Shown: positions 1 to 64,000 of the stretch, one piece after another
Position numbering within the stretch: position 1 is the stretch's first letter
How the letters are laid out: every line of letters starts with the position of its first letter
Assembly: GCF_000429925.1 (NCBI RefSeq)
Contig: NZ_AUCU01000015.1
Coordinates: 1 to 64,000 of the forward strand
DNA length: 64,000 bases
From: Desulfatirhabdium butyrativorans DSM 18734
GTDB taxonomy: Bacteria; Desulfobacterota; Desulfobacteria; Desulfobacterales; Desulfatirhabdiaceae
Direction: 5' to 3'
Program-made: the position numbers and the translations under genes
Notes under the pieces: generated by a model
Told to the model about the DNA's origin: nothing
The model's database searches: none
Seen by the model: only the letters and a program-made list of their open reading frames with translations

Positions 1-591
1 GAGTTCAAGAACGAGATGAAGGACTTCAAGGATGAGATGCTTGAGTTCAAGAACGAGATGAAAGACTTTAAGGACGAAATGAAGGATTTCAAAGAGGAAA
101 TGAAAGGTTTCAAGGAAGAAACCCGTGAACTCCAGAAAAAGCAAAACCAGGAATGGGGGAATCTTGCTCGGAAAATGGGTACGATCGTGGAGGACATCAT
201 TGTTCCTGCAATTCGTCCTGTACTATCGAAGTATTTTCATGAGGAAATCACCCTCCTTTCAGTCAATGTCCGAAAATCAATGAAATCGATCAACCTCAAG
301 GGGGAATTCGATGTGATCGCCCTGGGGGAAAAGCATGTATTTTTGGTGGAAGTCAAAAGTACCCCGAGGGAGCAGTATCTTATAGAATTCGCAGCCAATA
401 TCGAAAAATTTCGAAAGCTGTTTCCGGAATATGAGGACTTCCCTCTGATTCCCATTTTCGGTTCAATTCGGTTTGAGGATGATTTCATTCCGAAAGCAAC
501 CCAGAAAGGGTTTTATCTGATGGCCTATCGGGAATGGGAATATATGGATATTCTGAATTTCGAAGAAGTGGCAGGCATGAAATCGTGCTGA
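1..591 (+). CDS. Coiled-coil plus PD-(D/E)XK-like nuclease-fold protein, 5' end outside window
   Basis: The frame is open from base 1, so the true start may lie upstream; the first visible ATG is at 16. The first ~40 residues are heptads of the form [E/D/G]-F-K-x-E-[M/T]-x repeated with a 21-bp period, a clear coiled coil. The C-terminal ~140 residues contain G-E-F-D-V-I-A-L followed about ten residues later by F-L-V-E-V-K-S, the usual D...ExK layout of the restriction-endonuclease-like fold seen in DUF3782-type proteins. The product ends at a TGA at 589 just before a broken Rpn-type copy. The biological role is unknown. Family assignment is from motif memory. Confidence 0.6.
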   Translation, partial: EFKNEMKDFKDEMLEFKNEMKDFKDEMKDFKEEMKGFKEETRELQKKQNQEWGNLARKMGTIVEDIIVPAIRPVLSKYFHEEITLLSVNVRKSMKSINLKGEFDVIALGEKHVFLVEVKSTPREQYLIEFAANIEKFRKLFPEYEDFPLIPIFGSIRFEDDFIPKATQKGFYLMAYREWEYMDILNFEEVAGMKSC

Positions 592-605
592 TGGTCCGGG
601 AAAGA

Positions 606-992
606 ATGATGATCAATTCGTTTCGCTTTATCGACTGGATCATGTGTTTACCGGAAGAACTCGACCGGCATTTTTCGGATACGATCAGTCAACTGGAGGA
701 GGAAAAGAAGATGCCGTATGTTACATCGGTGGAACGGTTGGGAATCAAAAAAGGGATTGTCCAAGGAATGGAAATGGGCCGCCAGGAGGGGATGAAAATA
801 GCGCTTCAGGAAACCATTTGCGATGTACTGAAGCTTCGCTTTGGCAAGGTGAGCAAGGGTGTATCCTCTGTCATCCAGAAAATTCAGGACAGTGATACCC
901 TGAAAACGCTCCATCAAAAGGCTGTATTTTGCGAGAGTTTGAAAGCTTTTCAAGCAGAGTTGAAAAATGTGATGGCTGTGAGATCCAATTGA
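606..992 (+). pseudogene. Truncated 3' copy of the neighbouring Rpn-type nuclease/transposase gene
   Basis: From the residues F-R-F-I-D-W-I-M onward this stretch is almost identical to the C-terminal third of the full gene at 1041-2168, but the N-terminal catalytic part is absent. It carries only one G-R-Q-E-G-M unit where the full copy has five. An open frame can be drawn from 534, but its first ~25 residues have no counterpart in the full copy and overlap the upstream gene. It is best read as a duplicated, 5'-truncated fragment. Confidence 0.7.
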
Positions 993-1040
993 ATGTGCAA
1001 CCGGGAATATAACGTCTGAGCAAATTGCTGGAGAAGGGCA

Positions 1041-2168
1041 TTGAAATCTCGATCAAAACCGGAAGGCCCCGATTCTTCCAGGTTGCCGGCAGATGCCGAT
1101 ACACCGTGGAAAGAGGTATTGGAGTGTTATTTCGAGGAATTCATCGGCTTTTTCTTTCCGAATATTTATCCGCAGATTGACTGGGGCAAGCCACATGAGT
1201 TTTTGGACAAGGAACTACAAAAGGCGCTCAAGGATGCGAAGATTGGCAAGCGCATTGTCGACAAGCTGGTCAAAGTTCACCGCAAGGATGGTCAGGAGCA
1301 GTGGGTGCTGGTGCATGTGGAGGTTCAGGGAGAAGAGGAAGCGGACTTTGCAAAACGCATGTATGTGTACAACTACCGGCTGTTCGATCGATACGACAAG
1401 CAGGTGGCAAGCCTTGCGGTGTTGACGGATGACCGACCTGGCTGGCGGCCCGATGGTTTTGAGTATGAGCTGTTTGGTTGCCGGGTAGGTATACGGTTTC
1501 CGATGGTGAAGCTTCTGGATTTTGCCGAGCGATGGGATGAACTTTCCCAGAGCTCCAACCTGTTTGCGGTTGTGGTGATGGCGCATCTGAAGTTTCTGGA
1601 AACCCGCCATGCGATGATGGATCGGCTGCAGTGGAAGATTCAGTTGGTAAGGCAATTGTTCGATCGGGGATACTCGCGCAAGGACATCATCAATCTATTT
1701 CGCTTTATCGACTGGATCATGTGTTTACCGGAAGAACTCGACCGGCATTTTTCGGATACGATCAGAAAACTGGAGGAGGAAAAGAAGATGCCGTATGTCA
1801 CATCTGTTGAACGGTTGGGAATCAAAAAGGGGATTGTCCAAGGATTGGAGGAAGGGCTGCAGCTCGGTCGCCAGGAAGGGATGCAGCTTGGCCGCCAGGA
1901 GGGGATGCAGCTTGGCCGCCAGGAGGGGATGCAGCTCGGTCGCCAGGAAGGGATGCAGCTTGGCCGCCAGGAGGGAATGAAAATAGCGCTACAAGAAAGC
2001 ATTTGTGATGTACTGAAGCTTCGCTTTGGTAAAGTGAGCAAGGGTATATCCTCAGCCATCGCAGGAATTCAGGACAGCGATACGTTGAAAACTCTCCATC
2101 AAAAGGCGGTATTTTGCGAAAGTCTGAAAGCTTTTCAAGCCGAGCTAAAAAATGTAATGGTTTTATAA
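1041..2168 (+). CDS. Rpn-type recombination-promoting nuclease / PD-(D/E)XK transposase family
   Basis: This is a 375-residue protein starting with TTG. The N-terminal part has the block D-T-P-W-K-E-V-L-E followed by a conserved V-L-V-H-V-E-V-Q-G segment, where the E-x-Q is the family's active-site signature (RpnA-E / PF04754-like proteins, DNA nucleases that raise recombination). The C-terminal part is helical, with five tandem 8-residue units (E-G-[M/L]-Q-L-G-R-Q), then a conserved tail. The start is uncertain because the purine-rich stretch is only 2 bp away. It is flanked on both sides by truncated copies of its own 3' half, so the locus has been rearranged. Confidence 0.75.
   Translation: MKSRSKPEGPDSSRLPADADTPWKEVLECYFEEFIGFFFPNIYPQIDWGKPHEFLDKELQKALKDAKIGKRIVDKLVKVHRKDGQEQWVLVHVEVQGEEEADFAKRMYVYNYRLFDRYDKQVASLAVLTDDRPGWRPDGFEYELFGCRVGIRFPMVKLLDFAERWDELSQSSNLFAVVVMAHLKFLETRHAMMDRLQWKIQLVRQLFDRGYSRKDIINLFRFIDWIMCLPEELDRHFSDTIRKLEEEKKMPYVTSVERLGIKKGIVQGLEEGLQLGRQEGMQLGRQEGMQLGRQEGMQLGRQEGMQLGRQEGMKIALQESICDVLKLRFGKVSKGISSAIAGIQDSDTLKTLHQKAVFCESLKAFQAELKNVMVL
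1851..1970 (+). repeat. In-frame 24-bp minisatellite, five units
   Basis: Five 24-bp units encode E-G-[M/L]-Q-L-G-R-Q inside the Rpn-type gene. Units differ mainly at synonymous positions (ctcggtcgc versus cttggccgc), which suggests unit shuffling or gene conversion. The upstream truncated copy has one equivalent unit and the downstream one has about three, so copy number varies within this locus. Confidence 0.85.
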
Positions 2169-2169
2169 T

Positions 2170-2730
2170 CCGTTTGCGATCGTAGTGATGGCGCATCTGA
2201 AGTTTCTGGAAACCCGCCATGAGATGATGGATCGGCTGCAGTGGAAGATTCAGTTGGTGAGGCAATTGTTCGACCGGGGATACTCGCGCAAGGACATCAT
2301 CAATCTATTTCGCTTTATCGACTGGATCATGTGTTTACCGGAAGAACTCGACCGGCATTTTTCGGATACGATCAGTCAAATGGAGGAGGAAAAGAAGATG
2401 CCGTATGTTACATCGGTGGAACGGTTGGGAATTAAAAAGGGGATTGTCCAAGGGTTGGAGGAAGGGATGCAGCTTGGTCGTTAGGAGGGGAAACAACTTG
2501 GTATCCAGGAAGGGATACAGTTTGGCCGCCAGGAAGGAATGAAAATAGCGCTACAGGAAACCATTTGCGATGTGTTGAAGCTTCGCTTTGGCAAGGTGAG
2601 CAAGGGCATATCCTCTGTCATCCAGAAAATCCATGACAGTGATACCCTGAAAACACTTCATCAGAAAGCGATATTTTGCGAGAGTCTGAAAGCTTTTCAA
2701 GCAGAGTTGAAAAATGTGATGGCCAAATGA
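2170..2730 (+). pseudogene. Second truncated Rpn-type copy with in-frame stop
   Basis: The sequence resumes similarity to the full gene at its codons for F-A-[V/I]-V-V-M-A-H-L, right after the full gene's stop, and continues to the same C-terminal end (N-V-M-A-K). A TAG at 2482-2484 interrupts the frame where the other copies have CAG (Gln) in the G-R-Q-E repeat. This is a single C-to-T change. The two open pieces (2185-2484 and 2539-2730) are in the same frame. There is no N-terminal nuclease part. Confidence 0.8.
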
Positions 2731-3193
2731 TCCGATTGTGACCTCCTTTCTGAGACTGTCATCGGAGTGAGCAGCGTTTCGGCTATATCTAAGGTTTCCG
2801 AAAATGTAGGGCCGGGTGTTATACCCGGCCGGTTGTATCGGCGGCTTTCATACATCGGGGCGTAGAACTTGTTGCTATAGGCAATCCGGTGCTTGACGGG
2901 AGCGGGTCCCCAGAATATGTGAGATGCAAGTGAAATATCATATAAGGTATAGAAATTGCATAATATCCGGTTGAGCCATAGGATCTGATGATTAGACCCA
3001 AGAGTAGCTGTGCTGCCTGCCGAGGTATCTCAACGTACCCGCCGGATTCTTCTAACCCCATTGGCTTGGAATTGTCCGTGTTGGGGCGGCGGTCTACGTC
3101 CAAATGTCATTTTATCAAAATATTGTATTATCTCTGGCTGAGAGCAGAAAACAGTTTCTTGCAGATCCTTATCCTAACAGAAAGCCTTCTCTG
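2731..3193. other. Intergenic region between the Rpn array and the pilin operon
   Basis: No convincing gene is present. It contains the hairpin at 2811-2829 and AT-richer DNA from about 2930 that probably holds the promoter of the pilin operon. I could not fix -35/-10 boxes. An extension of the first pilin gene to an ATG at 3104 is possible but lacks a ribosome-binding site. Confidence 0.5.
2811..2829. repeat. Perfect hairpin, 7-bp stem
   Basis: gccgggt and acccggc form a perfect stem around a 5-base loop. There is no T-run on either side, so it is more likely an intergenic palindrome than an intrinsic terminator. Confidence 0.5.
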
Positions 3194-3682
3194 ATGCATG
3201 GCAGTCCTCGAAAACCCATGACTGCTGGTTTCACGCTCATGGAACTGATGGTCGTCGTTGCCATCGTTACGGTCATGACCGTGATCGCCATACCAAATTT
3301 TGGCACGTTCATGGCCAATATGCGGCTGAAACGTGCTGCGGATGACCTGTATTTTACGTTGCAACAGACCCGCATCAATGCCATCCGTAGCGGAGGCAAG
3401 TGGATGGTCGTCTTTTCGAGCACTTCCTATCAGGTCGTCAATTGCGTGGATAACGATTGCGGTACGACGCCAAACAGCACGGTTAAGGTTGTTCCTTATT
3501 CTCAATACAGCGGCATCTCCTTTTCCGATACCTTCACCAATCATGTCGTGGAGTTCACTTCCGATGGCATGGTCAGTAATCCGAGCAACCTGGACCCGGT
3601 TGGTGTCACGACAATCAGCAACAACAAAGGCAAGTCCAAAGCCATTACCATCTTGGGAACGGGGATCATCCGCGTTTCCTGA
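3194..3682 (+). CDS. fimT: Type IV minor pilin, FimT/GspH family
   Basis: This is a short positively charged leader ending in M-T-A-G, followed by F-T-L-M-E-L-M and a ~20-residue hydrophobic helix: the class III prepilin signal, cleaved by PilD after Gly, with the conserved Glu+5. The mature protein is about 150 residues, the usual size for FimT/GspH pseudopilins, and has Q-Q-T-R-x-x-A-I typical of that family. ATG 3194 is preferred because the leader is then 12 residues; an in-frame ATG at 3104 would give an unusually long leader. It is the first gene of a fimT-pilV-pilW-pilX-pilY1 order. Its role is to initiate pilus assembly in the inner membrane. Confidence 0.85.
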   Translation: MHGSPRKPMTAGFTLMELMVVVAIVTVMTVIAIPNFGTFMANMRLKRAADDLYFTLQQTRINAIRSGGKWMVVFSSTSYQVVNCVDNDCGTTPNSTVKVVPYSQYSGISFSDTFTNHVVEFTSDGMVSNPSNLDPVGVTTISNNKGKSKAITILGTGIIRVS

Positions 3683-3699
3683 TTCGGAAAGGAACGAAG

Positions 3700-4155
3700 A
3701 TGGATGCAATTCCGTCGAGTTCGAATTCGGAGCCTTTCGTCATTGGCGGCACAGCAAATGAATATCTGGCAGTTTCGCGGAAAGAAGCCGGTTTTACCCT
3801 CATCGAAGTCATGATGTCCGCTGTCGTTCTTGCGATCGGGCTCTTGGCGCTCGCCGCCATGCAGGGCGCAGCCATCAAGGCGAATTATCAGGCAAAAAAG
3901 CATACGTTGGCCGTCGCCCTTGCCGAAAACCGGATTGAGGCATATCGGAATATGGCCTACGACACCCTTCCGTCGGGCACCATCACGGAAACCGATCAGG
4001 TTTCCGGCGATGTGGGACATTTCACGCGCGTCACTACGATCCAAAACGATACGCCTGTTGCTGGTCTCAAGACGATTACCGTTTCGGTATCCTGGAATGA
4101 TGCCAAGCTGAGAACAGCAACCATCAAAACGATCATCGGCTCATTGTCCGACTAA
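3700..4155 (+). CDS. pilV: Type IV minor pilin PilV
   Basis: The leader ends in K-E-A-G and is followed by F-T-L-I-E-V-M-M and a hydrophobic helix with A-I-G-L-L-A-L-A-A-M-Q, characteristic of PilV. A good ribosome-binding site (ggaaaggaac) precedes ATG 3700. The leader is long (about 30 residues), so a later start cannot be excluded. It lies 17 bp after fimT and is probably co-transcribed. In PilY1-type pili, PilV belongs to the minor-pilin priming complex that carries PilY1 to the tip. Confidence 0.85.
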   Translation: MDAIPSSSNSEPFVIGGTANEYLAVSRKEAGFTLIEVMMSAVVLAIGLLALAAMQGAAIKANYQAKKHTLAVALAENRIEAYRNMAYDTLPSGTITETDQVSGDVGHFTRVTTIQNDTPVAGLKTITVSVSWNDAKLRTATIKTIIGSLSD

Positions 4156-4200
4156 TCTAGTCCTTCAGGACCCTGCCAGGAATTTGTCGTGAAAATGTCG

Positions 4201-4227
4201 GTAGCCCGGATTGGAATCCCGGGCTAC
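4201..4227. terminator. Hairpin in the pilV-pilW gap
   Basis: gtagcccgg and ccgggctac form a perfect 9-bp stem, followed 10 bases later by a short T-run (attttt). It may partly terminate or stabilise the fimT-pilV transcript. It resembles other gtag...ctac palindromes in this window, so it may equally be a repeat. Confidence 0.45.
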
Positions 4228-4288
4228 GCGCGATAATTTTTGCGAGAGCATCCATTCCGGAACATGAGCCTTTAGGGAAATATCTACA

Positions 4289-5338
4289 ATGCGGCGCAAT
4301 CGAATCCATCACGATCATGATGATGTACCAGATGTGCGGGGATTTACGCTGATCGAGCTGCTGATTTCCATCGGGATTTCCGCCCTTCTCCTCGCAGCCC
4401 TGGTGGAGCTGTTTTCGATCAATTACGCCTCCTACATTCTGCAAGAGGATGTGGCGGCCATGCAGCAGAATATCCGTACCGCGAAAATGTTTCTCGAAAG
4501 GGACGTGCTGATGGCAGGTTCGGGAATCAGCGGAGGATTCGGTCTGTATGGCACCAAGGTCCAGCCGATCACTTTCACGAATGGGGGCGGAGATGACTCG
4601 ACCGATATTTTGACGATCAACTATTTCAATCTGAGCGAGGGGGATTGCTCGGGCGTGCTTCCCCAGCTCACATTGAGTGCAACCATGCCTGCCGCTTCCG
4701 CCGAAGCGGAGGTAAATGAAGACCTTACGAGTACCACATCTCCCCCGACGCCTCCGTACTCGACATGGGACGGTGAATTCGCTTGTGGCGGCAGCACATA
4801 CGGAGGCACCCCTTTCAAAGAGTTCAAGGCCATCATCACATCTCCTGACGGAAAAAAAAGCGATGTTGTCTTTATTACCCAGGTTCAGGCGAATTCAGAC
4901 AAACTCCAGAATCGTCCATACGCAGGATTTGATAACAAGATTATCAATAGTTATCCGGCAGGAAGTACGATCAGTTTCTTTTCGGATGATCAACTGACAC
5001 AGGTCACTTATCAGTATCGGGCGTCCGACCGCTCGCTTTTGCGGAACGGCCAGCCGGTTGCAACCTATCTTGAAGACCTGCAATTTGCATTCGGTTTGGA
5101 CACCGATGCCGATGATACGGTTGATATTTGGGTCAACAACAGGGACTTGACGGCTGCAGAGCTGGATCAAATCCGAACGGTTCGAATCAATATCGTGGGG
5201 AGAACCGATCGAATTCATCGCGGAATCAAGGATACCCGGCCTGCGGTGGAAGATCGTTCCGGTGCCACGACCAGCGATCAATTTGCACGGGAAGTCATTC
5301 AGTTGACTGTCAAGGTTCGAAACATGGGATTGAAATAG
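4289..5338 (+). CDS. pilW: Type IV minor pilin PilW-like
   Basis: This 349-residue protein has a leader ending in D-V-R-G and then F-T-L-I-E-L-L-I-S and a hydrophobic helix, so it is a processed prepilin. The length, the early N-Y-A-S-Y-I-L-Q-E-D segment, and the position between pilV and a PilX-like gene fit PilW. The C-terminal part has V-R-I-N-I-V-G-R-T, a common feature of PilW tails. It is separated from pilV by 133 bp containing a hairpin. It ends 10 bp before the next gene and is probably translated from the same transcript. Confidence 0.85.
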   Translation: MRRNRIHHDHDDVPDVRGFTLIELLISIGISALLLAALVELFSINYASYILQEDVAAMQQNIRTAKMFLERDVLMAGSGISGGFGLYGTKVQPITFTNGGGDDSTDILTINYFNLSEGDCSGVLPQLTLSATMPAASAEAEVNEDLTSTTSPPTPPYSTWDGEFACGGSTYGGTPFKEFKAIITSPDGKKSDVVFITQVQANSDKLQNRPYAGFDNKIINSYPAGSTISFFSDDQLTQVTYQYRASDRSLLRNGQPVATYLEDLQFAFGLDTDADDTVDIWVNNRDLTAAELDQIRTVRINIVGRTDRIHRGIKDTRPAVEDRSGATTSDQFAREVIQLTVKVRNMGLK

Positions 5339-5348
5339 GAGAAAGGCT

Positions 5349-6038
5349 ATGAGCCGCAGCGGAACCTTTCGACTTCTTCAGGGGCAACATGGATCGACCA
5401 TGCTCATTGCCCTGATTTTTATGGTTTTGCTGACGCTGATCGGTCTGGTGGCGGCCAACACATCGACACTGGAAACCATGATCGCTTCAGCCGATGCCAA
5501 TAAAAGGGGCGCTTTCTATGCTGCGGAAGCCGGCGTGGATCACGCCGTTGCCGTTTTGAAGCCATTGTTCATCTCGAACAATCAGTCTCAATTGGCTACC
5601 AAGGTGGCATCAGGAGGAACTGCCGGCAATCTTTCCTGGACATTCGCCTTGAACGGAACCGCAGGTGTGAGTGCAGCGACGACACCGTCGGCGAACAGCG
5701 GCTGGAGAGGCAAATTCGATGCGGGTGCTCCCTGGATCACCAATTACGACCTGGGAAACGGCTATTCCTACAGCGTGCATGTATGGAACAACAACGACGG
5801 CTTCGGGGCGACCACGGACAACGACGCAACCGTCATTATCGGCGCCCTTGCGACGGGCCCTTCAAACACCCGGGCAGCCATCGAACTCTCGCTTTACGGG
5901 AACCTGACCAACATCTCCCCGGCCATTACCTATACGGCCCAGGCAGGCGGTGGGTCCGGGAAAAACTACAATGCATCGGATACCGGTGCCATCACCCAGG
6001 CGAGCATCGATGCGCCGGTGACACTGGGAAGTCCGTAA
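5349..6038 (+). CDS. pilX: PilX-like pilus assembly protein
   Basis: This 229-residue protein has one N-terminal hydrophobic helix (L-I-A-L-I-F-M-V-L-L-T-L) preceded by Q-H-G-S, the form of the PilX N-terminal domain. It lacks the F-T-L-x-E prepilin box of its neighbours. A motif A-F-Y-A-A-E-A-G follows about 45 residues later; the A-A-E-A-G motif is widespread in PilX proteins. It is preceded by aggagaaaggct. It sits between pilW and pilY1, as in Pseudomonas-type operons. The rest of the sequence is low in recognisable motifs. Confidence 0.8.
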   Translation: MSRSGTFRLLQGQHGSTMLIALIFMVLLTLIGLVAANTSTLETMIASADANKRGAFYAAEAGVDHAVAVLKPLFISNNQSQLATKVASGGTAGNLSWTFALNGTAGVSAATTPSANSGWRGKFDAGAPWITNYDLGNGYSYSVHVWNNNDGFGATTDNDATVIIGALATGPSNTRAAIELSLYGNLTNISPAITYTAQAGGGSGKNYNASDTGAITQASIDAPVTLGSP

Positions 6039-6070
6039 CCGTTTTTCTCTCGTTTAAGATGGGGGCGATT

Positions 6071-9000
6071 ATGGCCATATCCAAACTTCGACTTGTTCTC
6101 CTGAGTGTCATTGTATTATTGCTTGGTGTGTTGCTATATCCGGCAGCCGGGATAAGTGCAACCACATATTATACCATTACGGCCACTGCTGGAGATCACG
6201 GCAGCATCAACCCGAGCGGGTCTGTTTCTGTCGAAAGAGGGAACGACAAGGCGTTTACCATCAAACCGGATACCGATTATCAGGTCAGCTCCCTCCTGGT
6301 TGACGGAAGCCCGACGAGCATATCTGAAACTGGGGGAACCTACACCTTCAACAATGTAAAAAAGGATCACACCATCGCGGTGACTTTTAACCACAAGCCA
6401 ATGACGATCACAGCCTCGGCAGGAGCAAACGGAAGCATATCGCCGTCGGGAAACGTGTCGGTGAACTATGGGTCCAATCAGACCTTCAGCTTTACGCCGA
6501 ACACGGGCTATCATGTGGCAATGGTTCTTGTGGATGGATCGGCGGTGACGATTACGGGAAACCAATATATATTCAGCGGTGTTACGGCCAATCATACGAT
6601 CTCTGTAACCTTCACCATCAACACCTACACCATCACGGCCACTGCAGGAACGGGGGGCAGCATATCTCCAAGCGGCGCCGTTTCCGTCAATCATTTCGGC
6701 AGCCAGTCTTTCACGATGACGGCCAATACCGGTTACATTCTCGACAAGGTGACTGTTGACGGCACGGAAATCACCATGGCCGGAAACACATACACCTTCA
6801 ACAACATCAATCAGGATCATACGATTACGGCCACATTCAAGGCCACAGGAGGGGGGACAGGGGGAACGAGCGCCATTCCGGGATGTGGGGCCAACACCTA
6901 TACGAGCTACAGCGGCGGGTTCAACGCGGGTGATTTCAGCATGATCAACACCTCTGTTGTGAACAGCAAAATCCAGTTGCAGACAGGCAACCAGGCCATC
7001 AATCCCGAGCAGATCGTGATTCCTTTCACGCAAACGGTTGCCGCGACCTTCATTTACGAAAATGCCGGATTCAGTCAAAACGATTTCGGGTGGATACTGG
7101 CAACCGATGGCCCGTCCGGAACCAAGCATGAGGTTTATCGAGACATCAACGACAACAACAACAATGGCGTTCTCGATGATCGGGAAGGCGTGGATTCAAA
7201 TGGCGATGGAACCGTAAATGTCTTGGACAATCGTGTTGTGCTGGGGACATTTGCTGGCGGCACCGAACTGGTATTTTATCTGAAAGTCGATGAGCAAAGC
7301 TATACCGCCTTCACGAAGACCGAATGGAATACGGATACATTCCAAGGCAATTGCACGTTATCTTCTTTTGACAAAACGTTCAAACTGGGCGATACGACCA
7401 ATACATTCAATGCCTGTGGACCCTCCTCCTGGCTGGATTCCGCTGCCGTAACCCGCTTGGCGAATCCCCCATTGAATCTGGATTTCGGATCGACCCAGAA
7501 AACCGTTCACATCGTGCGAAATCAGAAATTCCCCCATGTTCAGGTTGCAGCGCCGAATACCAAGCCGAATGAATGGATCCTGGCATGGGAAGACTACAAG
7601 AATGGCGGAGACTATGATATCAACGACATGGTCTTCCGGGTTGACCGGAGAACAGGAGGGAGCGCTTCCCTGCAGTCGTCTCAGGCAATCACGCCCATCG
7701 ATACGGAGGCGTATTTTACCGGGGTGACCTTCGAGGTGTACGACAACATGCCATGTGACGGACAGTCGAGCATCAAATACTATGTGTCGATCAACAATGG
7801 TGCAAACTGGGTGGAAATCACCAGTTGGGATCTGGTGAAAAGCTTTACCGTGAGCGGTTCGACCAAATCCGTCGGAAATGATGTGTCCAACTGGACGCCA
7901 GGCACCCCGGCCTTGACCTACCGGGTGCGGCGTCTCGACTTTTCCGGAAGTGCGATGGTGGGAAGGCAATTGTTGTGGAAAGCCGAGATGTTCAGCGACT
8001 CGGAATCCTGTGTGCCGGAAATCGTCGATGTGGTGCTGAACGGCAGCGTGGCGACTCACGGATTTGTTTCCAGGGCTTCGCCCAGTGTTCAGGCCAACAT
8101 GCTGTATTCCGGAAGCTATGAAACCCCGGCCCTGAGCTGGACGGAGAAAGTATTGCGGGGGCATTTGTACGGCACCCGTCTGTACGATCCCGATACGCCC
8201 AATACGCAGAATCCGGTTCAACAATGGGATGCGGGCGCAAAGTTGACCGCGATGTCGCCTGCCAACAGAAACGTCTATTTTCCCAACATTTCCTATTCGA
8301 GCGTCACTTCCGAAACGCTTGGAACCGGAGATGGCACTACAACACACTTTTCGGGGACGCTTGCCCATCATCCGGTCAGCGCGACGACATTGATCATCTC
8401 GGACAGCCTCGAAACCTTCATCGACAAGCATACGGACGTTCTGGAAGGGGATTTTGGGGGTAGTGGAACCATCAACCGGTTTACGGGCGAATATTCCCTG
8501 GATTTTCATACGGCCCCAAGCAATGGGATGCCCATCCGGGCGTCATACACCTATTACACGACTTCGACTACCCTCCGGGAATTCACGACATCCAATGTCA
8601 GCAATGCGATGCTGGCCCTGGACAATACCTATATCATCCCGACCGGATACAAATACGATTTCAATGGCGACAATCAGTACACCGAGGCCGACGGCGATTT
8701 TCTGGTCAACTGGATCCGCGGTTACAAAGACGGTTCCAGCACCAAGAAGGAATGGCTCCTCGGCCAGATCGATCATTCCGTTCCAGCAGTAGAAACGCCA
8801 CCAGGGAGACCTGGCTGGTATTTCGGCTCTGCAGTCACAAAGGCCGAACGGGATGCCTTCGATACATTCCTGAAGACGAACTGGAATCGCCAGACCGTCG
8901 TTTATGTCGGATCGAGAGACGGCATGCTGCATGCCTTCGATGCCGGACAATTCCGATGGGGCTATCTGGACAGCGACAACAATTTCCAATGGATGAAAAA

Positions 9001-10300
9001 GCAAGGCGACACGGCCTTGTACTACAGGGGTTACTTCGATAACAAAGACTATGGCACCGGAGATGAACTTTGGGCCTTCATACCGGCCAACCTGCTTCCT
9101 CGGCTCAAAAACAACAAGATCGCTGGCGAAGATCAGGCATACGTGGATGCTTCCCCTGCCATCAGTGATGTGGAAATCAACGGGACATGGAAAACCGTGC
9201 TGCTGTCTGCAGAAGGCAACGGCGGCGATACCGTGTTCTGCCTGGATATCACCAATCCGACGGTGCCGACCTTCATGTGGGAGTTTGCGGACCCGGATCT
9301 GTTCAGGAGTCGCTCTTCTCCAGCCGTCGCGGTGATCGGGAAAACTGTGGTCAACGGCACTAAGAAATGGGCGGCATTCTTCGTTTCCGGGAAAACATAC
9401 GACAACACCCTCTATCCTTCGATTTACATGATCGATATCGGCACAGGTGCTGTATTGAAACGGATTTATCTTGATTCGCCCAGTGACGGCGTGGGTGGGG
9501 TCCCCAGCGGTCAGCCTGCGGTGGTGGACTCGGATGGCAACGGATATGTTGACCGCATTTATATCGGTACGGACAAGGGGTATCTCTATAAGGTCATTAT
9601 CCCGGATGATCCCAATACATCGAGCGGATATGACATCGCCCATTGTGTCATCAACACCGATTATACGGACGATCATGGCTATACCATCCCAAGCGATCAG
9701 CGAAACCACCCGATCTACGCATCTCCGGCGGTGGTGGTCGCCAATGGATATAACAGCAAAGGCGAAATCCAGTACAACATCAAAATTCTCTACGGAACGG
9801 GCGATAGCCCATACTATGATGAGGATATCGATACGGCCAACACGAAGTACCACTTTTTCGCCTATCGGGACAGTGCGGCAAAAGGCCAGTGCACTGCAAG
9901 CGACGCTACCCTCGACTGGGCTTATGAACTGCCCGCTGGGGCGCGGGTCTTCGCTTCCGCGTTTGCTGCTGCCGGGCAGGTGTATTTCGGGACGGCGACC
10001 AGTGAAACCGAGGATCCATGCGAGGGCGCCGGGAGTACGAGCGCCAACCAGGGAAAGTTGTACGTCATGAGCCTGGAGCCTGGCAGCGGAACCGTTGCGC
10101 CGATTACGACGGTGAATACCGGTAATGTGCTGGCAGCACCGGTGGTGGATGATGAACATTTGTACGTCAAGGGCGTGGGAAGCGGTCTGAAGACAACCCC
10201 GGGTCCTTACAACAACCCGGTTACCCTGTATGGCGTGCCTGCATCGGCTGTGAAATATTGGCGTGAAGTGTTCGACAAGGATGAAAAAATCGTCAACTAA
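6071..10300 (+). CDS. pilY1: PilY1-type pilus tip adhesin with InlB-like repeats
   Basis: This is a 1409-residue exported protein starting at ATG 6071 (gggggcg upstream; ATG 6059 is an alternative) with a signal peptide ending near I-S-A at residue 30. Residues ~33-245 hold three ~70-residue repeats of the Y-T-I-T-A-T-A-G...G-S-I-S-P-S-G type (InlB/Flg_new beta repeats). An Asp/Asn-rich EF-hand-like loop lies near 357-386. A DUF4114-like segment with D-Y-D-I-N-D-M-V-F lies near 500-520. The last ~470 residues carry the PilY1 beta-propeller: V-Y-V-G-S-R-D-G-M-L-H-A-F-D, then E-L-W-A-F-I-P, and a Ca-binding loop D-S-D-G-N-G-Y-V-D near 1152. In the family it rides on minor pilins and controls adhesion and retraction. 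Confidence 0.9.
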   Translation: MAISKLRLVLLSVIVLLLGVLLYPAAGISATTYYTITATAGDHGSINPSGSVSVERGNDKAFTIKPDTDYQVSSLLVDGSPTSISETGGTYTFNNVKKDHTIAVTFNHKPMTITASAGANGSISPSGNVSVNYGSNQTFSFTPNTGYHVAMVLVDGSAVTITGNQYIFSGVTANHTISVTFTINTYTITATAGTGGSISPSGAVSVNHFGSQSFTMTANTGYILDKVTVDGTEITMAGNTYTFNNINQDHTITATFKATGGGTGGTSAIPGCGANTYTSYSGGFNAGDFSMINTSVVNSKIQLQTGNQAINPEQIVIPFTQTVAATFIYENAGFSQNDFGWILATDGPSGTKHEVYRDINDNNNNGVLDDREGVDSNGDGTVNVLDNRVVLGTFAGGTELVFYLKVDEQSYTAFTKTEWNTDTFQGNCTLSSFDKTFKLGDTTNTFNACGPSSWLDSAAVTRLANPPLNLDFGSTQKTVHIVRNQKFPHVQVAAPNTKPNEWILAWEDYKNGGDYDINDMVFRVDRRTGGSASLQSSQAITPIDTEAYFTGVTFEVYDNMPCDGQSSIKYYVSINNGANWVEITSWDLVKSFTVSGSTKSVGNDVSNWTPGTPALTYRVRRLDFSGSAMVGRQLLWKAEMFSDSESCVPEIVDVVLNGSVATHGFVSRASPSVQANMLYSGSYETPALSWTEKVLRGHLYGTRLYDPDTPNTQNPVQQWDAGAKLTAMSPANRNVYFPNISYSSVTSETLGTGDGTTTHFSGTLAHHPVSATTLIISDSLETFIDKHTDVLEGDFGGSGTINRFTGEYSLDFHTAPSNGMPIRASYTYYTTSTTLREFTTSNVSNAMLALDNTYIIPTGYKYDFNGDNQYTEADGDFLVNWIRGYKDGSSTKKEWLLGQIDHSVPAVETPPGRPGWYFGSAVTKAERDAFDTFLKTNWNRQTVVYVGSRDGMLHAFDAGQFRWGYLDSDNNFQWMKKQGDTALYYRGYFDNKDYGTGDELWAFIPANLLPRLKNNKIAGEDQAYVDASPAISDVEINGTWKTVLLSAEGNGGDTVFCLDITNPTVPTFMWEFADPDLFRSRSSPAVAVIGKTVVNGTKKWAAFFVSGKTYDNTLYPSIYMIDIGTGAVLKRIYLDSPSDGVGGVPSGQPAVVDSDGNGYVDRIYIGTDKGYLYKVIIPDDPNTSSGYDIAHCVINTDYTDDHGYTIPSDQRNHPIYASPAVVVANGYNSKGEIQYNIKILYGTGDSPYYDEDIDTANTKYHFFAYRDSAAKGQCTASDATLDWAYELPAGARVFASAFAAAGQVYFGTATSETEDPCEGAGSTSANQGKLYVMSLEPGSGTVAPITTVNTGNVLAAPVVDDEHLYVKGVGSGLKTTPGPYNNPVTLYGVPASAVKYWREVFDKDEKIVN

Positions 10301-10404
10301 CCGCTGAAGAGCGATAGCGGGATCTCCCAGCAGGAGCGGGCTGGGGTGAGGATTGAAAAACGCAGATGGTGATGGTTCAAAGAATATTCATGAAGGAATG
10401 GAAC

Positions 10405-10989
10405 ATGACCATTCGATTCTTGTGCCAGTCTGTTTTTTGGGGATCTATACTTTGGATGTGGGTTGCTTCGGCTGGGGCCCAAATCTATCGCTATGTCGAT
10501 CCTTCAGGGACGGTTCGTTTTACGGATAATCTGCAGGATGTCCCCGAAGCCCAGCGGAAGGGCGCGACTGCGATCCCAGAGGAGCAACCTTCAACGACGC
10601 CCCCTTCACCGAAGCAAAGCAGGCCGATCCAGTCCGACTCAGCAGCGCCGGACAAGGTTCAGGCCAAGCCTGCGGGAGGGGCTGACAATGCGCCGGCAAG
10701 TTTTGTCGAGCAGGCTGAAAGGCTGAAAAAAGAGCAGTCCGAGATGGATCAGGAATATATCGAGCTGGTTCGGGAGCAGGCTGCACTGGCTGACCAGCGA
10801 TCCAAGGTTCGGGATTCGGAAAGCATGACCCGTTACAACGAGCAAGTGGATAGCCTGAACCAGAAGACGGATCAGTACGAAAAACGAAGGCAGGCATTGC
10901 AACAGAAAATGGACGCTTTCAACGAACGGCTTCGGGAACATCTGGATACCACGGCCGCACCGCCAGGCAAAACCAGCGGTGCGCCGTGA
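10405..10989 (+). CDS. DUF4124 exported coiled-coil protein
   Basis: ATG 10405 has aagga seven bases upstream, and the product (about 194 residues) begins with a signal peptide ending near A-S-A-G-A. Immediately after comes I-Y-R-Y-V-D-P-S-G-T-V-R-F-T-D, the DUF4124 signature found in many proteobacterial envelope proteins. The middle is Pro/Ser/Lys-rich and the last ~90 residues are a strongly charged coiled coil. The stop overlaps the start of the following ATPase (GTGA), so the two are translationally coupled. The function is unknown, but it is plausibly an envelope accessory of the pilus system. Confidence 0.8.
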   Translation: MTIRFLCQSVFWGSILWMWVASAGAQIYRYVDPSGTVRFTDNLQDVPEAQRKGATAIPEEQPSTTPPSPKQSRPIQSDSAAPDKVQAKPAGGADNAPASFVEQAERLKKEQSEMDQEYIELVREQAALADQRSKVRDSESMTRYNEQVDSLNQKTDQYEKRRQALQQKMDAFNERLREHLDTTAAPPGKTSGAP

Positions 10990-12770
10990 GTGCTGTCGGT
11001 GTAACCCCATTCGGTGTGAAGCAACTGCTGCTGTTGCTGCATAAAGGCGGTTTGATCACGGAGCATTCGGCGCGGCAGGCCCTCCGGGAAGCCCTGAGAA
11101 AAATCGAGCGGGCACCGAATGCGCCCAATGGATTTTTGGACGCAATCGATGCTATCGTCGCCTTGCACATCTCCCGAAAGGACATTCCCTCCCGTCTCAT
11201 CGATGAAGACGCGCTCTATCCACTCGTAGCGCAGGAGCTGGATCTTCCATACATCAAAATCGATCCCCTCAAGCTCGATCTCAAATCTGTCACTTCCGTC
11301 ATTCCCCGCTCCTTTGCGCTCAAGCATCTGGTGGTCCCGCTCGGCGTTCAGGACGGCAAATTGACGGTTGCCTGTGCCGATCCGTTCAATCGGGAGGCGA
11401 TCGACGACATCGCCCGGGCGGGCCAAACCCAGGTGCAGCAGGTGTTGAGCACCAAAAGTGACATCGTCAAACTGATCAACGATTTCTTTGGATTCCGGCA
11501 TTCCATCGAGCAGGCGGAAACCCAGTTTGGATCGAGTATCATTGACTTGGGCAATCTGGAACAGTTCGTTCATCTCAAGACATCCGATGAGCTTGCCTCG
11601 ACCGACCGGCACATCGTCAATGCCGTCAATTATCTCTTCAGCTATGCCTTTGACCAGCGGGCAAGTGACATTCATGTTGAACCCAAACGGGAAGCAAGTC
11701 TGGTGCGCATGCGGATCGATGGCGTGCTGCATACCATCTACCGCATGCCAAAAGCAGTCCATCCGGCCATCATCAGCCGGATCAAGAACCTGTGCCGCAT
11801 GGATATGGCCGAAAAGCGAAAACCCCAGGATGGCCGCATCAAAATCCAGCGCGAGGCAACGGAGGTGGAAATCCGGGTTTCTACGGTCCCGGTGGCTTTT
11901 GGTGAGAAGGTGGTCATGCGGATCATGGACCCCAATGTCCTGTTTCAGGACCTGGACGGACTGGGGTTTACCGCGACGGACCTGATCCGGTACAACCGCT
12001 TCATCCGGCTCCCGCATGGCATCGTGCTGGTATGCGGGCCAACGGGAAGCGGCAAGTCCACCACGCTGTACTCGACGCTGCGGATGCTCTCGACGCCCGA
12101 AATCAACCTCGTTACGATCGAAGACCCCATTGAAATGGTTTGTGAGGACTTCAACCAGATCGGCGTTCAACCACTGGCAGGAGTGACTTTCGCCACGATT
12201 TTGCGCAATATCCTGAGGCAAGACCCCGATATTATCATGGTTGGCGAGCTTCGAGACCTCGAAACCGCCCAGAATGCCATTCAGTCGGCCCTGACCGGGC
12301 ACCTGGTACTCTCTACCATCCACACGAACGACGCCCCATCCACCATCATCCGGCTGCTCGATCTGGGCATTCCGGCTTTTTTAATCCAGGCTTCGCTGGT
12401 TGGCGTACTGGCGCAGCGGCTGGTGCGCAAAATCTGCCCGGATTGCAAGGAATCCTTCGTCATGAAAGCCGAAGAATTTCGGAAGATCGGGCTTCAGATT
12501 GGCGAAGACGGCGATGTGGTTCTGTATCGGGGAAAGGGTTGCACCAAATGCCGGGGGACCGGATATTATGGACGACTTGGGATATTTGAAGTGCTTTCGT
12601 ATACCGATGAGTTGAAGCGACTCACCACCGACAAGACCGATATCGGACAGATTCGGGATAAGGCACGACAGCAGGGGATGGTTAGTTTGCGGGAAAATGC
12701 CCTCAATCGGGTACTGGATGGCACCACCACCTATCAGGAAGCCTTGCGGGTGACTTGGGGTCAGGAATGA
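10986..12770 (+). CDS. PilB/GspE-family assembly ATPase
   Basis: This 594-residue protein starts with GTG 10986, overlapping the previous stop. The N-terminal ~150 residues match the GspE/MshE N-terminal domain. The core has Walker A G-P-T-G-S-G-K-S-T-T, an Asp-box region with T-I-E-D-P-I-E, Walker B I-I-M-V-G-E-L-R-D, and a His-box S-T-I-H-T-N-D-A. Two Cys pairs (C-P-D-C and C-T-K-C-R-G-T-G) form the zinc knuckle of extension ATPases. It powers pilus assembly from the cytoplasmic face. No platform protein (PilC), PilT or prepilin peptidase lies nearby, so PilB versus GspE cannot be decided from context alone; the minor-pilin operon favours PilB. Confidence 0.88.
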   Translation: MSAVGVTPFGVKQLLLLLHKGGLITEHSARQALREALRKIERAPNAPNGFLDAIDAIVALHISRKDIPSRLIDEDALYPLVAQELDLPYIKIDPLKLDLKSVTSVIPRSFALKHLVVPLGVQDGKLTVACADPFNREAIDDIARAGQTQVQQVLSTKSDIVKLINDFFGFRHSIEQAETQFGSSIIDLGNLEQFVHLKTSDELASTDRHIVNAVNYLFSYAFDQRASDIHVEPKREASLVRMRIDGVLHTIYRMPKAVHPAIISRIKNLCRMDMAEKRKPQDGRIKIQREATEVEIRVSTVPVAFGEKVVMRIMDPNVLFQDLDGLGFTATDLIRYNRFIRLPHGIVLVCGPTGSGKSTTLYSTLRMLSTPEINLVTIEDPIEMVCEDFNQIGVQPLAGVTFATILRNILRQDPDIIMVGELRDLETAQNAIQSALTGHLVLSTIHTNDAPSTIIRLLDLGIPAFLIQASLVGVLAQRLVRKICPDCKESFVMKAEEFRKIGLQIGEDGDVVLYRGKGCTKCRGTGYYGRLGIFEVLSYTDELKRLTTDKTDIGQIRDKARQQGMVSLRENALNRVLDGTTTYQEALRVTWGQE

Positions 12771-13011
12771 GATTGGTAGAACAGGTCGTTTCGTTGCATC
12801 GGGTGGGAGTTCATCCATTCTGGCTTGATTGATCGAATCAGTTTCCGCTTGCTTCCCGTTGTAAAATCACCTAATGGATTCCTTGAAGAGGAAATCGCTT
12901 TTTTCGCCTGGCTCCAGTTTTTGACCGGAATGTCAGGTGTGGCTGTTTATCATTGTATTTGCCGTGACAACCGTTGCCGTCCCCAACAAACGAAATCAGG
13001 GAGGATTCATC

Positions 13012-13221
13012 ATGTCTGAAAAACGTTACACCATCAAGGCCGCATGCCCGAAATGCGGGTGCACCCAACTGACCGTGCTCACCCCCGAACAAATCAAGGA
13101 AAAATATGGCGATGTGCCCAATATCGATTTGGAATGCGGGGAATGCATGCTGAAATATTCCAAGCCGATGGAGGAGGCATGCCCGGAATGGGATAAAGAA
13201 TGCAAGCTGAAAAAGGCTTGA
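13012..13221 (+). CDS. Small zinc-ribbon-like protein
   Basis: This 69-residue protein starts at ATG 13012 behind a strong gggaggattcatc site. It has C-P-K-C-G-C near the start and C-G-E-C about 25 residues later, a four-Cys pattern typical of a structural zinc ribbon, followed by further Cys residues in a charged tail. It has its own terminator at 13256-13297, so it is probably monocistronic. The function is not known. Confidence 0.75.
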   Translation: MSEKRYTIKAACPKCGCTQLTVLTPEQIKEKYGDVPNIDLECGECMLKYSKPMEEACPEWDKECKLKKA

Positions 13222-13255
13222 TGGGTGAATTGCGTCAGAAACCGGTTGACAGTTA

Positions 13256-13297
13256 TCGCCTCTCTACCGAGCTGTGAGGAGAGAGGCGATTTTTTTT
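13256..13297 (+). terminator. Intrinsic terminator after the zinc-ribbon gene
   Basis: A 10-bp perfect stem (tcgcctctct / agagaggcga) with a 14-base loop is followed at once by eight T residues. It lies 35 bp downstream of the stop codon. Confidence 0.9.
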
Positions 13298-13325
13298 ATA
13301 ATCACATCGTTCTTGAAGGGAAAGC

Positions 13326-13796
13326 ATGATGAAACGAATGATGGTTGTTTGTGCGGCCTTGGTGTTGATGACGGTGGCGGGGGGGAGAGCGCAGGCATCT
13401 GGAACGCCTCTGGCATTCATCATCACAACCGGTGACAGCAAGCCAATCGCTGTGGTGGTCAATTTCAATTCGCAATACTCGGATGACCTGATCAGTTCAG
13501 GGACATCATTGCTGCAATCATTGATGGAGGAATATGCATCCTCGCTGGATGCAACGGTCACCGTGATGACCTCAGAAGAATTGGGTGGTATGGATGCGGA
13601 CAGCCTTCACAATTCGGTCTTGTCCATGCTGGACGAGATGAAGATGTACCTGTACGTGAAGGCCACCAAGGTGAACAATGCGGAATCCGGTTCCAATCTC
13701 CGATTTGATTTCAGAATGTATACATCGAGATTACCCATCGGTTTGTATGTCGGCGCACTAGAGGTCAATGAATATTTGCTCACCATGTTTCTTTAG
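13326..13796 (+). CDS. Exported protein of unknown function
   Basis: This 156-residue protein starts at ATG 13326 (gaaggg upstream; ATG 13329 also possible). Residues 1-25 form a signal peptide ending in R-A-Q-A-S. The mature part has no Cys and no motif that I recognise. It shows alternating beta-type segments (A-V-V-V-N-F-N, V-T-V-M-T-S) and an acidic helix, which suits a small periplasmic or outer-membrane-associated protein. The stop lies at the edge of a repeat element, and the gene stands alone between a terminator and that repeat. Confidence 0.65.
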   Translation: MMKRMMVVCAALVLMTVAGGRAQASGTPLAFIITTGDSKPIAVVVNFNSQYSDDLISSGTSLLQSLMEEYASSLDATVTVMTSEELGGMDADSLHNSVLSMLDEMKMYLYVKATKVNNAESGSNLRFDFRMYTSRLPIGLYVGALEVNEYLLTMFL

Positions 13797-13900
13797 AGCC
13801 AATTGCGGAAACTTTGATTGGGATTCCGGAGAAAGCCCGAATTCATTTTTGTCATAGCGGGATAGTGACAGGTTTTGGCCCCCGGCTTTCGCCGGGGTGA
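13796..13900. repeat. Degenerate copy of the gagccaattgc MITE-like repeat
   Basis: It begins with gagccaattgcgga, as in the better copies at 16274 and 20089. It contains the diagnostic core palindrome ccccggc-tttc-gccgggg at 13880-13897 followed by gtgac. The middle is diverged and the right-hand inverted end is missing. Confidence 0.65.
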
Positions 13901-13920
13901 CGGAGAATGCTGCCGTCCAT

Positions 13921-13948
13921 AGCTGGCGCATTCTCCATTGCGCCAGCT
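13921..13948. terminator. Hairpin before the exported peptidase-like gene
   Basis: agctggcgc and gcgccagct form a 9-bp stem. The flanking aaaa gives a T-run only on the minus strand. It overlaps a second possible pairing (ggagaatgc at 13902 with gcattctcc at 13928), so its role is unclear. Confidence 0.4.
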
Positions 13949-13983
13949 AAAACCTTGATCCTCTTCTGCAAGAAAGCCATCCC

Positions 13984-15930
13984 GTGCACAAATTGCTCAT
14001 CACCATTTTCTGTTATCTGTTGTTCAGCCTCATTCCGGTTTCACCTGCCGGCGCCTGGCAAACATCCATGCATCCGGTGATTGCCCAGTGCGCTTTCGAC
14101 ATGCTTCCGGCGTCCATGAAAGGGGCTCTTCAGGAATATCTGGAAACGATCCTGTCGGCATCCTGGGAAACCCATGCTGCCCGTGGTTCAGGCGACAACG
14201 GCTCGCATCTGCCCGAAACAATCGTTTCAAGGGAAGGACAGCGTCTCGAAAAGGTTGTCGCGCTGATCCAGTATCTGGAATCGTTGTTGGGCGACGATCC
14301 CCGGGATTGGGAGAGCATTGCCTATACGATGGGCCTTCTTTCGCAGAACCTCTCCGATTTGAACGATCCCCTCGATGGAATCGATCCAAACAATTCGGAA
14401 ACGGTTGCCATTCAAGATCAATATGAAAGCGATGTATGGGCGCATCATGAGGAAATCCCGCTTGAAACGCGCGGCGCTACCTTTCGCCTCGATGCTTCTG
14501 CCAGCGCCGCCCAGGATGCCGGTAGGGCCGCCTATTCCCACAGGGCCATCCTGGATGCCTACGAAAAAGGCGCCGGTTTCCAGGATGCACGCGGGATAAC
14601 GGCGATCCATGTTCAACGGGCAGTACAGGCCGTTTCCGATGTGTGGCAAACGGCATGGGCCAGGACGGTTCCGTCGGGTCCCTCGATTGTGCTCGGCATG
14701 AACCGTTCGCTGCTGGAGCCCGGTGATACCCTGCGGCTGTCGCTATCCGCACTTCCCGGAAAGCAATCGGATACGCTTGCGGACGTTTATCTGATGTTCT
14801 ATCGAAATGACGGCGACATCTGGTTTTTAGGGGGTGACGGGTCTTTGGGCCTGCAGCCGGTGCCGCTGGTGACTTCGTGGCAGGTGGGCAGTGTCGGTGA
14901 AACGGAATTGATGTCGGTGCTCCTGCCCAAGGATGCGCCCACAGGGGACTACGGATGGTGCGCCGTTCTGGTGTCCGCGGGCGCCGATCTGATGGATGGC
15001 GGGAACTGGCTGGGCGATCCGGCTGTCCTATCCTTTTCCATTGAGCCCTTTTCCCAGATCCATCTCGCCGATCTTGGCAATGAAGGCTACCTGCTTGCCG
15101 CCAGGCGTCCCGATCGCGAAGGTGTTTCGATGCTTCTCGTGCGGCGGTGGGACTTCCTGTTTTTGGGTAACCAGAAAGACGATCCGAAAACGCCGGAAGA
15201 TGAAAGCGCTACCGATGGGCTAATTCCCGGGGTTTTCAACCACATGCTCGTTTATGTCGGGCGGGATCGATGGGGAACTGCATACGGTGTGGAAATGACC
15301 ACCAACCTGTCGTTCGAAGGCCCATTCCTTCGCATCGTGAAACTTCCGGAATTCGAGCGGCCCGCATCCGGATCCGAAAATGTGCGGCTTACCGTTGTCA
15401 CCAAGGACATCGAGCGGTATGGCGCCCGATGGGCGCTGCGTCTTTCCGACGAGAACCATGCAAGGCTCGAATCGGCCGAACAAGGCGTGATGGAACAGAT
15501 CGAAACGGACATCCAAAATGGGCTTCCCTATCAGTTGGAATACAAATGGTCCGGGGATATCAAGGACAAGCAAATCTTTCTGGTCGATGATGGACGGGAA
15601 GGCGGTGCGACCTGCGTGGATTACTGGCTTTCGATGCTGGAGCTTTACGCAGGGATCTGTATCCACGGTTCGCGGATATCGGCCGCGGAATTGGAGGACT
15701 ATTTCCTGCACGATCCCGAAGGCTCTAAAGCGAAGGTGCCGGATGTGCTCAACCCGTTTCCGTTCAGCATCACCGTCAAAACCCTGCTCCTGCTGGGTTT
15801 TCACCCCGTCGATCCATCGCCGCACGTGTTTTCGTGTGACGGAAGCGAAGAAACGGGTTTGCCTATTCCGGATCGGCTCGTCGAAGGGAGTCCGGAGTTG
15901 GTGGCGATTGATGCCGAGAATATTCAGTAA
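13984..15930 (+). CDS. Exported protein: phospholipase C-like N-terminus and YiiX-like permuted NlpC/P60 C-terminus
   Basis: This 648-residue protein starts with GTG, and the signal peptide ends near P-A-G-A-W. The mature N-terminus (A-W-Q-T-S-M-H-P-V-I) and the His/Asp-rich helical region to about residue 220 recall zinc-dependent phospholipase C-type proteins. A beta-rich middle (~230-350) follows. The C-terminal region has F-N-H-M-L-V-Y-V-G, then G-V-E-M-T, and about 110 residues later G-A-T-C-V-D-Y-W. The order His, acidic, Cys is that of circularly permuted papain-like YiiX/LRAT enzymes. The activity is inferred only. The 3' region downstream is full of repeats. No ribosome-binding site stands out. 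Confidence 0.6.
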   Translation: MHKLLITIFCYLLFSLIPVSPAGAWQTSMHPVIAQCAFDMLPASMKGALQEYLETILSASWETHAARGSGDNGSHLPETIVSREGQRLEKVVALIQYLESLLGDDPRDWESIAYTMGLLSQNLSDLNDPLDGIDPNNSETVAIQDQYESDVWAHHEEIPLETRGATFRLDASASAAQDAGRAAYSHRAILDAYEKGAGFQDARGITAIHVQRAVQAVSDVWQTAWARTVPSGPSIVLGMNRSLLEPGDTLRLSLSALPGKQSDTLADVYLMFYRNDGDIWFLGGDGSLGLQPVPLVTSWQVGSVGETELMSVLLPKDAPTGDYGWCAVLVSAGADLMDGGNWLGDPAVLSFSIEPFSQIHLADLGNEGYLLAARRPDREGVSMLLVRRWDFLFLGNQKDDPKTPEDESATDGLIPGVFNHMLVYVGRDRWGTAYGVEMTTNLSFEGPFLRIVKLPEFERPASGSENVRLTVVTKDIERYGARWALRLSDENHARLESAEQGVMEQIETDIQNGLPYQLEYKWSGDIKDKQIFLVDDGREGGATCVDYWLSMLELYAGICIHGSRISAAELEDYFLHDPEGSKAKVPDVLNPFPFSITVKTLLLLGFHPVDPSPHVFSCDGSEETGLPIPDRLVEGSPELVAIDAENIQ

Positions 15931-16093
15931 GACGAGATTATACCCGTGACCATGAATGCTCATGGAGGTCTGCTGCGCTCCCCGGAGGTGAAAATCCGGT
16001 CGACATTTCGATTGCAGCCTTGGGGCCATTTTTCCGGCGAAATCCCGCCCGTTACAGGAGGAATGCAGAACGCTGGCTTCTCCGCTGGACCTC

Positions 16094-16121
16094 GTAGGGG
16101 CGACCCGCCGGTCGCCCCTAC
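16094..16121. repeat. gtaggggcgac palindrome, copy 1
   Basis: There is an 11-bp perfect stem (gtaggggcgac / gtcgcccctac) with a ccgccg loop. The flanks (gctggacctc on the left, aggctg on the right) recur in inverted orientation around 57118-57145, which shows that this is a dispersed element of at least 45 bp and not a chance hairpin. Confidence 0.75.
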
Positions 16122-16273
16122 AGGCTGCCGAGTACGGTATTTTCACGATCACGATAAATGTGCAGGCGAGGGTTGCCGCCATCGTAGATGAAAATGTCAA
16201 GTCAGATGATACGCCTATAAAATCTAAATGTTACCATCAACCCCTTACCCCTTAAAACTTAAGCCTTAACCCT

Positions 16274-16410
16274 GGAGCCAATTGCAAAACCTCCATTATT
16301 CGTCACCCCGGCGAAAGCCGGGGTTTATAACAATTTGAAATGAATGGATTCCTCCCGCCACAGGCGGGATTTCGCCGGAATGACACAAAGGAACTTTTGC
16401 AATTGCCTCC
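16274..16410. repeat. Full MITE-like element, copy A
   Basis: This is a 137-bp element bounded by ggagccaattgcaaaa and its near-perfect inverse ttttgcaattgcctcc (one mismatch in 16). It contains two internal palindromes: ccccggcgaaagccgggg and cctcccgccacaggcggg. Its reverse complement is nearly identical over its whole length to 20089-20223. It has no coding capacity and fits a miniature inverted-repeat transposable element. Confidence 0.8.
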
Positions 16411-16441
16411 CTGAAAAAGTGACAGGCTGTTCTGAAAATGC

Positions 16442-16480
16442 AAATCCCTCTCCCCATTGCAAGCGTGGGGAGAGGGATTT
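16442..16480 (-). terminator. Strong hairpin downstream of porin gene
   Basis: A 15-bp perfect stem (aaatccctctcccca / tggggagagggattt) surrounds a 9-base loop. It lies 63 bp past the end of the minus-strand porin gene. A T-run follows on the plus side, and the A-tract in the stem gives Ts on the minus side, so it could work in both directions. Confidence 0.65.
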
Positions 16481-16542
16481 TTCATCTTTGCGGCTGGCGA
16501 AAACGTCGTCAAACCCGTTTCGCCAAAAGCTAACAGGTTTCG

Positions 16543-17886
16543 CTAAAAGCTCAAGGACAGTTGTGCGCCGAACTCATACGGATTGGCTGCATTGGTCGTG
16601 TAGATGGCCTTGTTGACGACATCGTCCGCCCACAGGTACGCGCCGACCATATCCAGCTTCAGATCGTCGGTAATGCCGTAGGTCACGACAAGGTCAAATT
16701 CCGTACCCAGCTTGTTGCCATAGGTTTTGTCTGCAAGCTGTACATCTTCGGCCGTTCTGGCGTACCACAGGTCTGCAGCGATTTCGAGATTCGGCAGCAC
16801 CTTGAAGGTTGTGCCGAGGTTGCCGATGATCCGGTTGCTGATCTTATCGGGATACAGGCCTTTGGGATCATCTGCCGTTGCAATTGAAAAATCATCGAAA
16901 ATGCCCCATCCCATGATTTCCGCCCAGTAATAGGATGCGCCGATGCCATAGCCTCCCGGATTCAGGAATGCATCATAATTGCCATTTTTGATGCTGTCCT
17001 TGTCGTTGCCGGAAGAATAAATTCCCTTGATGCGCAGGGTTGCCGGGCCGATTTCCATGGCGCCGAATGCATCAAAGAGATAGCCTTTGAAATCCACGCT
17101 GTCGCGACCATAGAGTGCAACGGGCGTGTCGAGACTGCCGAGTTCGAAGATACCGGTAGCTCCGATGGTAAATGCGTCGAATTTCGAGTCGAATTCAAGG
17201 CCTGCCGTATACAGGTTCAGCTTGGTCGCACCGGGAACCCGGATGGTTGAGACAGCGCCAGCCTCAGTCGCCCTGGTCAAATCATCGGAGTGCCAATAGG
17301 TGATGTGCGGTTTGAGTGTGGTTTCCTTGCTGAAAAAAATGGTAGGATAGAGCATCCATGCATTCAGGTCGTAGTCATCTGCGGATTTGTTGTTGAATTT
17401 GCCGGCCCCGCCTTCGTAAATCTTGGAATACATGACCGGGATATAGATGTTGTCGGTCGCTTTGAAAATGGCCTTGAAGCCGGCCGCATCGTCATCCAGC
17501 AGATAGCCTCTGGCGACCGTGAAATCCTGAATGCCGACGCGAAAATCATGATCGCTGAGCTTGAAATCGACGTAGGAATTCTTGACAACCACATTGGCCC
17601 CGTCTGCGCCGAGCTGTCCGTAAGTCCCCGGTCCGCCCCAGACGGCATTCATCTCAAACTTGTTGACGAACTTCAGTTTTTCGCTGAATTCAGCGGTATA
17701 GAAAAGTCTGGTCCGGGTGTCGATCCGATTCACATCATAGGCATCGGTTTGATTTTCTCCCGTGAAATTGGTTGCAGTGTAAGCACGGGTTCGCCAATAT
17801 CCACCGAAAATATTTTCCAAAGCAAAGCTTGGCACTGAAAGCGCCAGTGTCAGCATCAAACTGACGGGTAGCACCCATTTTTTCAT
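16543..17886 (-). CDS. Outer-membrane beta-barrel porin, paralog 1
   Basis: This 447-residue protein has a signal peptide ending near S-F-A. The mature protein begins L-E-N-I-F-G-G-Y-W-R-T-R and ends in ...A-Q-L-S-L-S-F, a C-terminal Phe as used by the BAM machinery. Alternating amphipathic strands run throughout, with conserved blocks I-D-T-R-T-R-L-F-Y-T-A and F-E-M-N-A-V-W-G-G. The substrate is unknown; family resemblance is to porins and alginate-export-like barrels. A ribosome-binding site aaggggaaaaag precedes ATG. It is paralogous to 18510-19916, with the same start and end blocks. Confidence 0.8.
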   Translation of the reverse strand: MKKWVLPVSLMLTLALSVPSFALENIFGGYWRTRAYTATNFTGENQTDAYDVNRIDTRTRLFYTAEFSEKLKFVNKFEMNAVWGGPGTYGQLGADGANVVVKNSYVDFKLSDHDFRVGIQDFTVARGYLLDDDAAGFKAIFKATDNIYIPVMYSKIYEGGAGKFNNKSADDYDLNAWMLYPTIFFSKETTLKPHITYWHSDDLTRATEAGAVSTIRVPGATKLNLYTAGLEFDSKFDAFTIGATGIFELGSLDTPVALYGRDSVDFKGYLFDAFGAMEIGPATLRIKGIYSSGNDKDSIKNGNYDAFLNPGGYGIGASYYWAEIMGWGIFDDFSIATADDPKGLYPDKISNRIIGNLGTTFKVLPNLEIAADLWYARTAEDVQLADKTYGNKLGTEFDLVVTYGITDDLKLDMVGAYLWADDVVNKAIYTTNAANPYEFGAQLSLSF

Positions 17887-18156
17887 CTTTTTCCCCTTGA
17901 ATTGGTTAACAATGGTTTGAGAACAGATAAAATACGCTCCATCCGGGGGTTGACCCTACCGGAGAGCCTTTATCACATTTTTCCAATACAGCTTTTCATG
18001 GCATTAGCAAATTTTACAAATCACCTCCTTTGAAAAAAATATCAATTGGTTGAAAACATCCAGCAAAGATTCCCGATATTCAGGAAAAACAGGATTACGC
18101 CAACGGGCTGTTTCCTATAGCATATTCCCATGGGTAATGAAAATGAAAAAATACAG

Positions 18157-18261
18157 GGAGCCAATTGCAAAAGTCCGTCTAGGCCATTCCGGCGAAAGCG
18201 GGAATGTTGTATTTTCCGTATATGCTGGACCCCGGCTTTCGCCGGGGTGACCCAATTGGCT
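18157..18261. repeat. Degenerate MITE-like element, copy C
   Basis: The left end ggagccaattgcaaaagtcc is intact, and the core ccccggctttcgccggggtgac is present at 18232-18253. The right end is reduced to ccaattggct. It is 105 bp, so about 30 bp shorter than copies A and B. Confidence 0.75.
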
Positions 18262-18424
18262 ATTCTGTATGCACAGCCGATATGCAACAAAACTGACAAC
18301 GACATCCGTTGGAATGTTAGACGGAATCAAGTATCTCGTTGCAAGCGGATGGACGGTGCGAAAACCGGAAAGGGGATATCGAGAGCGAATGCGCAGACAA
18401 ATGGGAATTGTGGTATTGGAGATG

Positions 18425-18457
18425 GCCGGCGGTGCGACCGAGAGCTGCACCGCCGGC
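18425..18457 (-). terminator. Hairpin downstream of porin paralog 2
   Basis: gccggcggtgc and gcaccgccggc form a perfect 11-bp stem 53 bp past the porin stop on the minus strand. No T-run follows, so termination or 3'-end protection is only inferred. Confidence 0.5.
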
Positions 18458-18509
18458 AAGTTAATAGATTGTTTCATCCACGGGATGAAAAATCCATCCG
18501 CATGGCGCA

Positions 18510-19916
18510 TCAGAAAGCAAGAGAGAGCTGTGCGCCGAATTCGTACGGATTGTTTGAATCGTTAATGGTGGTGGCCTTGGTAATGACGTCATCCGCCCAG
18601 AGATAGGCGCCGACGAGATCGAGATTCAGATTTTCCAGGATGTTGTACGTCAATACGAGGTCAAGTTCCGTTCCGAGCTTATCGCCGTACTGGCCGTTGG
18701 CAAGTTTGATATCTTCGGCTGCTTTGGCATACCAGAGGTCTGCAGCCAGCTTCAGGCTGGGAAGAAGCCTGAAATCCATGCCGAGGTTTCCAATGATCCG
18801 GTTGGTGATCTTGTCGGAAAGCGATCCGGTGGGATCATCGGCAGTGGCAGGCCCACGGGTGTCGAACTTGCCAAAACCCATGATTTCTGCCCATGGATAG
18901 GAAGCGCCCGTAAATTCGGTTCCCGGATTAAAGAAAGCATCGATGTTGCCTTTAGACGTGCTGTCTTTGTCGTTACCCGAGGCATAAATGCCTTTCAGGC
19001 GCAAGGTGGCGGGGCCGGCATTGTACGATCCGCCAAGATCAAAGAGGTAGCCTTTGAAATCGAGGCTGTCATGATTGTAGTAATATTTGCGATAAAACGG
19101 GGAAATATCGACGGAACCGAATTCCATGATACCGGTTGCGAACAGGGTGTACGCATCCATCTTGGTATCGAATTCCAGACCGGCAGTCCACGCATTCAAT
19201 TTCTGGGCGCCGGGAAGCTTGTGGGAAAAATAGTAGTCCACCTGGCTGGTATAGTCTTCGGAATATTTCTGGGTATAGGCCTTGGAATAGTCATCGGAAT
19301 ACAACCAGGCCACATGCGGTTTCAGGGTGGTGGTTCTGTTCAGGAAAATAGTCGGATAAAACACCCAGCCATTGACATCGAAATCATCGGCGTTTTTCAA
19401 CTGACCATCAACCCCGACATATTTCCCGCTTCCCGCTTCATAGGCTTTTATGAAAATCAAAGGAAGATAGATGCCATCCGTCAATTTGTAGATGGCTTTG
19501 ACACCGGCGGCATCGTCATCGAAAATATACCCACGGGCAAGCTGGAAGTCCTGGATGCCGACTTCGAAGTGGAAAGGATCCATTTTCAGATCGATATAGG
19601 AGCGCTTGACCAGAAAATTGGCGCCGTCAGCCCCGAGCTGTCCATAAGTCTGAGCGCCGCCCCATACGGCATTCATTTCGAACTGATTGACGAACTTGAG
19701 TTTGTCACTGAACTTCGCTGTGTAGAACAGTCTGGTTCGTGTATCGATCCAGTTGAGATCTGCGCCGACGTGTTTTGCGTCTTCACCGGCGAAATTGGCC
19801 TGGTCGATCCATCGGGTTCTCCAGTAGCCGCCTAAAATGTTTTCGAGTGCTGCGGCCGGAACGCTCATTGCCACAACCAGAAGCGCTGCGACTGCCAATA
19901 AAGTAAATTTCTTCAT
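18510..19916 (-). CDS. Outer-membrane beta-barrel porin, paralog 2
   Basis: This 468-residue protein has a signal peptide ending P-A-A-A, a mature start L-E-N-I-L-G-G-Y-W-R-T-R, and a C-terminus L-S-L-A-F. It shares with paralog 1 the I-D-T-R-T-R-L-F-Y-T-A block, the A-V-W-G-G block, D-D-D-A-A-G, and the terminal N-P-Y-E-F-G-A-Q-L-S-L, but has extra Tyr-rich loop segments around residues 215-240 (Y-S-K-A-Y-T-Q-K-Y-S-E-D-Y). A strong gaggaggagggtaagag site precedes ATG. It is a tandem duplicate transcribed in the same direction. Loop differences suggest different solute preference, but this is inference. Confidence 0.8.
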   Translation of the reverse strand: MKKFTLLAVAALLVVAMSVPAAALENILGGYWRTRWIDQANFAGEDAKHVGADLNWIDTRTRLFYTAKFSDKLKFVNQFEMNAVWGGAQTYGQLGADGANFLVKRSYIDLKMDPFHFEVGIQDFQLARGYIFDDDAAGVKAIYKLTDGIYLPLIFIKAYEAGSGKYVGVDGQLKNADDFDVNGWVFYPTIFLNRTTTLKPHVAWLYSDDYSKAYTQKYSEDYTSQVDYYFSHKLPGAQKLNAWTAGLEFDTKMDAYTLFATGIMEFGSVDISPFYRKYYYNHDSLDFKGYLFDLGGSYNAGPATLRLKGIYASGNDKDSTSKGNIDAFFNPGTEFTGASYPWAEIMGFGKFDTRGPATADDPTGSLSDKITNRIIGNLGMDFRLLPSLKLAADLWYAKAAEDIKLANGQYGDKLGTELDLVLTYNILENLNLDLVGAYLWADDVITKATTINDSNNPYEFGAQLSLAF

Positions 19917-20057
19917 CTCTCTTACCCTCCTCCTCCTGTTGATCGTTACAGTAGATACAAAACCCTAATAACCATTCATGACCGAGAATTTACGACCAGT
20001 ATCGCCCCCCTTTCCCTTGTGTGTCATGAGCCAATTGTGAAAGACCTTCCGTGTCAG

Positions 20058-20303
20058 TCCTACGAAAGTCGAAAATCAGGAGTTAGAAGAGCCGATTGCA
20101 AAAGTCCTTCTGTGTTATCCCGGCGAAATCCCGCCTGTGGCGGGAGGAATCCCTTTATTTCAAAGCGTTATAGACCCCGGCTTTCGCCGGGGTGACGAAA
20201 AACGGAGGTTTTGCAATTGGCTCAGAACTTAGAAGCCAGGAGTCAGGAGAAAAGCGGATGACTCCTTATTTTCCCGGGCTCGCCCATGCGACTTTCATCA
20301 ACC
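20058..20303. repeat. Second repeat family (tacgaaagtcgaaaatcagga...), interrupted
   Basis: The left part (tacgaaagtcgaaaatcagg, 20061-20088) and right part (agaaaagcggatgactcct ... tgcgactttcatcaa, 20250-20302) match the continuous copies at 56200-56303 and 62836-62930. Between them sits the complete MITE-like element 20089-20223. This shows that the MITE inserted after the other repeat. Confidence 0.75.
20089..20223. repeat. Full MITE-like element, copy B (nested)
   Basis: 135 bp, bounded by gagccgattgcaaaa and ttttgcaattggctc (one mismatch in 15). It is near-identical to copy A in the opposite orientation and includes both inner palindromes (cccgcctgtggcggg and ccccggctttcgccgggg). Confidence 0.85.
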
Positions 20304-20701
20304 GGAGTGAAATCCCGCTTGCGTGGGCGATTCCTACGTAAGCCGGAATCCAGTTTGCGTTTTCATACCGCTACCCTCCCCTGCTGGAGGAGGGAGTTGA
20401 AGGCAAACGAAATGTACAGCCGATCAGGGTATACATTGGCATCTTCAAGCAAACATTGCCTATAGATGCGACTGCTTGGGTTCTATTGCATAAATCTTCA
20501 TCGAAAGCAAGAACAATTCAAATGGATCGAACTTCGCTATGTCGAAATCTTTCTTTTTCTTCGATGGACTTTCTGATAGAAGGACATGGGGATGAATCTG
20601 CAGTGAAATGCAGGGTACCCGGTTTTTGGGGCTTTCAGATGCCGCGACTTTCGGGATCATCTGTCCATACCATTCACTTTCATTCACCAAGGAGAAGGAG
20701 T

Positions 20702-22372
20702 TTGGATACCCGTAAATACAAATGTTGGTTTGTTGCCGCACTGCTTCTAGCAATTTGCGTTCCATCCCTTACAGCCCATGCCGCATCCAATCCGTCCATT
20801 CTGATTTTTCCCTTCGAGATTCAGATGCAGGGGGATTCGGGGTATTTGCAAAAGGGCGTTTTCGACATGCTCCAGAGTCGTGTGGCGGCCGGTGGCGGGG
20901 TTGATGTCATTGCCTATGAAAGGTTCAAGTCCCGCATCGATGGGCTTCATGATTCCCTGAGTGAAGAACAGGCCTTGAACATCGGTTCGGCTCTGGGCGC
21001 AACCTATGTGGTTATCGGTCAGATTGTCATTCAGGGGAACTTGGCAACCACCGATGCCCGGCTGATCGGGCTCTCGCGTGATGGGGTAAAGCTTTCCTTC
21101 CACAAACAGGGAGCAAACGCCGAGGATGTGCTTGCCCACATTAAGGCGCTGGCCGGAGAAATCCGCTCCTTCCTGCTGGGAGGAGCCCCGCAATCCGCCG
21201 TCTCTGCTGCGAAGCCAGATAGCATTCCGAAACCAGCCGAAAAATCACCGAAGGCCGACGATCCGATGTATATGCATCCGGAAAAACTGTGGAAGGGGCC
21301 ATCCCAGTTGAGCAATGAGCCGATCCGCAGCATGAGCGGCGATGGAAAGCTGCCTGTATCGATCTGGAAGAGCCCGAAATTCGATATGGAGATTCGGAGT
21401 ATCGCCGCTGGTGATGTCGATGGGGATGGAAGGGAAGAAATTGTCGTGGCAGGCGATAAAGGCTTGTTCGTATATCGCTACGCAGAGGGAAAGCTGACGT
21501 TGCTGACCCAAAAGACGTATGACGCGGACACGTATTTGTTCCGGGTGGATGTGGCCGATTTGAACGGCAATGGCCGTGCGGAAATCTATCTTTCGCGGAT
21601 GCTGCGGGAACGGACAAGGGTGAAGTCGCAGGTGCTGGAATGGGATGGCAAACAACTGGTTCCCCTGGCGGAGCCGGAAATGTTTTTGCGTGTGCTTTCC
21701 GGGGCAAACAAAAAGCCCATCCTGTTGGGCCAGGAATCCGGTATGGGTAGCCTTTTCGCCAGCAAAATCCAGCGGCTCGAATGGCGGGGCGGCGCGCTGG
21801 CGCCTGCGGGTAATTTCGCCGTGCCGTTTTCCGAAAGTGTTTACGCTTTCAATGATGCCGATGCCCTCAATGCCGGTCAGGATGTTTTCGTCTGGATAAC
21901 GCCGGAGGGTTTTATCCGTATACTGCAACCCGATGGAGAAGACTGGAAGGGTGGAGAGCGGTTCACCGGTGCGGCCAGTTACATTCCCTATCCGACGGGA
22001 GACGAAGATCGCAGCGGGTCCGGAGACCCCCCACGGAAAAGGCGCTATTATATTCCCCAGCGGATTCTGGTGACGGACATCGATCGGGATGGAAAGAACG
22101 AGATTCTTGTGATCAGCAATTCGGACATGACGACCCATTATTTTCCGAATATTCGCATATTTCGAAACGGCCGGATCGCCTGCCTTTTCTGGGATGGGAT
22201 GGGACTCGCCCGGAAGTGGCAGACATCGGAGGTTTCAGGGCACATCAGTGATCTCATGCTGATGGATTTGAATGGAGACAAGAAGCCGGATATGGTGTTT
22301 TCGGTCGTCGCAAGGATGAACTCGCCATTCTGGAACGCGGAAAGCTATCTCGTTTATTGGTCTGCGGATTGA
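20702..22372 (+). CDS. Exported TolB/FlgO-like plus FG-GAP beta-propeller protein
   Basis: TTG 20702 is chosen because aaggagaaggag lies just upstream and the product then starts with a clean signal peptide ending A-H-A-A-S. It has 556 residues. Residues ~30-160 (I-L-I-F-P-F-E...A-L-G-A-T-Y-V-V-I-G-Q-I) resemble the TolB/CsgG/FlgO-type alpha/beta domain. After a Pro/Lys linker, several D-V-D-G-D-G-R-E-E-I and D-L-N-G-N-G-R-A-E-I type calcium loops mark FG-GAP/VCBS propeller blades to the C-terminus. It is likely periplasmic or surface exposed. It is followed after 60 bp by another propeller protein, probably in one operon. The function is unknown. Confidence 0.7.
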   Translation: MDTRKYKCWFVAALLLAICVPSLTAHAASNPSILIFPFEIQMQGDSGYLQKGVFDMLQSRVAAGGGVDVIAYERFKSRIDGLHDSLSEEQALNIGSALGATYVVIGQIVIQGNLATTDARLIGLSRDGVKLSFHKQGANAEDVLAHIKALAGEIRSFLLGGAPQSAVSAAKPDSIPKPAEKSPKADDPMYMHPEKLWKGPSQLSNEPIRSMSGDGKLPVSIWKSPKFDMEIRSIAAGDVDGDGREEIVVAGDKGLFVYRYAEGKLTLLTQKTYDADTYLFRVDVADLNGNGRAEIYLSRMLRERTRVKSQVLEWDGKQLVPLAEPEMFLRVLSGANKKPILLGQESGMGSLFASKIQRLEWRGGALAPAGNFAVPFSESVYAFNDADALNAGQDVFVWITPEGFIRILQPDGEDWKGGERFTGAASYIPYPTGDEDRSGSGDPPRKRRYYIPQRILVTDIDRDGKNEILVISNSDMTTHYFPNIRIFRNGRIACLFWDGMGLARKWQTSEVSGHISDLMLMDLNGDKKPDMVFSVVARMNSPFWNAESYLVYWSAD

Positions 22373-22432
22373 TACCAGATGAGGTCTCCGGGAATTCACA
22401 GGGCGGTTTTCGGCATGCAAGGAGGGACAGCG

Positions 22433-24928
22433 ATGAAAACGAACGTCTTGTTGAGCTCTTGTTGGGTGATAGTGCTTGCTGTGTTTTTGGGTTTTTCCGC
22501 AGTTGGTTTGGCGGGAGCTTCCCAGGCCGTTTACGACAAAATCGTCTTTACCCGCCAGCAAAGCATGGACGATTGGGATTTGTGGCTCATGAACCGGGAT
22601 GGGACGGGTGAAACCAAAATCCTGGATAGTTCTTACCGGGATACGATGCCGTATTTTCATCCTAAGGGCACCCAGATTGTCTTTGCAAGGGTCTATTCCC
22701 AGAAGCCCATGAGCAGCGATATTTTTGTCGTCAACCCGGATGGTACAGGGGAAACCAATCTTACGGATGTTTCTGGTTTGAAGAACCCGTGCAATGCACC
22801 GAAATTCTCCTGGGACGGAAGCAAAATCGCCTTTGATACCCAATCGGATCGTGGCGATCTGGATATCTGGATCATGAATTCCGATGGAACGGGGCATCGG
22901 GCAGTGCTGAATTCCAGCACCGATGACAGTACGCCAGCCTTTTCGCCGGACGGCAAATGGCTCGTGTTTCAACGCCAGTTGACCATGGATCCAAATCCGA
23001 CATCGAAAATCTGCAAGGTCAACATCCAGGATGGGACCGTCGTGGAACTGACGGATGGCAACCATCTCGACGAGACCCCCGCGTTTTCGGCGGATGGAAA
23101 ATATATCATTTTCAAACGAGGGTTTACGGAATGGGATTTGTTCCGGATGCCTGCGGATCACAACCCGGCAGACCAGACGACCTTGGTGAATCTCACCAAT
23201 CAGCCCACTACTGCCAAGGGCACGGCCTATTATTCCTGGGAGGGAGACAAAATCGTCTATTACGCGGCGACCGCCGGGCCGGATACGGCTGAAATCTGGA
23301 TCATGAACCCCGATGGCTCGAATCCGACGCAAATTACCCATAACAACACGGCGGATTGGGACCCGTGCTTCTCGCCTGCCAAAGCAACCGAACTGCCCGT
23401 TCTTCAGGTTCAACCAACCCAGCAAAACGTGGCCGCATCGGCAGGAACGACATCTTTTCAAGTATCGAATGGCGGGTCTGGAACGATGCAGTGGAATGCG
23501 GCTGTGACGTCGGGAAGCAGTTGGCTATCGGTCACTGCCGGATCCACCGGTACGGATTCAGGGACTATCCTGTGCCAATATCTGGAGGACACCAGCGGGT
23601 CGACACGAACAGGAAAGATTCAGGTCGTGTCGGCCGGTGCTTCCGGCAGTCCGATCGAGGTCAGTGTCAGCCAATCCGCAGCAACATCATCGAATTCTGC
23701 GGGAAAAATCGCTTTTACGCGTCAAGCAAACACATCCACCTGGAATATCTATGTGATGGATCGAGACGGTAAAAACGAAAAACAGGTCACGACGACCCAA
23801 CTTCGGGATACCAATCCGTCTTTCAATCCTCAAGGCTCTCGTATCGCCTTTTGTCGAATCAACGCAACTCCCCCTTATGCCAGCGACATTTATCTCATCA
23901 ATCCAGATGGCACAGACGAAAAAAACCTGACTTCCGGATCGAGTGTGTCCGGTCATGCGCACAATCCGAAATTTTCGTGGGATGGCAGGTATGTCGTGTT
24001 TGATGCTACCGATAATTCGGGCAATTCCCATATCTGGAAAATGAATGCGGATGGAAGCAAAATGACGGCCCTGACGACGGGCACCACCAACGACACATCC
24101 CCATGCATGTCTCCGGACAACCAATGGGTTGTTTTTCAGCGGGCGGTAGCCGACATGCCCAATCCGAAATCGGTCATCTGCAAATTGAATCTGTCTTCCG
24201 GCGATACGGTGAATTTGACGGATGGAAGCGATCTGGACGAGGTGCCGCATTATTCTCCGGATGGCCAGTCCATTGTGTTCCGGAGGGGCTTCACTACCTG
24301 TGATCTTTTTCGGATGCCGTCGAATCATTCGCCATCCGATATGTCATCCATCGTGAATTTGACCAACACGCCTTCCTACGCGGATGACCGCCCGCAATAT
24401 ACCTGGGAAGGAGACCGGATCGTTTATTATGCCTCAACCGGTGGAGCGGATAAGGCGGAAATCTATATCATGGATGCCGACGGGAAAAATCCGACCCGAT
24501 TGACCAACAATTATGTTGCGGATTGGGATCCGACGCCCAGCCCAAATTGCAGAATTGTTGGATCGGGAAGTGGATTGATTCAGGAGCAGGTATCCTCCGA
24601 TGAAACGGTTGAGCTGTTGATCAATTCCACAAACGGACATGGTGATATCCCCGTCTATGAATGGCTGGTTCTGACAGCGGAATACGGCGGTTCTTCCCTG
24701 CCTGTCCAGTTGATCTCCGATCTCGGAATGGTTCCGATCGAGCAGGTGTTGTCCGAACTCTCGAGCTACACCTATACGTTTTGCAGCGGCGGGGTTACGA
24801 TCGTCGGAAAGTTGGCGATGAATCAACTTGGTTTGCAATCGGCGGATCGGTTTCTCTATGCGTATGCCTATCAAACCAGTGCCGGGAATATCGTGATGGA
24901 CAATGTTGTTGTGATAACCATCAAATAA
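22433..24928 (+). CDS. Exported double TolB-type (PD40) propeller with BACON-like linker domain
   Basis: ATG 22433 has caaggagggacagcg upstream. The product is 831 residues with a signal peptide ending G-A-S-Q-A. Residues ~30-325 and ~430-715 are two homologous blocks, each made of W-D-L/I-W-x-M-N-x-D-G-T and F-S-P-D-G-K-x-L-V-F repeats (PD40/WD40-like). Matching segments such as I-V-Y-Y-A and D-W-D-P occur in both. Between them, at ~330-425, is a BACON-like domain (W-L-S-V-T-A-G-S). The C-terminal ~100 residues are unassigned. Internal duplication is plain. It probably binds protein or carbohydrate at the cell surface. Confidence 0.75.
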   Translation: MKTNVLLSSCWVIVLAVFLGFSAVGLAGASQAVYDKIVFTRQQSMDDWDLWLMNRDGTGETKILDSSYRDTMPYFHPKGTQIVFARVYSQKPMSSDIFVVNPDGTGETNLTDVSGLKNPCNAPKFSWDGSKIAFDTQSDRGDLDIWIMNSDGTGHRAVLNSSTDDSTPAFSPDGKWLVFQRQLTMDPNPTSKICKVNIQDGTVVELTDGNHLDETPAFSADGKYIIFKRGFTEWDLFRMPADHNPADQTTLVNLTNQPTTAKGTAYYSWEGDKIVYYAATAGPDTAEIWIMNPDGSNPTQITHNNTADWDPCFSPAKATELPVLQVQPTQQNVAASAGTTSFQVSNGGSGTMQWNAAVTSGSSWLSVTAGSTGTDSGTILCQYLEDTSGSTRTGKIQVVSAGASGSPIEVSVSQSAATSSNSAGKIAFTRQANTSTWNIYVMDRDGKNEKQVTTTQLRDTNPSFNPQGSRIAFCRINATPPYASDIYLINPDGTDEKNLTSGSSVSGHAHNPKFSWDGRYVVFDATDNSGNSHIWKMNADGSKMTALTTGTTNDTSPCMSPDNQWVVFQRAVADMPNPKSVICKLNLSSGDTVNLTDGSDLDEVPHYSPDGQSIVFRRGFTTCDLFRMPSNHSPSDMSSIVNLTNTPSYADDRPQYTWEGDRIVYYASTGGADKAEIYIMDADGKNPTRLTNNYVADWDPTPSPNCRIVGSGSGLIQEQVSSDETVELLINSTNGHGDIPVYEWLVLTAEYGGSSLPVQLISDLGMVPIEQVLSELSSYTYTFCSGGVTIVGKLAMNQLGLQSADRFLYAYAYQTSAGNIVMDNVVVITIK

Positions 24929-25359
24929 GCCATGACGGCATCACGTCAAAGGGCGAAGCTCTACCCTGCGGTGGCAGCAACATCATTGAAGATGGCGGGA
25001 TAGGAATCCCGCCTTAAAAAATTGCCGTGATGATCCGTGCTGCCGGATTTCATATTCCGCGGCAACCGGAGACGATCAACAACCAGCAGGGCGGGGAATC
25101 AAACTCCGTCCTGCTGGAAACTGTGGAAGGTGCGGAGGAATCCACGATTTCCTGATCGTTGGCTGCGGCACGTAACATGCCGCCCTATGGGATTGCCGAT
25201 GACGGGTGATCGGCCTCCTCGATGGAGAACCTTCTTCTTGTTTTCCGGCATCGATTTTGCTAAGTTGTCTTCCCCAATCGACAGCCTTCCAGCCGGATGC
25301 CTTTCGATTCGGTTTTCCCGGTTTTTCCGTACCATCCCCAATCGGTAAGGAGAAGATGC
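24929..25359. other. Intergenic region before the glutamate synthase operon
   Basis: Apart from the hairpin at 24994 there is no recognisable element. It should contain the promoter of the 25.4-34.8 kb operon, but I could not assign boxes or an operator. Confidence 0.4.
24994..25018 (+). terminator. Hairpin after the propeller operon
   Basis: ggcgggat and atcccgcc form an 8-bp stem with a 4-base loop, 65 bp past the stop. The sequence after it is ttaaaaaatt, a weak tail. Confidence 0.5.
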
Positions 25360-26490
25360 ATGTGTAGACTCTTTGCGATGAGCAGCGCAGAGCCGCTGTC
25401 TCCGATCGTCGCCCTCGAAGCCCTCGACGTGATGCGTGAAGGCCACGACGGATCGGGGGTCGGGCTGTTTCTGCGCGATCTGGGCGGCCCCTTCGAGGAA
25501 ATGAAGGATGCGCCCATTCTCTCCGGTATTTTCACGGAAAAAGGCTTGAAGCGACTCGATGCCTACATGATGAACATCGGCTTCATGACCAAATATAAGC
25601 TCTCCATCAAGGTTCCCAAAACGCCGCCGCCCGGGGTCCCCAAACGGGATGTCTACCTGGTGCGGGCCTACGAATATCCGGAAGAATGGGAAAACCTGAG
25701 CTTCGATCAGATCGCCGAAAGACTGGTGCGAATCCGGCTCGAGCTTCGCGCGATGGGTGAAGCCGAAAAGGACATGATCGTATTCTCCTTCTGGCCCGAT
25801 GTCATCATGATCAAGGAAATCGGAGAGCCTATCCAGATCGCCGAGCACCTCAAGCTCGACCGAAAAGAATTGAAGGCACGCATCCTGATGGCCCAGGGCA
25901 GGCAGAACACGAACTACGCCATCAACCTCTATGCCTGCCACCCCTTCTTTCTGCAGGGATACTCCACGATGACCAACGGAGAAAACACGGCCTTCGTTCC
26001 GATCCGGGAATTTCTGCAGTCGCGAAATTTTCCCGGCTATACGGGATATCAGTCGGATTCGGAAGTTTTCACCCATATCCTCCATTACACGATCACCCGG
26101 CTGGGTCTCGGCATCGAGGCATACAAACATGTCATCACGCCGCTCCGGGACGAAGACATTGCCCGACATCCCGACGGGCCGATGCTGCAGCAGATCAAAC
26201 ACGGATGCCGGAGGCTCATCATCGACGGTCCGAATTGCGTCATCGGAAGCCTGCCCGATCATTCCCTCTTCATGGTACAGGACCGCAAGAAACTACGCCC
26301 CGGTGTCGTCGGCGGCAAACCCGGATGTTTCGCCTTTTCATCGGAAATCTGCGGCTTGGATGCCGCCATCCCGGACCGGGACAAGAGCCGGGATTTCCAA
26401 CCCATGTATCTGGACACAGCCATTGTCGGCCCCGAGCGACAGGAGGTAACGATATGCCGTCAAACATCCCCATTGGTCCATCGACCCTGA
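25360..26490 (+). CDS. Glutamate synthase glutaminase domain (class II amidotransferase), stand-alone
   Basis: ATG 25360 has taaggagaag upstream and gives M-C-R-L-F, placing Cys2 as the N-terminal nucleophile after Met removal, as in class II glutamine amidotransferases. It has 376 residues. Internal features such as Q-G-R-Q-N-T-N-Y-A-I-N and a G-Y-Q-S-D-S-E segment suit the GltB amidotransferase domain of archaeal-type split glutamate synthases. It releases ammonia from glutamine for transfer to 2-oxoglutarate by the next gene's product. It overlaps the following gene by 37 bp, indicating coupled translation. The equivalent domain in the usual bacterial GltB is part of a ~1500-residue chain. 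Confidence 0.8.
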   Translation: MCRLFAMSSAEPLSPIVALEALDVMREGHDGSGVGLFLRDLGGPFEEMKDAPILSGIFTEKGLKRLDAYMMNIGFMTKYKLSIKVPKTPPPGVPKRDVYLVRAYEYPEEWENLSFDQIAERLVRIRLELRAMGEAEKDMIVFSFWPDVIMIKEIGEPIQIAEHLKLDRKELKARILMAQGRQNTNYAINLYACHPFFLQGYSTMTNGENTAFVPIREFLQSRNFPGYTGYQSDSEVFTHILHYTITRLGLGIEAYKHVITPLRDEDIARHPDGPMLQQIKHGCRRLIIDGPNCVIGSLPDHSLFMVQDRKKLRPGVVGGKPGCFAFSSEICGLDAAIPDRDKSRDFQPMYLDTAIVGPERQEVTICRQTSPLVHRP

Positions 26491-28088
26491 GCACCTTCGA
26501 TCTGCCCTGGCAGATCCTCTGGGACAAGGACCGCTGCACCCTCTGCGGCCAGTGCACGGCCGTATGCCCGGTCCATGCCATCGAGCTCGGGGTTTTTCGA
26601 AAACGAACGGTCGACCCTGCCTGGGGAAGCGGGTCAAAGCCGTCCACATCTTTTTCATTGTACTACGGCATCCGGCAGAAAACTGCGCCGGCGAATGCCT
26701 GCGTAGGATGCGCCATGTGCACTCTCGTGTGCCCGAACGATGCCATCCGTCCGCTTCGAGCCGAAGAAGATGACAAACTCCGGTTTCACCGAAATCAAGG
26801 CGGTCAGGCCCGCAACCGGGGCGGCAGGCGAAACGTTCCGGGGACCGTGCTCGATCGGATCAAGTTCATCCGGATTTCGATGCTCACCGACCCGGCTCTC
26901 GATGCCGGCCGTCACGAATTCGAGATCCGAACGCTGCTGGGCCGGGTGCTCGATCCGGAAGACAACCTCAAATTCCTGAACCAGAACGGATGGATTCCAC
27001 CGGTTCGGGAGATTTATCCCCTGGTGATCGGCAGCATGTCTTTCGGCGCCCTGTCCCCCACGATGTGGGAAGGGCTGCAGATGGGAGTGGCCTATCTGAA
27101 CGAACAGATGGGCATGCCGGTCCGCATGTGTACGGGGGAAGGCGGATGCCCGCCGAGGCTCTTGCGCTCCCGTTTCCTGAAATACGTCATCCTGCAGATT
27201 GCAAGCGGCTATTTCGGATGGGACGAGATCATCCATGCCCTGCCCCACATGAAGGAAGACCCCTGCGCCATCGAAATCAAATACGGCCAGGGCGCCAAGC
27301 CCGGCGACGGCGGGCTTCTCATGTGGTACAAGGTGAACAAGCTCATTGCAGCCATCCGGGGGGTTCCTCCCGGTGTGAGCCTGCCAAGCCCACCCACCCA
27401 TCAGACCCAGTATTCCATCGAAGAATCGGTGGCGAAGATGATCCAGTCCATGTACATGGCCTGGGGATTCCGGGTGCCCGTCTATCCGAAGATTTCGGCC
27501 ACATCGACGGCTCTGGCCGTTCTGAACAATCTGGTTCGAAATCCCTATGCCGGAGGTCTGGGAATCGACGGAGAAGACGGCGGAACGGGTGCCGCCTACA
27601 ACGTGTCGATGAACCACATGGGGCATCCCATCGCCAGCAACATCCGCGATGCCTACCTCACCCTGGTACAAAGCGGCAAACAAAACGAAATCCCACTGAT
27701 TGCAGGCGGCGGCATCGGCAAGAGCGGAAACCTTGCGGCCAATGCGGCTGCGCTCATCATGCTGGGGGCAAGCGCCGTTCAGGTCGGAAAATCCATCATG
27801 CAAGCGGCAGCCGGATGCCTCGGCAGCGAAACGGACCGGTGCAACATCTGCAATATCGGTCAGTGCCCCAAGGGAATCACCTCCCAGGACCCGAGACTCT
27901 ACCGTCGGCTCGATCCGGAAAAAGTGGCCGAGCGTCTGGTGGATGTCTATGTGAGCTTCGATACGGAACTGAAGAAAATCATTGCACCGCTCGGCCGCTC
28001 GACGGCGCTTCCCATCGGCATGTCGGATGCCCTGGGAATCGATGACCGGGATGTCGCGGAGCGGCTGCACATCCAATACGTCGTGTAG
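26454..28088 (+). CDS. Glutamate synthase FMN domain with N-terminal ferredoxin
   Basis: ATG 26454 lies behind aggaggtaacgat. It has 544 residues. Residues ~25-105 hold two [4Fe-4S] motifs (C-T-L-C-G-Q-C-T-A-V-C-P and C-V-G-C-A-M-C-T-L-V-C-P). Residues ~180-540 are the FMN-binding TIM barrel of glutamate synthase: I-G-S-M-S-F-G-A-L-S, G-E-D-G-G-T-G-A, G-G-G-I, and the cluster motif C-N-I-C-N-I-G-Q-C-P-K-G-I. It makes glutamate from 2-oxoglutarate and ammonia. The build matches archaeal-type GltB with an added ferredoxin domain. It lies between the amidotransferase and GXGXG/GltD-fusion genes, so the three supply one enzyme. Confidence 0.9.
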   Translation: MPSNIPIGPSTLSTFDLPWQILWDKDRCTLCGQCTAVCPVHAIELGVFRKRTVDPAWGSGSKPSTSFSLYYGIRQKTAPANACVGCAMCTLVCPNDAIRPLRAEEDDKLRFHRNQGGQARNRGGRRNVPGTVLDRIKFIRISMLTDPALDAGRHEFEIRTLLGRVLDPEDNLKFLNQNGWIPPVREIYPLVIGSMSFGALSPTMWEGLQMGVAYLNEQMGMPVRMCTGEGGCPPRLLRSRFLKYVILQIASGYFGWDEIIHALPHMKEDPCAIEIKYGQGAKPGDGGLLMWYKVNKLIAAIRGVPPGVSLPSPPTHQTQYSIEESVAKMIQSMYMAWGFRVPVYPKISATSTALAVLNNLVRNPYAGGLGIDGEDGGTGAAYNVSMNHMGHPIASNIRDAYLTLVQSGKQNEIPLIAGGGIGKSGNLAANAAALIMLGASAVQVGKSIMQAAAGCLGSETDRCNICNIGQCPKGITSQDPRLYRRLDPEKVAERLVDVYVSFDTELKKIIAPLGRSTALPIGMSDALGIDDRDVAERLHIQYVV

Positions 28089-28106
28089 GAAACAAAAGGG
28101 TTTGCC

Positions 28107-30437
28107 ATGAACGAACCGAAATGGACGGTCATTGAAGGGAAGGTGGACGGAAGGCGGATCTCCTCCCGGCTTCTCGAAGAAACCATTCAAAAAGCCGTTG
28201 CCGAAGGCCACCGCCACCTCGAAGTGCATGCCCTGGGGCATCACGGCATCGGCGGCAGGCTCTGGAAGGCCGGAAATCGCTCGGTGCATGTCCGGGTGTT
28301 GGGACCTTCCGGCCAGCGGCTGGGTTCCCTCGGGTTTCCGAACACCTTTATCGAAGTGATGGGGCCCGCATCCGACGATGTGGGCTGGTTGAATGCAGGT
28401 GCGCATATCGTGGTCCACGGCCATGCCACCAACGGGGTCGCCAACGGCATGGCTCAGGGCAGGATTTATATCGCCGGAAACATCGGCGCACGCGGCATGA
28501 CCATGACGAAGCACAACCCGCGGTTTTCCCCTCCCGAGCTCTGGGTGCTCGGATCGGTAGGGGACTATTTCGGGGAATTCATGGCGGGCGGCATTGCCGT
28601 CATCTGCGGCGTCGATCCTCAGGACCCGGAAAATGTCCTCGGATTTCGCCCGCTGGTGGGCATGGTGGGCGGGATGGTGTTCTTTCGGGGGCCTCATGCC
28701 GGATACAGCCAGGTCGATGCCCGGATGGAGACGATCGACGATGCACGCTGGGAATGGCTCACATCGCATCTGAAGGAATTTCTGGACGGCATCGGCAGAC
28801 CGGAACTTCTGGAGACATTGAGTCGGCGGGAAGAGTGGCGGCTTTTGGTCGCCCGCTCCCCTCAGGAGAAGGCGAGTTCGTTTCGAATGAGTGTTTCGCA
28901 GTTCCGGGCGGAAGTCTGGGACAAGGAACTTGGCAAGGGCGGATTGATCGGCGATCTCGTCGATTTCGATCGAAGCCCCATTCCCTTGATTCCGACGGGG
29001 GATCTACGCCGGTATGTCCCGGTGTGGGAAAACCGAAAGCACAAATCCCCCTGCGAAAACGCCTGCCCAAGCGGCATTCCGGTTCACGAACGCTGGCGTC
29101 TCATCCGAGAGGGAAAACTCGATGAGGCCGTGGATCTCGCCCTTCGCTATACACCGTTTCCGGCAAGCGTGTGCGGCTATCTCTGCCCCAATCTGTGCAT
29201 GCAGTCCTGCACCCGACAAAACGCCCTGATGCCGGCTGTGGATATCACCCTGCTCGGAAAGGCGAGTGTTGCGGCAAAAGCCCCCGACTTGCCCAAACTC
29301 TCCGGAAAGCGGGTGGCTGTCATCGGCGGCGGCGCCGGCGGCATATCGACGGCCTGGCAACTGCGGATGAACGGGCATGAAGCCGTCGTCTTCGACATGG
29401 CCGACGCACTTGGAGGAAAGCTTGCGACCGTCATTCCCAGAACCCGCGTGCCATCGGATGTGATCGAGGCGGAACTCGAACGGGCGAGATCCCTTCTTCC
29501 CCAGGTTCAGCTCGAAAAACGGCTCACCCGAGCGGACATGGCCGCCATCCGGGCGGAGTACGATGCCGTGGTGATCGCTACAGGCGCCCAAAAGCCCCGG
29601 ATGCTTCCGGTGCCCGGCGTGGAGCGGGCCTTCTCCGCCCTCGAATTCCTGAGACGGGCTGCCATGAACGACATCGATTGCGGGAAAAACGTCGTTGTCA
29701 TCGGCGCTGGGAATGTAGGCTGTGATGTCGCCACCGAAGCCAAACGGCTGGGCGCACAGCGCATCACCCTGATCGATGTTCAGGAGCCGGCCTCCTTTGG
29801 CAAGGAACGCCAGCACGCCCAGGCCGCAGGGGCTATTTTCCGATACCCCTGTTTCACCCAGGCCATCGAGGTCGATGCCGTCGTGTTGACGACCGGAGAG
29901 CGGATTCCGGCGGATATGGTCGTGATATCGATCGGGGACGTTCCCGATCTCGATTTTCTGCCGGAAGACGTCAAAACCGAACGCGGCTTCATCGTGACCG
30001 ACGCCGAGGGCCGAACGAGTGCGGCCGATATCTTCGCCATCGGAGATGTCGTTCGACCGGGGCTGCTGACGGACGCCATCGGCATGGGCCGAAAGGCGGC
30101 GCAGGCCATTCACCGGATGCTCGTCCGAATGCCCGAATGTCGGGATGAGCGATCGGTCATCGACAAGCGACGGGTCAGCCTCGAATACTTCGATCCGCGT
30201 ATCGAGCGCTTCGAGGATATCGATGCCTGCGGCAGTCAGTGCGCATCCTGCGGGGCCTGCCGGGATTGCGGGGTGTGCGTGGTCGTCTGCCCTCAGGCGG
30301 CCATCGAACGGGTCGAGTCGCTGACAGGGGGCTACGAATACCGATCGATCGACGATCGCTGCATCGGCTGCGGGTTCTGCGTGGGGGCCTGCCCCTGCGG
30401 CGTCTGGAATCTTGTGGAAAATTTCCGGATGGAATGA
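28107..30437 (+). CDS. Fusion: GXGXG (GltB C-terminal) + GltD oxidoreductase + ferredoxin
   Basis: This is a 776-residue protein. Residues ~1-240 are the right-handed beta-helix GXGXG domain (G-M-A-Q-G-R-I-Y-I-A-G-N-I-G, then F-F-R-G). Residues ~310-380 carry the GltD-type Cys cluster (C-E-N-A-C-P-S-G-I-P and C-G-Y-L-C-P-N-L-C). Next are FAD binding (V-I-G-G-G-A-G-G-I-S) and NAD(P)H binding (V-I-G-A-G-N-V-G-C-D). Residues ~710-770 are a 2x[4Fe-4S] ferredoxin (C-G-A-C-R-D-C-G-V-C and C-I-G-C-G-F-C-V-G-A-C-P). Thus one chain joins the substrate-tunnel domain to the electron-input subunit. It lies 18 bp after the FMN-domain gene. Confidence 0.88.
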   Translation: MNEPKWTVIEGKVDGRRISSRLLEETIQKAVAEGHRHLEVHALGHHGIGGRLWKAGNRSVHVRVLGPSGQRLGSLGFPNTFIEVMGPASDDVGWLNAGAHIVVHGHATNGVANGMAQGRIYIAGNIGARGMTMTKHNPRFSPPELWVLGSVGDYFGEFMAGGIAVICGVDPQDPENVLGFRPLVGMVGGMVFFRGPHAGYSQVDARMETIDDARWEWLTSHLKEFLDGIGRPELLETLSRREEWRLLVARSPQEKASSFRMSVSQFRAEVWDKELGKGGLIGDLVDFDRSPIPLIPTGDLRRYVPVWENRKHKSPCENACPSGIPVHERWRLIREGKLDEAVDLALRYTPFPASVCGYLCPNLCMQSCTRQNALMPAVDITLLGKASVAAKAPDLPKLSGKRVAVIGGGAGGISTAWQLRMNGHEAVVFDMADALGGKLATVIPRTRVPSDVIEAELERARSLLPQVQLEKRLTRADMAAIRAEYDAVVIATGAQKPRMLPVPGVERAFSALEFLRRAAMNDIDCGKNVVVIGAGNVGCDVATEAKRLGAQRITLIDVQEPASFGKERQHAQAAGAIFRYPCFTQAIEVDAVVLTTGERIPADMVVISIGDVPDLDFLPEDVKTERGFIVTDAEGRTSAADIFAIGDVVRPGLLTDAIGMGRKAAQAIHRMLVRMPECRDERSVIDKRRVSLEYFDPRIERFEDIDACGSQCASCGACRDCGVCVVVCPQAAIERVESLTGGYEYRSIDDRCIGCGFCVGACPCGVWNLVENFRME

Positions 30438-30449
30438 TAAAGGATAGGA

Positions 30450-31586
30450 ATGATGAAAGCCATTTTCGCCCTCGAAGACGGAAGGACCTTTCCCTGCAAG
30501 AGCTTCACCGGCCCCGGCGAAGCCTGGGGAGAAGCCGTATTCAACACCGGCATGACTGGATATCAGGAAGTGCTCACCGACCCGTCCTATCGGGGGCAGG
30601 TCGTCACCATGACCTATCCGCTGATCGGCAATTACGGCGTGAATCCGGAAGACGTCGAATCCGACCGGATTCAGGTGGCCGCCTTCGTCATCCGGGAATA
30701 TCAGCCCTGCTACAGCAATTGGCGGGCGACGCTCTCCCTGGCCGACTACCTGAAATCGCAGCAGGTCATGGGGATCGAGGACCTCGATACCCGCGCTCTC
30801 ACCCTGCACCTGCGGCAACGAGGGGCCATGCGGGCCTATATTTCGACGGAAGACCTGGATCCAGTACGCTGTGTGGAAAAGGCCCGCTCGACGCCAAGCA
30901 TGATCGGACAGAACCTTGTCCGGGTGGTGACGCCCGAGCGGCCCTTCCGGTGGGAAAACGGCAAGGCGCTCTTCGACGAAGCGCCGGAGGCGCTGCTGCG
31001 ATCGGACGGTTGGCGGCATCCCGAAAAAATGGCCGTCCTCGCCATGGACTGCGGGGCCAAGTACAACATCCTGCGCTGCCTCGAAGAATCCGGTTGCGAA
31101 GTCATCGTCGTGCCTTCCGATACCCCGGCATCGGTCATCCGAGAGATGAAACCCGACGGTATCTTTCTGTCGAACGGCCCTGGTGATCCCGAGCCGGTTC
31201 ACGACACCGTTCAAACGGTCCGGGAACTTCTCGGCTTCCGGCCCATGTTCGGCATCTGCCTCGGTATTCAAATGCTGGGCCTGGCCATGGGCGGCAGAAC
31301 CTCCAAACTCAAGTTCGGGCATCGGGGCGCCAACCAGCCGGTGAAAAACCTGCTGACCGGCCGGATTGAAATCACGTCCCAGAACCACGGATTCGTGGTC
31401 GATATCGACAGCCTCGATCCGAAATCCGTTGAAATCACCCATGTCAATCTGAACGACGGCACCCTCGAGGGTTTCCGGCATAAGCGTCTTCCGATCTTTG
31501 CCGTTCAGTACCATCCCGAGGCTTCTCCCGGGCCGCATGACGCCCGATATCTCTTCGACGATTTCGTCCGCTTGATGGACCGATAA
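30450..31586 (+). CDS. carA: Carbamoyl-phosphate synthase small subunit
   Basis: This 378-residue protein is the normal CarA length. The N-terminal domain has G-E-A-V-F-N-T-G-M-T-G-Y-Q-E. The C-terminal class I amidotransferase has F-L-S-N-G-P-G-D-P, nucleophile Cys in G-I-C-L-G-I-Q, and the His/Glu pair in Q-Y-H-P-E-A-S-P-G-P. It hydrolyses glutamine and feeds ammonia to CarB for arginine and pyrimidine synthesis. ATG 30450 follows ggataggaatg with a second ATG at 30453. It starts 12 bp after the glutamate synthase fusion gene, so nitrogen-assimilation and carbamoyl-phosphate genes probably share a transcript. Confidence 0.95.
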   Translation: MMKAIFALEDGRTFPCKSFTGPGEAWGEAVFNTGMTGYQEVLTDPSYRGQVVTMTYPLIGNYGVNPEDVESDRIQVAAFVIREYQPCYSNWRATLSLADYLKSQQVMGIEDLDTRALTLHLRQRGAMRAYISTEDLDPVRCVEKARSTPSMIGQNLVRVVTPERPFRWENGKALFDEAPEALLRSDGWRHPEKMAVLAMDCGAKYNILRCLEESGCEVIVVPSDTPASVIREMKPDGIFLSNGPGDPEPVHDTVQTVRELLGFRPMFGICLGIQMLGLAMGGRTSKLKFGHRGANQPVKNLLTGRIEITSQNHGFVVDIDSLDPKSVEITHVNLNDGTLEGFRHKRLPIFAVQYHPEASPGPHDARYLFDDFVRLMDR

Positions 31587-31610
31587 CCCAACAATCGAAA
31601 ACGATTCCCC

Positions 31611-34600
31611 ATGCCCAAACGAACGGACATCCATTCCATTCTGATCATCGGTGCAGGCCCCATCATCATCAGCCAGGCCTGCGAATTCGATTATTCGGGA
31701 ACCCAGGCCTGCAAGGCCCTCAGGGAAGAAGGCTACCGGGTGATTCTGGTCAACAGCAATCCGGCCACCATCATGACCGATCCGCAGATGGCCGATCGCA
31801 CCTATATCGAGCCCATCACGCCCGACATCGTCACCCGGATCATCGAGAAGGAGCGACCCGACGCTCTCCTGCCGACGCTGGGCGGCCAGACGGGCCTGAA
31901 CACGGCCGTTGCAGTCGCCGAAGCCGGGGTGCTGGAGCGCTTCGGGGTCGAAATGATCGGGGCGTCACTTCCCGCCATCAAAAAGGCGGAAGATCGAGAC
32001 CTGTTCCGCCAGGCCATGCAGCGGATCGGGCTGCGCATTCCCAAAAGCGGGATTGCCACAGACATGGATCTGTGCCGCGCCATCGCCCGGGAGATCGGTT
32101 TTCCGATCATCGTCCGGCCCAGCTTTACCCTGGGCGGAACCGGAGGCGGGGTAGCCTACAATCCGGAAGACCTGGAGACAATAGCCCGGGCTGGTCTGGA
32201 TGCAAGCCTCATCGGCCAGATCATGCTGGAGGAATCGGTTCTCGGGTGGAAGGAATTCGAGCTCGAAGTGATGCGGGATCACAAGGACAATGTCGTCATC
32301 ATCTGCTCCATCGAGAATATCGATCCCATGGGGGTGCATACGGGAGACAGCGTCACGGTGGCCCCCATCCAGACTCTTTCGGACAAGGAATACCAGCGGC
32401 TTCGGGATGGATCGATCGCCATCATGCGGGAAATCGGGGTGGATACGGGCGGATCGAACGTGCAGTTTGCCGTCAATCCCGAAAACGGGGATATCGTCGT
32501 GGTAGAAATGAACCCACGGGTGTCCAGAAGCTCGGCCCTGGCCTCCAAGGCGACCGGGTATCCGATCGCCAAGATTGCCGCCAAACTGGCCGTCGGCTAC
32601 ACCCTCGATGAAATCCCCAACGACATCACCGGCAGGACCATGGCCTCCTTCGAGCCGACCATCGACTACTGCGTGGTGAAGATTCCCCGTTTCACCTTCG
32701 AAAAATTTCCGGAAACGCCCGATTATCTCACGACGGCCATGAAATCCGTCGGCGAGACCATGTCGATCGGCCGTACCTTCAAGGAAGCCCTGCAGAAGGG
32801 GCTTCGCTCCCTCGAAATCGGCCGACACGGATTCGGTGCGGACGGAAAGGATGGAGCACCGACTCTGGCCGAAATCCGGCAAAAACTGGCCACCCCCAAT
32901 TCGGCAAGGCTCTTCTACCTGCATCATGCTCTGAAGCAGGGCATGAACCTTTCGGAGATCCATGAGCTGACGAAGATCGATCCGTGGTTTCTGCACCAGA
33001 TGCGGCAGATCGTCGAGATGGAAAACGAACTGGCCGCTCAGACGGGCCCGCTTTCGGAAGAACGGCTCTGGGAAGCCAAACGGAACGGGTTTTCCGACAT
33101 CCAGATCGCCTATCTCACCGGAACGGACGCCGAAGATGTCCGCCAGCGCCGAAAAGCGCTCGGCATCCAGCCGGCCTACAAGCTGGTCGACACCTGTGCG
33201 GCGGAGTTCGAGGCTGCTACTCCCTACTATTATTCGACCTACGAGCGGGAATCCGAGGCTCGGGTAAACCATTGGCGCAAGGTGATGATCCTGGGCGGCG
33301 GGCCCAATCGCATCGGGCAGGGCATCGAATTCGACTACTGCTGTGTGCATTCTTCGATGGCGCTCCGGGAGATGGGCATCGAAAGCATCATGGTGAACAG
33401 CAACCCGGAAACGGTGAGCACCGATTACGATACCTCCGACAAACTCTATTTCGAGCCGCTCACTTTCGAAGATGTCATGCACATCGTCGAGGCCGAGAAG
33501 CCCGAAGGGGTCATCGTGCAGTTCGGCGGCCAGACCCCGCTCAACCTGTCGGTGTCGCTGCACCGGGCGGGGGTTCCGATTCTCGGGACCCAGCCGGAAA
33601 GCATCGACATGGCCGAGGACCGAAAGCTGTTTCAGGCCATGCTGCAGCGGCTGGGGCTGCAACAGCCCGCCAATGGAACGGCGGAATCGGTGGAGGAAGC
33701 CCTGGTTGTGGCGGAGGCCATCGGTTATCCGGTCGTGGTGCGGCCTTCCTATGTGTTGGGCGGAAGGGCCATGAAAATCGTGTATGAACGCTCCGAACTC
33801 GAAGGGTTCACGAGGCTTGCCATTGCCGCATCCCCCGGACATCCGGTGCTGATCGATCATTTCCTGGAAGACGCCATCGAGATCGATGTCGATGCCATCT
33901 CTGACGGAAAAAGGACTGTCATCGGCGGGATCATGGAACATATCGAAGAGGCCGGAATCCATTCGGGGGATTCGGCCTGTGTGCTGCCGCCCTTCAGCCT
34001 GAAGCCGGCGATGATCGAGGAGATCACACGGGCCACCAAGGCCATGGCAAGGGAGCTTCGCGTCGTTGGGCTCATGAACGTCCAGTATGCCGTCAAGGCC
34101 GACCGGCTGTATGTGCTGGAGGTCAACCCCCGGGCTTCCCGGACGGTGCCGTTCGTGAGCAAGGCCACAGGCGTGCCGCTCGCCAAGCTCGCCACGCGGG
34201 TCATGATGGGGCAGTCGCTTGACGAGATCGGACTCACCACGGAAATCGTTCCCAAACACATTTCGGTCAAGGAAGCCGTTCTTCCTTTCAACCGCTTCCC
34301 GGATGTGGATACGCTTCTTGGCCCGGAGATGAAATCCACCGGCGAAGTGATGGGAATCGCCGATGAATTCGGCCTGGCCTTTGCGAAGGCACAGATCGGA
34401 TCGGGGCAGAAATTGCCCCTTGCGGGCAATGTGTTCATCAGTGTAAAGGATAGGGACAAACCGGCTGCGATCGACCTCGGACGGCACTTCGAACGGATGG
34501 GGTTCGGGATCGTGACGACCCACGGAACGGGAGAATGGTTCTCCAGACACGGCATCCCGAACCGGGTGGTGAACAAGGTATCCATGGGAAGACCCCATGT

Positions 34601-34832
34601 GGTCGATGCCATCAAAAACGGCGAAATTCAGCTTGTCGTCAACACCGGTTTCGGCAACCAGACCAAGCGGGACGGGTATTACCTCAGACGGGCCGCACTG
34701 AAATACGCCGTTCCCTACACCACGACCCTTGCCGGAGCCATCGCCATCGCAAAAGGCATTGAATCCCTGAAAACCAAGGCCATGGAAGTGACACCGCTGC
34801 AGGAATATTACAGGAAAGAGGTTGTCCGATAG
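31611..34832 (+). CDS. carB: Carbamoyl-phosphate synthase large subunit
   Basis: This is 1073 residues, the expected size. Two homologous ATP-grasp halves are visible: [10 protein letters not shown] with [12 protein letters not shown] in the first, and Q-F-G-G-Q-T-P-L-N with [11 protein letters not shown] in the second. Each is followed by an E-x-N-P-R-x-S-R segment. The C-terminal ~130 residues form the allosteric MGS-like domain (V-N-T-G-F-G-N-Q-T). It makes carbamoyl phosphate from bicarbonate, ammonia and 2 ATP. It follows carA after 24 bp. No defects were seen. Confidence 0.97.
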
Positions 34833-34849
34833 ATCCTTGGAGGTTCCGG

Positions 34850-35094
34850 ATGCCGGAAATCTGCCGTTTCCTTGGTATCGTTGCATGTATTTCGATGAGC
34901 ATCAACCACCCCATTTTCATGTGATATACAACGAATATCGTGCATCCATCTCGATACAAACATTCAATATTCTTAGTGGATTCCTGCCCGCAAGGGTTCG
35001 TGGGCTTGTTACGGAATGGGCGGAAATCCATCGTGAAAAACTGTTGGCCATATGGGAAAATCAGAAATTTCACAAACTTCCTCCTCTGATATAG
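34850..35094 (+). pseudogene. DUF4160 gene with a 1-nt frameshift
   Basis: A strong ttggagg site 6 bp before ATG 34850 starts M-P-E-I-C-R-F-L-G-I-V, the classic DUF4160 N-terminus. The expected continuation, M-Y-F-D-E-H-Q-P-P-H-F-H-V, is found from 34885 in the other frame. The break is one missing base around 34882-34884. The rest of the domain (to 35094) is intact. The frame containing the C-terminal part could start inside carB at 34822, but this gives a scrambled first 20 residues. Either the gene is broken or there is an assembly indel. Confidence 0.75.
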
Positions 35095-35124
35095 AAAAAT
35101 CGATTGGGTTAGTTGGGGGGCATC

Positions 35125-35385
35125 ATGATCCAAATCCTTGAAGCTACATATATAGAGGGGTTTAAAATTGCTCTGATATTCAATACCGGCGAGAAAGGCG
35201 TTGTCGATCTAACAGATGTTGTACAAAAATATGATGCTGCAGCCCCTCTTCGGAACCCGAAAGAATTCGAGAAGTTCTATTTGGACGAGTGGCCAACCCT
35301 GGCATGGTCCTGCGGCTTTGATCTATCACCGGAAAGCCTGTATGAAAGAGCTACAGGCAAAAAGATTTCCTGGATAACAGAATAG
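35125..35385 (+). CDS. DUF2442 protein, partner of DUF4160
   Basis: This 86-residue protein starts at ATG 35125 with tgggggg seven bases upstream. The sequence has the DUF2442 pattern (G-E-K-G-V-V-D-L, F-x-x-F-Y-L-D-E-W-P-T-L-A-W, D-L-S-P-E-S-L-Y). DUF4160-DUF2442 pairs are widespread small two-gene cassettes, often called toxin-antitoxin-like, but the function is not settled. Here it sits 30 bp after the frameshifted DUF4160 gene, between carB and purF, and looks like an inserted cassette that has begun to decay. Confidence 0.8.
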   Translation: MIQILEATYIEGFKIALIFNTGEKGVVDLTDVVQKYDAAAPLRNPKEFEKFYLDEWPTLAWSCGFDLSPESLYERATGKKISWITE

Positions 35386-35424
35386 TACCTGTCTTTTCCC
35401 GGATACAATGAAAAACGAGTCTTT

Positions 35425-36852
35425 ATGAACATCGACGATCCCCATTTCGAATCTTTTGAGGAAAAACCCCGGGAAGCCTGCGGGCTCTTCGGCGTTTACG
35501 GTCATCCCGAATCGGCCAGGCTCTGCTATTTCGGCCTCTATGCCCTCCAGCACCGCGGACAGGAAAGTGCGGGTATTGCCGTCTCCAAAAACCGCGCCAT
35601 CGTGGCCCACAAAGGCATGGGGCTTGTATCGGATGTCTTCGAGATGGGGCATTTCGATGAGCTCAGAGGGGACAGCGCCATCGGTCATGTTCGTTACTCC
35701 ACCACCGGCAGCTCGATTCTCACCAATGCCCAGCCCTTTGTGGTTCACCACAAACAGCGCTCCTATGCCGTAGCCCACAACGGGAATCTGGTCAATGCGC
35801 ATCTGCTGAAGGCCGAACTCGAAGAAAGTGGCTCCATCTTTCAGACGACCATGGACAGCGAGGTCTTTCTGCACCTGTTCGTGAAAAACCTCAATTTGGG
35901 TTTCGAGCAGGCGCTCATGGCTGCCGTCTCTCGTCTCAAGGGCGCCTTTTCGATGATCGTGATGACGAGCAACGGCGAGATCATCGGCATGAAGGATCCC
36001 AACGGCTTTCGCCCCCTCTGTCTGGGAAAGCTCAACGGCGGCTATATCCTGGCCTCCGAAACCTGCGCACTCGATCTCGTCGAAGCCGAATTCATCCGGG
36101 AAATCGATCCGGGCGAAATCATCATCATCGGCCCGAACGGCATCAAGAGCCTGCATACACCATTTACCAGAAAGCGCTCCTTCTGCATTTTCGAATTCAT
36201 CTATTTCGCCCGGCCCGACAGTACGATCTTCGGAAAAAACGTTTATCTCACCCGCAAGGCCCATGGCAGAAGACTGGCGCAGGAGGCTCCGGTTGGCGCC
36301 GACATGGTGATGCCGTTTCCGGATTCGGGGACGTATGCGGCCCTCGGCTATTCCGAAGAGTCCGGCATTCCTTTCGAGATGGGCATGATCCGCAACCATT
36401 ATGTCGGCAGGACCTTCATCCAGCCGACCCAGAGCATGCGGGATTTCGGCGTTCGGGTCAAACTCAATCCGGTGAAGGAGCTGCTGAAAGGAAAGGACAT
36501 CATCATTATCGAAGATTCGATCATCCGGGGAACGACCGTGAAAACCCGGGTGAAGGCCTTGCGGGAATTGGGGGTCAAGCGGGTGCATCTGCGGGTGAGC
36601 GGTCCGCCTCACCGGTTTCCGTGCCATTACGGCATCGATTTTTCCACCAAGGGGGAGCTCATCGCCGCCAAAATGGAAGTCGATCAACTGCGCGATTTTC
36701 TCGGCCTGGACACGCTGCATTACCTGAGTCTTCCCGGGCTGCTGGAATCCACCGATGTACCGCACCCAGAAAACCACTTCTGCAAAGCCTGCTTCGATGG
36801 TTGCTATCCGGTGGCGTTTGACGACAGCTTGTCGAAATTCTGTATGGAATAG
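35425..36852 (+). CDS. purF: Amidophosphoribosyltransferase
   Basis: This is a 475-residue protein. After an 18-residue propeptide, E-A-C-G-L-F-G-V begins the mature enzyme with Cys19 as N-terminal nucleophile. H-R-G-Q-E-S-A-G and H-V-R-Y-S-T-T-G are glutaminase motifs. The PRPP loop I-I-I-I-E-D-S-I-I-R-G-T-T is complete. Cys in S-F-C-I-F-E, F-P-C-H-Y-G and C-K-A-C-F-D-G-C can ligate the [4Fe-4S] cluster of the Bacillus-type enzyme. It catalyses the first step of purine synthesis from PRPP and glutamine. No strong ribosome-binding site is seen before ATG 35425. Confidence 0.96.
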   Translation: MNIDDPHFESFEEKPREACGLFGVYGHPESARLCYFGLYALQHRGQESAGIAVSKNRAIVAHKGMGLVSDVFEMGHFDELRGDSAIGHVRYSTTGSSILTNAQPFVVHHKQRSYAVAHNGNLVNAHLLKAELEESGSIFQTTMDSEVFLHLFVKNLNLGFEQALMAAVSRLKGAFSMIVMTSNGEIIGMKDPNGFRPLCLGKLNGGYILASETCALDLVEAEFIREIDPGEIIIIGPNGIKSLHTPFTRKRSFCIFEFIYFARPDSTIFGKNVYLTRKAHGRRLAQEAPVGADMVMPFPDSGTYAALGYSEESGIPFEMGMIRNHYVGRTFIQPTQSMRDFGVRVKLNPVKELLKGKDIIIIEDSIIRGTTVKTRVKALRELGVKRVHLRVSGPPHRFPCHYGIDFSTKGELIAAKMEVDQLRDFLGLDTLHYLSLPGLLESTDVPHPENHFCKACFDGCYPVAFDDSLSKFCME

Positions 36853-36865
36853 CGGAGGCCCTTCC

Positions 36866-37873
36866 ATGGCATCCGGACGCAGGGTGCGAACCGTTGAATT
36901 TTCCAGGGATCGTGTCAATGTTTTCTTCCACATCCTGACGGCCTGCAACCTGAGCTGCAGACATTGCTACATCAATCCCAAAGAACACGGCACCCAGACA
37001 CTTCCCATCGAAACCATCCGGACCTGGATGGATTTGTTCTCCCGGAGAAAATCTTCCGCAAATATCATCTTTCTGGGCGGAGAACCTACGCTGCATCCCG
37101 ATTTGGCGTTTGCCGTCCGCCATGCCCGCAGAACCGGATACCAGTCTGTCACCATCGACACCAACGGCTTTCTCTTCCACGACATCCTGGATCGAATTAC
37201 CCCGGACGATGTGGATGCCATCAGCTTCAGTCTCGATGGCGCACAGGCGCAGACAAACGATGCGCTGCGCGGAGAGGGCTCTTTTGCCGCCGTGATGAGG
37301 GGAATTCGCCAATCGGTTTCCAGAGGGTTTGGCACCAGCGTGATCTTTACGGCCAGCACAGCCAATATTCAGGAGCTTTCGAAAATGCCTGCCCTGCTCC
37401 ACACACTTGGCGTCCATCGTTTCTTCATTCAGGTGGTGGGGCTGCGCGGCAATTCGGCCTCCGGAAAGGTGACTGCCCAGGCAGGTGCAGCTACCTGGCT
37501 CGACTGCGTGCCAAAGGTTGCGGCCGAGGCGGCTGATCTCGGTTTGACCGTGACCTATCCCAAGGTATATCTCGATCCGAATGAACCCTTCGAATGTGCG
37601 GGAAGGGTAGCAGACAACGTGTTCATCTTTCCGAATGGCCGGGTCTACCGATGCCCGCTGTGCGAGGATTATCCGCTGCACAGCCTGGAAATCGTGGACA
37701 ACCGGCTGCAGGAGCGGCCCGGCATTACTGAAAGGGAACTGTTCGAACTGGACATCCCGGAAGGTTGTGTCATGAACCGGCTGATCCAACCCGGAAACAT
37801 CCGTTATGGCGCCGATGGAAAACCGCTCCACCGGATTGCCTGTTGTATGCTGAAGCGGGAAATTGTGGCCTGA
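36866..37873 (+). CDS. Radical SAM enzyme with SPASM-like C-terminus
   Basis: This 335-residue protein starts at ATG 36866 behind gcggaggccc, 13 bp after purF. The signature C-N-L-S-C-R-H-C lies near residue 30 and binds the SAM [4Fe-4S] cluster. F-L-G-G-E-P-T follows near residue 72 and S-F-S-L-D-G near 130. The C-terminal part has spaced Cys (C-A-G-R, C-P-L-C-E-D, C-V, C-C) as in SPASM/twitch domains of peptide- and heme-modifying enzymes. No precursor peptide was found beside it. The substrate is unknown. Confidence 0.85.
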   Translation: MASGRRVRTVEFSRDRVNVFFHILTACNLSCRHCYINPKEHGTQTLPIETIRTWMDLFSRRKSSANIIFLGGEPTLHPDLAFAVRHARRTGYQSVTIDTNGFLFHDILDRITPDDVDAISFSLDGAQAQTNDALRGEGSFAAVMRGIRQSVSRGFGTSVIFTASTANIQELSKMPALLHTLGVHRFFIQVVGLRGNSASGKVTAQAGAATWLDCVPKVAAEAADLGLTVTYPKVYLDPNEPFECAGRVADNVFIFPNGRVYRCPLCEDYPLHSLEIVDNRLQERPGITERELFELDIPEGCVMNRLIQPGNIRYGADGKPLHRIACCMLKREIVA

Positions 37874-37899
37874 TCCTTCGTCGACAAGGAGTTTCTGAC

Positions 37900-39477
37900 A
37901 TGAATGTTCAGTTTTTCGGTGCTGTGCGTGAAGTGACCGGTTCCATGCATCTGATTCGTGTGCAGGACGAAAGTGTTCTGCTCGATTGCGGCCTCATCCA
38001 GGGGCGCAGAAAAGAGAGTGAAACCCGAAACGCCACCTTCCCCGTTTCTCCCCGGCTCATTCAAAACGTCTTGTTGTCCCATGCACACATCGATCATTCG
38101 GGGCGGCTTCCGCTGTTTGTCAAAAAAGGGTTTTCCGGAAAAATCTTCTGCACGCGTGCGACGGCCGATGCTTGTGCCCTTCTGTTGTTGGACAGCGCCC
38201 ATATTCAGGAATCGGATGCGGCGTATTTGAATTACAAGACCGTGCGGAATGCCATGCTGCAGATCAAAACCCAGGCCAAAATGCACAATGCGACCAAGAA
38301 GGACAGGGACCAGATCCAGGCCGTGCTCAAGACCGGGCCGCACGAACTCAACCTCAAGAGCATCGATGAGCTGCTTCGCCAATACCGGTTGGATCGGGTC
38401 GACCCGCTGTATACGATTGCCGATGCCGAGGCGGCCATCGGGGCGCTGGAAGGAGTCCCTTACCGCTATGTCATTCCCGTAGGCTCCCATATTCATGCGG
38501 AGTTTTTCGATGCAGGCCACATCCTGGGTTCGGCCGTGGTTCTGGTGCGCATTTCGGAAAACGGGAACCTGAAACGGGTTCTCTTCACCGGTGATCTTGG
38601 CAGGTTCGATATGCCGCTTCTGAAAAACCCGACCACTCTTTTCCCGGAAGAAGACCGGCATATCGACCTGCTGATCATGGAGAGTACCTACGGCAACCGG
38701 GAGCATGAACCCGGGCAGGATCTCAAGGGCAGGCTGAAGGACATCCTGACCGAAACGGCCGGCAGGGGCGGAACGCTGTTGATTCCGGCATTTGCCTATG
38801 GCAGAACGCAGGATATTCTGTACCGGCTGCACGAACTCTATGACGAAAAGGCTGTGCCCCAGGTGCCGATTTTCGTGGACAGCCCTCTTGCGTCCAAGAT
38901 CACCAAGGTATTTGCCGAGCATCCGGAGGTCTTCGACGATCATGCCCACAAAACCTTTCTCGAAAAGGGGGAAAATCCGTTCCGGTTCGATCGGGTGACG
39001 TTTACCGAGTCCGTCGAAGAGAGCATGGCCTTGATGCGGGAAGAAAAACCCCACATCGTCATCGCCGGATCCGGGATGTGTGAGGCGGGCCGGATTCTGC
39101 ATCACCTGCGTTACAAGATTCACCAGCCCCAGCATACGATTCTCATCGTGGGATACATGGCGGAAAATACCCTGGGCAGGCGTATCCAGGACAAAGGCCT
39201 CGAATACGAGGCTGCCGGACGAAGCGGAGCCCCGCCGGTTTTGAAATTCCTGAACAAGGAATACCCGCTGCGGGCGCATGTCGTGCGGTTGGGGGGATTC
39301 AGTGCGCATGCCGACAAGAATGAGCTGATGCGGTTTTTACGCGAAACCAATGTGACGTTTGGAAAGATCGCCGTTGTTCATGGTGAAGAGGAGCAGTCCC
39401 TCGCCATGGAACAGGCCCTGCATGCGGAAGGCTTTCAGGCCTTCGTACCGCAGCCCGGCCAGAGCATTGATATCTGA
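37900..39477 (+). CDS. MBL-fold beta-CASP RNA-processing exonuclease
   Basis: This 525-residue protein starts at ATG 37900 with aaggag eight bases upstream. The metallo-beta-lactamase motif H-A-H-I-D-H-S-G, the later D-A-G-H-I-L-G-S, and M-E-S-T-Y-G-N-R are present, followed by the beta-CASP domain (S-G-M-C-E-A-G-R) and the RMMBL tail with G-G-F-S-A-H-A-D. These are the ligands of CPSF73/RNase J-like zinc nucleases. About 80 residues near 110-190 expand the N-terminal part. It probably acts in RNA maturation or decay. It lies 26 bp after the radical SAM gene. Confidence 0.9.
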   Translation: MNVQFFGAVREVTGSMHLIRVQDESVLLDCGLIQGRRKESETRNATFPVSPRLIQNVLLSHAHIDHSGRLPLFVKKGFSGKIFCTRATADACALLLLDSAHIQESDAAYLNYKTVRNAMLQIKTQAKMHNATKKDRDQIQAVLKTGPHELNLKSIDELLRQYRLDRVDPLYTIADAEAAIGALEGVPYRYVIPVGSHIHAEFFDAGHILGSAVVLVRISENGNLKRVLFTGDLGRFDMPLLKNPTTLFPEEDRHIDLLIMESTYGNREHEPGQDLKGRLKDILTETAGRGGTLLIPAFAYGRTQDILYRLHELYDEKAVPQVPIFVDSPLASKITKVFAEHPEVFDDHAHKTFLEKGENPFRFDRVTFTESVEESMALMREEKPHIVIAGSGMCEAGRILHHLRYKIHQPQHTILIVGYMAENTLGRRIQDKGLEYEAAGRSGAPPVLKFLNKEYPLRAHVVRLGGFSAHADKNELMRFLRETNVTFGKIAVVHGEEEQSLAMEQALHAEGFQAFVPQPGQSIDI

Positions 39478-39782
39478 AAACAGAGGGCAGTAGACAGTGG
39501 ACAGTAGAAATCGTCAGCCCGGCGAAAACCAAGAGATAGGACCTGCCCAAGTTGGGTGATTGTTGTAGGAATCCCCCATGTAGGGGCGGGTTTTTAACCC
39601 GGCCCTCTCCCCGGTTGATGAAAGTCGCTGAGCGACGACTTTCGCAGGAATCGCCCATGCAGCCGGGGCTGCACCCCGCTGAATGAAAGTCGATGGAGCA
39701 ACTTCCTTAGGAGTATGGCGACATGACAGCCGCCTTAAGGTACTGCCGACTGCCCACTGCCCACTTTCGTAGGAAGGCACCC
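39478..39782. other. Repeat-rich gap
   Basis: It contains gtaggggcgggtttttaacccgg (also seen inverted at 56309-56335), two gaaagtcg...cgactttc palindromes near 39620, and a short gactgcccactgcccact tandem at 39748. No gene is supported. Confidence 0.5.
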
Positions 39783-40547
39783 ATGCAAGAGCAACTCACG
39801 TTTCCCAATCATGCAGGCGAAGCCCTCGCGGCCACCTTCCATCGGCCTGACACACCGAACGGAAAAGGTGTCGTTCTGGGCCATTGTTTTACCTGCTCCC
39901 GCCATACCGGCATCTTGCGGGAACTTTCAGCCGGTCTTGAAGCCATCGGATTTTATGTGCTGCGCTTCGATTTTTCCGGAAACGGCCAAAGCCAGGGCCT
40001 GTTCGTGGAGTCTTCCCTGAGCAAACACATCCGGGAGATGCAAATTGCGGTTGACTGGCTGCAGGACAAGGGGGCTGAACAATGGATCGGGCTTGTCGGA
40101 CACAGCATGGGAGGAGCGATTGCCGTGCTGTCCATGCCGCGGATACCGGCGGCGCGGGCTGTGGCGACCATCGGTTCCAGGCTCATGGGGTTCGATCCGC
40201 TGAAGTTCCTGGGGCCGCAGCAGATCGCAGAACTCCAGTCATCCGGGAAAATCGCGTTCTCCAGCCGCAACAAAACGCTGGAGCTCACCACCGGGTTTTT
40301 CGACGATGCCCATTCCTACAGCCTGCCGGATGTGGTGCGGCAACTCGATCGGCCCCTGATGGTGGTGCACAGCGAACGGGATGAGCTGATTCCTGTGGCG
40401 GAGGCTTACGAAGCCCGCCTGCTCAATCCGGAGCGTATTACCCTCGAAATTGTTCCCGAAGCCGATCACATGCTCACCAATCCTGACCATCGCGCTGTTG
40501 CAGCATCCAAAATCGTTTCCTGGATGGATCGGCAAAGCCGCTTTTGA
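39783..40547 (+). CDS. Alpha/beta hydrolase
   Basis: This 254-residue protein starts at ATG 39783 with gtaggaaggcaccc upstream. G-L-V-G-H-S-M-G-G-A is the nucleophile elbow. An oxyanion-type H-C-F-T-C-S segment lies near residue 38. The catalytic Asp/His are probably in S-E-R-D-E-L-I-P and E-A-D-H-M-L. It resembles osmotically inducible OsmC-associated or YfhR-type hydrolases. The substrate cannot be inferred. There is no signal peptide, so it is cytoplasmic. Confidence 0.85.
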   Translation: MQEQLTFPNHAGEALAATFHRPDTPNGKGVVLGHCFTCSRHTGILRELSAGLEAIGFYVLRFDFSGNGQSQGLFVESSLSKHIREMQIAVDWLQDKGAEQWIGLVGHSMGGAIAVLSMPRIPAARAVATIGSRLMGFDPLKFLGPQQIAELQSSGKIAFSSRNKTLELTTGFFDDAHSYSLPDVVRQLDRPLMVVHSERDELIPVAEAYEARLLNPERITLEIVPEADHMLTNPDHRAVAASKIVSWMDRQSRF

Positions 40548-40573
40548 TGGCAACCCCGCCTTTGAGATATCCA

Positions 40574-40705
40574 TGTCTGAACGGAAATCCAGTTTTTGTT
40601 GCGACCTGAGCCGGAGGGCAGACTGTTTTGCGATGCATCGCAAAATTGCCTTCCCGCAGACGGCGCGCTGCTCCAAATAGGGTTTTTTCGTTCAGAGGCA
40701 CTACG
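40574..40705. repeat. Hairpin repeat family (ctgaacgga...cctgagccggagggca), copy 1
   Basis: It starts gtctgaacggaaatcc, contains the core acctgagccggagggca, and ends near cgttcag. The core and both ends recur in inverted orientation at 54633-54710. This copy has an additional ~45 bp after the core. It sits between convergent genes and may also act as a terminator. Confidence 0.65.
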
Positions 40706-40720
40706 TATCCTGGATGTCCG

Positions 40721-41932
40721 TCATGAAGGGTATGTGTCTGGCTTTGTGGCTGCTTGGGGTAGCGCCCACGCCATCAGAGCGAACAGGATCGCTGCGGTGA
40801 TGGCCGTGCCTGCTCCGAAATAAAAGGTAGACGAAGGCGAAACATGGTCCCAGAGCCATCCGGCGATGAAACTTGCGGGAAACGCTGCGATTCCCACCAC
40901 GGTATTGTATAACCCGAAAGCCGTTGCCTTGAATTCAGATGGAATGATACTGGTGAGATACGCTTTCTGGATGCCTTCGGTCAGCCCCATGAACAGGCCG
41001 TAGCAGCCGAAGAGGAACCAGATGGACAGGGTGTCGGTTGCTTTTCCGAAACCGAAATACAGGGCTGCGAACAACACGAAACCGATCCAGATCATGCGCT
41101 TTTTCCCGAAACGATCCGCAAGGATGCCCAGGGGAAAGGATGAAAGGGCGTAGACGAGATTGAACATCAGATAGACGATGGGGATCATTGCGCTGGTGAT
41201 TCCCAATTGCTGTGCCCGAAGGATCAGAAAGACATCGCTGGAGTTGCCGATGGCGAAAACGGCGGCGATGATGACAAAGAAACGAAAGCGCCAGTCGAAG
41301 AGGCGCCAGCTCAGTTTGGGGCGCTCCGAAGCGGATGGAATAGCGCGCTTTTTTTCGGTAATGAAGCACACGATCAAGAGCACCGCAATTGCTGCCGGAA
41401 TCATGGACAGCCAGAAGATGACGCGATAATTGTTTGATGTGATCGAAAGCAACCAGAAGGCGAGCGCCGGGCCGGCGACTGCACCAAGGGTATCCATCGA
41501 ACGATGAAAACCGAAGGCCCTGCCCATGGAATTCATGTCCGTCGATTCGGCGATGATGGCATCCCGGGGGGCTGTTCGAACTCCCTTTCCAAAACGGTCA
41601 ATGAAGCGGGAGGCCATGACCGGATGCCATCCCGCGGCCAGGGCTACAAATGGCCTGCTGATGGTGGAAATTCCATAACCTGCCGCCATCAGCCATTTTC
41701 GGTTTCCAATCCGATCCGAAAACCAGCCGGAGAACACCTTCAGAAGACTGGCCGTTGATTCGGCGATACCTTCGATCAGCCCGATAAGCGACTTGTTGAC
41801 GCCAAGCACACTTGCGAGAAACAGCGGAACCAGCGGATAGATCATTTCCGAGCTGACATCCATGAAAAAGCTGACCCATCCGGCGACTGTCACATTGCGG
41901 CCCAGGCCGAACAATGGCTTCTTGCGATTCAT
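40721..41932 (-). CDS. MFS transporter
   Basis: This 403-residue protein has about 12 hydrophobic segments. I take the start at M-N-R-K-K (41932), where ggaaagga lies 10 bases upstream; an upstream extension to 42001 runs into repeat DNA. The loop G-W-F-S-D-R-I-G-N-R-K between helices 2 and 3 is the MFS A motif, echoed in the second half by G-I-L-A-D-R-F-G-K-K. It is probably a drug or metabolite exporter in the inner membrane, substrate unknown. No regulator is next to it. Confidence 0.88.
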   Translation of the reverse strand: MNRKKPLFGLGRNVTVAGWVSFFMDVSSEMIYPLVPLFLASVLGVNKSLIGLIEGIAESTASLLKVFSGWFSDRIGNRKWLMAAGYGISTISRPFVALAAGWHPVMASRFIDRFGKGVRTAPRDAIIAESTDMNSMGRAFGFHRSMDTLGAVAGPALAFWLLSITSNNYRVIFWLSMIPAAIAVLLIVCFITEKKRAIPSASERPKLSWRLFDWRFRFFVIIAAVFAIGNSSDVFLILRAQQLGITSAMIPIVYLMFNLVYALSSFPLGILADRFGKKRMIWIGFVLFAALYFGFGKATDTLSIWFLFGCYGLFMGLTEGIQKAYLTSIIPSEFKATAFGLYNTVVGIAAFPASFIAGWLWDHVSPSSTFYFGAGTAITAAILFALMAWALPQAATKPDTYPS

Positions 41933-42348
41933 GATATGGGTTTCCTTTCCGGGTCCGACATCGTTTCTGAAGGAGAAATTTCGGATTTCGATTGAGCTCA
42001 TCCGCGATGGTCTCGCAAAAAGTCAGATGCTCTTGGTTGACCCGCAGGAGGGCGGGTGCATTTTGCTTGCGCAGCGGAAAAACTCAGCAGCCCGATCTCG
42101 TAGGATCGGGCGGATGGCCAAGATGGAAAAGAAGGTTTTCTGAAATGCAAACTACTGTTTTTCATCAGAAAATGGATGAAGCGCGTCCGCCCAATCCAAT
42201 CACGCCTTTGGCGTGATCTCCGGCTGCTTCAAACTCGTTTCCGCTGCTTCGCAAAACACCACCCGCCCTCCTGCTGGAAGCCCGGCATTGGGAGTAAATC
42301 GGTAAGAGGCGACTTTTTGCGAAGCCGTCATCCATGAGGTCATCTGAA
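41933..42348. other. Divergent gap occupied by a repeat element
   Basis: Apart from the short MFS upstream region, nearly all of this gap is the inverted-repeat element 42007-42335. Small open frames here are within the repeat and not believed. Confidence 0.5.
42007..42335. repeat. ~330-bp element with inverted ends (cgcaaaaagtc)
   Basis: The left end reads gatggtctcgcaaaaagtc and the right end gactttttgcgaagccgtcat, inverted. Inner segments are also inverted: aggagggcgggtgcatttt on the left versus caccacccgccctcct on the right. The right half (ccggctgcttcaaac through gactttttgcga) recurs at 56920-57035. A palindrome gcccgatctcgtaggatcgggc lies at 42090. Confidence 0.65.
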
Positions 42349-42993
42349 ATGGATATATACGCCAATTATCAGCAGTTGCAACGTTCGGAGATCATCAACA
42401 AGGATTTCCGGATTCTCTGGCGGGAGGGCAGCTCCGGTATCGCCATACTGAGCATTCATGGCGGAGAAATCGAACCCGGAACAACCCAACTTGCCGATAT
42501 GATCGCCGGTTGGGACCACAGCTTTTATACATTTCAGGGGATCAAACCCCGGGGAAATCTGGGGCTGCATATTACGAGCAACCATTTCGATGAACCGATC
42601 GCCCTCGAAATCGTTTGTATTTCCGAAATCATCGTTTCCATTCATGGGTGCAAGGACGAGGAGCCTCTCGTCTATGTGGGCGGACAGGATCAGGAAATCG
42701 GAAACCTCATCCGGAAGGAACTGGCGGAGGTGGGTCTTCCTGCAGTCGAATGCGTCGGCATGGAACTGAGCGGTGAGAATGATCGCAATATCTGCAATCT
42801 CTGCGGACGAGGCATGGGGGTGCAGTTGGAAATCAGCAGGGGGTTGCGCATGCAGATGTTCCGGGATCTTACACCCGAAGGGCGCACCCATCGGACCGAG
42901 GTGTTTTACCGATTTGTCGAAGCCGTTCGGGCGGCGTTGAGCCCGTATGCAATGATGCTTTTGGAGGGAACCCCACTGCAGGGAACCGATTGA
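42349..42993 (+). CDS. YjqB-type poly-gamma-glutamate hydrolase family protein
   Basis: This 214-residue protein starts at ATG 42349. The segment S-I-H-G-G-E-I-E-P-G-T-T near residue 40, then H-I-T-S-N-H-F-D-E and S-I-H-G, are the zinc-ligand motifs of the PghP/YjqB family (PF05908), phage-related peptidoglycan- or polyglutamate-cleaving enzymes. C-terminal N-I-C-N-L-C-G-R-G-M-G-V-Q-L-E-I matches the family's N-R-G-x-x-G-V-Q-L-E-x block, here with extra Cys. It has no signal peptide. It is isolated between a repeat and the riboswitch. Confidence 0.8.
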   Translation: MDIYANYQQLQRSEIINKDFRILWREGSSGIAILSIHGGEIEPGTTQLADMIAGWDHSFYTFQGIKPRGNLGLHITSNHFDEPIALEIVCISEIIVSIHGCKDEEPLVYVGGQDQEIGNLIRKELAEVGLPAVECVGMELSGENDRNICNLCGRGMGVQLEISRGLRMQMFRDLTPEGRTHRTEVFYRFVEAVRAALSPYAMMLLEGTPLQGTD

Positions 42994-43103
42994 CCGTTTT
43001 CTCCTGGACAATCAGCTGGTTGAATCCGGCAAATCCGGATTTATCCTTGCGTTTATCAGCATATCATTGACAATCGCCTTCGAATCGCTACAATCATTCT
43101 GAG

Positions 43104-43155
43104 ATGGGGATGGAGTTCCCCGAAGCAACCGCCGAATTGGGCTGATGACTCCTGG
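43104..43155 (+). promoter_or_regulatory. Fluoride (crcB-type) riboswitch upstream of the MutS-like operon
   Basis: The sequence fits the published crcB aptamer consensus: ggggatggagttcccc at 43106-43121, then aaccgcc, then ggctgatgactcct ending at 43153. GGGG/CCCC forms the first stem, gcc/ggc the second, and GGAGU (43112-43116) can pair with ACUCC to make the required pseudoknot. It ends 25-70 bp before the two candidate starts of the MutS-like gene. No T-tailed terminator follows. A weak ctggt/accag pairing (43152-43186) could mask ATG 43179, so translational control is possible but unproven. Confidence 0.9.
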
Positions 43156-43223
43156 TTGACGAAAGTCCTTGATGGATAATGACCAGAGAACGGCTCAATC
43201 CCTATTCCGGCGAGGTTGCCCCC

Positions 43224-44759
43224 ATGAATCGCATCAGCATTCTCTTTCCTGAACCACCCGATCCACCGCCGTCCTTACCTGAGGAACCCCAAGCCTTCAT
43301 GATCGATCTGCATCTGGATCAGGTCATTGAGAGCATTGTTGCCGGAAGGCAGGACTATGATTTGAAGCCGTTTTTCCACGCGCAGCTCCAACATCCTGCA
43401 GCCATTTCCTATCGCCAGGATGTCTTTCGGGAACTGGAAAATCCGGCGGTTCAGAACGCGATACGCTCCTTCAGCAGGCGGATGATGGACATGCGGACCT
43501 GCCTGAATCAGGCGGAAAAGCTCTATGTCCACTATCAGCGGGAAAAGTGGTTTCTGGATGCGGTTGAAACCTATGGAAATGCCGTTTGCGCACTTGTGGA
43601 GGAATTGTCTTCCCTTGAATTGATTTCAGTTGGATTTCAAACCGTTCAGTCCTATTTGCTTCAGTATGCACATTCCGAATTGTTTCGACATATTCTTGAA
43701 GAGGCAAAGGCCCTGCAAGCAGATCTGGCTGCAATCGATTATTGCATCCTGATCCAGGAAAATGCCGTTGAGGTTCGGGCCTTCGAACAGGAGCCGGATT
43801 ACAGCGAGGCTGTCGAAAAAACCTTCTCGAAATTCCGCCAGGCGGATGTCAAGGATTATCGTGTCCGTTTTTCGGAATGGCCGGACATGAACCATGTGGA
43901 AGAGAAAATTCTGGAAGGGGTTGCCAGGTTGTTTCCCGGCCCTTTTGAGCGGCTCGATCGGTTCTGCCAGGAGCATGCCGATTTCCGGGACGACCGCATT
44001 CTGGCTTTGGACCGGGAAATCCAGTTTTACCTTGCCTACGGCGACTACATGGCCAGATTCAGACAAAACGGGCTTTCCTTCTGCTATCCCCAAATATCCA
44101 CAGCCAGCAAGGAGGAAGAGAGCCTGGATGGTTTCGATCTTTCCCTGGCCGAAGTTTTGATGGCCAAGGGAAAAAGGATCGTGTGCAATGATTTTTTCCT
44201 GAAAGACCCGGAACGGATCTTCGTTGTCAGCGGGCCAAACCAGGGCGGCAAAACCACTTTTGCCCGAACCTTCGGTCAACTGCATTATCTGGCAAGCCTC
44301 GGGTGCCCCGTTCCCGGGAGAAAGGCCAGACTGTTTCTCCAGGATCGCATCTTCACGCACTTCGAAAAAGAGGAAACCATCGCAAATCTGCACGGAAAAC
44401 TGCAGGATGAGATCGAGCGCGTCCATGAAATCGTGCAGCAGGCCACATCCAGCAGCATCGTTTTGCTGAACGAAATGTTCAGCTCGACGACGCTGCAGGA
44501 TGCCGTTCTGCTCAGCCGCCTCGTGCTGAACCAGTTGCTGGATCGGGATGTGCTTGGGGTTTGTGTCACCTTTATTCATGAACTGAGTTCCATGAGTCCC
44601 AAAACCGTCAGCGTCGTCAGTTGCGTCGAACCGGAAAACCCGGATCTGCGAACGTACCGGCTGGTCCGAAAACCAGCCGACGGACTGGCCTATGCGCTAT
44701 CCATCGCCGAAAAATACCGCCTGAGCTACCGCCTCCTGAAAGGACGCCTGCCGTCATGA
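43224..44759 (+). CDS. MutS-like ATPase A (MutS core and ATPase domains only)
   Basis: This 511-residue protein starts at ATG 43224 (gcgagg upstream); ATG 43179 would add 15 residues. The N-terminal two thirds are helical, like the MutS lever/core. The C-terminal ~200 residues are the ABC-type MutS ATPase: Walker A S-G-P-N-Q-G-G-K-T-T, then F-E-K-E-E-T-I near 400, Walker B S-I-V-L-L-N-E-M-F-S-S-T, and a following C-V-T-F-I-H-E. The mismatch-binding F-x-E domain of true MutS is absent. It is the first gene after a fluoride riboswitch; crcB-type RNAs upstream of mutS-like genes have been described. It overlaps the next gene by ATGA. Confidence 0.85.
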   Translation: MNRISILFPEPPDPPPSLPEEPQAFMIDLHLDQVIESIVAGRQDYDLKPFFHAQLQHPAAISYRQDVFRELENPAVQNAIRSFSRRMMDMRTCLNQAEKLYVHYQREKWFLDAVETYGNAVCALVEELSSLELISVGFQTVQSYLLQYAHSELFRHILEEAKALQADLAAIDYCILIQENAVEVRAFEQEPDYSEAVEKTFSKFRQADVKDYRVRFSEWPDMNHVEEKILEGVARLFPGPFERLDRFCQEHADFRDDRILALDREIQFYLAYGDYMARFRQNGLSFCYPQISTASKEEESLDGFDLSLAEVLMAKGKRIVCNDFFLKDPERIFVVSGPNQGGKTTFARTFGQLHYLASLGCPVPGRKARLFLQDRIFTHFEKEETIANLHGKLQDEIERVHEIVQQATSSSIVLLNEMFSSTTLQDAVLLSRLVLNQLLDRDVLGVCVTFIHELSSMSPKTVSVVSCVEPENPDLRTYRLVRKPADGLAYALSIAEKYRLSYRLLKGRLPS

Positions 44760-46300
44760 ACGTGTATCTGATGTTTTCGGACAGAGATTTCGACATGAAC
44801 GACGAGTCTCCTTTCAACGAAGAATCGCTCATTCAGGATTTGGAGTTGGAGCCGCTTCTTCAGGAAATGAGCCTGGGAGATCGCTTTCTGTATGGCGTCG
44901 TGCGAAAAGCCCTCATGTGTAGCCTGAAAGACCCGGAACGTATCCGGTATCGTCAGCAGGTGCTCCAGGATTGCCTCAATCATGCCTCGGCTGTGCATCG
45001 CCTATACGACATCGCCGTTTCGGCCATCGAACAGGAGAAAAAGCATTATTTCGGCATTTTCATGCGGTACCCGGTTTCCATTCTGCATTCGTCGCTCGAA
45101 TTGATGCGGGATCTGGTGGGCCACTTGAAACAGGTCCGCAAGATTGCAGATGATGAAGGGAATGACTTTTCATCACCGGGATTCAGCCGTCTCTATTCGA
45201 TGATCCGCGCAGAGCTTTCGGATACCTATTTTGATGAAATCGAAAATCATCTGAAAGCGCTGCGGTTTCCGGACGGGGTGCTCATTCGCGCCGGACTCGG
45301 GCAGGGGAACAAAGGCCGGGATTATGTTCTGCTGCAACATCGGCCCAAACGAACGCCCTGGCTTCATCGAATTTTCTCCGAGAAACGATCCGTGTTCCGC
45401 TTTACGATTGCTCCTCGGGATGAAAACGGCGCCAAAGCCTTGTCGGAACTCCGGGACAGAGGGATCAACCGGGCGGCCAATGCCCTTGCCCAGGCAACGG
45501 AGCATATCCTGCATTTTTTCAAGGCGCTTCGCGTCGAACTGGGCTTTTACATCGCCTGCATGAACCTTTGGGACAACTGGAATGGAAAACGGTGGCCCCT
45601 GACGTTTCCGGATCCCCAGCCGCTTGGCCGATGCATCCATCGTTTTCTCGGGCTCGTTGACATCTGCCTGGCGTTTCGCATGAAAGCGCTGCCGACCGGA
45701 AACGATATCCAGGCGGACGATCGGATGCTGGTCATCGTTACGGGCGCCAATCAGGGCGGAAAATCGACGTTTCTGCGCAGCGTCGGGCAGGCGCAATTGA
45801 TGATGCAGTGCGGGATGTTTGTTGCAGCCCTTTCTTTCAGGGCCAATGTTTGCGACGGATTGTACACGCATTTCAAGCGCGAGGAAGATCCGGGCATGAC
45901 CAGCGGCAAGCTCGATGAAGAATTGCGCCGCATGGATGAGATTGTCGCGCGGATTCGACCGAATGCGATGGTATTGCTCAACGAATCATTTGCAGCGACC
46001 AATGAGCGGGAGGGATCGGAAATCGCCCGCCAGATCACGCAAGCGCTTGCCGAAAGCCGGATCAAGATATTCTATGTCACTCACCTGTATGCATACGCCC
46101 ATGACATGTTTCAACAGAAAAGCGCGTACACGCTATTTCTGAGGGCTGAGCGGGAAGCGGACGGCCACCGTACGTTTCGGATCTTACCAGGGGAGCCATT
46201 GGAAACCAGCCACGGGAAAGACCTCTATCAAGCCATCTTCGGCCGCGCGATGGAGGCGCCGGGTGGCGGCGATGCCGGTATGGCAGGGGCAAGCCCATGA
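44756..46300 (+). CDS. MutS-like ATPase B
   Basis: This 514-residue protein overlaps gene A by four bases (ATGA). The architecture is the same: helical N-terminus, then Walker A T-G-A-N-Q-G-G-K-S-T, H-F-K-R-E-E-D-P near 385, Walker B A-M-V-L-L-N-E-S-F-A-A-T, and F-Y-V-T-H-L. It has no mismatch-recognition domain. It differs clearly from gene A outside the ATPase motifs, so the pair is an old duplication and not a recent one. The tight overlap suggests a heterodimer with one ATP site from each, as in MutSalpha. The target (DNA, ribosome or membrane) is unknown. The tail is Gly/Ala-rich. Confidence 0.85.
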   Translation: MNVYLMFSDRDFDMNDESPFNEESLIQDLELEPLLQEMSLGDRFLYGVVRKALMCSLKDPERIRYRQQVLQDCLNHASAVHRLYDIAVSAIEQEKKHYFGIFMRYPVSILHSSLELMRDLVGHLKQVRKIADDEGNDFSSPGFSRLYSMIRAELSDTYFDEIENHLKALRFPDGVLIRAGLGQGNKGRDYVLLQHRPKRTPWLHRIFSEKRSVFRFTIAPRDENGAKALSELRDRGINRAANALAQATEHILHFFKALRVELGFYIACMNLWDNWNGKRWPLTFPDPQPLGRCIHRFLGLVDICLAFRMKALPTGNDIQADDRMLVIVTGANQGGKSTFLRSVGQAQLMMQCGMFVAALSFRANVCDGLYTHFKREEDPGMTSGKLDEELRRMDEIVARIRPNAMVLLNESFAATNEREGSEIARQITQALAESRIKIFYVTHLYAYAHDMFQQKSAYTLFLRAEREADGHRTFRILPGEPLETSHGKDLYQAIFGRAMEAPGGGDAGMAGASP

Positions 46301-46968
46301 CTTTTATGCTCTCAAACGGTGAAATTCATTTCTTGTGGTGGTTCATCCAGGGCAGCATCATGTCGCCGTCGACGCGGGAGCGGTTGTGGAAAGGCTGGGG
46401 GATGTGCGAGCGGCATGCATGGGGATTCATGGTGATGGAGGCGGCCTTCCATCAGGGATATATGCATGGCGCCGCCATTTTGTATGAAGACCTGATGTGC
46501 CGGGCTGCTCACCTGTTTGGCGCGCGATGGCCCAAAGCGTGGCGGATCCGGAGCGGCTTCCGGGAGAAAGGGCCCTGTTTGTTGTGTGAAGCCGGATACG
46601 GCCCCCAAAGCCGGGGGGCGGCAGGAGAGAAGCTGGTGATTACCGGGCGTGATCTGACCGAGATTCGACAGATGGCCCGGTTGACCATGCAGGACTGGTC
46701 CGGCACCGTATGCGGCATCTGTATCGGTCAGGAAAACGGCTTTCGATGCCGAAAACACCTCATTGCAGATCTGGCGATGGGCAAGAGACCAAATCTTGAA
46801 GCGCATGCCCGGCGGGTCGATGATATGGCGACCCGCCTTCGCACCTATGCATGTTCGTTTCGCTACGGCTTTCACGGAACATCGACACGCAGGGACATGG
46901 CTGCACTGATCGAGGCCGTTGGCTGGTGCAGCGGATGGAAAACATTGTTCGATATTCTCGATGAATGA
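46297..46968 (+). CDS. Cys-containing protein, DUF6062-like, third gene of MutS-like operon
   Basis: This 223-residue protein overlaps MutS-like B by ATGA. A segment M-S-P-S-T-R-E-R-L-W and then C-E-R-H-A-W-G-F recalls DUF6062 proteins, whose typical form is S-x-G-F-C-x-x-H-A-W. Later pairs C-L-L-C-E and C-G-I-C-I with C-R-K-H may bind a metal. I know no function for this family. Its coupled translation with two MutS-like ATPases under a fluoride riboswitch makes it a candidate partner or cofactor of that pair. The end faces the UspA gene with 30 bp between them. Confidence 0.65.
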   Translation: MTFMLSNGEIHFLWWFIQGSIMSPSTRERLWKGWGMCERHAWGFMVMEAAFHQGYMHGAAILYEDLMCRAAHLFGARWPKAWRIRSGFREKGPCLLCEAGYGPQSRGAAGEKLVITGRDLTEIRQMARLTMQDWSGTVCGICIGQENGFRCRKHLIADLAMGKRPNLEAHARRVDDMATRLRTYACSFRYGFHGTSTRRDMAALIEAVGWCSGWKTLFDILDE

Positions 46969-46998
46969 AATTCTGCCACAGTCGAGAGCAGGTGCGTA

Positions 46999-47415
46999 TT
47001 ATCGCACCACGAAAACGGAGCAATGGCTGTAGGCGATGATCCGTTTGGCCACCGATCCGACCAGCCACCGTTGTGTCAATGTATCGCCGCGATGGCCCGT
47101 CACGATCACGTCCACGTTCTTTTCTTCGGCCGCCTGAACGATCTGCTCGGCCGGATGCCCGACCCGCACTTCGCACGACATCTCGATGCCCTGCGCCTGC
47201 GCAAGTTCCCTCAGGCATTTGTAATGCCCCTCGAAGTATTCTCTGGCGTTATCCAGCATTTCCTGCAGCTCGACGGCAACCGCCGGCTCTCCCGGGCTTG
47301 CCACCGAAACCACGGTCATTTTGGCGCCATATTTTACCGCCATATCCAGTGCGTAGCGAAAGGCCTTCTCGGATTGTTTCGAGCCGTCGTAGGCGACAAT
47401 CATGTTCTTGATCAT
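46999..47415 (-). CDS. Universal stress protein (single UspA domain)
   Basis: This 138-residue protein starts at ATG 47415 with aaggag eight bases upstream. It begins M-I-V-A-Y-D-G-S, the start of a UspA fold. The ATP-binding loop G-H-R-G-D-T-L-T-Q-R-W-L-V-G-S-V is complete, so it is likely an ATP-binding Usp. It lies 52 bp after the antiporter gene on the same strand, so it is probably the second gene of the riboswitch-controlled transcript. Usp genes have been noted among fluoride-riboswitch targets. Confidence 0.88.
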   Translation of the reverse strand: MIKNMIVAYDGSKQSEKAFRYALDMAVKYGAKMTVVSVASPGEPAVAVELQEMLDNAREYFEGHYKCLRELAQAQGIEMSCEVRVGHPAEQIVQAAEEKNVDVIVTGHRGDTLTQRWLVGSVAKRIIAYSHCSVFVVR

Positions 47416-47467
47416 CTCGATCTCCTTTCTGTGAATGGTATCCATCAGACATCCGCAGGGATGTTCA

Positions 47468-48664
47468 TCAATCTTTCGGATTTCTTTCGGTCCCCGAAGG
47501 ATTTTCATTTTCCGGGGTTGGGAGCAAATGCCGCGGCATGAAGGCGACGCTTGCGATGAGTGTCGGAATGACGGCGCTTGCAATGACGGTTGCGACCAGA
47601 AATGAATACTGGGCCTGATCGACGATGCCATGCGAAAGACCGTAGAGGGAGGAAATCGTGCCGAAGGTCAGGCCGGTGGACATCATCAGGGTATAGTACC
47701 ATTTTTCCTGATACTGTTTGCGGAAGATCGCAACGAATGGATACAATCCGAAAATTTTTGCAAGTACCTTCCCGAAAAACAGGAGCACGAAGACAAGGGG
47801 AGCTGCGATCAGGGCGGGAAGCGATACGAAGGTTCCGGCTCGCAGAAAGTAGATCGGGGTAAGAAAACCGACGGTCAGGGTGCGAATCCTGCGCATCCAC
47901 AGGGCATCCTGGGAAGAAAATTCGGCCAGCACCATGCCGATGAGGTAGGCCGGCAAAACGGCTTCACTGCCGGACCACAAGGCCAGGGCACCGAGGGCGA
48001 AGAGGATGAAGATGACCCATTTGGTGCGAATGGCGGCGGTCCGGTAGGCATAGATGCGGGTGAGGCTGCGGCTCATCCATGGAAGCAATACCAGAACAAC
48101 GATGGTCACTACGATAAAGACGATCGTTTTGTATGTGAATGGCGCAAAGAGCAAACCGAGTGCGATGACCGTTCCCAGGTCGTTGATGAAACAGGCCCCG
48201 AGGATCCCTTTCCCGAATTCCGTCCGGTTGAAACCGGTCTCCAGCATCACGGCGTAAACGACAGCCATGGATGTGGTGGACAGGGCCACACCTGCCAGAA
48301 GGCTTGCCTGGGTTTCCCAGTGCAGCAGGTATTTGGCAACTGCCGCACACCCGAGAAAGGGTGCCAGAAAACCGACAAATCCGACGATCGTGACTTCCTT
48401 GATCTTGGCCTTGATGACTTCGGGCTCCAATTCCGCGCCTGCCAGGAAGGTCAGCAGGATCGCCCCGGAAGATGCCAGAAATTTCAGCCAGTCCTCATTG
48501 GACCCCAGTTGCTGGAGCATCCCGAAATGATGGGCCACCGCCGCGGTGGCGACCCCCACGCAGATTTCCACCAGGGCAATGGAAATTTTCAGATGATAGG
48601 CGAGAATTGCCGAGAACACGGCAAGTCCAAGCCAGATACTTGCGAGTGTCAACATGTGTTCCAT
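47468..48664 (-). CDS. Cation/proton antiporter (CPA family)
   Basis: This 398-residue membrane protein starts at M-E-H-M-L (48664), with aaggag ten bases upstream. About 12-13 hydrophobic segments are visible. Features of the Na+/H+ exchanger domain include T-F-L-A-G-A-E-L-E-P near residue 80, A-L-S-T-T-S-M-A-V-V-Y-A near 135, and F-I-N-D-L-G-T-V-I-A-L with the conserved N-D pair near 170. It is preceded by a fluoride riboswitch and attenuator, which implies induction by fluoride. It may export fluoride or restore pH/ion balance during fluoride stress. It has no CrcB or CLC-F similarity. Confidence 0.85.
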   Translation of the reverse strand: MEHMLTLASIWLGLAVFSAILAYHLKISIALVEICVGVATAAVAHHFGMLQQLGSNEDWLKFLASSGAILLTFLAGAELEPEVIKAKIKEVTIVGFVGFLAPFLGCAAVAKYLLHWETQASLLAGVALSTTSMAVVYAVMLETGFNRTEFGKGILGACFINDLGTVIALGLLFAPFTYKTIVFIVVTIVVLVLLPWMSRSLTRIYAYRTAAIRTKWVIFILFALGALALWSGSEAVLPAYLIGMVLAEFSSQDALWMRRIRTLTVGFLTPIYFLRAGTFVSLPALIAAPLVFVLLFFGKVLAKIFGLYPFVAIFRKQYQEKWYYTLMMSTGLTFGTISSLYGLSHGIVDQAQYSFLVATVIASAVIPTLIASVAFMPRHLLPTPENENPSGTERNPKD

Positions 48665-48705
48665 GGTTTCCTGTCTCCTTTTTTCGGGATGATGATACCG
48701 AACCA

Positions 48706-48732
48706 AATAAAAAACCCGCTTTTCAGCGGGTT
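48706..48732 (-). terminator. Attenuator in the leader of the antiporter gene
   Basis: On the minus strand aacccgc and gcgggtt form a 7-bp stem with a 6-base loop followed by six Ts, a standard intrinsic terminator located between the riboswitch and the antiporter start. The preceding segment tttcagcggg (minus strand, 48761-48770) is complementary to cccgctgaaa in the terminator's 5' half, so it can act as antiterminator. This is a complete transcriptional expression platform. Confidence 0.88.
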
Positions 48733-48778
48733 CTGGTGAAGTCATCTATGGAACGACTCCCCGCTGAAAGGATCAACG

Positions 48779-48846
48779 CGGTAGGAGTCATCAGCCGACC
48801 AGCAAGCGGGCGGTGCGGCAAAGGAAGGGGGAACTCCATCCCCGGC
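48779..48846 (-). promoter_or_regulatory. Fluoride (crcB-type) riboswitch upstream of antiporter-uspA
   Basis: Reading the minus strand: ggggatggagttcccc, a linker, accgcc, a variable loop, then ggctgatgactcctacc, a full match to the crcB motif consensus. GGAGU and ACUCC form the pseudoknot, and GGGG/CCCC the first stem. Aptamer, antiterminator (48761-48770) and terminator (48706-48732) lie in order before the antiporter start at 48664. In the family, fluoride with Mg2+ stabilises the aptamer and turns expression on. Confidence 0.93.
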
Positions 48847-48940
48847 GGGCTTCATATCATTGGGGAAGGCGAAATGCAAGATGAAATCATTGGCGGGGAT
48901 GTGATTGTTTTGACACCCTGTAGCGAAGATGGTAGGTAGT

Positions 48941-49015
48941 GGCTGAACGAAAAACCCCTATTTGGAGCATCGCGCCGCCTGCGGGCAGGCAAGTTTCCGC
49001 AGTATAGCAAAAGAG
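48941..49015. repeat. Partial copy of the ctgaacgaaaaacccctatttggagca repeat
   Basis: The segment ctgaacgaaaaaccccta followed by tttggagcatcgcgccg and ctgcgggcaggcaa matches, inverted, the right end of the element at 40574-40705. It lies between the riboswitch leader and the rhomboid gene. Confidence 0.6.
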
Positions 49016-49055
49016 CCCGCCCCATGCTCAGGATGGTCAATAACAGGAAATCGGT

Positions 49056-49781
49056 ATGCCGATGCGTTTGGAAAATGTTCGTGAGGATCAACTCTATCGG
49101 ATTCTGCTGGGTATCAATGTGGTTTTTTTCGCCCTGTGCATCCTGATCGATCCTTTCCATGTCAATTGGAGCATGAATCCCTTTCAGCTACTGACTCCCT
49201 CGGACCGGGTGCTGGTCATGATGGGTGCAACCGGCACGCTGCCCATCGATCGGATGCACCGGTGGTGGTCGCTTCTTTCGGCCAATTACCTGCATGGAAG
49301 CCTGCTGCACCTGTTGTTCAACATGGCGGCCCTGCGTCAACTGGCTGCACTCATCTTCGATGGATATGGGCCTTCCCGCATGATCGCCATCTATACGGTA
49401 AGTGGGATTGCCGGATTTGCGGTCTCTTATATTGCCGGTGTGACGCTGACCATCGGGGCTTCGGCTTCGCTTTGCGGGTTGATGGGTGCCGGTATGCTCT
49501 TGGGGCAGCAGATTGGCGGTGATGGGGGGCGGCTACTGTTTCGTCAGATCGGCTCCTGGGCGCTGGGCGTGTTTGTATTTGGCTTGCTGATTCCGGGGAT
49601 CAACAACTGGGGGCATGGCGGTGGGCTCGCTTGCGGCTATCTGCTTGCCTGGGTGCTGGAGCACCGGAGGCGAAAACAGGAATCCGCGGCTGACAGGGCG
49701 CTGGCCTGGGTCTGTATCGCTGCGACTGCGCTGATCCTGCTGTATGCCGCCGTATCGACGCTGTTCTACAGGCTGGGCTGA
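49056..49781 (+). CDS. Rhomboid-family intramembrane serine protease
   Basis: This 241-residue protein has about seven membrane segments. Motifs in order: H-L-L-F-N-M-A-A-L (HxxxN), then T-I-G-A-S-A-S-L-C-G-L with the catalytic Ser of GxSx, then N-N-W-G-H-G-G-G with the catalytic His. All active-site residues are present. An acidic-to-hydrophobic insertion (L-T-P-S-D-R...R-M-H-R-W-W) before HxxxN is as in bacterial rhomboids. The substrate is unknown. ATG 49056 follows aacaggaaatcgg. Confidence 0.9.
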   Translation: MPMRLENVREDQLYRILLGINVVFFALCILIDPFHVNWSMNPFQLLTPSDRVLVMMGATGTLPIDRMHRWWSLLSANYLHGSLLHLLFNMAALRQLAALIFDGYGPSRMIAIYTVSGIAGFAVSYIAGVTLTIGASASLCGLMGAGMLLGQQIGGDGGRLLFRQIGSWALGVFVFGLLIPGINNWGHGGGLACGYLLAWVLEHRRRKQESAADRALAWVCIAATALILLYAAVSTLFYRLG

Positions 49782-49892
49782 GCAGCAGCCCGGCTTTGCC
49801 CATGCGCTTCGTCCGAATGACACAGAAGGACTTTTGCAATCGCTCCCGAAATCCCTTGTTTCATTGCATTCAACTCGTGGAGGAATCGGATC

Positions 49893-50546
49893 GTGGATAC
49901 TCGGCAATATGTGATCGACAATTTATCTCTTGGTGAATCCTGGAGAATGTTTCGCATCCTGGGCGAATTTGTGGAAGGAATCGAAGCCCTGCACAAGATC
50001 GGGCCTGCAGTGAGCATTTTCGGCTCAGCTCGGGTGAAGCCGGAAGAAGAGGCTTACAAACAGGCCGAAGCCTTAGGCGCCCGGTTTGCCAAACAAAAAA
50101 TCGCGGTGATTACCGGCGGAGGCGGCGGGATCATGGAGGCGGCAAACAAGGGGGCTGCCGAGGCGGGCGGCGTTTCGGTCGGCATGAACATCCATCTGCC
50201 TTTCGAGCAGAAGCCGAATCCCTATGCCAACGTTCAGATCGAGTTCAAATATTTTTTCATCCGCAAGGTCATGTTCGTGAAATATGCCATGGCCTACATC
50301 GTGATGCCGGGAGGGCTTGGCACACTCGATGAGCTGTTCGAGGCCGTTACCCTCATCCAGACCCACCGCATCAAGCCGTTTCCGGTCATTCTCATGGGCT
50401 CCGATTACTGGAGCGGACTGATCCAGTGGATCAAAAAGCATCTTCTGGCCAACAAGCGGATTTCTCCGGAAGACATCGAAATATTTCAGGTCATGGACGA
50501 TCCGGATGCCGTTGTCAAAATGGTTCAGAAGCTGGTTATTCTGTGA
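49893..50546 (+). CDS. LOG-family nucleotide phosphoribohydrolase-like protein
   Basis: This 217-residue protein starts with GTG 49893 behind tggaggaatcgg. S-I-F-G-S-A-R near residue 40, T-G-G-G-G-G-I-M-E-A-A near 73, and M-P-G-G-L-G-T-L-D-E-L-F-E near 138 are the LOG/YvdD motifs (P-G-G-x-G-T-x-x-E active site). The family releases nucleobases such as adenine or cytokinins from nucleoside monophosphates. It is a single gene. The repeat fragment at 49810-49850 lies just upstream. Confidence 0.88.
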   Translation: MDTRQYVIDNLSLGESWRMFRILGEFVEGIEALHKIGPAVSIFGSARVKPEEEAYKQAEALGARFAKQKIAVITGGGGGIMEAANKGAAEAGGVSVGMNIHLPFEQKPNPYANVQIEFKYFFIRKVMFVKYAMAYIVMPGGLGTLDELFEAVTLIQTHRIKPFPVILMGSDYWSGLIQWIKKHLLANKRISPEDIEIFQVMDDPDAVVKMVQKLVIL

Positions 50547-50633
50547 TGAGAAGGGAAAAAGGGAATAGGGGTGGATGGGAACGTTATATTTTTTTCGGAG
50601 CTACTTTCTTGAAAATAGGCTTCATCCGCTTTT

Positions 50634-50717
<84 letters not shown>

Positions 50718-50844
50718 CTCCGGCAGCTTCAGAGAAGTTCCCGATGCAGCACAAAATGGCCTGCCCTGCGGCTCAGGTCGGGCAAAAAACGAAGTCTTGA
50801 TCCCAAGGGCCTGTCGCCCATAGCCCCCATCCGGGGAGGATGCC

Positions 50845-51747
50845 ATGGCGCTTGACCTTCATCGCATCGTGTGTATGGTGGATTTTTCGGCGCTATCCCG
50901 CGTCGGTATTCGGCTCGGCGCCGAATTGGCCGGGCGCTGCGGAGCGTCGCTGGCCGCCTTTTACGGAGTGAACCTGCCCGGAGACGTCGTCTACGGCTCC
51001 GATTATTCCTACAGCAAACCGAAACAGCATCGCCTTCTGGCCGAGGCAAAGGAGAAAATGCGGGCGTTTCTCCAGGGCCATTCGGATATCGATGGCCGGG
51101 TTGTCGAAGGAGAGCCGGTTGAAGTGCTATGCCGCCTGGTGCGGCAGGAGGCAATCGATCTGGTGATCGTTACCGCCCGCCGCATGCGGGGAATCCGGCG
51201 ATGGGTGAGCGGAAACCTGATCGAGCGGCTGATCCGCCACATCGATTGCCCGGTGCTGGTTATCGGCTGTGATCGCAACAACGGCCAGGATGCATTTCTC
51301 AGCATACCTCAGATTGCGGCCATCACCCTGCCGGACGAACGCCATCGGCCATTGATGGCGAGCGCCGTCCAAATTTCACGCGCCTTCGGTGCAGGGCTCG
51401 AGCTGCTTCATGTGCTGGAGGCCCCGCTCGATGTGGAATCGGAGCCTTACGAGACGGCTCAGGCCCATCTGGAGCAGGGCGCCGCAAAGCAACTGCAGGA
51501 AACGGCGATCCAGTTGGGTGCCGATCCAGAGCGTATTCAAACGACGATTCTGGAGGGTGCGCCGACAACGGTCCTGCCCGCTTACTTCAATGAATGCCAA
51601 TCGACGATGGTCATCGTCGGTGTGAGACGATCCCATCCGCTCAAAAAAAACGTGATCGGTTCAACCACGGAAACCGTGGTTCGACACTATCCCCGCTGTA
51701 TTCTGACCTATCCCATTTTTGATGGAGATAAGCCTGACCATGGCTGA
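50845..51747 (+). CDS. Tandem universal stress protein (two UspA domains)
   Basis: This 300-residue protein starts at ATG 50845 behind ggggaggatgcc. The first Usp domain (1-140) begins R-I-V-C-M-V-D-F-S. Its loop (T-A-R-R-M-R-G-I-R-R) is a poor match to the ATP-binding motif. The second domain (150-290) has G-V-R-R-S-H-P-L...I-G-S-T-T-E-T-V, close to G-x2-G-x9-G-S/T. Overlap of 8 bp with the following deacetylase-like gene suggests co-expression. It probably acts in stress adaptation. The ligand is uncertain. Confidence 0.88.
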   Translation: MALDLHRIVCMVDFSALSRVGIRLGAELAGRCGASLAAFYGVNLPGDVVYGSDYSYSKPKQHRLLAEAKEKMRAFLQGHSDIDGRVVEGEPVEVLCRLVRQEAIDLVIVTARRMRGIRRWVSGNLIERLIRHIDCPVLVIGCDRNNGQDAFLSIPQIAAITLPDERHRPLMASAVQISRAFGAGLELLHVLEAPLDVESEPYETAQAHLEQGAAKQLQETAIQLGADPERIQTTILEGAPTTVLPAYFNECQSTMVIVGVRRSHPLKKNVIGSTTETVVRHYPRCILTYPIFDGDKPDHG

Positions 51748-52786
51748 GCTGATCGTGTTTCATGATGAGCGGTTCTCCTATCACGATCCCGGAGAAGGAC
51801 ACCCCGAAAACGCCGGACGGATCGTGGCCGCGAAAAAGGCTTTGGATGCTTTCGGCGGCGGCTTGCGGATCGATCCCGGCCGGATGATCGATCCGGTCGA
51901 TCTCGAGCGGTTGCACAGCCCGGCCTATATCCGTTTCGTGAAGGAAAGCGCCAGGAAAGAGCGCTCATCCCTCTCATCGGATACCTTCGCCTCATCTGCC
52001 ACCTACGAGACGGCCCTTCTGGCTGCAGGCACGGCACAGGCTGCCGTTGAAGCCGTCCTGCAGGGGAGCTGCCGACGCAGTTTCGCCCTGGTCCGCCCCC
52101 CTGGTCACCATGCGGAATTCGGGCGATCGATGGGCTATTGCGTGTTCAGCAACACGGCGCTCGCTGCCGAATTCGCCATGCGCCGCTTCGGTCTTCAGCG
52201 TATCCTCATCGTCGATTGGGACGTGCATCACGGAAACGGCACCCAGCATCTGTTCGAAGCCGACCCGCGGGTGGTGTTTTTTTCGGTCCATCAGAGCCCA
52301 CTCTTCCCGGGTACGGGCCATGTGACGGAAGTCGGCCGTGGCAGAGGGGAAGGCTACACCGTCAACGTTCCCCTTCCGAAAGGATGCACGGATGCGGACT
52401 ATGCAATGGTTTTCGAACGAATTCTATGCCCTCTGGCCGAAGCCTGTCGGCCGGAACTCATCCTGATTTCCGCAGGCTTCGATGCCCATGCGGACGATCC
52501 CATGGCCGGGATGCGGGTCAGTGCGGCCGGGTTCTCCGAGATGACCCGATCCGTGATGGCGATGGCACAAGCCTTGTGCGGCGGCAGACTCGCGCTGATC
52601 CTGGAAGGCGGATACCATCCCGATGCCCTGACGGAAAGTCTGGCTGCCGTATTGCGGCGATTAGGTGATTCCGATATTTCCGCCTTGCCGCCTGCCCGGA
52701 CGGCACAACCATCGAGCGCCTTTTTGCACCTGTGGAAACGGTTCCGTTCGGTGCACCAGCAGTTCTGGAGATGCTTCACCCAATAG
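51740..52786 (+). CDS. Histone deacetylase/acetoin utilisation family amidohydrolase
   Basis: This 348-residue protein starts at ATG 51740, overlapping the UspA stop. R-P-P-G-H-H-A holds the catalytic His pair. I-V-D-W-D-V-H-H-G-N-G-T and A-G-F-D-A-H-A-D-D-P supply the zinc Asp, His, Asp. A Tyr-containing G-G-Y-H-P-D near residue 300 completes the site. The family deacetylates lysines, acetylpolyamines or similar amides. The pairing with a Usp gene may reflect regulation of acetylation under stress, which is inference. Confidence 0.92.
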   Translation: MAELIVFHDERFSYHDPGEGHPENAGRIVAAKKALDAFGGGLRIDPGRMIDPVDLERLHSPAYIRFVKESARKERSSLSSDTFASSATYETALLAAGTAQAAVEAVLQGSCRRSFALVRPPGHHAEFGRSMGYCVFSNTALAAEFAMRRFGLQRILIVDWDVHHGNGTQHLFEADPRVVFFSVHQSPLFPGTGHVTEVGRGRGEGYTVNVPLPKGCTDADYAMVFERILCPLAEACRPELILISAGFDAHADDPMAGMRVSAAGFSEMTRSVMAMAQALCGGRLALILEGGYHPDALTESLAAVLRRLGDSDISALPPARTAQPSSAFLHLWKRFRSVHQQFWRCFTQ

Positions 52787-52823
52787 CGGGCGGCTTTTCT
52801 GCCAGCCCGGAAAGGAAGGTCTC

Positions 52824-53165
52824 ATGAACAAGATCACCATCATGGAGGCTTCGGTCCGGAAATGGGAAGACATCATTGCCGGCAAGAGTTCGGACGGCGG
52901 CGTTCTCGATTGCCCGCCGTGCCGGATTTTCTATATCCTTCGCTGTTTCGGATGCCCGATCGCCAAGTACACCGGACATAAATTCTGCGTTGGCTCTCCC
53001 TATCCGGATTGGTACTGGCATCACATCGAGGCGCATGACAAGATCTTCCGGAGAATCTACTGCCCGACCTGTTTGAAATACGCCGAAGCCATGCGGGATT
53101 TCATGAAAGACATCGTTGCGGATCTCCGGAAAAAAGAGGCATTGGCGTTGAAAGATCGGGATTGA
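52824..53165 (+). CDS. Small Cys-rich protein
   Basis: This 113-residue protein starts at ATG 52824 behind ggaaaggaaggtctc. Three Cys groups are visible (C-P-P-C, C-F-G-C-P-I, and C-P-T-C) plus Trp/His-rich W-Y-W-H-H, so metal or cluster binding is likely. It is followed by a helical, charged tail. I do not recognise a family. It lies 38 bp after the deacetylase-like gene and 7 bp before the membrane protein gene, within the same probable operon. Confidence 0.7.
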   Translation: MNKITIMEASVRKWEDIIAGKSSDGGVLDCPPCRIFYILRCFGCPIAKYTGHKFCVGSPYPDWYWHHIEAHDKIFRRIYCPTCLKYAEAMRDFMKDIVADLRKKEALALKDRD

Positions 53166-53171
53166 ACGGCC

Positions 53172-54614
53172 ATGCATCACGCCAAGTGGCTTCTGTGGTT
53201 TCCCCAGATGGCCTTGCTGCAGGCCGTGCTGTTCGTTGCAGTCGGATGGCTGGTTTGCAGGGCCTCCGGCCGAACCATCGCCGAGTCGGCCATCTATTCC
53301 TTGATGGCGGGGTGTTTCCTCTTTCGATTGGGGGTGCAGTCCAGCCACTTCCTGAACAATCTCTGGCCGATCGGATTGATCCATGCTTTCGGGAATGCGG
53401 CAGCCCTCTTCCTCTTGTGGCGGCATCATCGGCATTTTGGCCATTCCCTTCGCTTTGCCATCGATTTTTTCAGGCAGCATCCCATTACCGTGGCCATGGT
53501 GCTTGCAGGCATCGTTTTCAGATGCCTGCTTTCCACGGTCGAACCGCCTGCATGGTTCCCGTTTGCCGTGAGCGAGCGGTTTCTCGGGCCATCGGCTGAA
53601 ACGGGGGATGTGTTCAGCGCCTGGGTGCAGGCCACGCTCATCCCGGTGGATGTCATGAGTTATCTGGCCATCGGGTTTGGCGTATATGCGCTTTCCAGGC
53701 GGCACGCATGGCCGCCGGCCGCTCTGTCGGCCATGATCGTGGCACTGAGTCTTGCGCGATGGGCCCACCCGCCGATGGCCTCTTCGTTCGAGATGTCGAT
53801 TACCGCATCAAGCCTTCTGGCGCTGACCGCGCTGTACCGGTTTCTTGAACAGCCTTCCATCGATGACGGCCTGGTGCTCGGGGTGGCCATTTTCGGGTGC
53901 TGGTCGGATTTCCCCCTCGGATGGCTTTTTCCTGCCGTTCTGGCAGGCCTTTCGCTGTTCCTGATCCAGCGCCGTCATGGTTGGCATCATTTGATCGACC
54001 TCCTGGTCGCTCGAAAATGGGTGGTGCTGATCTGCCTGCTATCGCTTGGGATCAGCATGCCGTTGTGGCGGCATCATGGCGGGGATTTTCTGGAGCAGGA
54101 CGTGCTGGTAATGCATGACAATGCGGAGGGACTTCAGGGGGCGATTCAAAACGCCGTTCGGTACGGATTTCAGTCTGCCTACATCGAACCGGTTCGGCAT
54201 GCCTGGTTTCAACCGGCCGGGGAAATCTGGAAAACGGCACTGAAAACAATGTATATCCAAACAGTCCACTGGCTGGGCATGAAGGAGCCACGTGCGCCCT
54301 GGCGGGAATCGGGTTTCGGCCCGTTTGTCCCGCTGCTGATCTTGCCGGCGTGGGGCTATGCCTTGATAAAGGCGCCGAGGCGGCTGAAAAGCCTTGCTGC
54401 AGCCATGGCGCTCTATGGCGTCCTGCTGTGTCTCATACCGGCATGGAATCCGGAAAATCTGTATCTGCTCTCTCCCATGGTGGCGGTATGCTGTGTCATG
54501 GTTTCCTTTTTTCTGCCCCCCTGGCGGTTTTCAAAAGCAGGCCAGCGGTTGTTGCACCTGGCCTGTCTGTTGATCTGGGCCTACAGCCTTGCCGATGTGG
54601 CCTTCATGCCATGA
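53172..54614 (+). CDS. Multi-pass membrane protein of unknown function
   Basis: This 480-residue protein has ten or more hydrophobic segments and several His-rich cytoplasmic-type loops (L-L-W-R-H-H-R-H-F-G). One long soluble stretch (~300-370, with Y-I-E-P-V-R-H-A-W-F-Q-P-A) lies between helices. The overall plan recalls GT-C glycosyltransferase-like or O-antigen-type proteins, but the usual D-D/D-E motif in the first loop is not evident. No function is assigned. It starts 7 bp after the Cys-rich gene. Confidence 0.65.
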   Translation: MHHAKWLLWFPQMALLQAVLFVAVGWLVCRASGRTIAESAIYSLMAGCFLFRLGVQSSHFLNNLWPIGLIHAFGNAAALFLLWRHHRHFGHSLRFAIDFFRQHPITVAMVLAGIVFRCLLSTVEPPAWFPFAVSERFLGPSAETGDVFSAWVQATLIPVDVMSYLAIGFGVYALSRRHAWPPAALSAMIVALSLARWAHPPMASSFEMSITASSLLALTALYRFLEQPSIDDGLVLGVAIFGCWSDFPLGWLFPAVLAGLSLFLIQRRHGWHHLIDLLVARKWVVLICLLSLGISMPLWRHHGGDFLEQDVLVMHDNAEGLQGAIQNAVRYGFQSAYIEPVRHAWFQPAGEIWKTALKTMYIQTVHWLGMKEPRAPWRESGFGPFVPLLILPAWGYALIKAPRRLKSLAAAMALYGVLLCLIPAWNPENLYLLSPMVAVCCVMVSFFLPPWRFSKAGQRLLHLACLLIWAYSLADVAFMP

Positions 54615-54632
54615 ACGGGATGGTTATGAAAC

Positions 54633-54710
54633 GCCTGAACGGAAGCCCGCTCTTCGGAGCAGCATGCCCTCCGGCTCAGGTTGTACCCAAAACGGGGCTT
54701 CCGTTCAGGC
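54633..54710. repeat. Hairpin repeat family, copy 2, between convergent genes
   Basis: gcctgaacggaagccc and its exact inverse gggcttccgttcaggc enclose 46 bp that include ccctccggctcaggt, the inverse of the core at 40574-40705. The 16-bp perfect stem lies 2 bp from the end of the nucleotidyltransferase gene and may serve as a bidirectional terminator. Confidence 0.8.
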
Positions 54711-54711
54711 A

Positions 54712-56145
54712 CTATTTAGGAAAATTCAACATGTTGCGAACAAGATCGATCGCTTCCGCTCTGGAATGAATTTCATCGGCCAGCCGTGCTTCTTCGACGG
54801 CATCGAGCAGTTTCTGGAATGTCGCAGAAGGCCGGAGCCCGAATTCCCGGATCAGGTCTTCTCCGGTGAGCAGACGCTTGTCGGGGAAACCGGCAGAATC
54901 TTCAGCCGTTTTCATGGACCTGCACCAGACGTTGTCCAGCCTGTCCATGAAGGCGAGAAATTTCGGCTCACCGGGCTCGATTTTCCAGTCCGCCTTGCCC
55001 AGATGATCGCAAACCGCATGAAAGAGCACATGGCGGACCAGGGGGGTGCAGGCCATCAGAAATCGGGCGATTCCGCGCCGGGTCAACTGGCCTTTTCGCT
55101 CGGCGTCGAAGAGCAGGAACGGCCGAAGATGATGCCGGATGAGCGTCGAAATGGTTTCGGTTTCCCGGTTTGAACATTTCAACCGGATACAGACAGCCCG
55201 GGCCATGTCGGCGCCGAGGCTTTCGTGCTCATAAAAATGCACCGCTCCATCCAGGTCTTCTTCCCGGACGATGGGTTTTGCGATGTCGTGCAACAGCGCG
55301 GCCAGTTTCATCCATGCCCGATCGATCGGCGGGAGGCTTTTGGCAAAAGCGCCGAGCGATTCGCTCAAACCATCGAGGGGCCCATTCCAGGCAGTTTCCA
55401 TGGCCGCAAACACCATCAGCGTGTGATCGAGCACATCGAAGCGGTGATAGCGGTTTTGGGTGCAACCCCGGCCCGCCTCGATTTCCGGGAACAGCGCACC
55501 CAGCAGTCCGCGGTCCGACATGGATCGAACAGCCCAAAGGGATTGATCACAGCGCAGCAATTTGAAGAGTTCGATCCGGATGCGCTCGGCAGCAGACGAT
55601 GCGATGGCCCAGGCATGGCGGGAAATGGCTGTCTGAGTCGGCCCATCGATGGCAAAACCGAGCTGTGCCGCGATGCGATAGGCCCGGAGCATCCGGAGCG
55701 GGTCCTTGCGAAATGCTTCTTCCGATACCATCCGGAGCGTTCGGGAGCCAATGTCGGAGATCCCGCCGCAGACATCGATCGGATCTTGCGTCCGGACATC
55801 GACTGCGATGGCATTGGCGGTGAAATCCCGTTGATGCAGATCGGCTTCGATGGATTCGCCGACCATCGGGATCACGTCGATCAGCCTGCTGCGGCAGGGA
55901 ATGCGATAGACGATATCGGAGCCTTTGCCCAGGGAAACGACCCGGCTCCGGCAGCGCTGGGCCAGGCGCCCTGCAAAGGCCAGGGCCTCGGACGCCGCAA
56001 CCACGACATCGTAATCGTCCGGTTTCCGGGTGAGCAGCAGGTCCCGCACACAGCCGCCGACGAGATAGACCGGAAATGTCGCCGGGACGCTTTTCAGCAG
56101 ATCGAGCGTTTGGTTGAAATGTTCATCCTGGATGGAAAGGGGCAT
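54712..56145 (-). CDS. tRNA nucleotidyltransferase / poly(A) polymerase family with HD domain
   Basis: This is a 477-residue protein. The head domain has L-V-G-G-C-V-R-D-L-L and D-Y-D-V-V-V (the D-x-D metal pair), then R-D-F-T-A-N-A-I-A-V and R-K-D-P-L-R-M-L-R-A with Y-R-I-A-A-Q-L-G-F, all class II nucleotidyltransferase motifs. Residues ~270-400 hold an HD phosphohydrolase region (L-L-H-D-I-A-K-P, then H-E-S-L-G). It adds CCA, CC or A to tRNA 3' ends, or poly(A); which one cannot be told here. No good ribosome-binding site is seen before ATG. Confidence 0.9.
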   Translation of the reverse strand: MPLSIQDEHFNQTLDLLKSVPATFPVYLVGGCVRDLLLTRKPDDYDVVVAASEALAFAGRLAQRCRSRVVSLGKGSDIVYRIPCRSRLIDVIPMVGESIEADLHQRDFTANAIAVDVRTQDPIDVCGGISDIGSRTLRMVSEEAFRKDPLRMLRAYRIAAQLGFAIDGPTQTAISRHAWAIASSAAERIRIELFKLLRCDQSLWAVRSMSDRGLLGALFPEIEAGRGCTQNRYHRFDVLDHTLMVFAAMETAWNGPLDGLSESLGAFAKSLPPIDRAWMKLAALLHDIAKPIVREEDLDGAVHFYEHESLGADMARAVCIRLKCSNRETETISTLIRHHLRPFLLFDAERKGQLTRRGIARFLMACTPLVRHVLFHAVCDHLGKADWKIEPGEPKFLAFMDRLDNVWCRSMKTAEDSAGFPDKRLLTGEDLIREFGLRPSATFQKLLDAVEEARLADEIHSRAEAIDLVRNMLNFPK

Positions 56146-56199
56146 GGGAGAATCACCGGATCGATCTTTCTCGTGTCAATGATCATCTCTTCCTATCTT

Positions 56200-56303
56200 T
56201 TCTACGAAAGTCGAAAATCAGGACTCAGGAGCCAGAAGTCAGAATTCAGAAGAAAAGCGGATGACTTCTATTTTTCCGGGCTTGCTCCTGCGACTTTCAT
56301 CAA
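56200..56303. repeat. Second repeat family, continuous copy
   Basis: tacgaaagtcgaaaatcagg at the left, agaaaagcggatgacttct in the middle and tgcgactttcatcaa at the right. gaaagtcg and cgactttc form inverted ends. It is the uninterrupted counterpart of 20058-20303. Confidence 0.75.
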
Positions 56304-56385
56304 GCGGGTGTAGGGGCGGGCTTAACCCCGCCCCTACATGGGGAATCCTACTGCAACATGCTCTTATGGCTTATGGCGGACGATG

Positions 56386-56568
56386 TCAACTGATAAACAG
56401 CCTATGAGCTGTGGACAGGAGAGCATGAAATGCTGAAAGCGAGAGGGGCTGTACCGCCTTGATGCCGGAAAGCGCCTTGTCCAGGTAAATGGTGTGCAGC
56501 AGAGGTTCGTCATAGCCGGTCTGGAACTTGTCGGCGACGGTCAGGAAGCGGCACGGGTTCTGATGCAC
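56386..56568 (-). pseudogene. Fragment of type I restriction HsdR subunit
   Basis: The 60-residue open frame has [16 protein letters not shown] and then [12 protein letters not shown], the well-known helicase motif V-VI region of HsdR. After A-V-Q-P-L-S the similarity ends. There are no other HsdR parts, HsdM or HsdS nearby, so this is a relic. Confidence 0.75.
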
Positions 56569-56619
56569 CTTGATCCGGGATCTGGCTGCCGGGGAAACCG
56601 TTCAACGTCGCTTTGGCGA

Positions 56620-56895
56620 CCTTCTTGCTGACCTGGCTGGAATGTTGTGGCCGCCGTTGTCCATCCCGATGCCGGCGCCGGTGAATTTGGCCATTAACTT
56701 CCGTCCGTCCAAGCGTTCGTCCTGCAGTTTCGGACGGATGTCATTCTCCTGCAACAGGTTGAGCACCGCGTCGAGGCAGCCTCGCGGCAGGCCGATATGC
56801 TGGGGGGAATTCTCGATGCAGCCGATGATGCGCGGCTTGTTTCACACCGGCAGGCGCTTGGCCTGGGCCTTGTAGAACTCCGGATTCTGGAAAGC
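56620..56895 (-). pseudogene. Fragment of superfamily II helicase N-terminal region (TOTE/UvsW-like)
   Basis: On the minus strand one frame reads E-F-Y-K-A-Q-A-K-R-L-P-V, a TGA at 56842-56844 where related proteins have Trp, then K-P-R-I-I-G-C-I-E-N and H-I-G-L-P-R-G-C-L-D-A-V, and later K-L-Q-D-E-R-L-D-G-R-K. This pattern is that of DEAD-box helicases of TOTE-type conflict systems, upstream of their Walker A, as I recall them. The Walker A part is missing. It is fused to the HsdR fragment by a breakpoint near 56600. Confidence 0.6.
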
Positions 56896-56904
56896 GGCGA
56901 GGCC

Positions 56905-57035
56905 GCCCAATCCTACGACCGCCGGCTGCTTCAAACACGTTTCCGCTGCTTCGAAAAACACCCCCCGCCCTCCTGCTGGATGCCCGGCATTGGAAGAAAA
57001 CCGGTAAGTGGCGACTTTTTGCGAGTCCATCATCC
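56905..57035. repeat. Half copy of the 42007 element
   Basis: From ccgcccaatcc through ccggctgcttcaaacacg, aacaccccccgccctcct and gactttttgcgagtccatc, it matches the right half of 42007-42335 with few differences. It interrupts the end of the helicase fragment. Confidence 0.75.
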
Positions 57036-57117
57036 CTGTTCAATCGACGCCATCGATCTGGAACCAGCAATGCATCTTGTTTGTCGTGAAAATATTTGAG
57101 TGGGCAGTCGACAGCCT

Positions 57118-57145
57118 GTAGGGGCGACCGGCCGGTCGCCCCTAC
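57118..57145. repeat. gtaggggcgac palindrome, copy 2
   Basis: A 28-bp perfect palindrome (14-bp arms, gtaggggcgaccgg). Flanks cgacagcct and gaggtccagcg are the inverse of those around 16094-16121. Confidence 0.8.
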
Positions 57146-57442
57146 GAGGTCCAGCGTAGATTAACGTTCTGGATTCCTCCCGCCACTGGCGGGATTTCGC
57201 CGGAATGACGACGTGATGCCCCTGCCGGAATGACGAAGTAAAGCTTCTTCCGGAATTACAGCCGGATTTTCATTCCCGGGGTCAGCGACCGCGCCATGAG
57301 CAGTTATTGCTGACGGTCAAAACCGATTTTTTTGTTGACAGCCTAAAAAATCAGGGATAGATATTCGATTAGCTAATTTGCGAAATATAATTTCGATAGA
57401 TATCAAGTTATGACGTTGGGTATGCTCGAAACACATTATCCA

Positions 57443-57541
57443 GAGTCAATTGCAAAACCCCCTTTTTCCGTTGCCCCAGCGAAAGTCGGACTTCATAAGC
57501 TATGAAATGAATGGATTCCGACTTTTGCCGGAATGACACGA
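57443..57541. repeat. Degenerate MITE-like element, copy D
   Basis: Starts gagtcaattgcaaaacccc and continues with gaaatgaatggattcc and gccggaatgacac as in copy A, but the inner palindromes are mutated and the right end is lost. Confidence 0.65.
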
Positions 57542-57576
57542 CTGAATCCGGACTTGTATCCAAAGGAGAAACCAAG

Positions 57577-57855
57577 ATGAAAAAGAACAGACCGCAGGAC
57601 AGCAAAAACATTGAGTTTTGGTTTCAGGCTGAGCCAGGGAAAGAAATTTTTATTGCAGGATCTTTCAACAACTGGAATCCAACCAAAACAAAACTGAAGG
57701 ACACCGGAGATGGCTTGTATAAAGTTACCATTCATCTGTCGCCCGGCGCTCATGAGTACAAGTTTGTGATGGATGATATCTGGCTGATCGATCCCAAAAA
57801 CCCGGAAACGGTTGAAAACGCTTTTGGCACCATGAACAGTTTGCTGATTTTGTAA
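57577..57855 (+). CDS. CBM48/AMPK-beta-like glycogen-binding domain protein
   Basis: This 92-residue protein starts at ATG 57577 with aaaggagaaaccaag. The whole product is one domain: F-I-A-G-S-F-N-N-W-N-P, L-Y-K-V-T-I-H-L, G-A-H-E-Y-K-F-V-M-D-D-I-W, D-P-K-N-P. The Trp and Asn residues that bind alpha-glucan chains are present. It may sense or tether to glycogen. Stand-alone forms occur in many bacteria without a settled role. It stands alone, followed by the redox genes after 142 bp. Confidence 0.85.
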   Translation: MKKNRPQDSKNIEFWFQAEPGKEIFIAGSFNNWNPTKTKLKDTGDGLYKVTIHLSPGAHEYKFVMDDIWLIDPKNPETVENAFGTMNSLLIL

Positions 57856-57997
57856 CAACGGGCTCTCCCTCTTTTTTGATGTCGCATAAACACTGATAGT
57901 ATGTTTTTCATAGGTTTTTTCCGAAGACAGATCCACGTGCTTTTGAAAACATATCGAATTTGAATTTATGAAACACTGAGATAAGAAAGGGAGAAAA

Positions 57998-58399
57998 ATG
58001 GCGAATATGGACAAGTCGGATAACAAAATTGCTATCCTTTTTTGCGCCTGCAGTGGCGCATGTCCGAGCATGGCAAAGATTGATTTTTGGGCGCTTGCCG
58101 AGCAGGTACGGTTGGAACTGGGTGAACGAATCGAGTTCATGGCCCTGCATCCGCGTCTGTGCGAGGAAAACGGTGAGAAATTGATGGGGCGTGTTCTGGC
58201 CGACGATATCCTGGTGATTACCTCTGCATGTGCAGAGAAGAAACAGGCAAAACTCCTTCGGGAAGGCTTTGCAAATGCTGGTGTACCCATGGATGAACAC
58301 CACTGGCTGCCCTTAAGCATGGCACAGGAGGATACGCCTGCAGTTTTCGAAAAAATCAGGACTGCGTTGGAACAAGTGAATCTAACCAACGGAGAGTAA
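57998..58399 (+). CDS. HdrA-like N-terminal domain protein
   Basis: This 133-residue protein has gaaagggagaaaa before ATG. The motif I-L-F-C-A-C-S-G-A-C-P near residue 14, a lone L-C near 54 and S-A-C-A-E near 77 are spaced as in the N-terminal part of HdrA-type proteins (C-x-C, then L-C, then A-C). Fe-S or disulfide chemistry is likely. FAD and ferredoxin parts of HdrA are lacking. The next gene, 13 bp away, encodes a ferredoxin, so the two may form a small electron-transfer pair. Confidence 0.65.
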   Translation: MANMDKSDNKIAILFCACSGACPSMAKIDFWALAEQVRLELGERIEFMALHPRLCEENGEKLMGRVLADDILVITSACAEKKQAKLLREGFANAGVPMDEHHWLPLSMAQEDTPAVFEKIRTALEQVNLTNGE

Positions 58400-58412
58400 A
58401 GGATATCCGAGC

Positions 58413-58691
58413 ATGGGCAGAGCATATATGGGAATCCCCAGGGAAAAAATCCCCTGGCGTCCGGAAGTGGATATGGAAAAGTGCGTCGGCTGCGGCCAGT
58501 GTCTGGAGACGTGCCCCAATGGCGTTTATCTTTTGGATACAGAAATAGGCAAGATAGTGGTCGCTGTACCGGAAAACTGCGTTGTTTTGTGTAATAAATG
58601 CGCATCATTCTGCACTCAGGAGGCAATCTCTTTTCCTGACATTCAAGAAACCAAGCGACTGCTTGCAATGCTTCTTCGGGAAAAGAGCTAA
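58413..58691 (+). CDS. 2x[4Fe-4S] ferredoxin
   Basis: This 92-residue protein has C-V-G-C-G-Q-C-L-E-T-C-P-N-G near residue 27 and V-V-L-C-N-K-C-A-S-F-C near 59. The first motif is a complete cluster site. The second has only C-x-x-C-x-x-x-C followed by T-Q-E-A and a preceding Cys, so its cluster is atypical. It probably carries electrons for the adjacent HdrA-like protein. ATG 58413 follows aaaggatatccgagc. Confidence 0.82.
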   Translation: MGRAYMGIPREKIPWRPEVDMEKCVGCGQCLETCPNGVYLLDTEIGKIVVAVPENCVVLCNKCASFCTQEAISFPDIQETKRLLAMLLREKS

Positions 58692-58857
58692 TCGTCTCAT
58701 TTCCTCAATAAAGCAAAAATTCGGCGCTGTTGAAAAGACGCAAAGACAGCCGATGGTGTTTATACCAGGCTCTCGGAGATATTCGCGTGTCAGGGCCTGA
58801 AATGTATGCGGAACGCGCTGAAAGGGTCGGAAAATATCGCAAGGGATCAACAAAGGA
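58692..58857. other. Gap before the arsA remnant
   Basis: No feature is seen beyond a purine-rich stretch near 58850. The upstream, unrecognisable part of the arsA remnant may begin here. Confidence 0.3.
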
Positions 58858-59124
58858 AAAGGGGAAAATGGAGTACATGAGGCGCTGCATCTGCAGGATG
58901 ATTTACGGCGCGCCTGAATTGAACCGTTCGCCTGGGTGAACAACCAGAGTTTTGCGTTTTCCGGCGCCACCGATACGATGCTTGCGGCGCTTGGAGCCCA
59001 TGAATTGAAATACATTCATGAAGTGATTTCGAAAGACGCGAAGCGGGTGGCGATTACGCCCTGGTTGGCAAATGAACGGCGTAATGGGGAGCTGTTACGA
59101 TTACAGCTAAAAATTACAAGATAA
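58858..59124 (+). pseudogene. arsA: 3' remnant of arsenite-efflux ATPase gene arsA
   Basis: The frame reads V-H-E-A-L-H-L-Q-D-D-L-R-R-A, then TGA at 58915-58917 in place of the family's Gly codon, then I-E-P-F-A-W-V-N-N-Q-S-F and A-K-R-V-A-I-T-P-W-L-A. This is the C-terminal A2-half of ArsA (L-Q-D-D-L-R-R-A-G-I-E-P in the family). The nucleotide-binding loops are absent. GGA to TGA is one base change. It lies 1.2 kb upstream of the arsD-acr3 fusion. Confidence 0.75.
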
Positions 59125-59369
59125 ATGGTCATGGCGGGGGCCGCCGCCCCTGGAGATGAAAATTGGGTCGTCATTCCGGCGAAATCCCGCCAGTGGCGGG
59201 AGGAATCCAGTTCCATGGGAGCGGGACTTGGCCAGGTTCTGGTCCGCTCATGCCAGAGGCATGATTTCGCCGGGGCGAAGGGCTTCACTGCCGACTGCCC
59301 ACTAACGTATTTTCACGATAAAACAAAACCGGACCTCAATGAACAAAACACAAGAAAGGAGACTTTCCA
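59125..59369. repeat. MITE fragment
   Basis: tcattccggcgaaatcccgccagtggcgggaggaatcc at 59172-59209 is the inner half of the MITE-like element. It lies between the arsA remnant and the UspA gene. The rest of the gap holds the ribosome-binding site aaggagac of that gene. Confidence 0.6.
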
Positions 59370-60242
59370 ATGTTTGATAAAATCGTTGTTGCTACGGATC
59401 TCTCCCCGGCATCGGATCAGGTCCTCGGATGTCTACATGGACTCAAACCGCTTGGCGCGCGCGAAGTCGTCCTTACACACGCTTTGGGAATTCGACATCT
59501 GGAGGAACTGCAGTGCGTGTTGGCGCCCCAAGTGGAGCCCGGACTTTTGCAACAGAAGTCCTTTCTCGAAGCTCAGGGGTTTCAGGTGACGATCCAGATC
59601 GAACCGGGGTTGCCTGCGATCGAAATAGATCAGGTCGCCCGCAAGAACAATGCGTCGTTAATTGTTCTCGGCTCTCATGGGGCTACGCTGTCTCGTGAAA
59701 TCCTTCTGGGAAGCGTGGCGACCGAGGTGCTCCATCATTCACGCCATCCGGTGCTGGTGGTACGGCCGAAGATTGACGACAGCGGCGTTCAGGTCCGTTG
59801 TGAACAAATCTGTACGGATTTTTTTCGACATATCCTTTTTATAACGGACTTCTCCGAAACTGCAGAACATGCCTTTGCGTACATCGAAAAAATTGTTCAA
59901 AGCGGCGGCAAGCACGTCACCATGCTCCATGTTCAGGATCGCGCACAAATCGAGCCGCATCTGAAAGACCGCCTCGAAGAATTCAACCGGATCGATCGCA
60001 GCCGTCTGGAACGGATGATGTCTCGATTGAAGGAGCTTGGTGCAACCGAAGTGGGCATTGAACTGCTTTATGGCCTGCCGAAGCAGGAAATTGTTCGGCA
60101 TGCAGACAAAGGCGACTATACGCTGATCGTCATGGGAACGCATGGCCGCGGCTTTTACGGCAATTTATTCATGGGCAGTATCGCCTATCATGTCGTCCGT
60201 AATTCGGCCCTTCCCACGTTGCTCATTCCGCCGATTCGATAG
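59370..60242 (+). CDS. Tandem universal stress protein
   Basis: This 290-residue protein starts at ATG 59370 behind gaaaggagactttcca. Domain 1 (1-135): I-V-V-A-T-D-L-S-P, then G-S-H-G-A-T-L-S-R-E-I-L-L-G-S-V. Domain 2 (150-290): I-L-F-I-T-D-F-S, then G-T-H-G-R-G-F-Y-G-N-L-F-M-G-S-I. Both have the complete G-x2-G-x9-G-S ATP-binding motif. It is a neighbour of the arsenite transporter, 88 bp upstream, and may share its promoter. Confidence 0.92.
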   Translation: MFDKIVVATDLSPASDQVLGCLHGLKPLGAREVVLTHALGIRHLEELQCVLAPQVEPGLLQQKSFLEAQGFQVTIQIEPGLPAIEIDQVARKNNASLIVLGSHGATLSREILLGSVATEVLHHSRHPVLVVRPKIDDSGVQVRCEQICTDFFRHILFITDFSETAEHAFAYIEKIVQSGGKHVTMLHVQDRAQIEPHLKDRLEEFNRIDRSRLERMMSRLKELGATEVGIELLYGLPKQEIVRHADKGDYTLIVMGTHGRGFYGNLFMGSIAYHVVRNSALPTLLIPPIR

Positions 60243-60330
60243 AAAGCGAAGCGGAATCTCATCATACGGAGCTGGTTCGCTTGAATAGCGAAAAACGGTT
60301 TTACGCAGATCACCAAGGAACTCTCACTTC

Positions 60331-61722
60331 ATGAAAAAGACATGCATTCAAGTTTATGAGCAGGCCGCCTGCTGTTCGGGAGGGGGGTGTGGTTTTCATC
60401 TGATGCGTTTTGCAGACGATTTGGACCGACTCAGGCAAAAAGGGACCAAGGTTGAAAGAATCATCTTGCCGGATGCGGTAAAAACCGCTCTAAAAATTGG
60501 AGAAACAGCCTCTTTCCCCCTGATTGTCATCAATGGGTCGGTTGTCAGCCAAGGCGTCTATCCATCGATAGAAACGCTGGCCAAACTTGCCGGAATTCCC
60601 CTGATTCAATTCGCGGCTGAAACGCATCCAGAGAAAATAACCACCGCGTCCCATGTCGCCGTCAGGTTATCCTTTTTGGATCGGTTCCTGACCTTGTGGA
60701 TATTTCTGGCCATGGCGCTGGGCGTGGGGTTGGGATATTTTGTTCCGAGCGTACACCAGTTCATCAGCCGGTTCGATGTAGGAACAACCAACATTCCGAT
60801 TGCCATCGGACTGATTCTGATGATGTATCCGCCGCTGGCAAAAGTGAAATACGAACAGATGGGGCAGGTGTTTCGGGATTGGAAAATTCTCGGGGTGTCG
60901 CTGGTGCAGAACTGGATCATCGGCCCCCTGCTCATGTTTGTTCTGGCGACGCTATTTTTGCACAACCATCCGGAGCTGATGGTCGGTCTGATTATGGTCG
61001 GTATCGCCCGCTGTATTGCAATGGTGCTGGTCTGGAACGAACTGGCCAAGGGCAACAGTGAGTATGCCGCAGGTCTTGTCGCGCTGAACAGCGTATTTCA
61101 GGTTCTTTTCTACGGACTGCTGGCGTGGGTGTTTGTGACGGTCATTCCTGCCGCGCTGGGCATTGACCTGTCGCTGGTTCAGGGCGCAGGAGGCAAGACG
61201 CTTCAGGATATCACCATTGGCGAGATTTTTTGGAGTGTCATGATCTATCTGGGGATTCCCTTTGCCGCAGGCATTTTGAGTAGGGTCATTCTGCTGCCCA
61301 CGATGGGCCGCGACTGGTACGAGAAAAAGTTTATCCCTCGCATTTCCCCGGTCACCCTGATCGCGCTGCTGTTTACCATCGTGGTCATGTTCAGTTTCAA
61401 GGGTGATAAAATCGTTCAGTTTCCCTTGAAAGTGCTCTTGGTTGCCATTCCGCTAAGTTGCTATTTTGCGGTGATGTTCCTGATCAGTTTCTGGATGGGT
61501 AAAAAGGCGGGCGCCGACTACAGCAAGGCCGCTACCCTCGCATTCACTGCATCCGGGAACAATTTCGAGCTGGCCATCGCTGTAGCCATCGCCGTCTTTG
61601 GTATATCATCGGATGTTGCGTTTGCCACGGTCATCGGTCCGCTGGTGGAGGTGCCTGTGCTGATCGGACTGGTCCATGTGTCTTTGTTGTTTCAACGAAA
61701 GTATTTTCCGGAAACGTCCTGA
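60331..61722 (+). CDS. ArsD-ACR3 fusion: arsenite metallochaperone joined to arsenite efflux permease
   Basis: This is a 463-residue protein. Residues 1-~100 are ArsD-like: an N-terminal beta strand, then A-C-C-S-G-G-G-C-G (the C-C...C arsenite site), R-F-A-D-D-L and G-T-K-V-E-R. Residues ~110-460 are an ACR3 permease with about ten helices, including [24 protein letters not shown] and N-S-V-F-Q-V-L-F-Y. The conserved membrane Cys is in A-R-C. The fused chaperone could pass As(III) directly to the pump; ArsD normally hands it to ArsA, which here is only a remnant. No arsR is seen. Confidence 0.9.
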
Positions 61723-62138
61723 CCCTGAATAGGACAAGACGCCATATATCTGAACGGCCTGACGAACCGAGACGAACTGTTCGAACTGACCGCCTGCTGG
61801 CTGGCTGAACGACGACTTTCATGGGAGCTACGGGCGGATCGTCACGGAGATCGTCCTGTACGAAGGATTCATTCCGGGGGCGTTTGCCATTCTCGCCCCC
61901 GTAGATTTCTGACAGAAGGTGGGCGCCTTGTCGGTCGGAATCATTCAAGAGCTTTTCGCAGCAGCAGGTGAGAAAGTCAACGGCTACAACCTGCTGGATG
62001 CAAGTTCATGATGAAAGGAGAATCAATATGTCATTCAGTGAAGAAACAAAATCAAAAACGACGCCGGTCATTTTACAGAATGAAGAAAAGGCCTGAGGAG
62101 ACGGATGAGTTTCTCCCCCGCTGACAGTTGGTCGGCGC
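61723..62138. other. Decayed coding DNA after the arsenite pump
   Basis: Coding-like pieces occur in different frames: D-A-I-Y-L-N-G-L-T-N-R-D-E-L-F-E-L from about 61741, F-H-G-S-Y-G-R-I-V-T-E-I-V near 61818 and A-G-E-K-V-N-G-Y-N-L-L-D near 61970. I cannot name the family. A 22-codon frame with a good aaaggag site (62028-62096, ATG to TGA) may be a true peptide or a truncated gene start. Confidence 0.4.
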
Positions 62139-62375
62139 ATGCTGATTTTTCCAGACAATACAAAGGCTTCCGTATTTGGTTTGGATGATATCATGGCTGA
62201 GCTCTACGCCGAAGGCAGAAAGGCGAATTATGATACTGCCGACGAGATTATCGAACGGCTGAAAAAGAAAAACAACTTTATCCCTTCGTCTGTAACTGCT
62301 CATAGAGAGTATTCATTTGTTCTGTTGCAGGAATACAGAAGGTTCATTCAGGAACGATCCCAAAACGGCAGATAG
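62139..62375 (+). CDS. Small helical protein of unknown function
   Basis: This 78-residue protein starts M-L-I-F-P-D-N-T-K-A-S-V-F-G-L-D-D-I and ends with R-R-F-I-Q-E-R. The sequence is acidic and helical with no Cys. No ribosome-binding site is clear, so the real start may differ. AT-richer codon use than upstream genes suggests separate origin. It lies between the arsenite pump region and the selenoprotein. Confidence 0.5.
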   Translation: MLIFPDNTKASVFGLDDIMAELYAEGRKANYDTADEIIERLKKKNNFIPSSVTAHREYSFVLLQEYRRFIQERSQNGR

Positions 62376-62457
62376 CGTTTTTGCCCGTTAGAAATGGAGG
62401 GTAGCTGGAATACCCGTAGTAACAGGACTATTTTCGTTTGGAAAGTGAGGGCAATGG

Positions 62458-62757
62458 ATGAATCACGATGATAAAGCGAAGATCGCAATCACTTATTGCG
62501 TGGAGTGAGGGTTTTCCAAGGCTGCCGCCGGTCTGGCAGGCGCGATTGCGGAAACCTTTGGTGTTCAGGCCGAATTGATCGAGGGACACGATGGCATTTA
62601 CGAGGTTGCATTGGATAACAAGCTGATTTATTCCAATGAGAAATCTTGCCGCAAGGTTCCAACGATCCCGGAAGTGCTCCAGGAAATTGGCAAACACCTG
62701 CAGACGCTTCCGGGAAAGGAAATGAAGGTCATGGGGGCTTTTCCTATGGCAACATGA
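62458..62757 (+). CDS. SelW-like selenoprotein (Rdx family) with in-frame TGA
   Basis: This has 99 residues if TGA 62506-62508 is read as selenocysteine. ATG 62458 follows gtgaggg. The frame gives I-A-I-T-Y-C-V-E-U-G-F, the C-x-x-U active site of Rdx/SelW/SelT proteins, then A-A-G-L-A-G-A-I-A-E-T-F-G-V and G-I-Y-E-V-A-L-D-N-K-L-I-Y-S, the family's beta strands. Reading through restores one continuous domain, with no other stop. It is probably a small thioredoxin-like redox protein. Ordinary gene finders would start at 62575 and lose the active site. Confidence 0.85.
62506..62541 (+). promoter_or_regulatory. Putative bacterial SECIS element
   Basis: Immediately after TGA, ctgcc (62522-62526) and ggcag (62535-62539) form a stem with loop gccggtct. 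The loop contains ggtct, as in the fdhF SECIS loop, 21 bases after the TGA. SelB-binding is inferred. Confidence 0.65.
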
Positions 62758-62835
62758 GGGGATGAGGACTTTGTACGATGAGCAGGGAAGAATTCTTCGA
62801 AGGCATTCTCCCTTCCGGCCGAGTATATTTCTGGA

Positions 62836-62930
62836 TTCCTACGGAAGTCGAAAATCAGGAGTCAGGAGCCAGAAGAAAAGCGGATGGCTCCTGTTTTTCC
62901 AAGCTCAGCCCTGCGACTTCCATTCACCAG
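62836..62930. repeat. Second repeat family, copy 3
   Basis: tacggaagtcgaaaatcagg, agaaaagcggatggctcct and tgcgacttccattcac follow in the same order as at 56200-56303. Confidence 0.7.
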
Positions 62931-62949
62931 GGTGAAACCCTGTTTTATG

Positions 62950-63061
62950 AGCGATTTCGGTGAAAGCCGGAATCCATTCATTCAAAGTGTTATGGACCCC
63001 TCCCGCCAAAGGCGGGATTTCGCCGTGTTGACGAAAAAAATGGGGGCTTGCAATTGGCTAT
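62950..63061. repeat. Degenerate MITE-like element, copy E
   Basis: Contains tcctcccgcc...ggcgggatttcgccg and the right end ttgcaattggct; the left end is missing. Confidence 0.65.
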
Positions 63062-63118
63062 CTGGTTTCGCATTCTTGCAGAAGCTGTGGGGCAGCCTTT
63101 GAAGAAGGAAGAATCGCT

Positions 63119-63778
63119 ATGCGTATCCTCAGTTACAAAATGGGTGAAATTAAAATCACCGAACGGAGCGCTGACGATTTACGATGGGAAATGCACTTTG
63201 GGATGGGGGCGCTTAAAGAAGGGAGATGTTACCGTAAGGGACAAATCCTGTTTTTGAGCCCAGCGCAGGATGAACGCCCCGGCTATTTGAAGGGTGAATT
63301 TTTGGATCACATAAAACCGTTACCCCTTTGGATAAAAACCCGGTATTATTGTATCGGTTTCCATATCCGGCGTTGCGATACCGGGAAAAACGTGTCCGAG
63401 CAGGAGATGCGCCGTTGGATCGATGATCCGCTATGGCGCCAGATCTGCGAGGGGGCTCATCAACCGCATGACCCGATTTTGAAAATCAAACGTATGAATG
63501 AAAGCAACATGGATGTCTCGTATGCGCTGAAAAATTATGAAATCGTGATAGGGGAAAACGGCATGGCGCTGTGGAAGAAATGCGGCGTCCACAACAGGGT
63601 GAACATCGGCAGGTGTTTTATGATGGAGGACATCCTGTTTATCGGACCATCGGAAAGCGTGCAACCGAATACTCAGAAAAGACTGTTTATGGAACGTTTG
63701 AACTTGCTGCCCAACTGGGATTACACCACATATTACTCTTATGAAGCTGCTCTTCTCGATTGCATTCCGGAAGCATGA
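63119..63778 (+). CDS. Protein of unknown function, 219 residues
   Basis: ATG 63119 is preceded by gaagaaggaagaatcgct. The product has no signal peptide. Apart from a Trp/Arg-rich centre (P-L-W-I-K-T-R-Y-Y-C-I-G and R-R-W-I-D-D-P-L-W-R) there are few Cys and no motif that I know. The reading frame and start site look genuine. Its stop is followed by non-coding DNA to the end of the window. Confidence 0.6.
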   Translation: MRILSYKMGEIKITERSADDLRWEMHFGMGALKEGRCYRKGQILFLSPAQDERPGYLKGEFLDHIKPLPLWIKTRYYCIGFHIRRCDTGKNVSEQEMRRWIDDPLWRQICEGAHQPHDPILKIKRMNESNMDVSYALKNYEIVIGENGMALWKKCGVHNRVNIGRCFMMEDILFIGPSESVQPNTQKRLFMERLNLLPNWDYTTYYSYEAALLDCIPEA

Positions 63779-64000
63779 TGGCTGCATAAGCAGGCATGGC
63801 GCCACTCGTTTCTCGGGGGTATGCTGCCGTTCCACGTTTTTGCGGCGTAGGTCGGAATACGACGAACTCATCGGGATATGCACTTCTTGTAGGCGGCTTT
63901 TTTCGAATCCGTCCGTGTGATGGACTTTTTACGATTCCCAGAAGGATAATGGAATGGAAGACATGATGATGTCCCATATTCGACTTTCGATGAAAGTTAT

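Follow-up and report, generated by a model that had tools for sequence, protein, structure and literature searches.

The window analysed here is the stretch of 64,000 nucleotides at positions 1 to 64,000 of contig NZ_AUCU01000015.1 from Desulfatirhabdium butyrativorans DSM 18734. The features on which the argument rests are listed below by their position in the window.

40721..42001, reverse strand: MFS transporter, of a family repeated in 11/93 A loci
43067..43094, forward strand: sigma-70-type promoter, TTGACA-16-TACAAT, with 11/12 consensus positions matched
43097..43161, forward strand: fluoride riboswitch aptamer RF01734 (Rfam cmscan 47.1 bits, gathering score 34, E 6.4e-10)
43224..44759, forward strand: gene A, MutS-like ATPase subunit (Pfam MutS_V 3e-18; predicted MutS core fold)
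44756..46300, forward strand: gene B, MutS-like ATPase subunit (Pfam MutS_V 1.2e-17; predicted MutS core fold)
46297..46968, forward strand: gene C, Cys-rich distant relative of DUF6062, overlapping B by ATGA
46999..47631, reverse strand: universal stress protein (Pfam Usp 5.3e-32)
47468..48745, reverse strand: CPA2/Kef-type Na+/H+ antiporter (Pfam Na_H_Exchanger 1.2e-26)
48734-48711, reverse strand: terminator-like hairpin after the second riboswitch
48775..48852, reverse strand: second fluoride riboswitch (Rfam 44 bits), heading the antiporter-UspA unit

The promoter is the one match in 42990-43300, where shuffled sequence gives a mean of 0.2. The aptamer scores over the Rfam gathering score and, like other fluoride (crcB) riboswitches, lies directly upstream of a gene. 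The preliminary description of this DNA had placed a crcB aptamer upstream of A, B and C at 43104-43155; the Infernal/Rfam search recovers it there with a slightly wider span. The longest frame of A is 43179-44759, but its homologues begin at residue 16 (M16) of that frame, so the ATG at 43224, with a GAGG 8 nt upstream, is the likely start. The three genes are coupled by ATGA overlaps, as had been described: A/B at 44756-44759 and B/C at 46297-46300, both read directly in the sequence. No terminator was seen in the leader up to A; control may therefore be translational. Sequestration of the Shine-Dalgarno sequence was considered as the form of this switch and set aside: pairing is predicted, yet it is no better than in shuffles (z -0.92).

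Both A (511 aa) and B (514 aa) belong to PF00488 (MutS_V), with 66.9 and 65 bits against a cut-off of 30.2, and this is the sole Pfam family over its cut-off in either protein, which bears out their earlier designation as MutS-like. Their profiles align with each other over 450 columns at 99.95%, so the two are related. The predicted models align nearly end to end with only the core and ATPase part of MutS, and alignment to E. coli MutS begins mostly around residue 257. The best match of A to the MutS core fold has Z 30.1 (rmsd 5.6, 440 aligned); for B the best has Z 30.4 (rmsd 12.1, 440 aligned) and the second-best Z 30.3 (rmsd 4.3, 382 aligned). Mismatch-recognition and connector domains are absent from A and B in the predicted models and in Pfam, the former absence as first proposed, and the Pfam listing holds no match to a KOW or Smr part.

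Compared with MutS1/Msh heterodimers, A-B shares the lever, core and ATPase fold, and consists of two dissimilar subunits as in Msh2-Msh3, but lacks the mismatch and connector domains. Mismatch repair was accordingly rejected: domains I and II are missing, and the scores for the curated MutS1 families are far under their cut-offs (A, 78.5 against 480 and 67.3 against 641.7; B, 59 and 54.9). We are highly confident that the function of A-B is a different one. MutS2, for which the excerpt of PMC10897456 sets the precedent of a MutS-family ATPase with no role in mismatch repair, resembles A-B in a core and ATPase fold of ~500 residues. In contrast to MutS2, A-B has no KOW or Smr part, comprises two dissimilar genes instead of one, carries non-canonical ATPase motifs and is under fluoride control; the MutS2 family scores are 64.6 and 60.6 against 400.

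For comparison across genomes, the main aptamer survey took the window and the best 80 of at least 577 relatives, chosen by similarity of A alone (n=81); a wider set of 93 distinct A loci adds 12 others from the window's own phylum. Gene calls in these loci are our own open-frame choices, and stretch lengths vary between loci. B is present with A in 92/93 distinct loci, and the two overlap by 4 nt in 72/84. According to our own aptamer model, R1, a fluoride switch lies directly upstream of A in 59/81 loci and heads A's same-strand gene run in 11 further loci, so that the leader aptamer is kept across homologues, as in a fluoride regulon. R1 finds no aptamer heading the A-B unit in 11/81, two of which are cut by a contig end. 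These figures use aligned starts and supersede an earlier count with open-frame starts (63/96 direct, including 3 duplicate loci). By the open-frame-start count, five of the 12 other own-phylum loci are direct; L066 and L067 are also direct, by R1 alone. Near the family member G004, no aptamer was found in the 9 kb read.

Rfam's own model, run on 31 of the 59 direct leaders plus the window itself, reaches its cut-off in 23 of the 31 (13/15, 5/7 and 5/9); the direct R1 matches below it are L077, L147, L085, L086, L081, L091, L102 and L118 (8/31). R1 in its turn gives low scores to some aptamers that Rfam scores high. As a control, 46 loci of other MutS, MutS2 and KamC genes, with 1.5 kb flanks, yielded no R1 match (L166 was left out, being itself a B gene). 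Furthermore, A is carried by 14 of 395 genomes, and each of the 14 has a fluoride riboswitch, a feature of 157 of the 395 (Fisher p 1.7e-6), and the median number of fluoride riboswitches per genome is 3 in A genomes versus 1. Terminator-like hairpins, typical of the homologous leaders but missing from that of the window, occur in 39/58 direct leaders (58 of the 59 were taken) versus 6/58 after one shuffle each. By these sequence comparisons the link between fluoride riboswitch and A-B is general and far above chance, and the claim that a dedicated pair of MutS-like ATPases stands behind the switch holds up well.

The association as such was rightly described as known, having been in print since 2010: the excerpt of Weinberg et al. 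2010 (PMC2864571) reports that crcB RNAs precede mutS, which it classes under DNA repair. These genes are very likely A-B genes, given there a single DNA-repair label, as opposed to the two-gene pair with no mismatch domain and a rewired ATPase site found here. Among the literature matches listed, none describes the A-B pair, although an earlier mention, e.g. in Baker et al. 2012, is possible.

The A proteins span 17 phylum labels, and a quick tree of A has 31 label changes where 16 are the least possible; B relatives are present on 47 plasmids. Such a patchy distribution, together with the presence on plasmids, would suit ordinary MutS-like paralogues that sit in fluoride islands by chance and are spread by horizontal transfer. 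We nevertheless regard this as very unlikely, given the aptamer's place directly upstream of A and the ATPase motifs, pairing and 4-nt overlap kept across all these phyla. Since fluoride switches lead A-B across many phyla, and on plasmids as well, the pair probably constitutes a widespread fluoride-tolerance machine.

Gene C, which had been taken as the third member of a conserved triplet, behaves differently from the pair. It has no Pfam DUF6062 match at E<=10, with HMMER filters that remove most weak matches, while hhalign relates it to the DUF6062 proteins of fluoride loci with a probability of 98.6% over 192 columns; its description as DUF6062-like is thus good as a profile-profile relation but not as a Pfam match. 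C-family genes occur in 4/93 distinct A loci, and the contiguous order A-B-C is found in the window alone; the other three loci have C at another place in the island. The synteny comparison hence fails for the triplet and passes strongly for A-B, and a three-gene module was rejected because C is too rare; judged by gene order, the conserved unit is the pair. A DUF6062-type gene lies immediately 3' of B in 6/92 B-bearing loci, three of the six being dynamin-DUF6062 fusions, two more coding for free DUF6062 proteins and the last being C of the window. DUF6062 is fused to a dynamin-like GTPase in L088, L095, L106, L137 and L036. The generalization that all dynamins of family f10 carry DUF6062 fails on L109, in which the domain is not found at E<=0.01. 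Given the fusions among the genes that follow B, DUF6062 proteins may partner the island dynamin-like GTPases as much as A-B. A fluoride-response complex of A, B and C, which the ATGA coupling of B to C and the six DUF6062-type genes after B would favour, is decidedly unlikely in view of the rarity and scattered position of C and of these fusions.

The ATPase site of the family is rewired. The Walker-B residue is Asn in 91/91 A and 84/85 B proteins, the switch His is replaced by Phe in 91/91 A but kept in 84/85 B, and the signature Ser-Thr is replaced by Gly-Lys; as read from the alignments, the rewiring is asymmetric between the subunits. With positions matched via the motifs, the Walker-B Asn replaces the Asp altered in the E. 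coli MutS D693N structure 3k0s, and A-B is without the Arg altered in R697A, the 'ATPase-asymmetry mutant' 1ng9. One reading of these changes is that the A-B ATPase has been remodelled so that its turnover continues when magnesium-fluoride complexes trap ordinary P-loop NTPases, which it would eject from ribosomes or nucleic acid: both subunits have Asn in place of the Asp that holds magnesium, and the trans signature gains a Lys. If true, this would be a repair class for ion poisoning without earlier description, although we consider it quite unlikely. The idea that the rewiring is fluoride-specific is weakened by a diverged pair, L175, which has Walker-B Asn, a signature of Gly-Lys or Gly-Arg and the His retained in its A-like member, yet no fluoride aptamer in the 6 kb read. 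A search for this pair in 58 genomes around L175 found one other genome, with a partial relative.

In the clamp-equivalent region, the mean net charge is +4.8 for B, -0.2 for A, +3.1 for canonical MutS and +0.2 for MutS2, and 50/58 B proteins are at +3 or more. B's basic charge is by itself no demonstration of nucleic acid binding. A basic lever tip comparable to that of canonical MutS, the MutS core fold and the mutS label in the excerpt of the 2010 paper are nonetheless consistent with a role in genome maintenance, i.e. a DNA clamp that guards forks or limits recombination as pyrophosphate rises under fluoride. This proposal, akin to the 2010 designation 'DNA repair (mutS)', is unlikely in our judgement: A-B has neither the mismatch-recognition nor the connector domain, a further MutS-type open frame (892 aa) is present in the window's genome at C1, and no DNA-repair family occurs among the neighbour families that were named or scanned, a minority of all.

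NCBIfam lists a further MutS relative, KamC, as a reactivase ATPase; KamC gives weak matches to A and B (55.4 and 66.7, under the cut-off of 300). Like A-B it is a MutS-family ATPase outside mismatch repair, and the hint raises the proposal that the clamp pulls fluoride-trapped enzymes apart, chiefly enolase or pyrophosphatase, and restores their work. Enolase is indeed found in 28/93 A loci and pyrophosphatase in 6/93, and enolase adjoins A-B in L066 and L067, whose aptamers R1 detects and Rfam does not, as well as in L079, which yielded no aptamer. However, the excerpt of PMC11139923 counts enolase among the general members of the fluoride regulon, so its nearness to A-B is not specific, and 65/93 loci are without enolase in the stretch read. 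Identity with KamB/KamC was rejected: A and B have the Walker-B Asn and A the Phe, whereas the sole full KamC found here (L151) has a canonical Walker B and switch His, falls on a separate branch together with MutS2 (support 0.955) and follows an upstream gene that encodes no MutS protein. On balance, reactivation of trapped enzymes seems somewhat unlikely.

The surroundings of A-B are those of fluoride islands. A known fluoride-regulon gene is found in 52/93 A loci, and the antiporter-UspA arrangement of the window is repeated downstream of fluoride aptamers in other loci. No aptamer of its own was found for the MFS gene at 40721-42001. A third fluoride riboswitch lies elsewhere in the window's genome, upstream of a dynamin-like GTPase. 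A plasmid of E. coli carries, opposite A-B, a unit with the gene set of the E. cloacae FRM fluoride operon, with a DHHA2-domain protein taken as ppaC, and a Klebsiella plasmid has most of that set. The FRM island itself gives high fluoride resistance, yet its table lists no A-B and 'MutS' does not occur in the text (PMC5533749); A-B is thus not needed for that effect. An anti-phage defence system was also considered and rejected, since A, B and C match no PADLOC defence model at E<=0.01; among the neighbours, PADLOC matches three dynamin-like proteins to LeoA/LeoBC.

Taken together, the best explanation as a whole, and one that we hold with some confidence, is a dedicated fluoride-tolerance ATPase with A and B as its two subunits. 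Fluoride binding to the aptamer would switch the genes on, and A and B would form a heterodimeric ATP-gated clamp that works beside exporters, antiporters and extra copies of enzymes sensitive to fluoride. Fluoride is expected to trap NTPases and block pyrophosphatase, with the result that machinery stalls on nucleic acid or ribonucleoprotein; its removal may then fall to the clamp, in a manner reminiscent of MutS2 splitting stalled ribosomes but with different recruitment. The least certain step is the target: that the basic lever tip of B engages nucleic acid or ribonucleoprotein, the clamp clearing the stalled machinery, is put forward tentatively.

The bacterial fluoride responses found in print comprise export, ion balance and extra copies of inhibited enzymes (excerpt of PMC11139923). 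Should A-B indeed be an ATPase for fluoride tolerance, it would extend this list by a step of active clearing or remodelling, and would correct a label, 'DNA repair, mutS', that dates from 2010 and recurs in many plasmid annotations. It would also provide a two-gene target for direct tests, and would place a MutS-family ATPase in one more role, with site changes at positions already studied as MutS mutants.

The window carries two genes for MutS-like ATPases, A and B, followed by C, which encodes a Cys-rich distant relative of DUF6062. The features of this locus, and a third riboswitch elsewhere in the same genome, are as follows.

40721-42001, - strand: MFS transporter, of a family present in 11 of 93 A-B loci
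42334-42993, + strand: poly-gamma-glutamate hydrolase-like gene (Pfam, 1.9e-61), just 5' of the promoter-like site
43067-43094, + strand: promoter-like site TTGACA-16-TACAAT, directly 5' of the aptamer
43097-43161, + strand: fluoride riboswitch (Rfam covariance model, 47.1 bits; cut-off, 34)
44756-44759, + strand: ATGA overlap of A and B (from sequence)
46297-46300, + strand: ATGA overlap of B and C (from sequence)
48775-48852, - strand: second fluoride riboswitch, leading into a CPA2 antiporter gene and a UspA gene (46999-48745)
contig C10, L004:8406-10359: a further fluoride riboswitch, the third in this genome, leading into a dynamin-like GTPase gene

The crcB aptamer that the preliminary description placed ahead of A-B-C is matched above the Rfam cut-off, and the ATGA coupling of the three genes is confirmed at both junctions. 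The start of A, placed from homologues, is the ATG at 43224, preceded by GAGG, and the promoter-like match is the only one in 42990-43300 (shuffle mean, 0.2). The antiporter-UspA unit is convergent with A-B-C and has a terminator-like hairpin 3' of its riboswitch (48852-48775, - strand). The dynamin-like GTPase on C10 matches Dynamin_N (4.2e-30) and shows PADLOC similarity to LeoA. Relatives of the MFS transporter sometimes lie inside riboswitch-led gene runs of A-B loci, and a relative of the hydrolase-like gene is present in one such locus, L116.

Full-length A was found in 3 of 57 close genomes, namely the window's own, G004 and G037. Of 395 genomes from the window's phylum, 14 have the family by a profile search with A at E<=1e-60, and 13 of these score at least 734 bits; in the exception, G101, A is split by a stop. 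Fluoride riboswitches at E<=0.001 occur in 157 of these 395 genomes (over the cut-off in 152). Every one of the 14 A genomes belongs to the 157 (Fisher p 1.7e-6); the median number of aptamers per genome is 3 in these 14 and 1 in the remaining 143.

Relatives of A were also sought in 84,980 species genomes, and the best 80 of 577 were taken; these are 48-56% identical to A over nearly its whole length. Since the scan relied on protein similarity alone, the loci were not picked for their RNA. R1, a covariance model built from 20 Rfam-found aptamers, was run on the 80 loci. Among the 81 loci formed by the window and these best 80 of 577, a same-strand R1 aptamer lies directly ahead of A in 59, at a distance of 38-597 nt (median 135), and is reached via a same-strand gene run in a further 11; no R1 aptamer heads A in 11, two of which are cut by a contig end. 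Of the 31 direct aptamers that were checked with the Rfam model, 23 score at or above its cut-off (13/15, 5/7 and 5/9), the other 8 being supported by R1 only. As a control, 46 other MutS, MutS2 and KamC loci with 1.5 kb flanks gave zero R1 matches at E<=1. When 12 own-phylum loci are added (93 distinct loci), an aptamer by either model is present anywhere in the stretch in 85. None was found in 9 kb around the A-B of G004. Locus L134 has 8 R1 matches within 21.5 kb, and genome G329 has 11 Rfam fluoride riboswitch matches. At L037:4379-5293 (- strand), an antiporter-like frame that looks decayed lies 3' of a fluoride aptamer; it has 287 aa, versus 425 aa for the antiporter of the window.

B accompanies A in 92 of the 93 distinct loci; in the sole exception, L099, the contig edge falls just past A. 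The stop of A overlaps the start of B by 4 nt in 72 of the 84 loci counted, as ATGA in 68. The triplet had been read as a three-protein fluoride-response complex. Across genomes its A-B part is kept, but C is not: the C family occurs in 4 of the 93 loci and adjoins B in the window only. A DUF6062-type gene lies immediately 3' of B in 6 of 92 loci, these being the window's C, free DUF6062 proteins (L078, L102) and dynamin-DUF6062 fusions (L088, L095, L106). Given these counts, C is not a fixed third subunit; it is real, and probably part of the fluoride response. L036 and L137 likewise have DUF6062 fused to a dynamin-like GTPase; none was found in the dynamin-like GTPase of L109. Neighbours in the 93 loci include dynamin-like GTPase (33), enolase (28), Kef-type antiporter (18), FluC/CrcB (15), universal stress protein (13) and pyrophosphatase (6), and one or more of enolase, antiporter, UspA, FluC, ClC and pyrophosphatase occur in 52 loci. 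A literature search for dynamin with fluoride riboswitches found no paper linking the two.

A and B are related to each other by profile comparison (450 columns, 99.95%). No close solved structure was found for either; the top sequence matches are MutS2, MutS and Msh ATPase domains. Their AlphaFold models (mean pLDDT 85.7 for A and 83.9 for B) align with the core, lever and ATPase parts of MutS, at a best Z of 30.1 for A (rmsd 5.6, 440 aligned) and 30.4 for B (rmsd 12.1, 440 aligned; next match Z 30.3, rmsd 4.3, 382 aligned). The alignments mostly begin near E. coli MutS residue 257 and cover only these parts, in agreement with the earlier reading that neither protein has a mismatch-recognition domain. 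In these predicted models the connector is missing as well, and, unlike MutS2, A and B have no Smr or KOW parts, which in MutS2 serve recruitment to collided ribosomes (PMC10897456). A-B is a pair of MutS-fold ATPases that is conserved and coupled, has neither the mismatch-recognition nor the connector domain, and is led by a fluoride aptamer.

The ATPase site of the pair is rewired. A strict G.NQGGK Walker-A motif occurs in 89/91 A and 76/85 B, with Gly-Gly-Lys invariant in the aligned 51 A and 58 B. The Walker-B Asp is replaced by Asn in 91/91 A and 84/85 B, while the switch His is Phe in 91/91 A and retained in 84/85 B. The signature is Gly-Lys in both proteins instead of the Ser-Thr of canonical MutS, whose Arg four places past the Walker-B Asp is also absent from both. 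By structure titles and motif-matched positions, two of the altered positions are those of the E. coli MutS mutants D693N (3k0s) and R697A (1ng9), the latter titled 'an ATPase-asymmetry mutant'. A and B would assemble as an asymmetric heterodimer. In a quick tree built on 40 ATPase domains, they form one clade separate from MutS1, MutS2 and KamC (support 1.0). L175:1578-4837 (- strand) holds a diverged A-like/B-like pair adjoining what we judge from sequence to be a MerR-like frame, with no fluoride aptamer found in 6 kb around it. This pair shares the Walker-B Asn and the Gly-Lys/Arg signature with A-B and has the switch His in both members. Since it has the Asn but no aptamer, the Asn predates, or is independent of, the fluoride link, whereas the His-to-Phe change is a feature of the fluoride clade among the proteins sampled.

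The clamp-equivalent region of B falls within its most basic stretch (mean net charge +4.8; 50/58 at +3 or more), versus -0.2 in A (n=51), +3.1 in canonical MutS (n=8) and +0.2 in MutS2 (n=6). This charge points weakly to B engaging nucleic acid or another polyanion. Our best guess for the target of A-B is nucleic-acid-bound machinery that stalls in the presence of fluoride; the main rival is that the pair reactivates fluoride-trapped enzymes such as enolase.

Fluoride would induce A-B. A terminator-like hairpin lies between aptamer and A in 39/58 leaders, versus 6/58 shuffled (one shuffle each). The window's leader has none there; in its predicted fold the aptamer's CAACCGCC strand pairs with the Shine-Dalgarno region. 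Because the energy does not stand out from that of shuffles (z -0.92), control at translation in the window is only a guess.

Among 79 A proteins there are 17 phylum labels; two are archaeal and may reflect misbinning, as they come from metagenome bins. Labels change 31 times on a quick A tree (minimum possible, 16; mean of shuffles, 52.9), marking the family as old but mobile. Hosts of the pair include Thermoanaerobacter and an environmental Paraburkholderia. Forty-seven plasmid records have a B relative at E<=1e-60, covering at least 80% of B in 46; at least 80% of A is covered in 45 plasmid records. Of the 47, 21 are of conjugative type and 35 come from Klebsiella, Citrobacter, Rhodococcus and Enterobacter. 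The copies are often annotated 'DNA mismatch repair protein MutS'. A is 5' of B in 6/6 annotated plasmid regions examined, with the Rubrobacter A in two frames; a seventh region is unannotated at A-B. A search of 5,426 E. coli genomes for close matches to the DNA of an E. coli plasmid copy found it in one, on a waste-water plasmid. There, an aptamer is followed in order by antiporter, UspA, A and B. The opposite unit also starts with an aptamer and comprises a DHHA2-domain protein (taken as ppaC), uspA, eno, a gpmA-type mutase and crcB. It matches the E. cloacae FRM gene set whose removal drops high fluoride resistance to the E. coli level (PMC5533749). As A-B is absent from the island table of that paper, the pair is dispensable for FRM resistance; the word 'MutS' does not occur in the paper.

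No description of the A-B pair was found among the literature matches listed. Riboswitch-associated genes were reportedly tabulated by Baker et al. in 2012. The association of mutS with fluoride RNAs, presented as known in the preliminary description, is indeed old, since Weinberg et al. (2010) list 'DNA repair (mutS)' behind crcB RNAs (PMC2864571); here it proves general. In a 2020 review, the DNA repair label is repeated as a prediction, right after a caution that predictions may err (PMC7266159), and the text of a 2024 fluoride-resistance review contains none of 'MutS', 'mismatch', 'DNA repair', 'dynamin' and 'GTPase' (PMC11139923). As far as we found, neither the pair with its architecture nor its rewired site has been described, nor have its breadth and its spread on plasmids. 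In the cell, A-B would aid fluoride tolerance.
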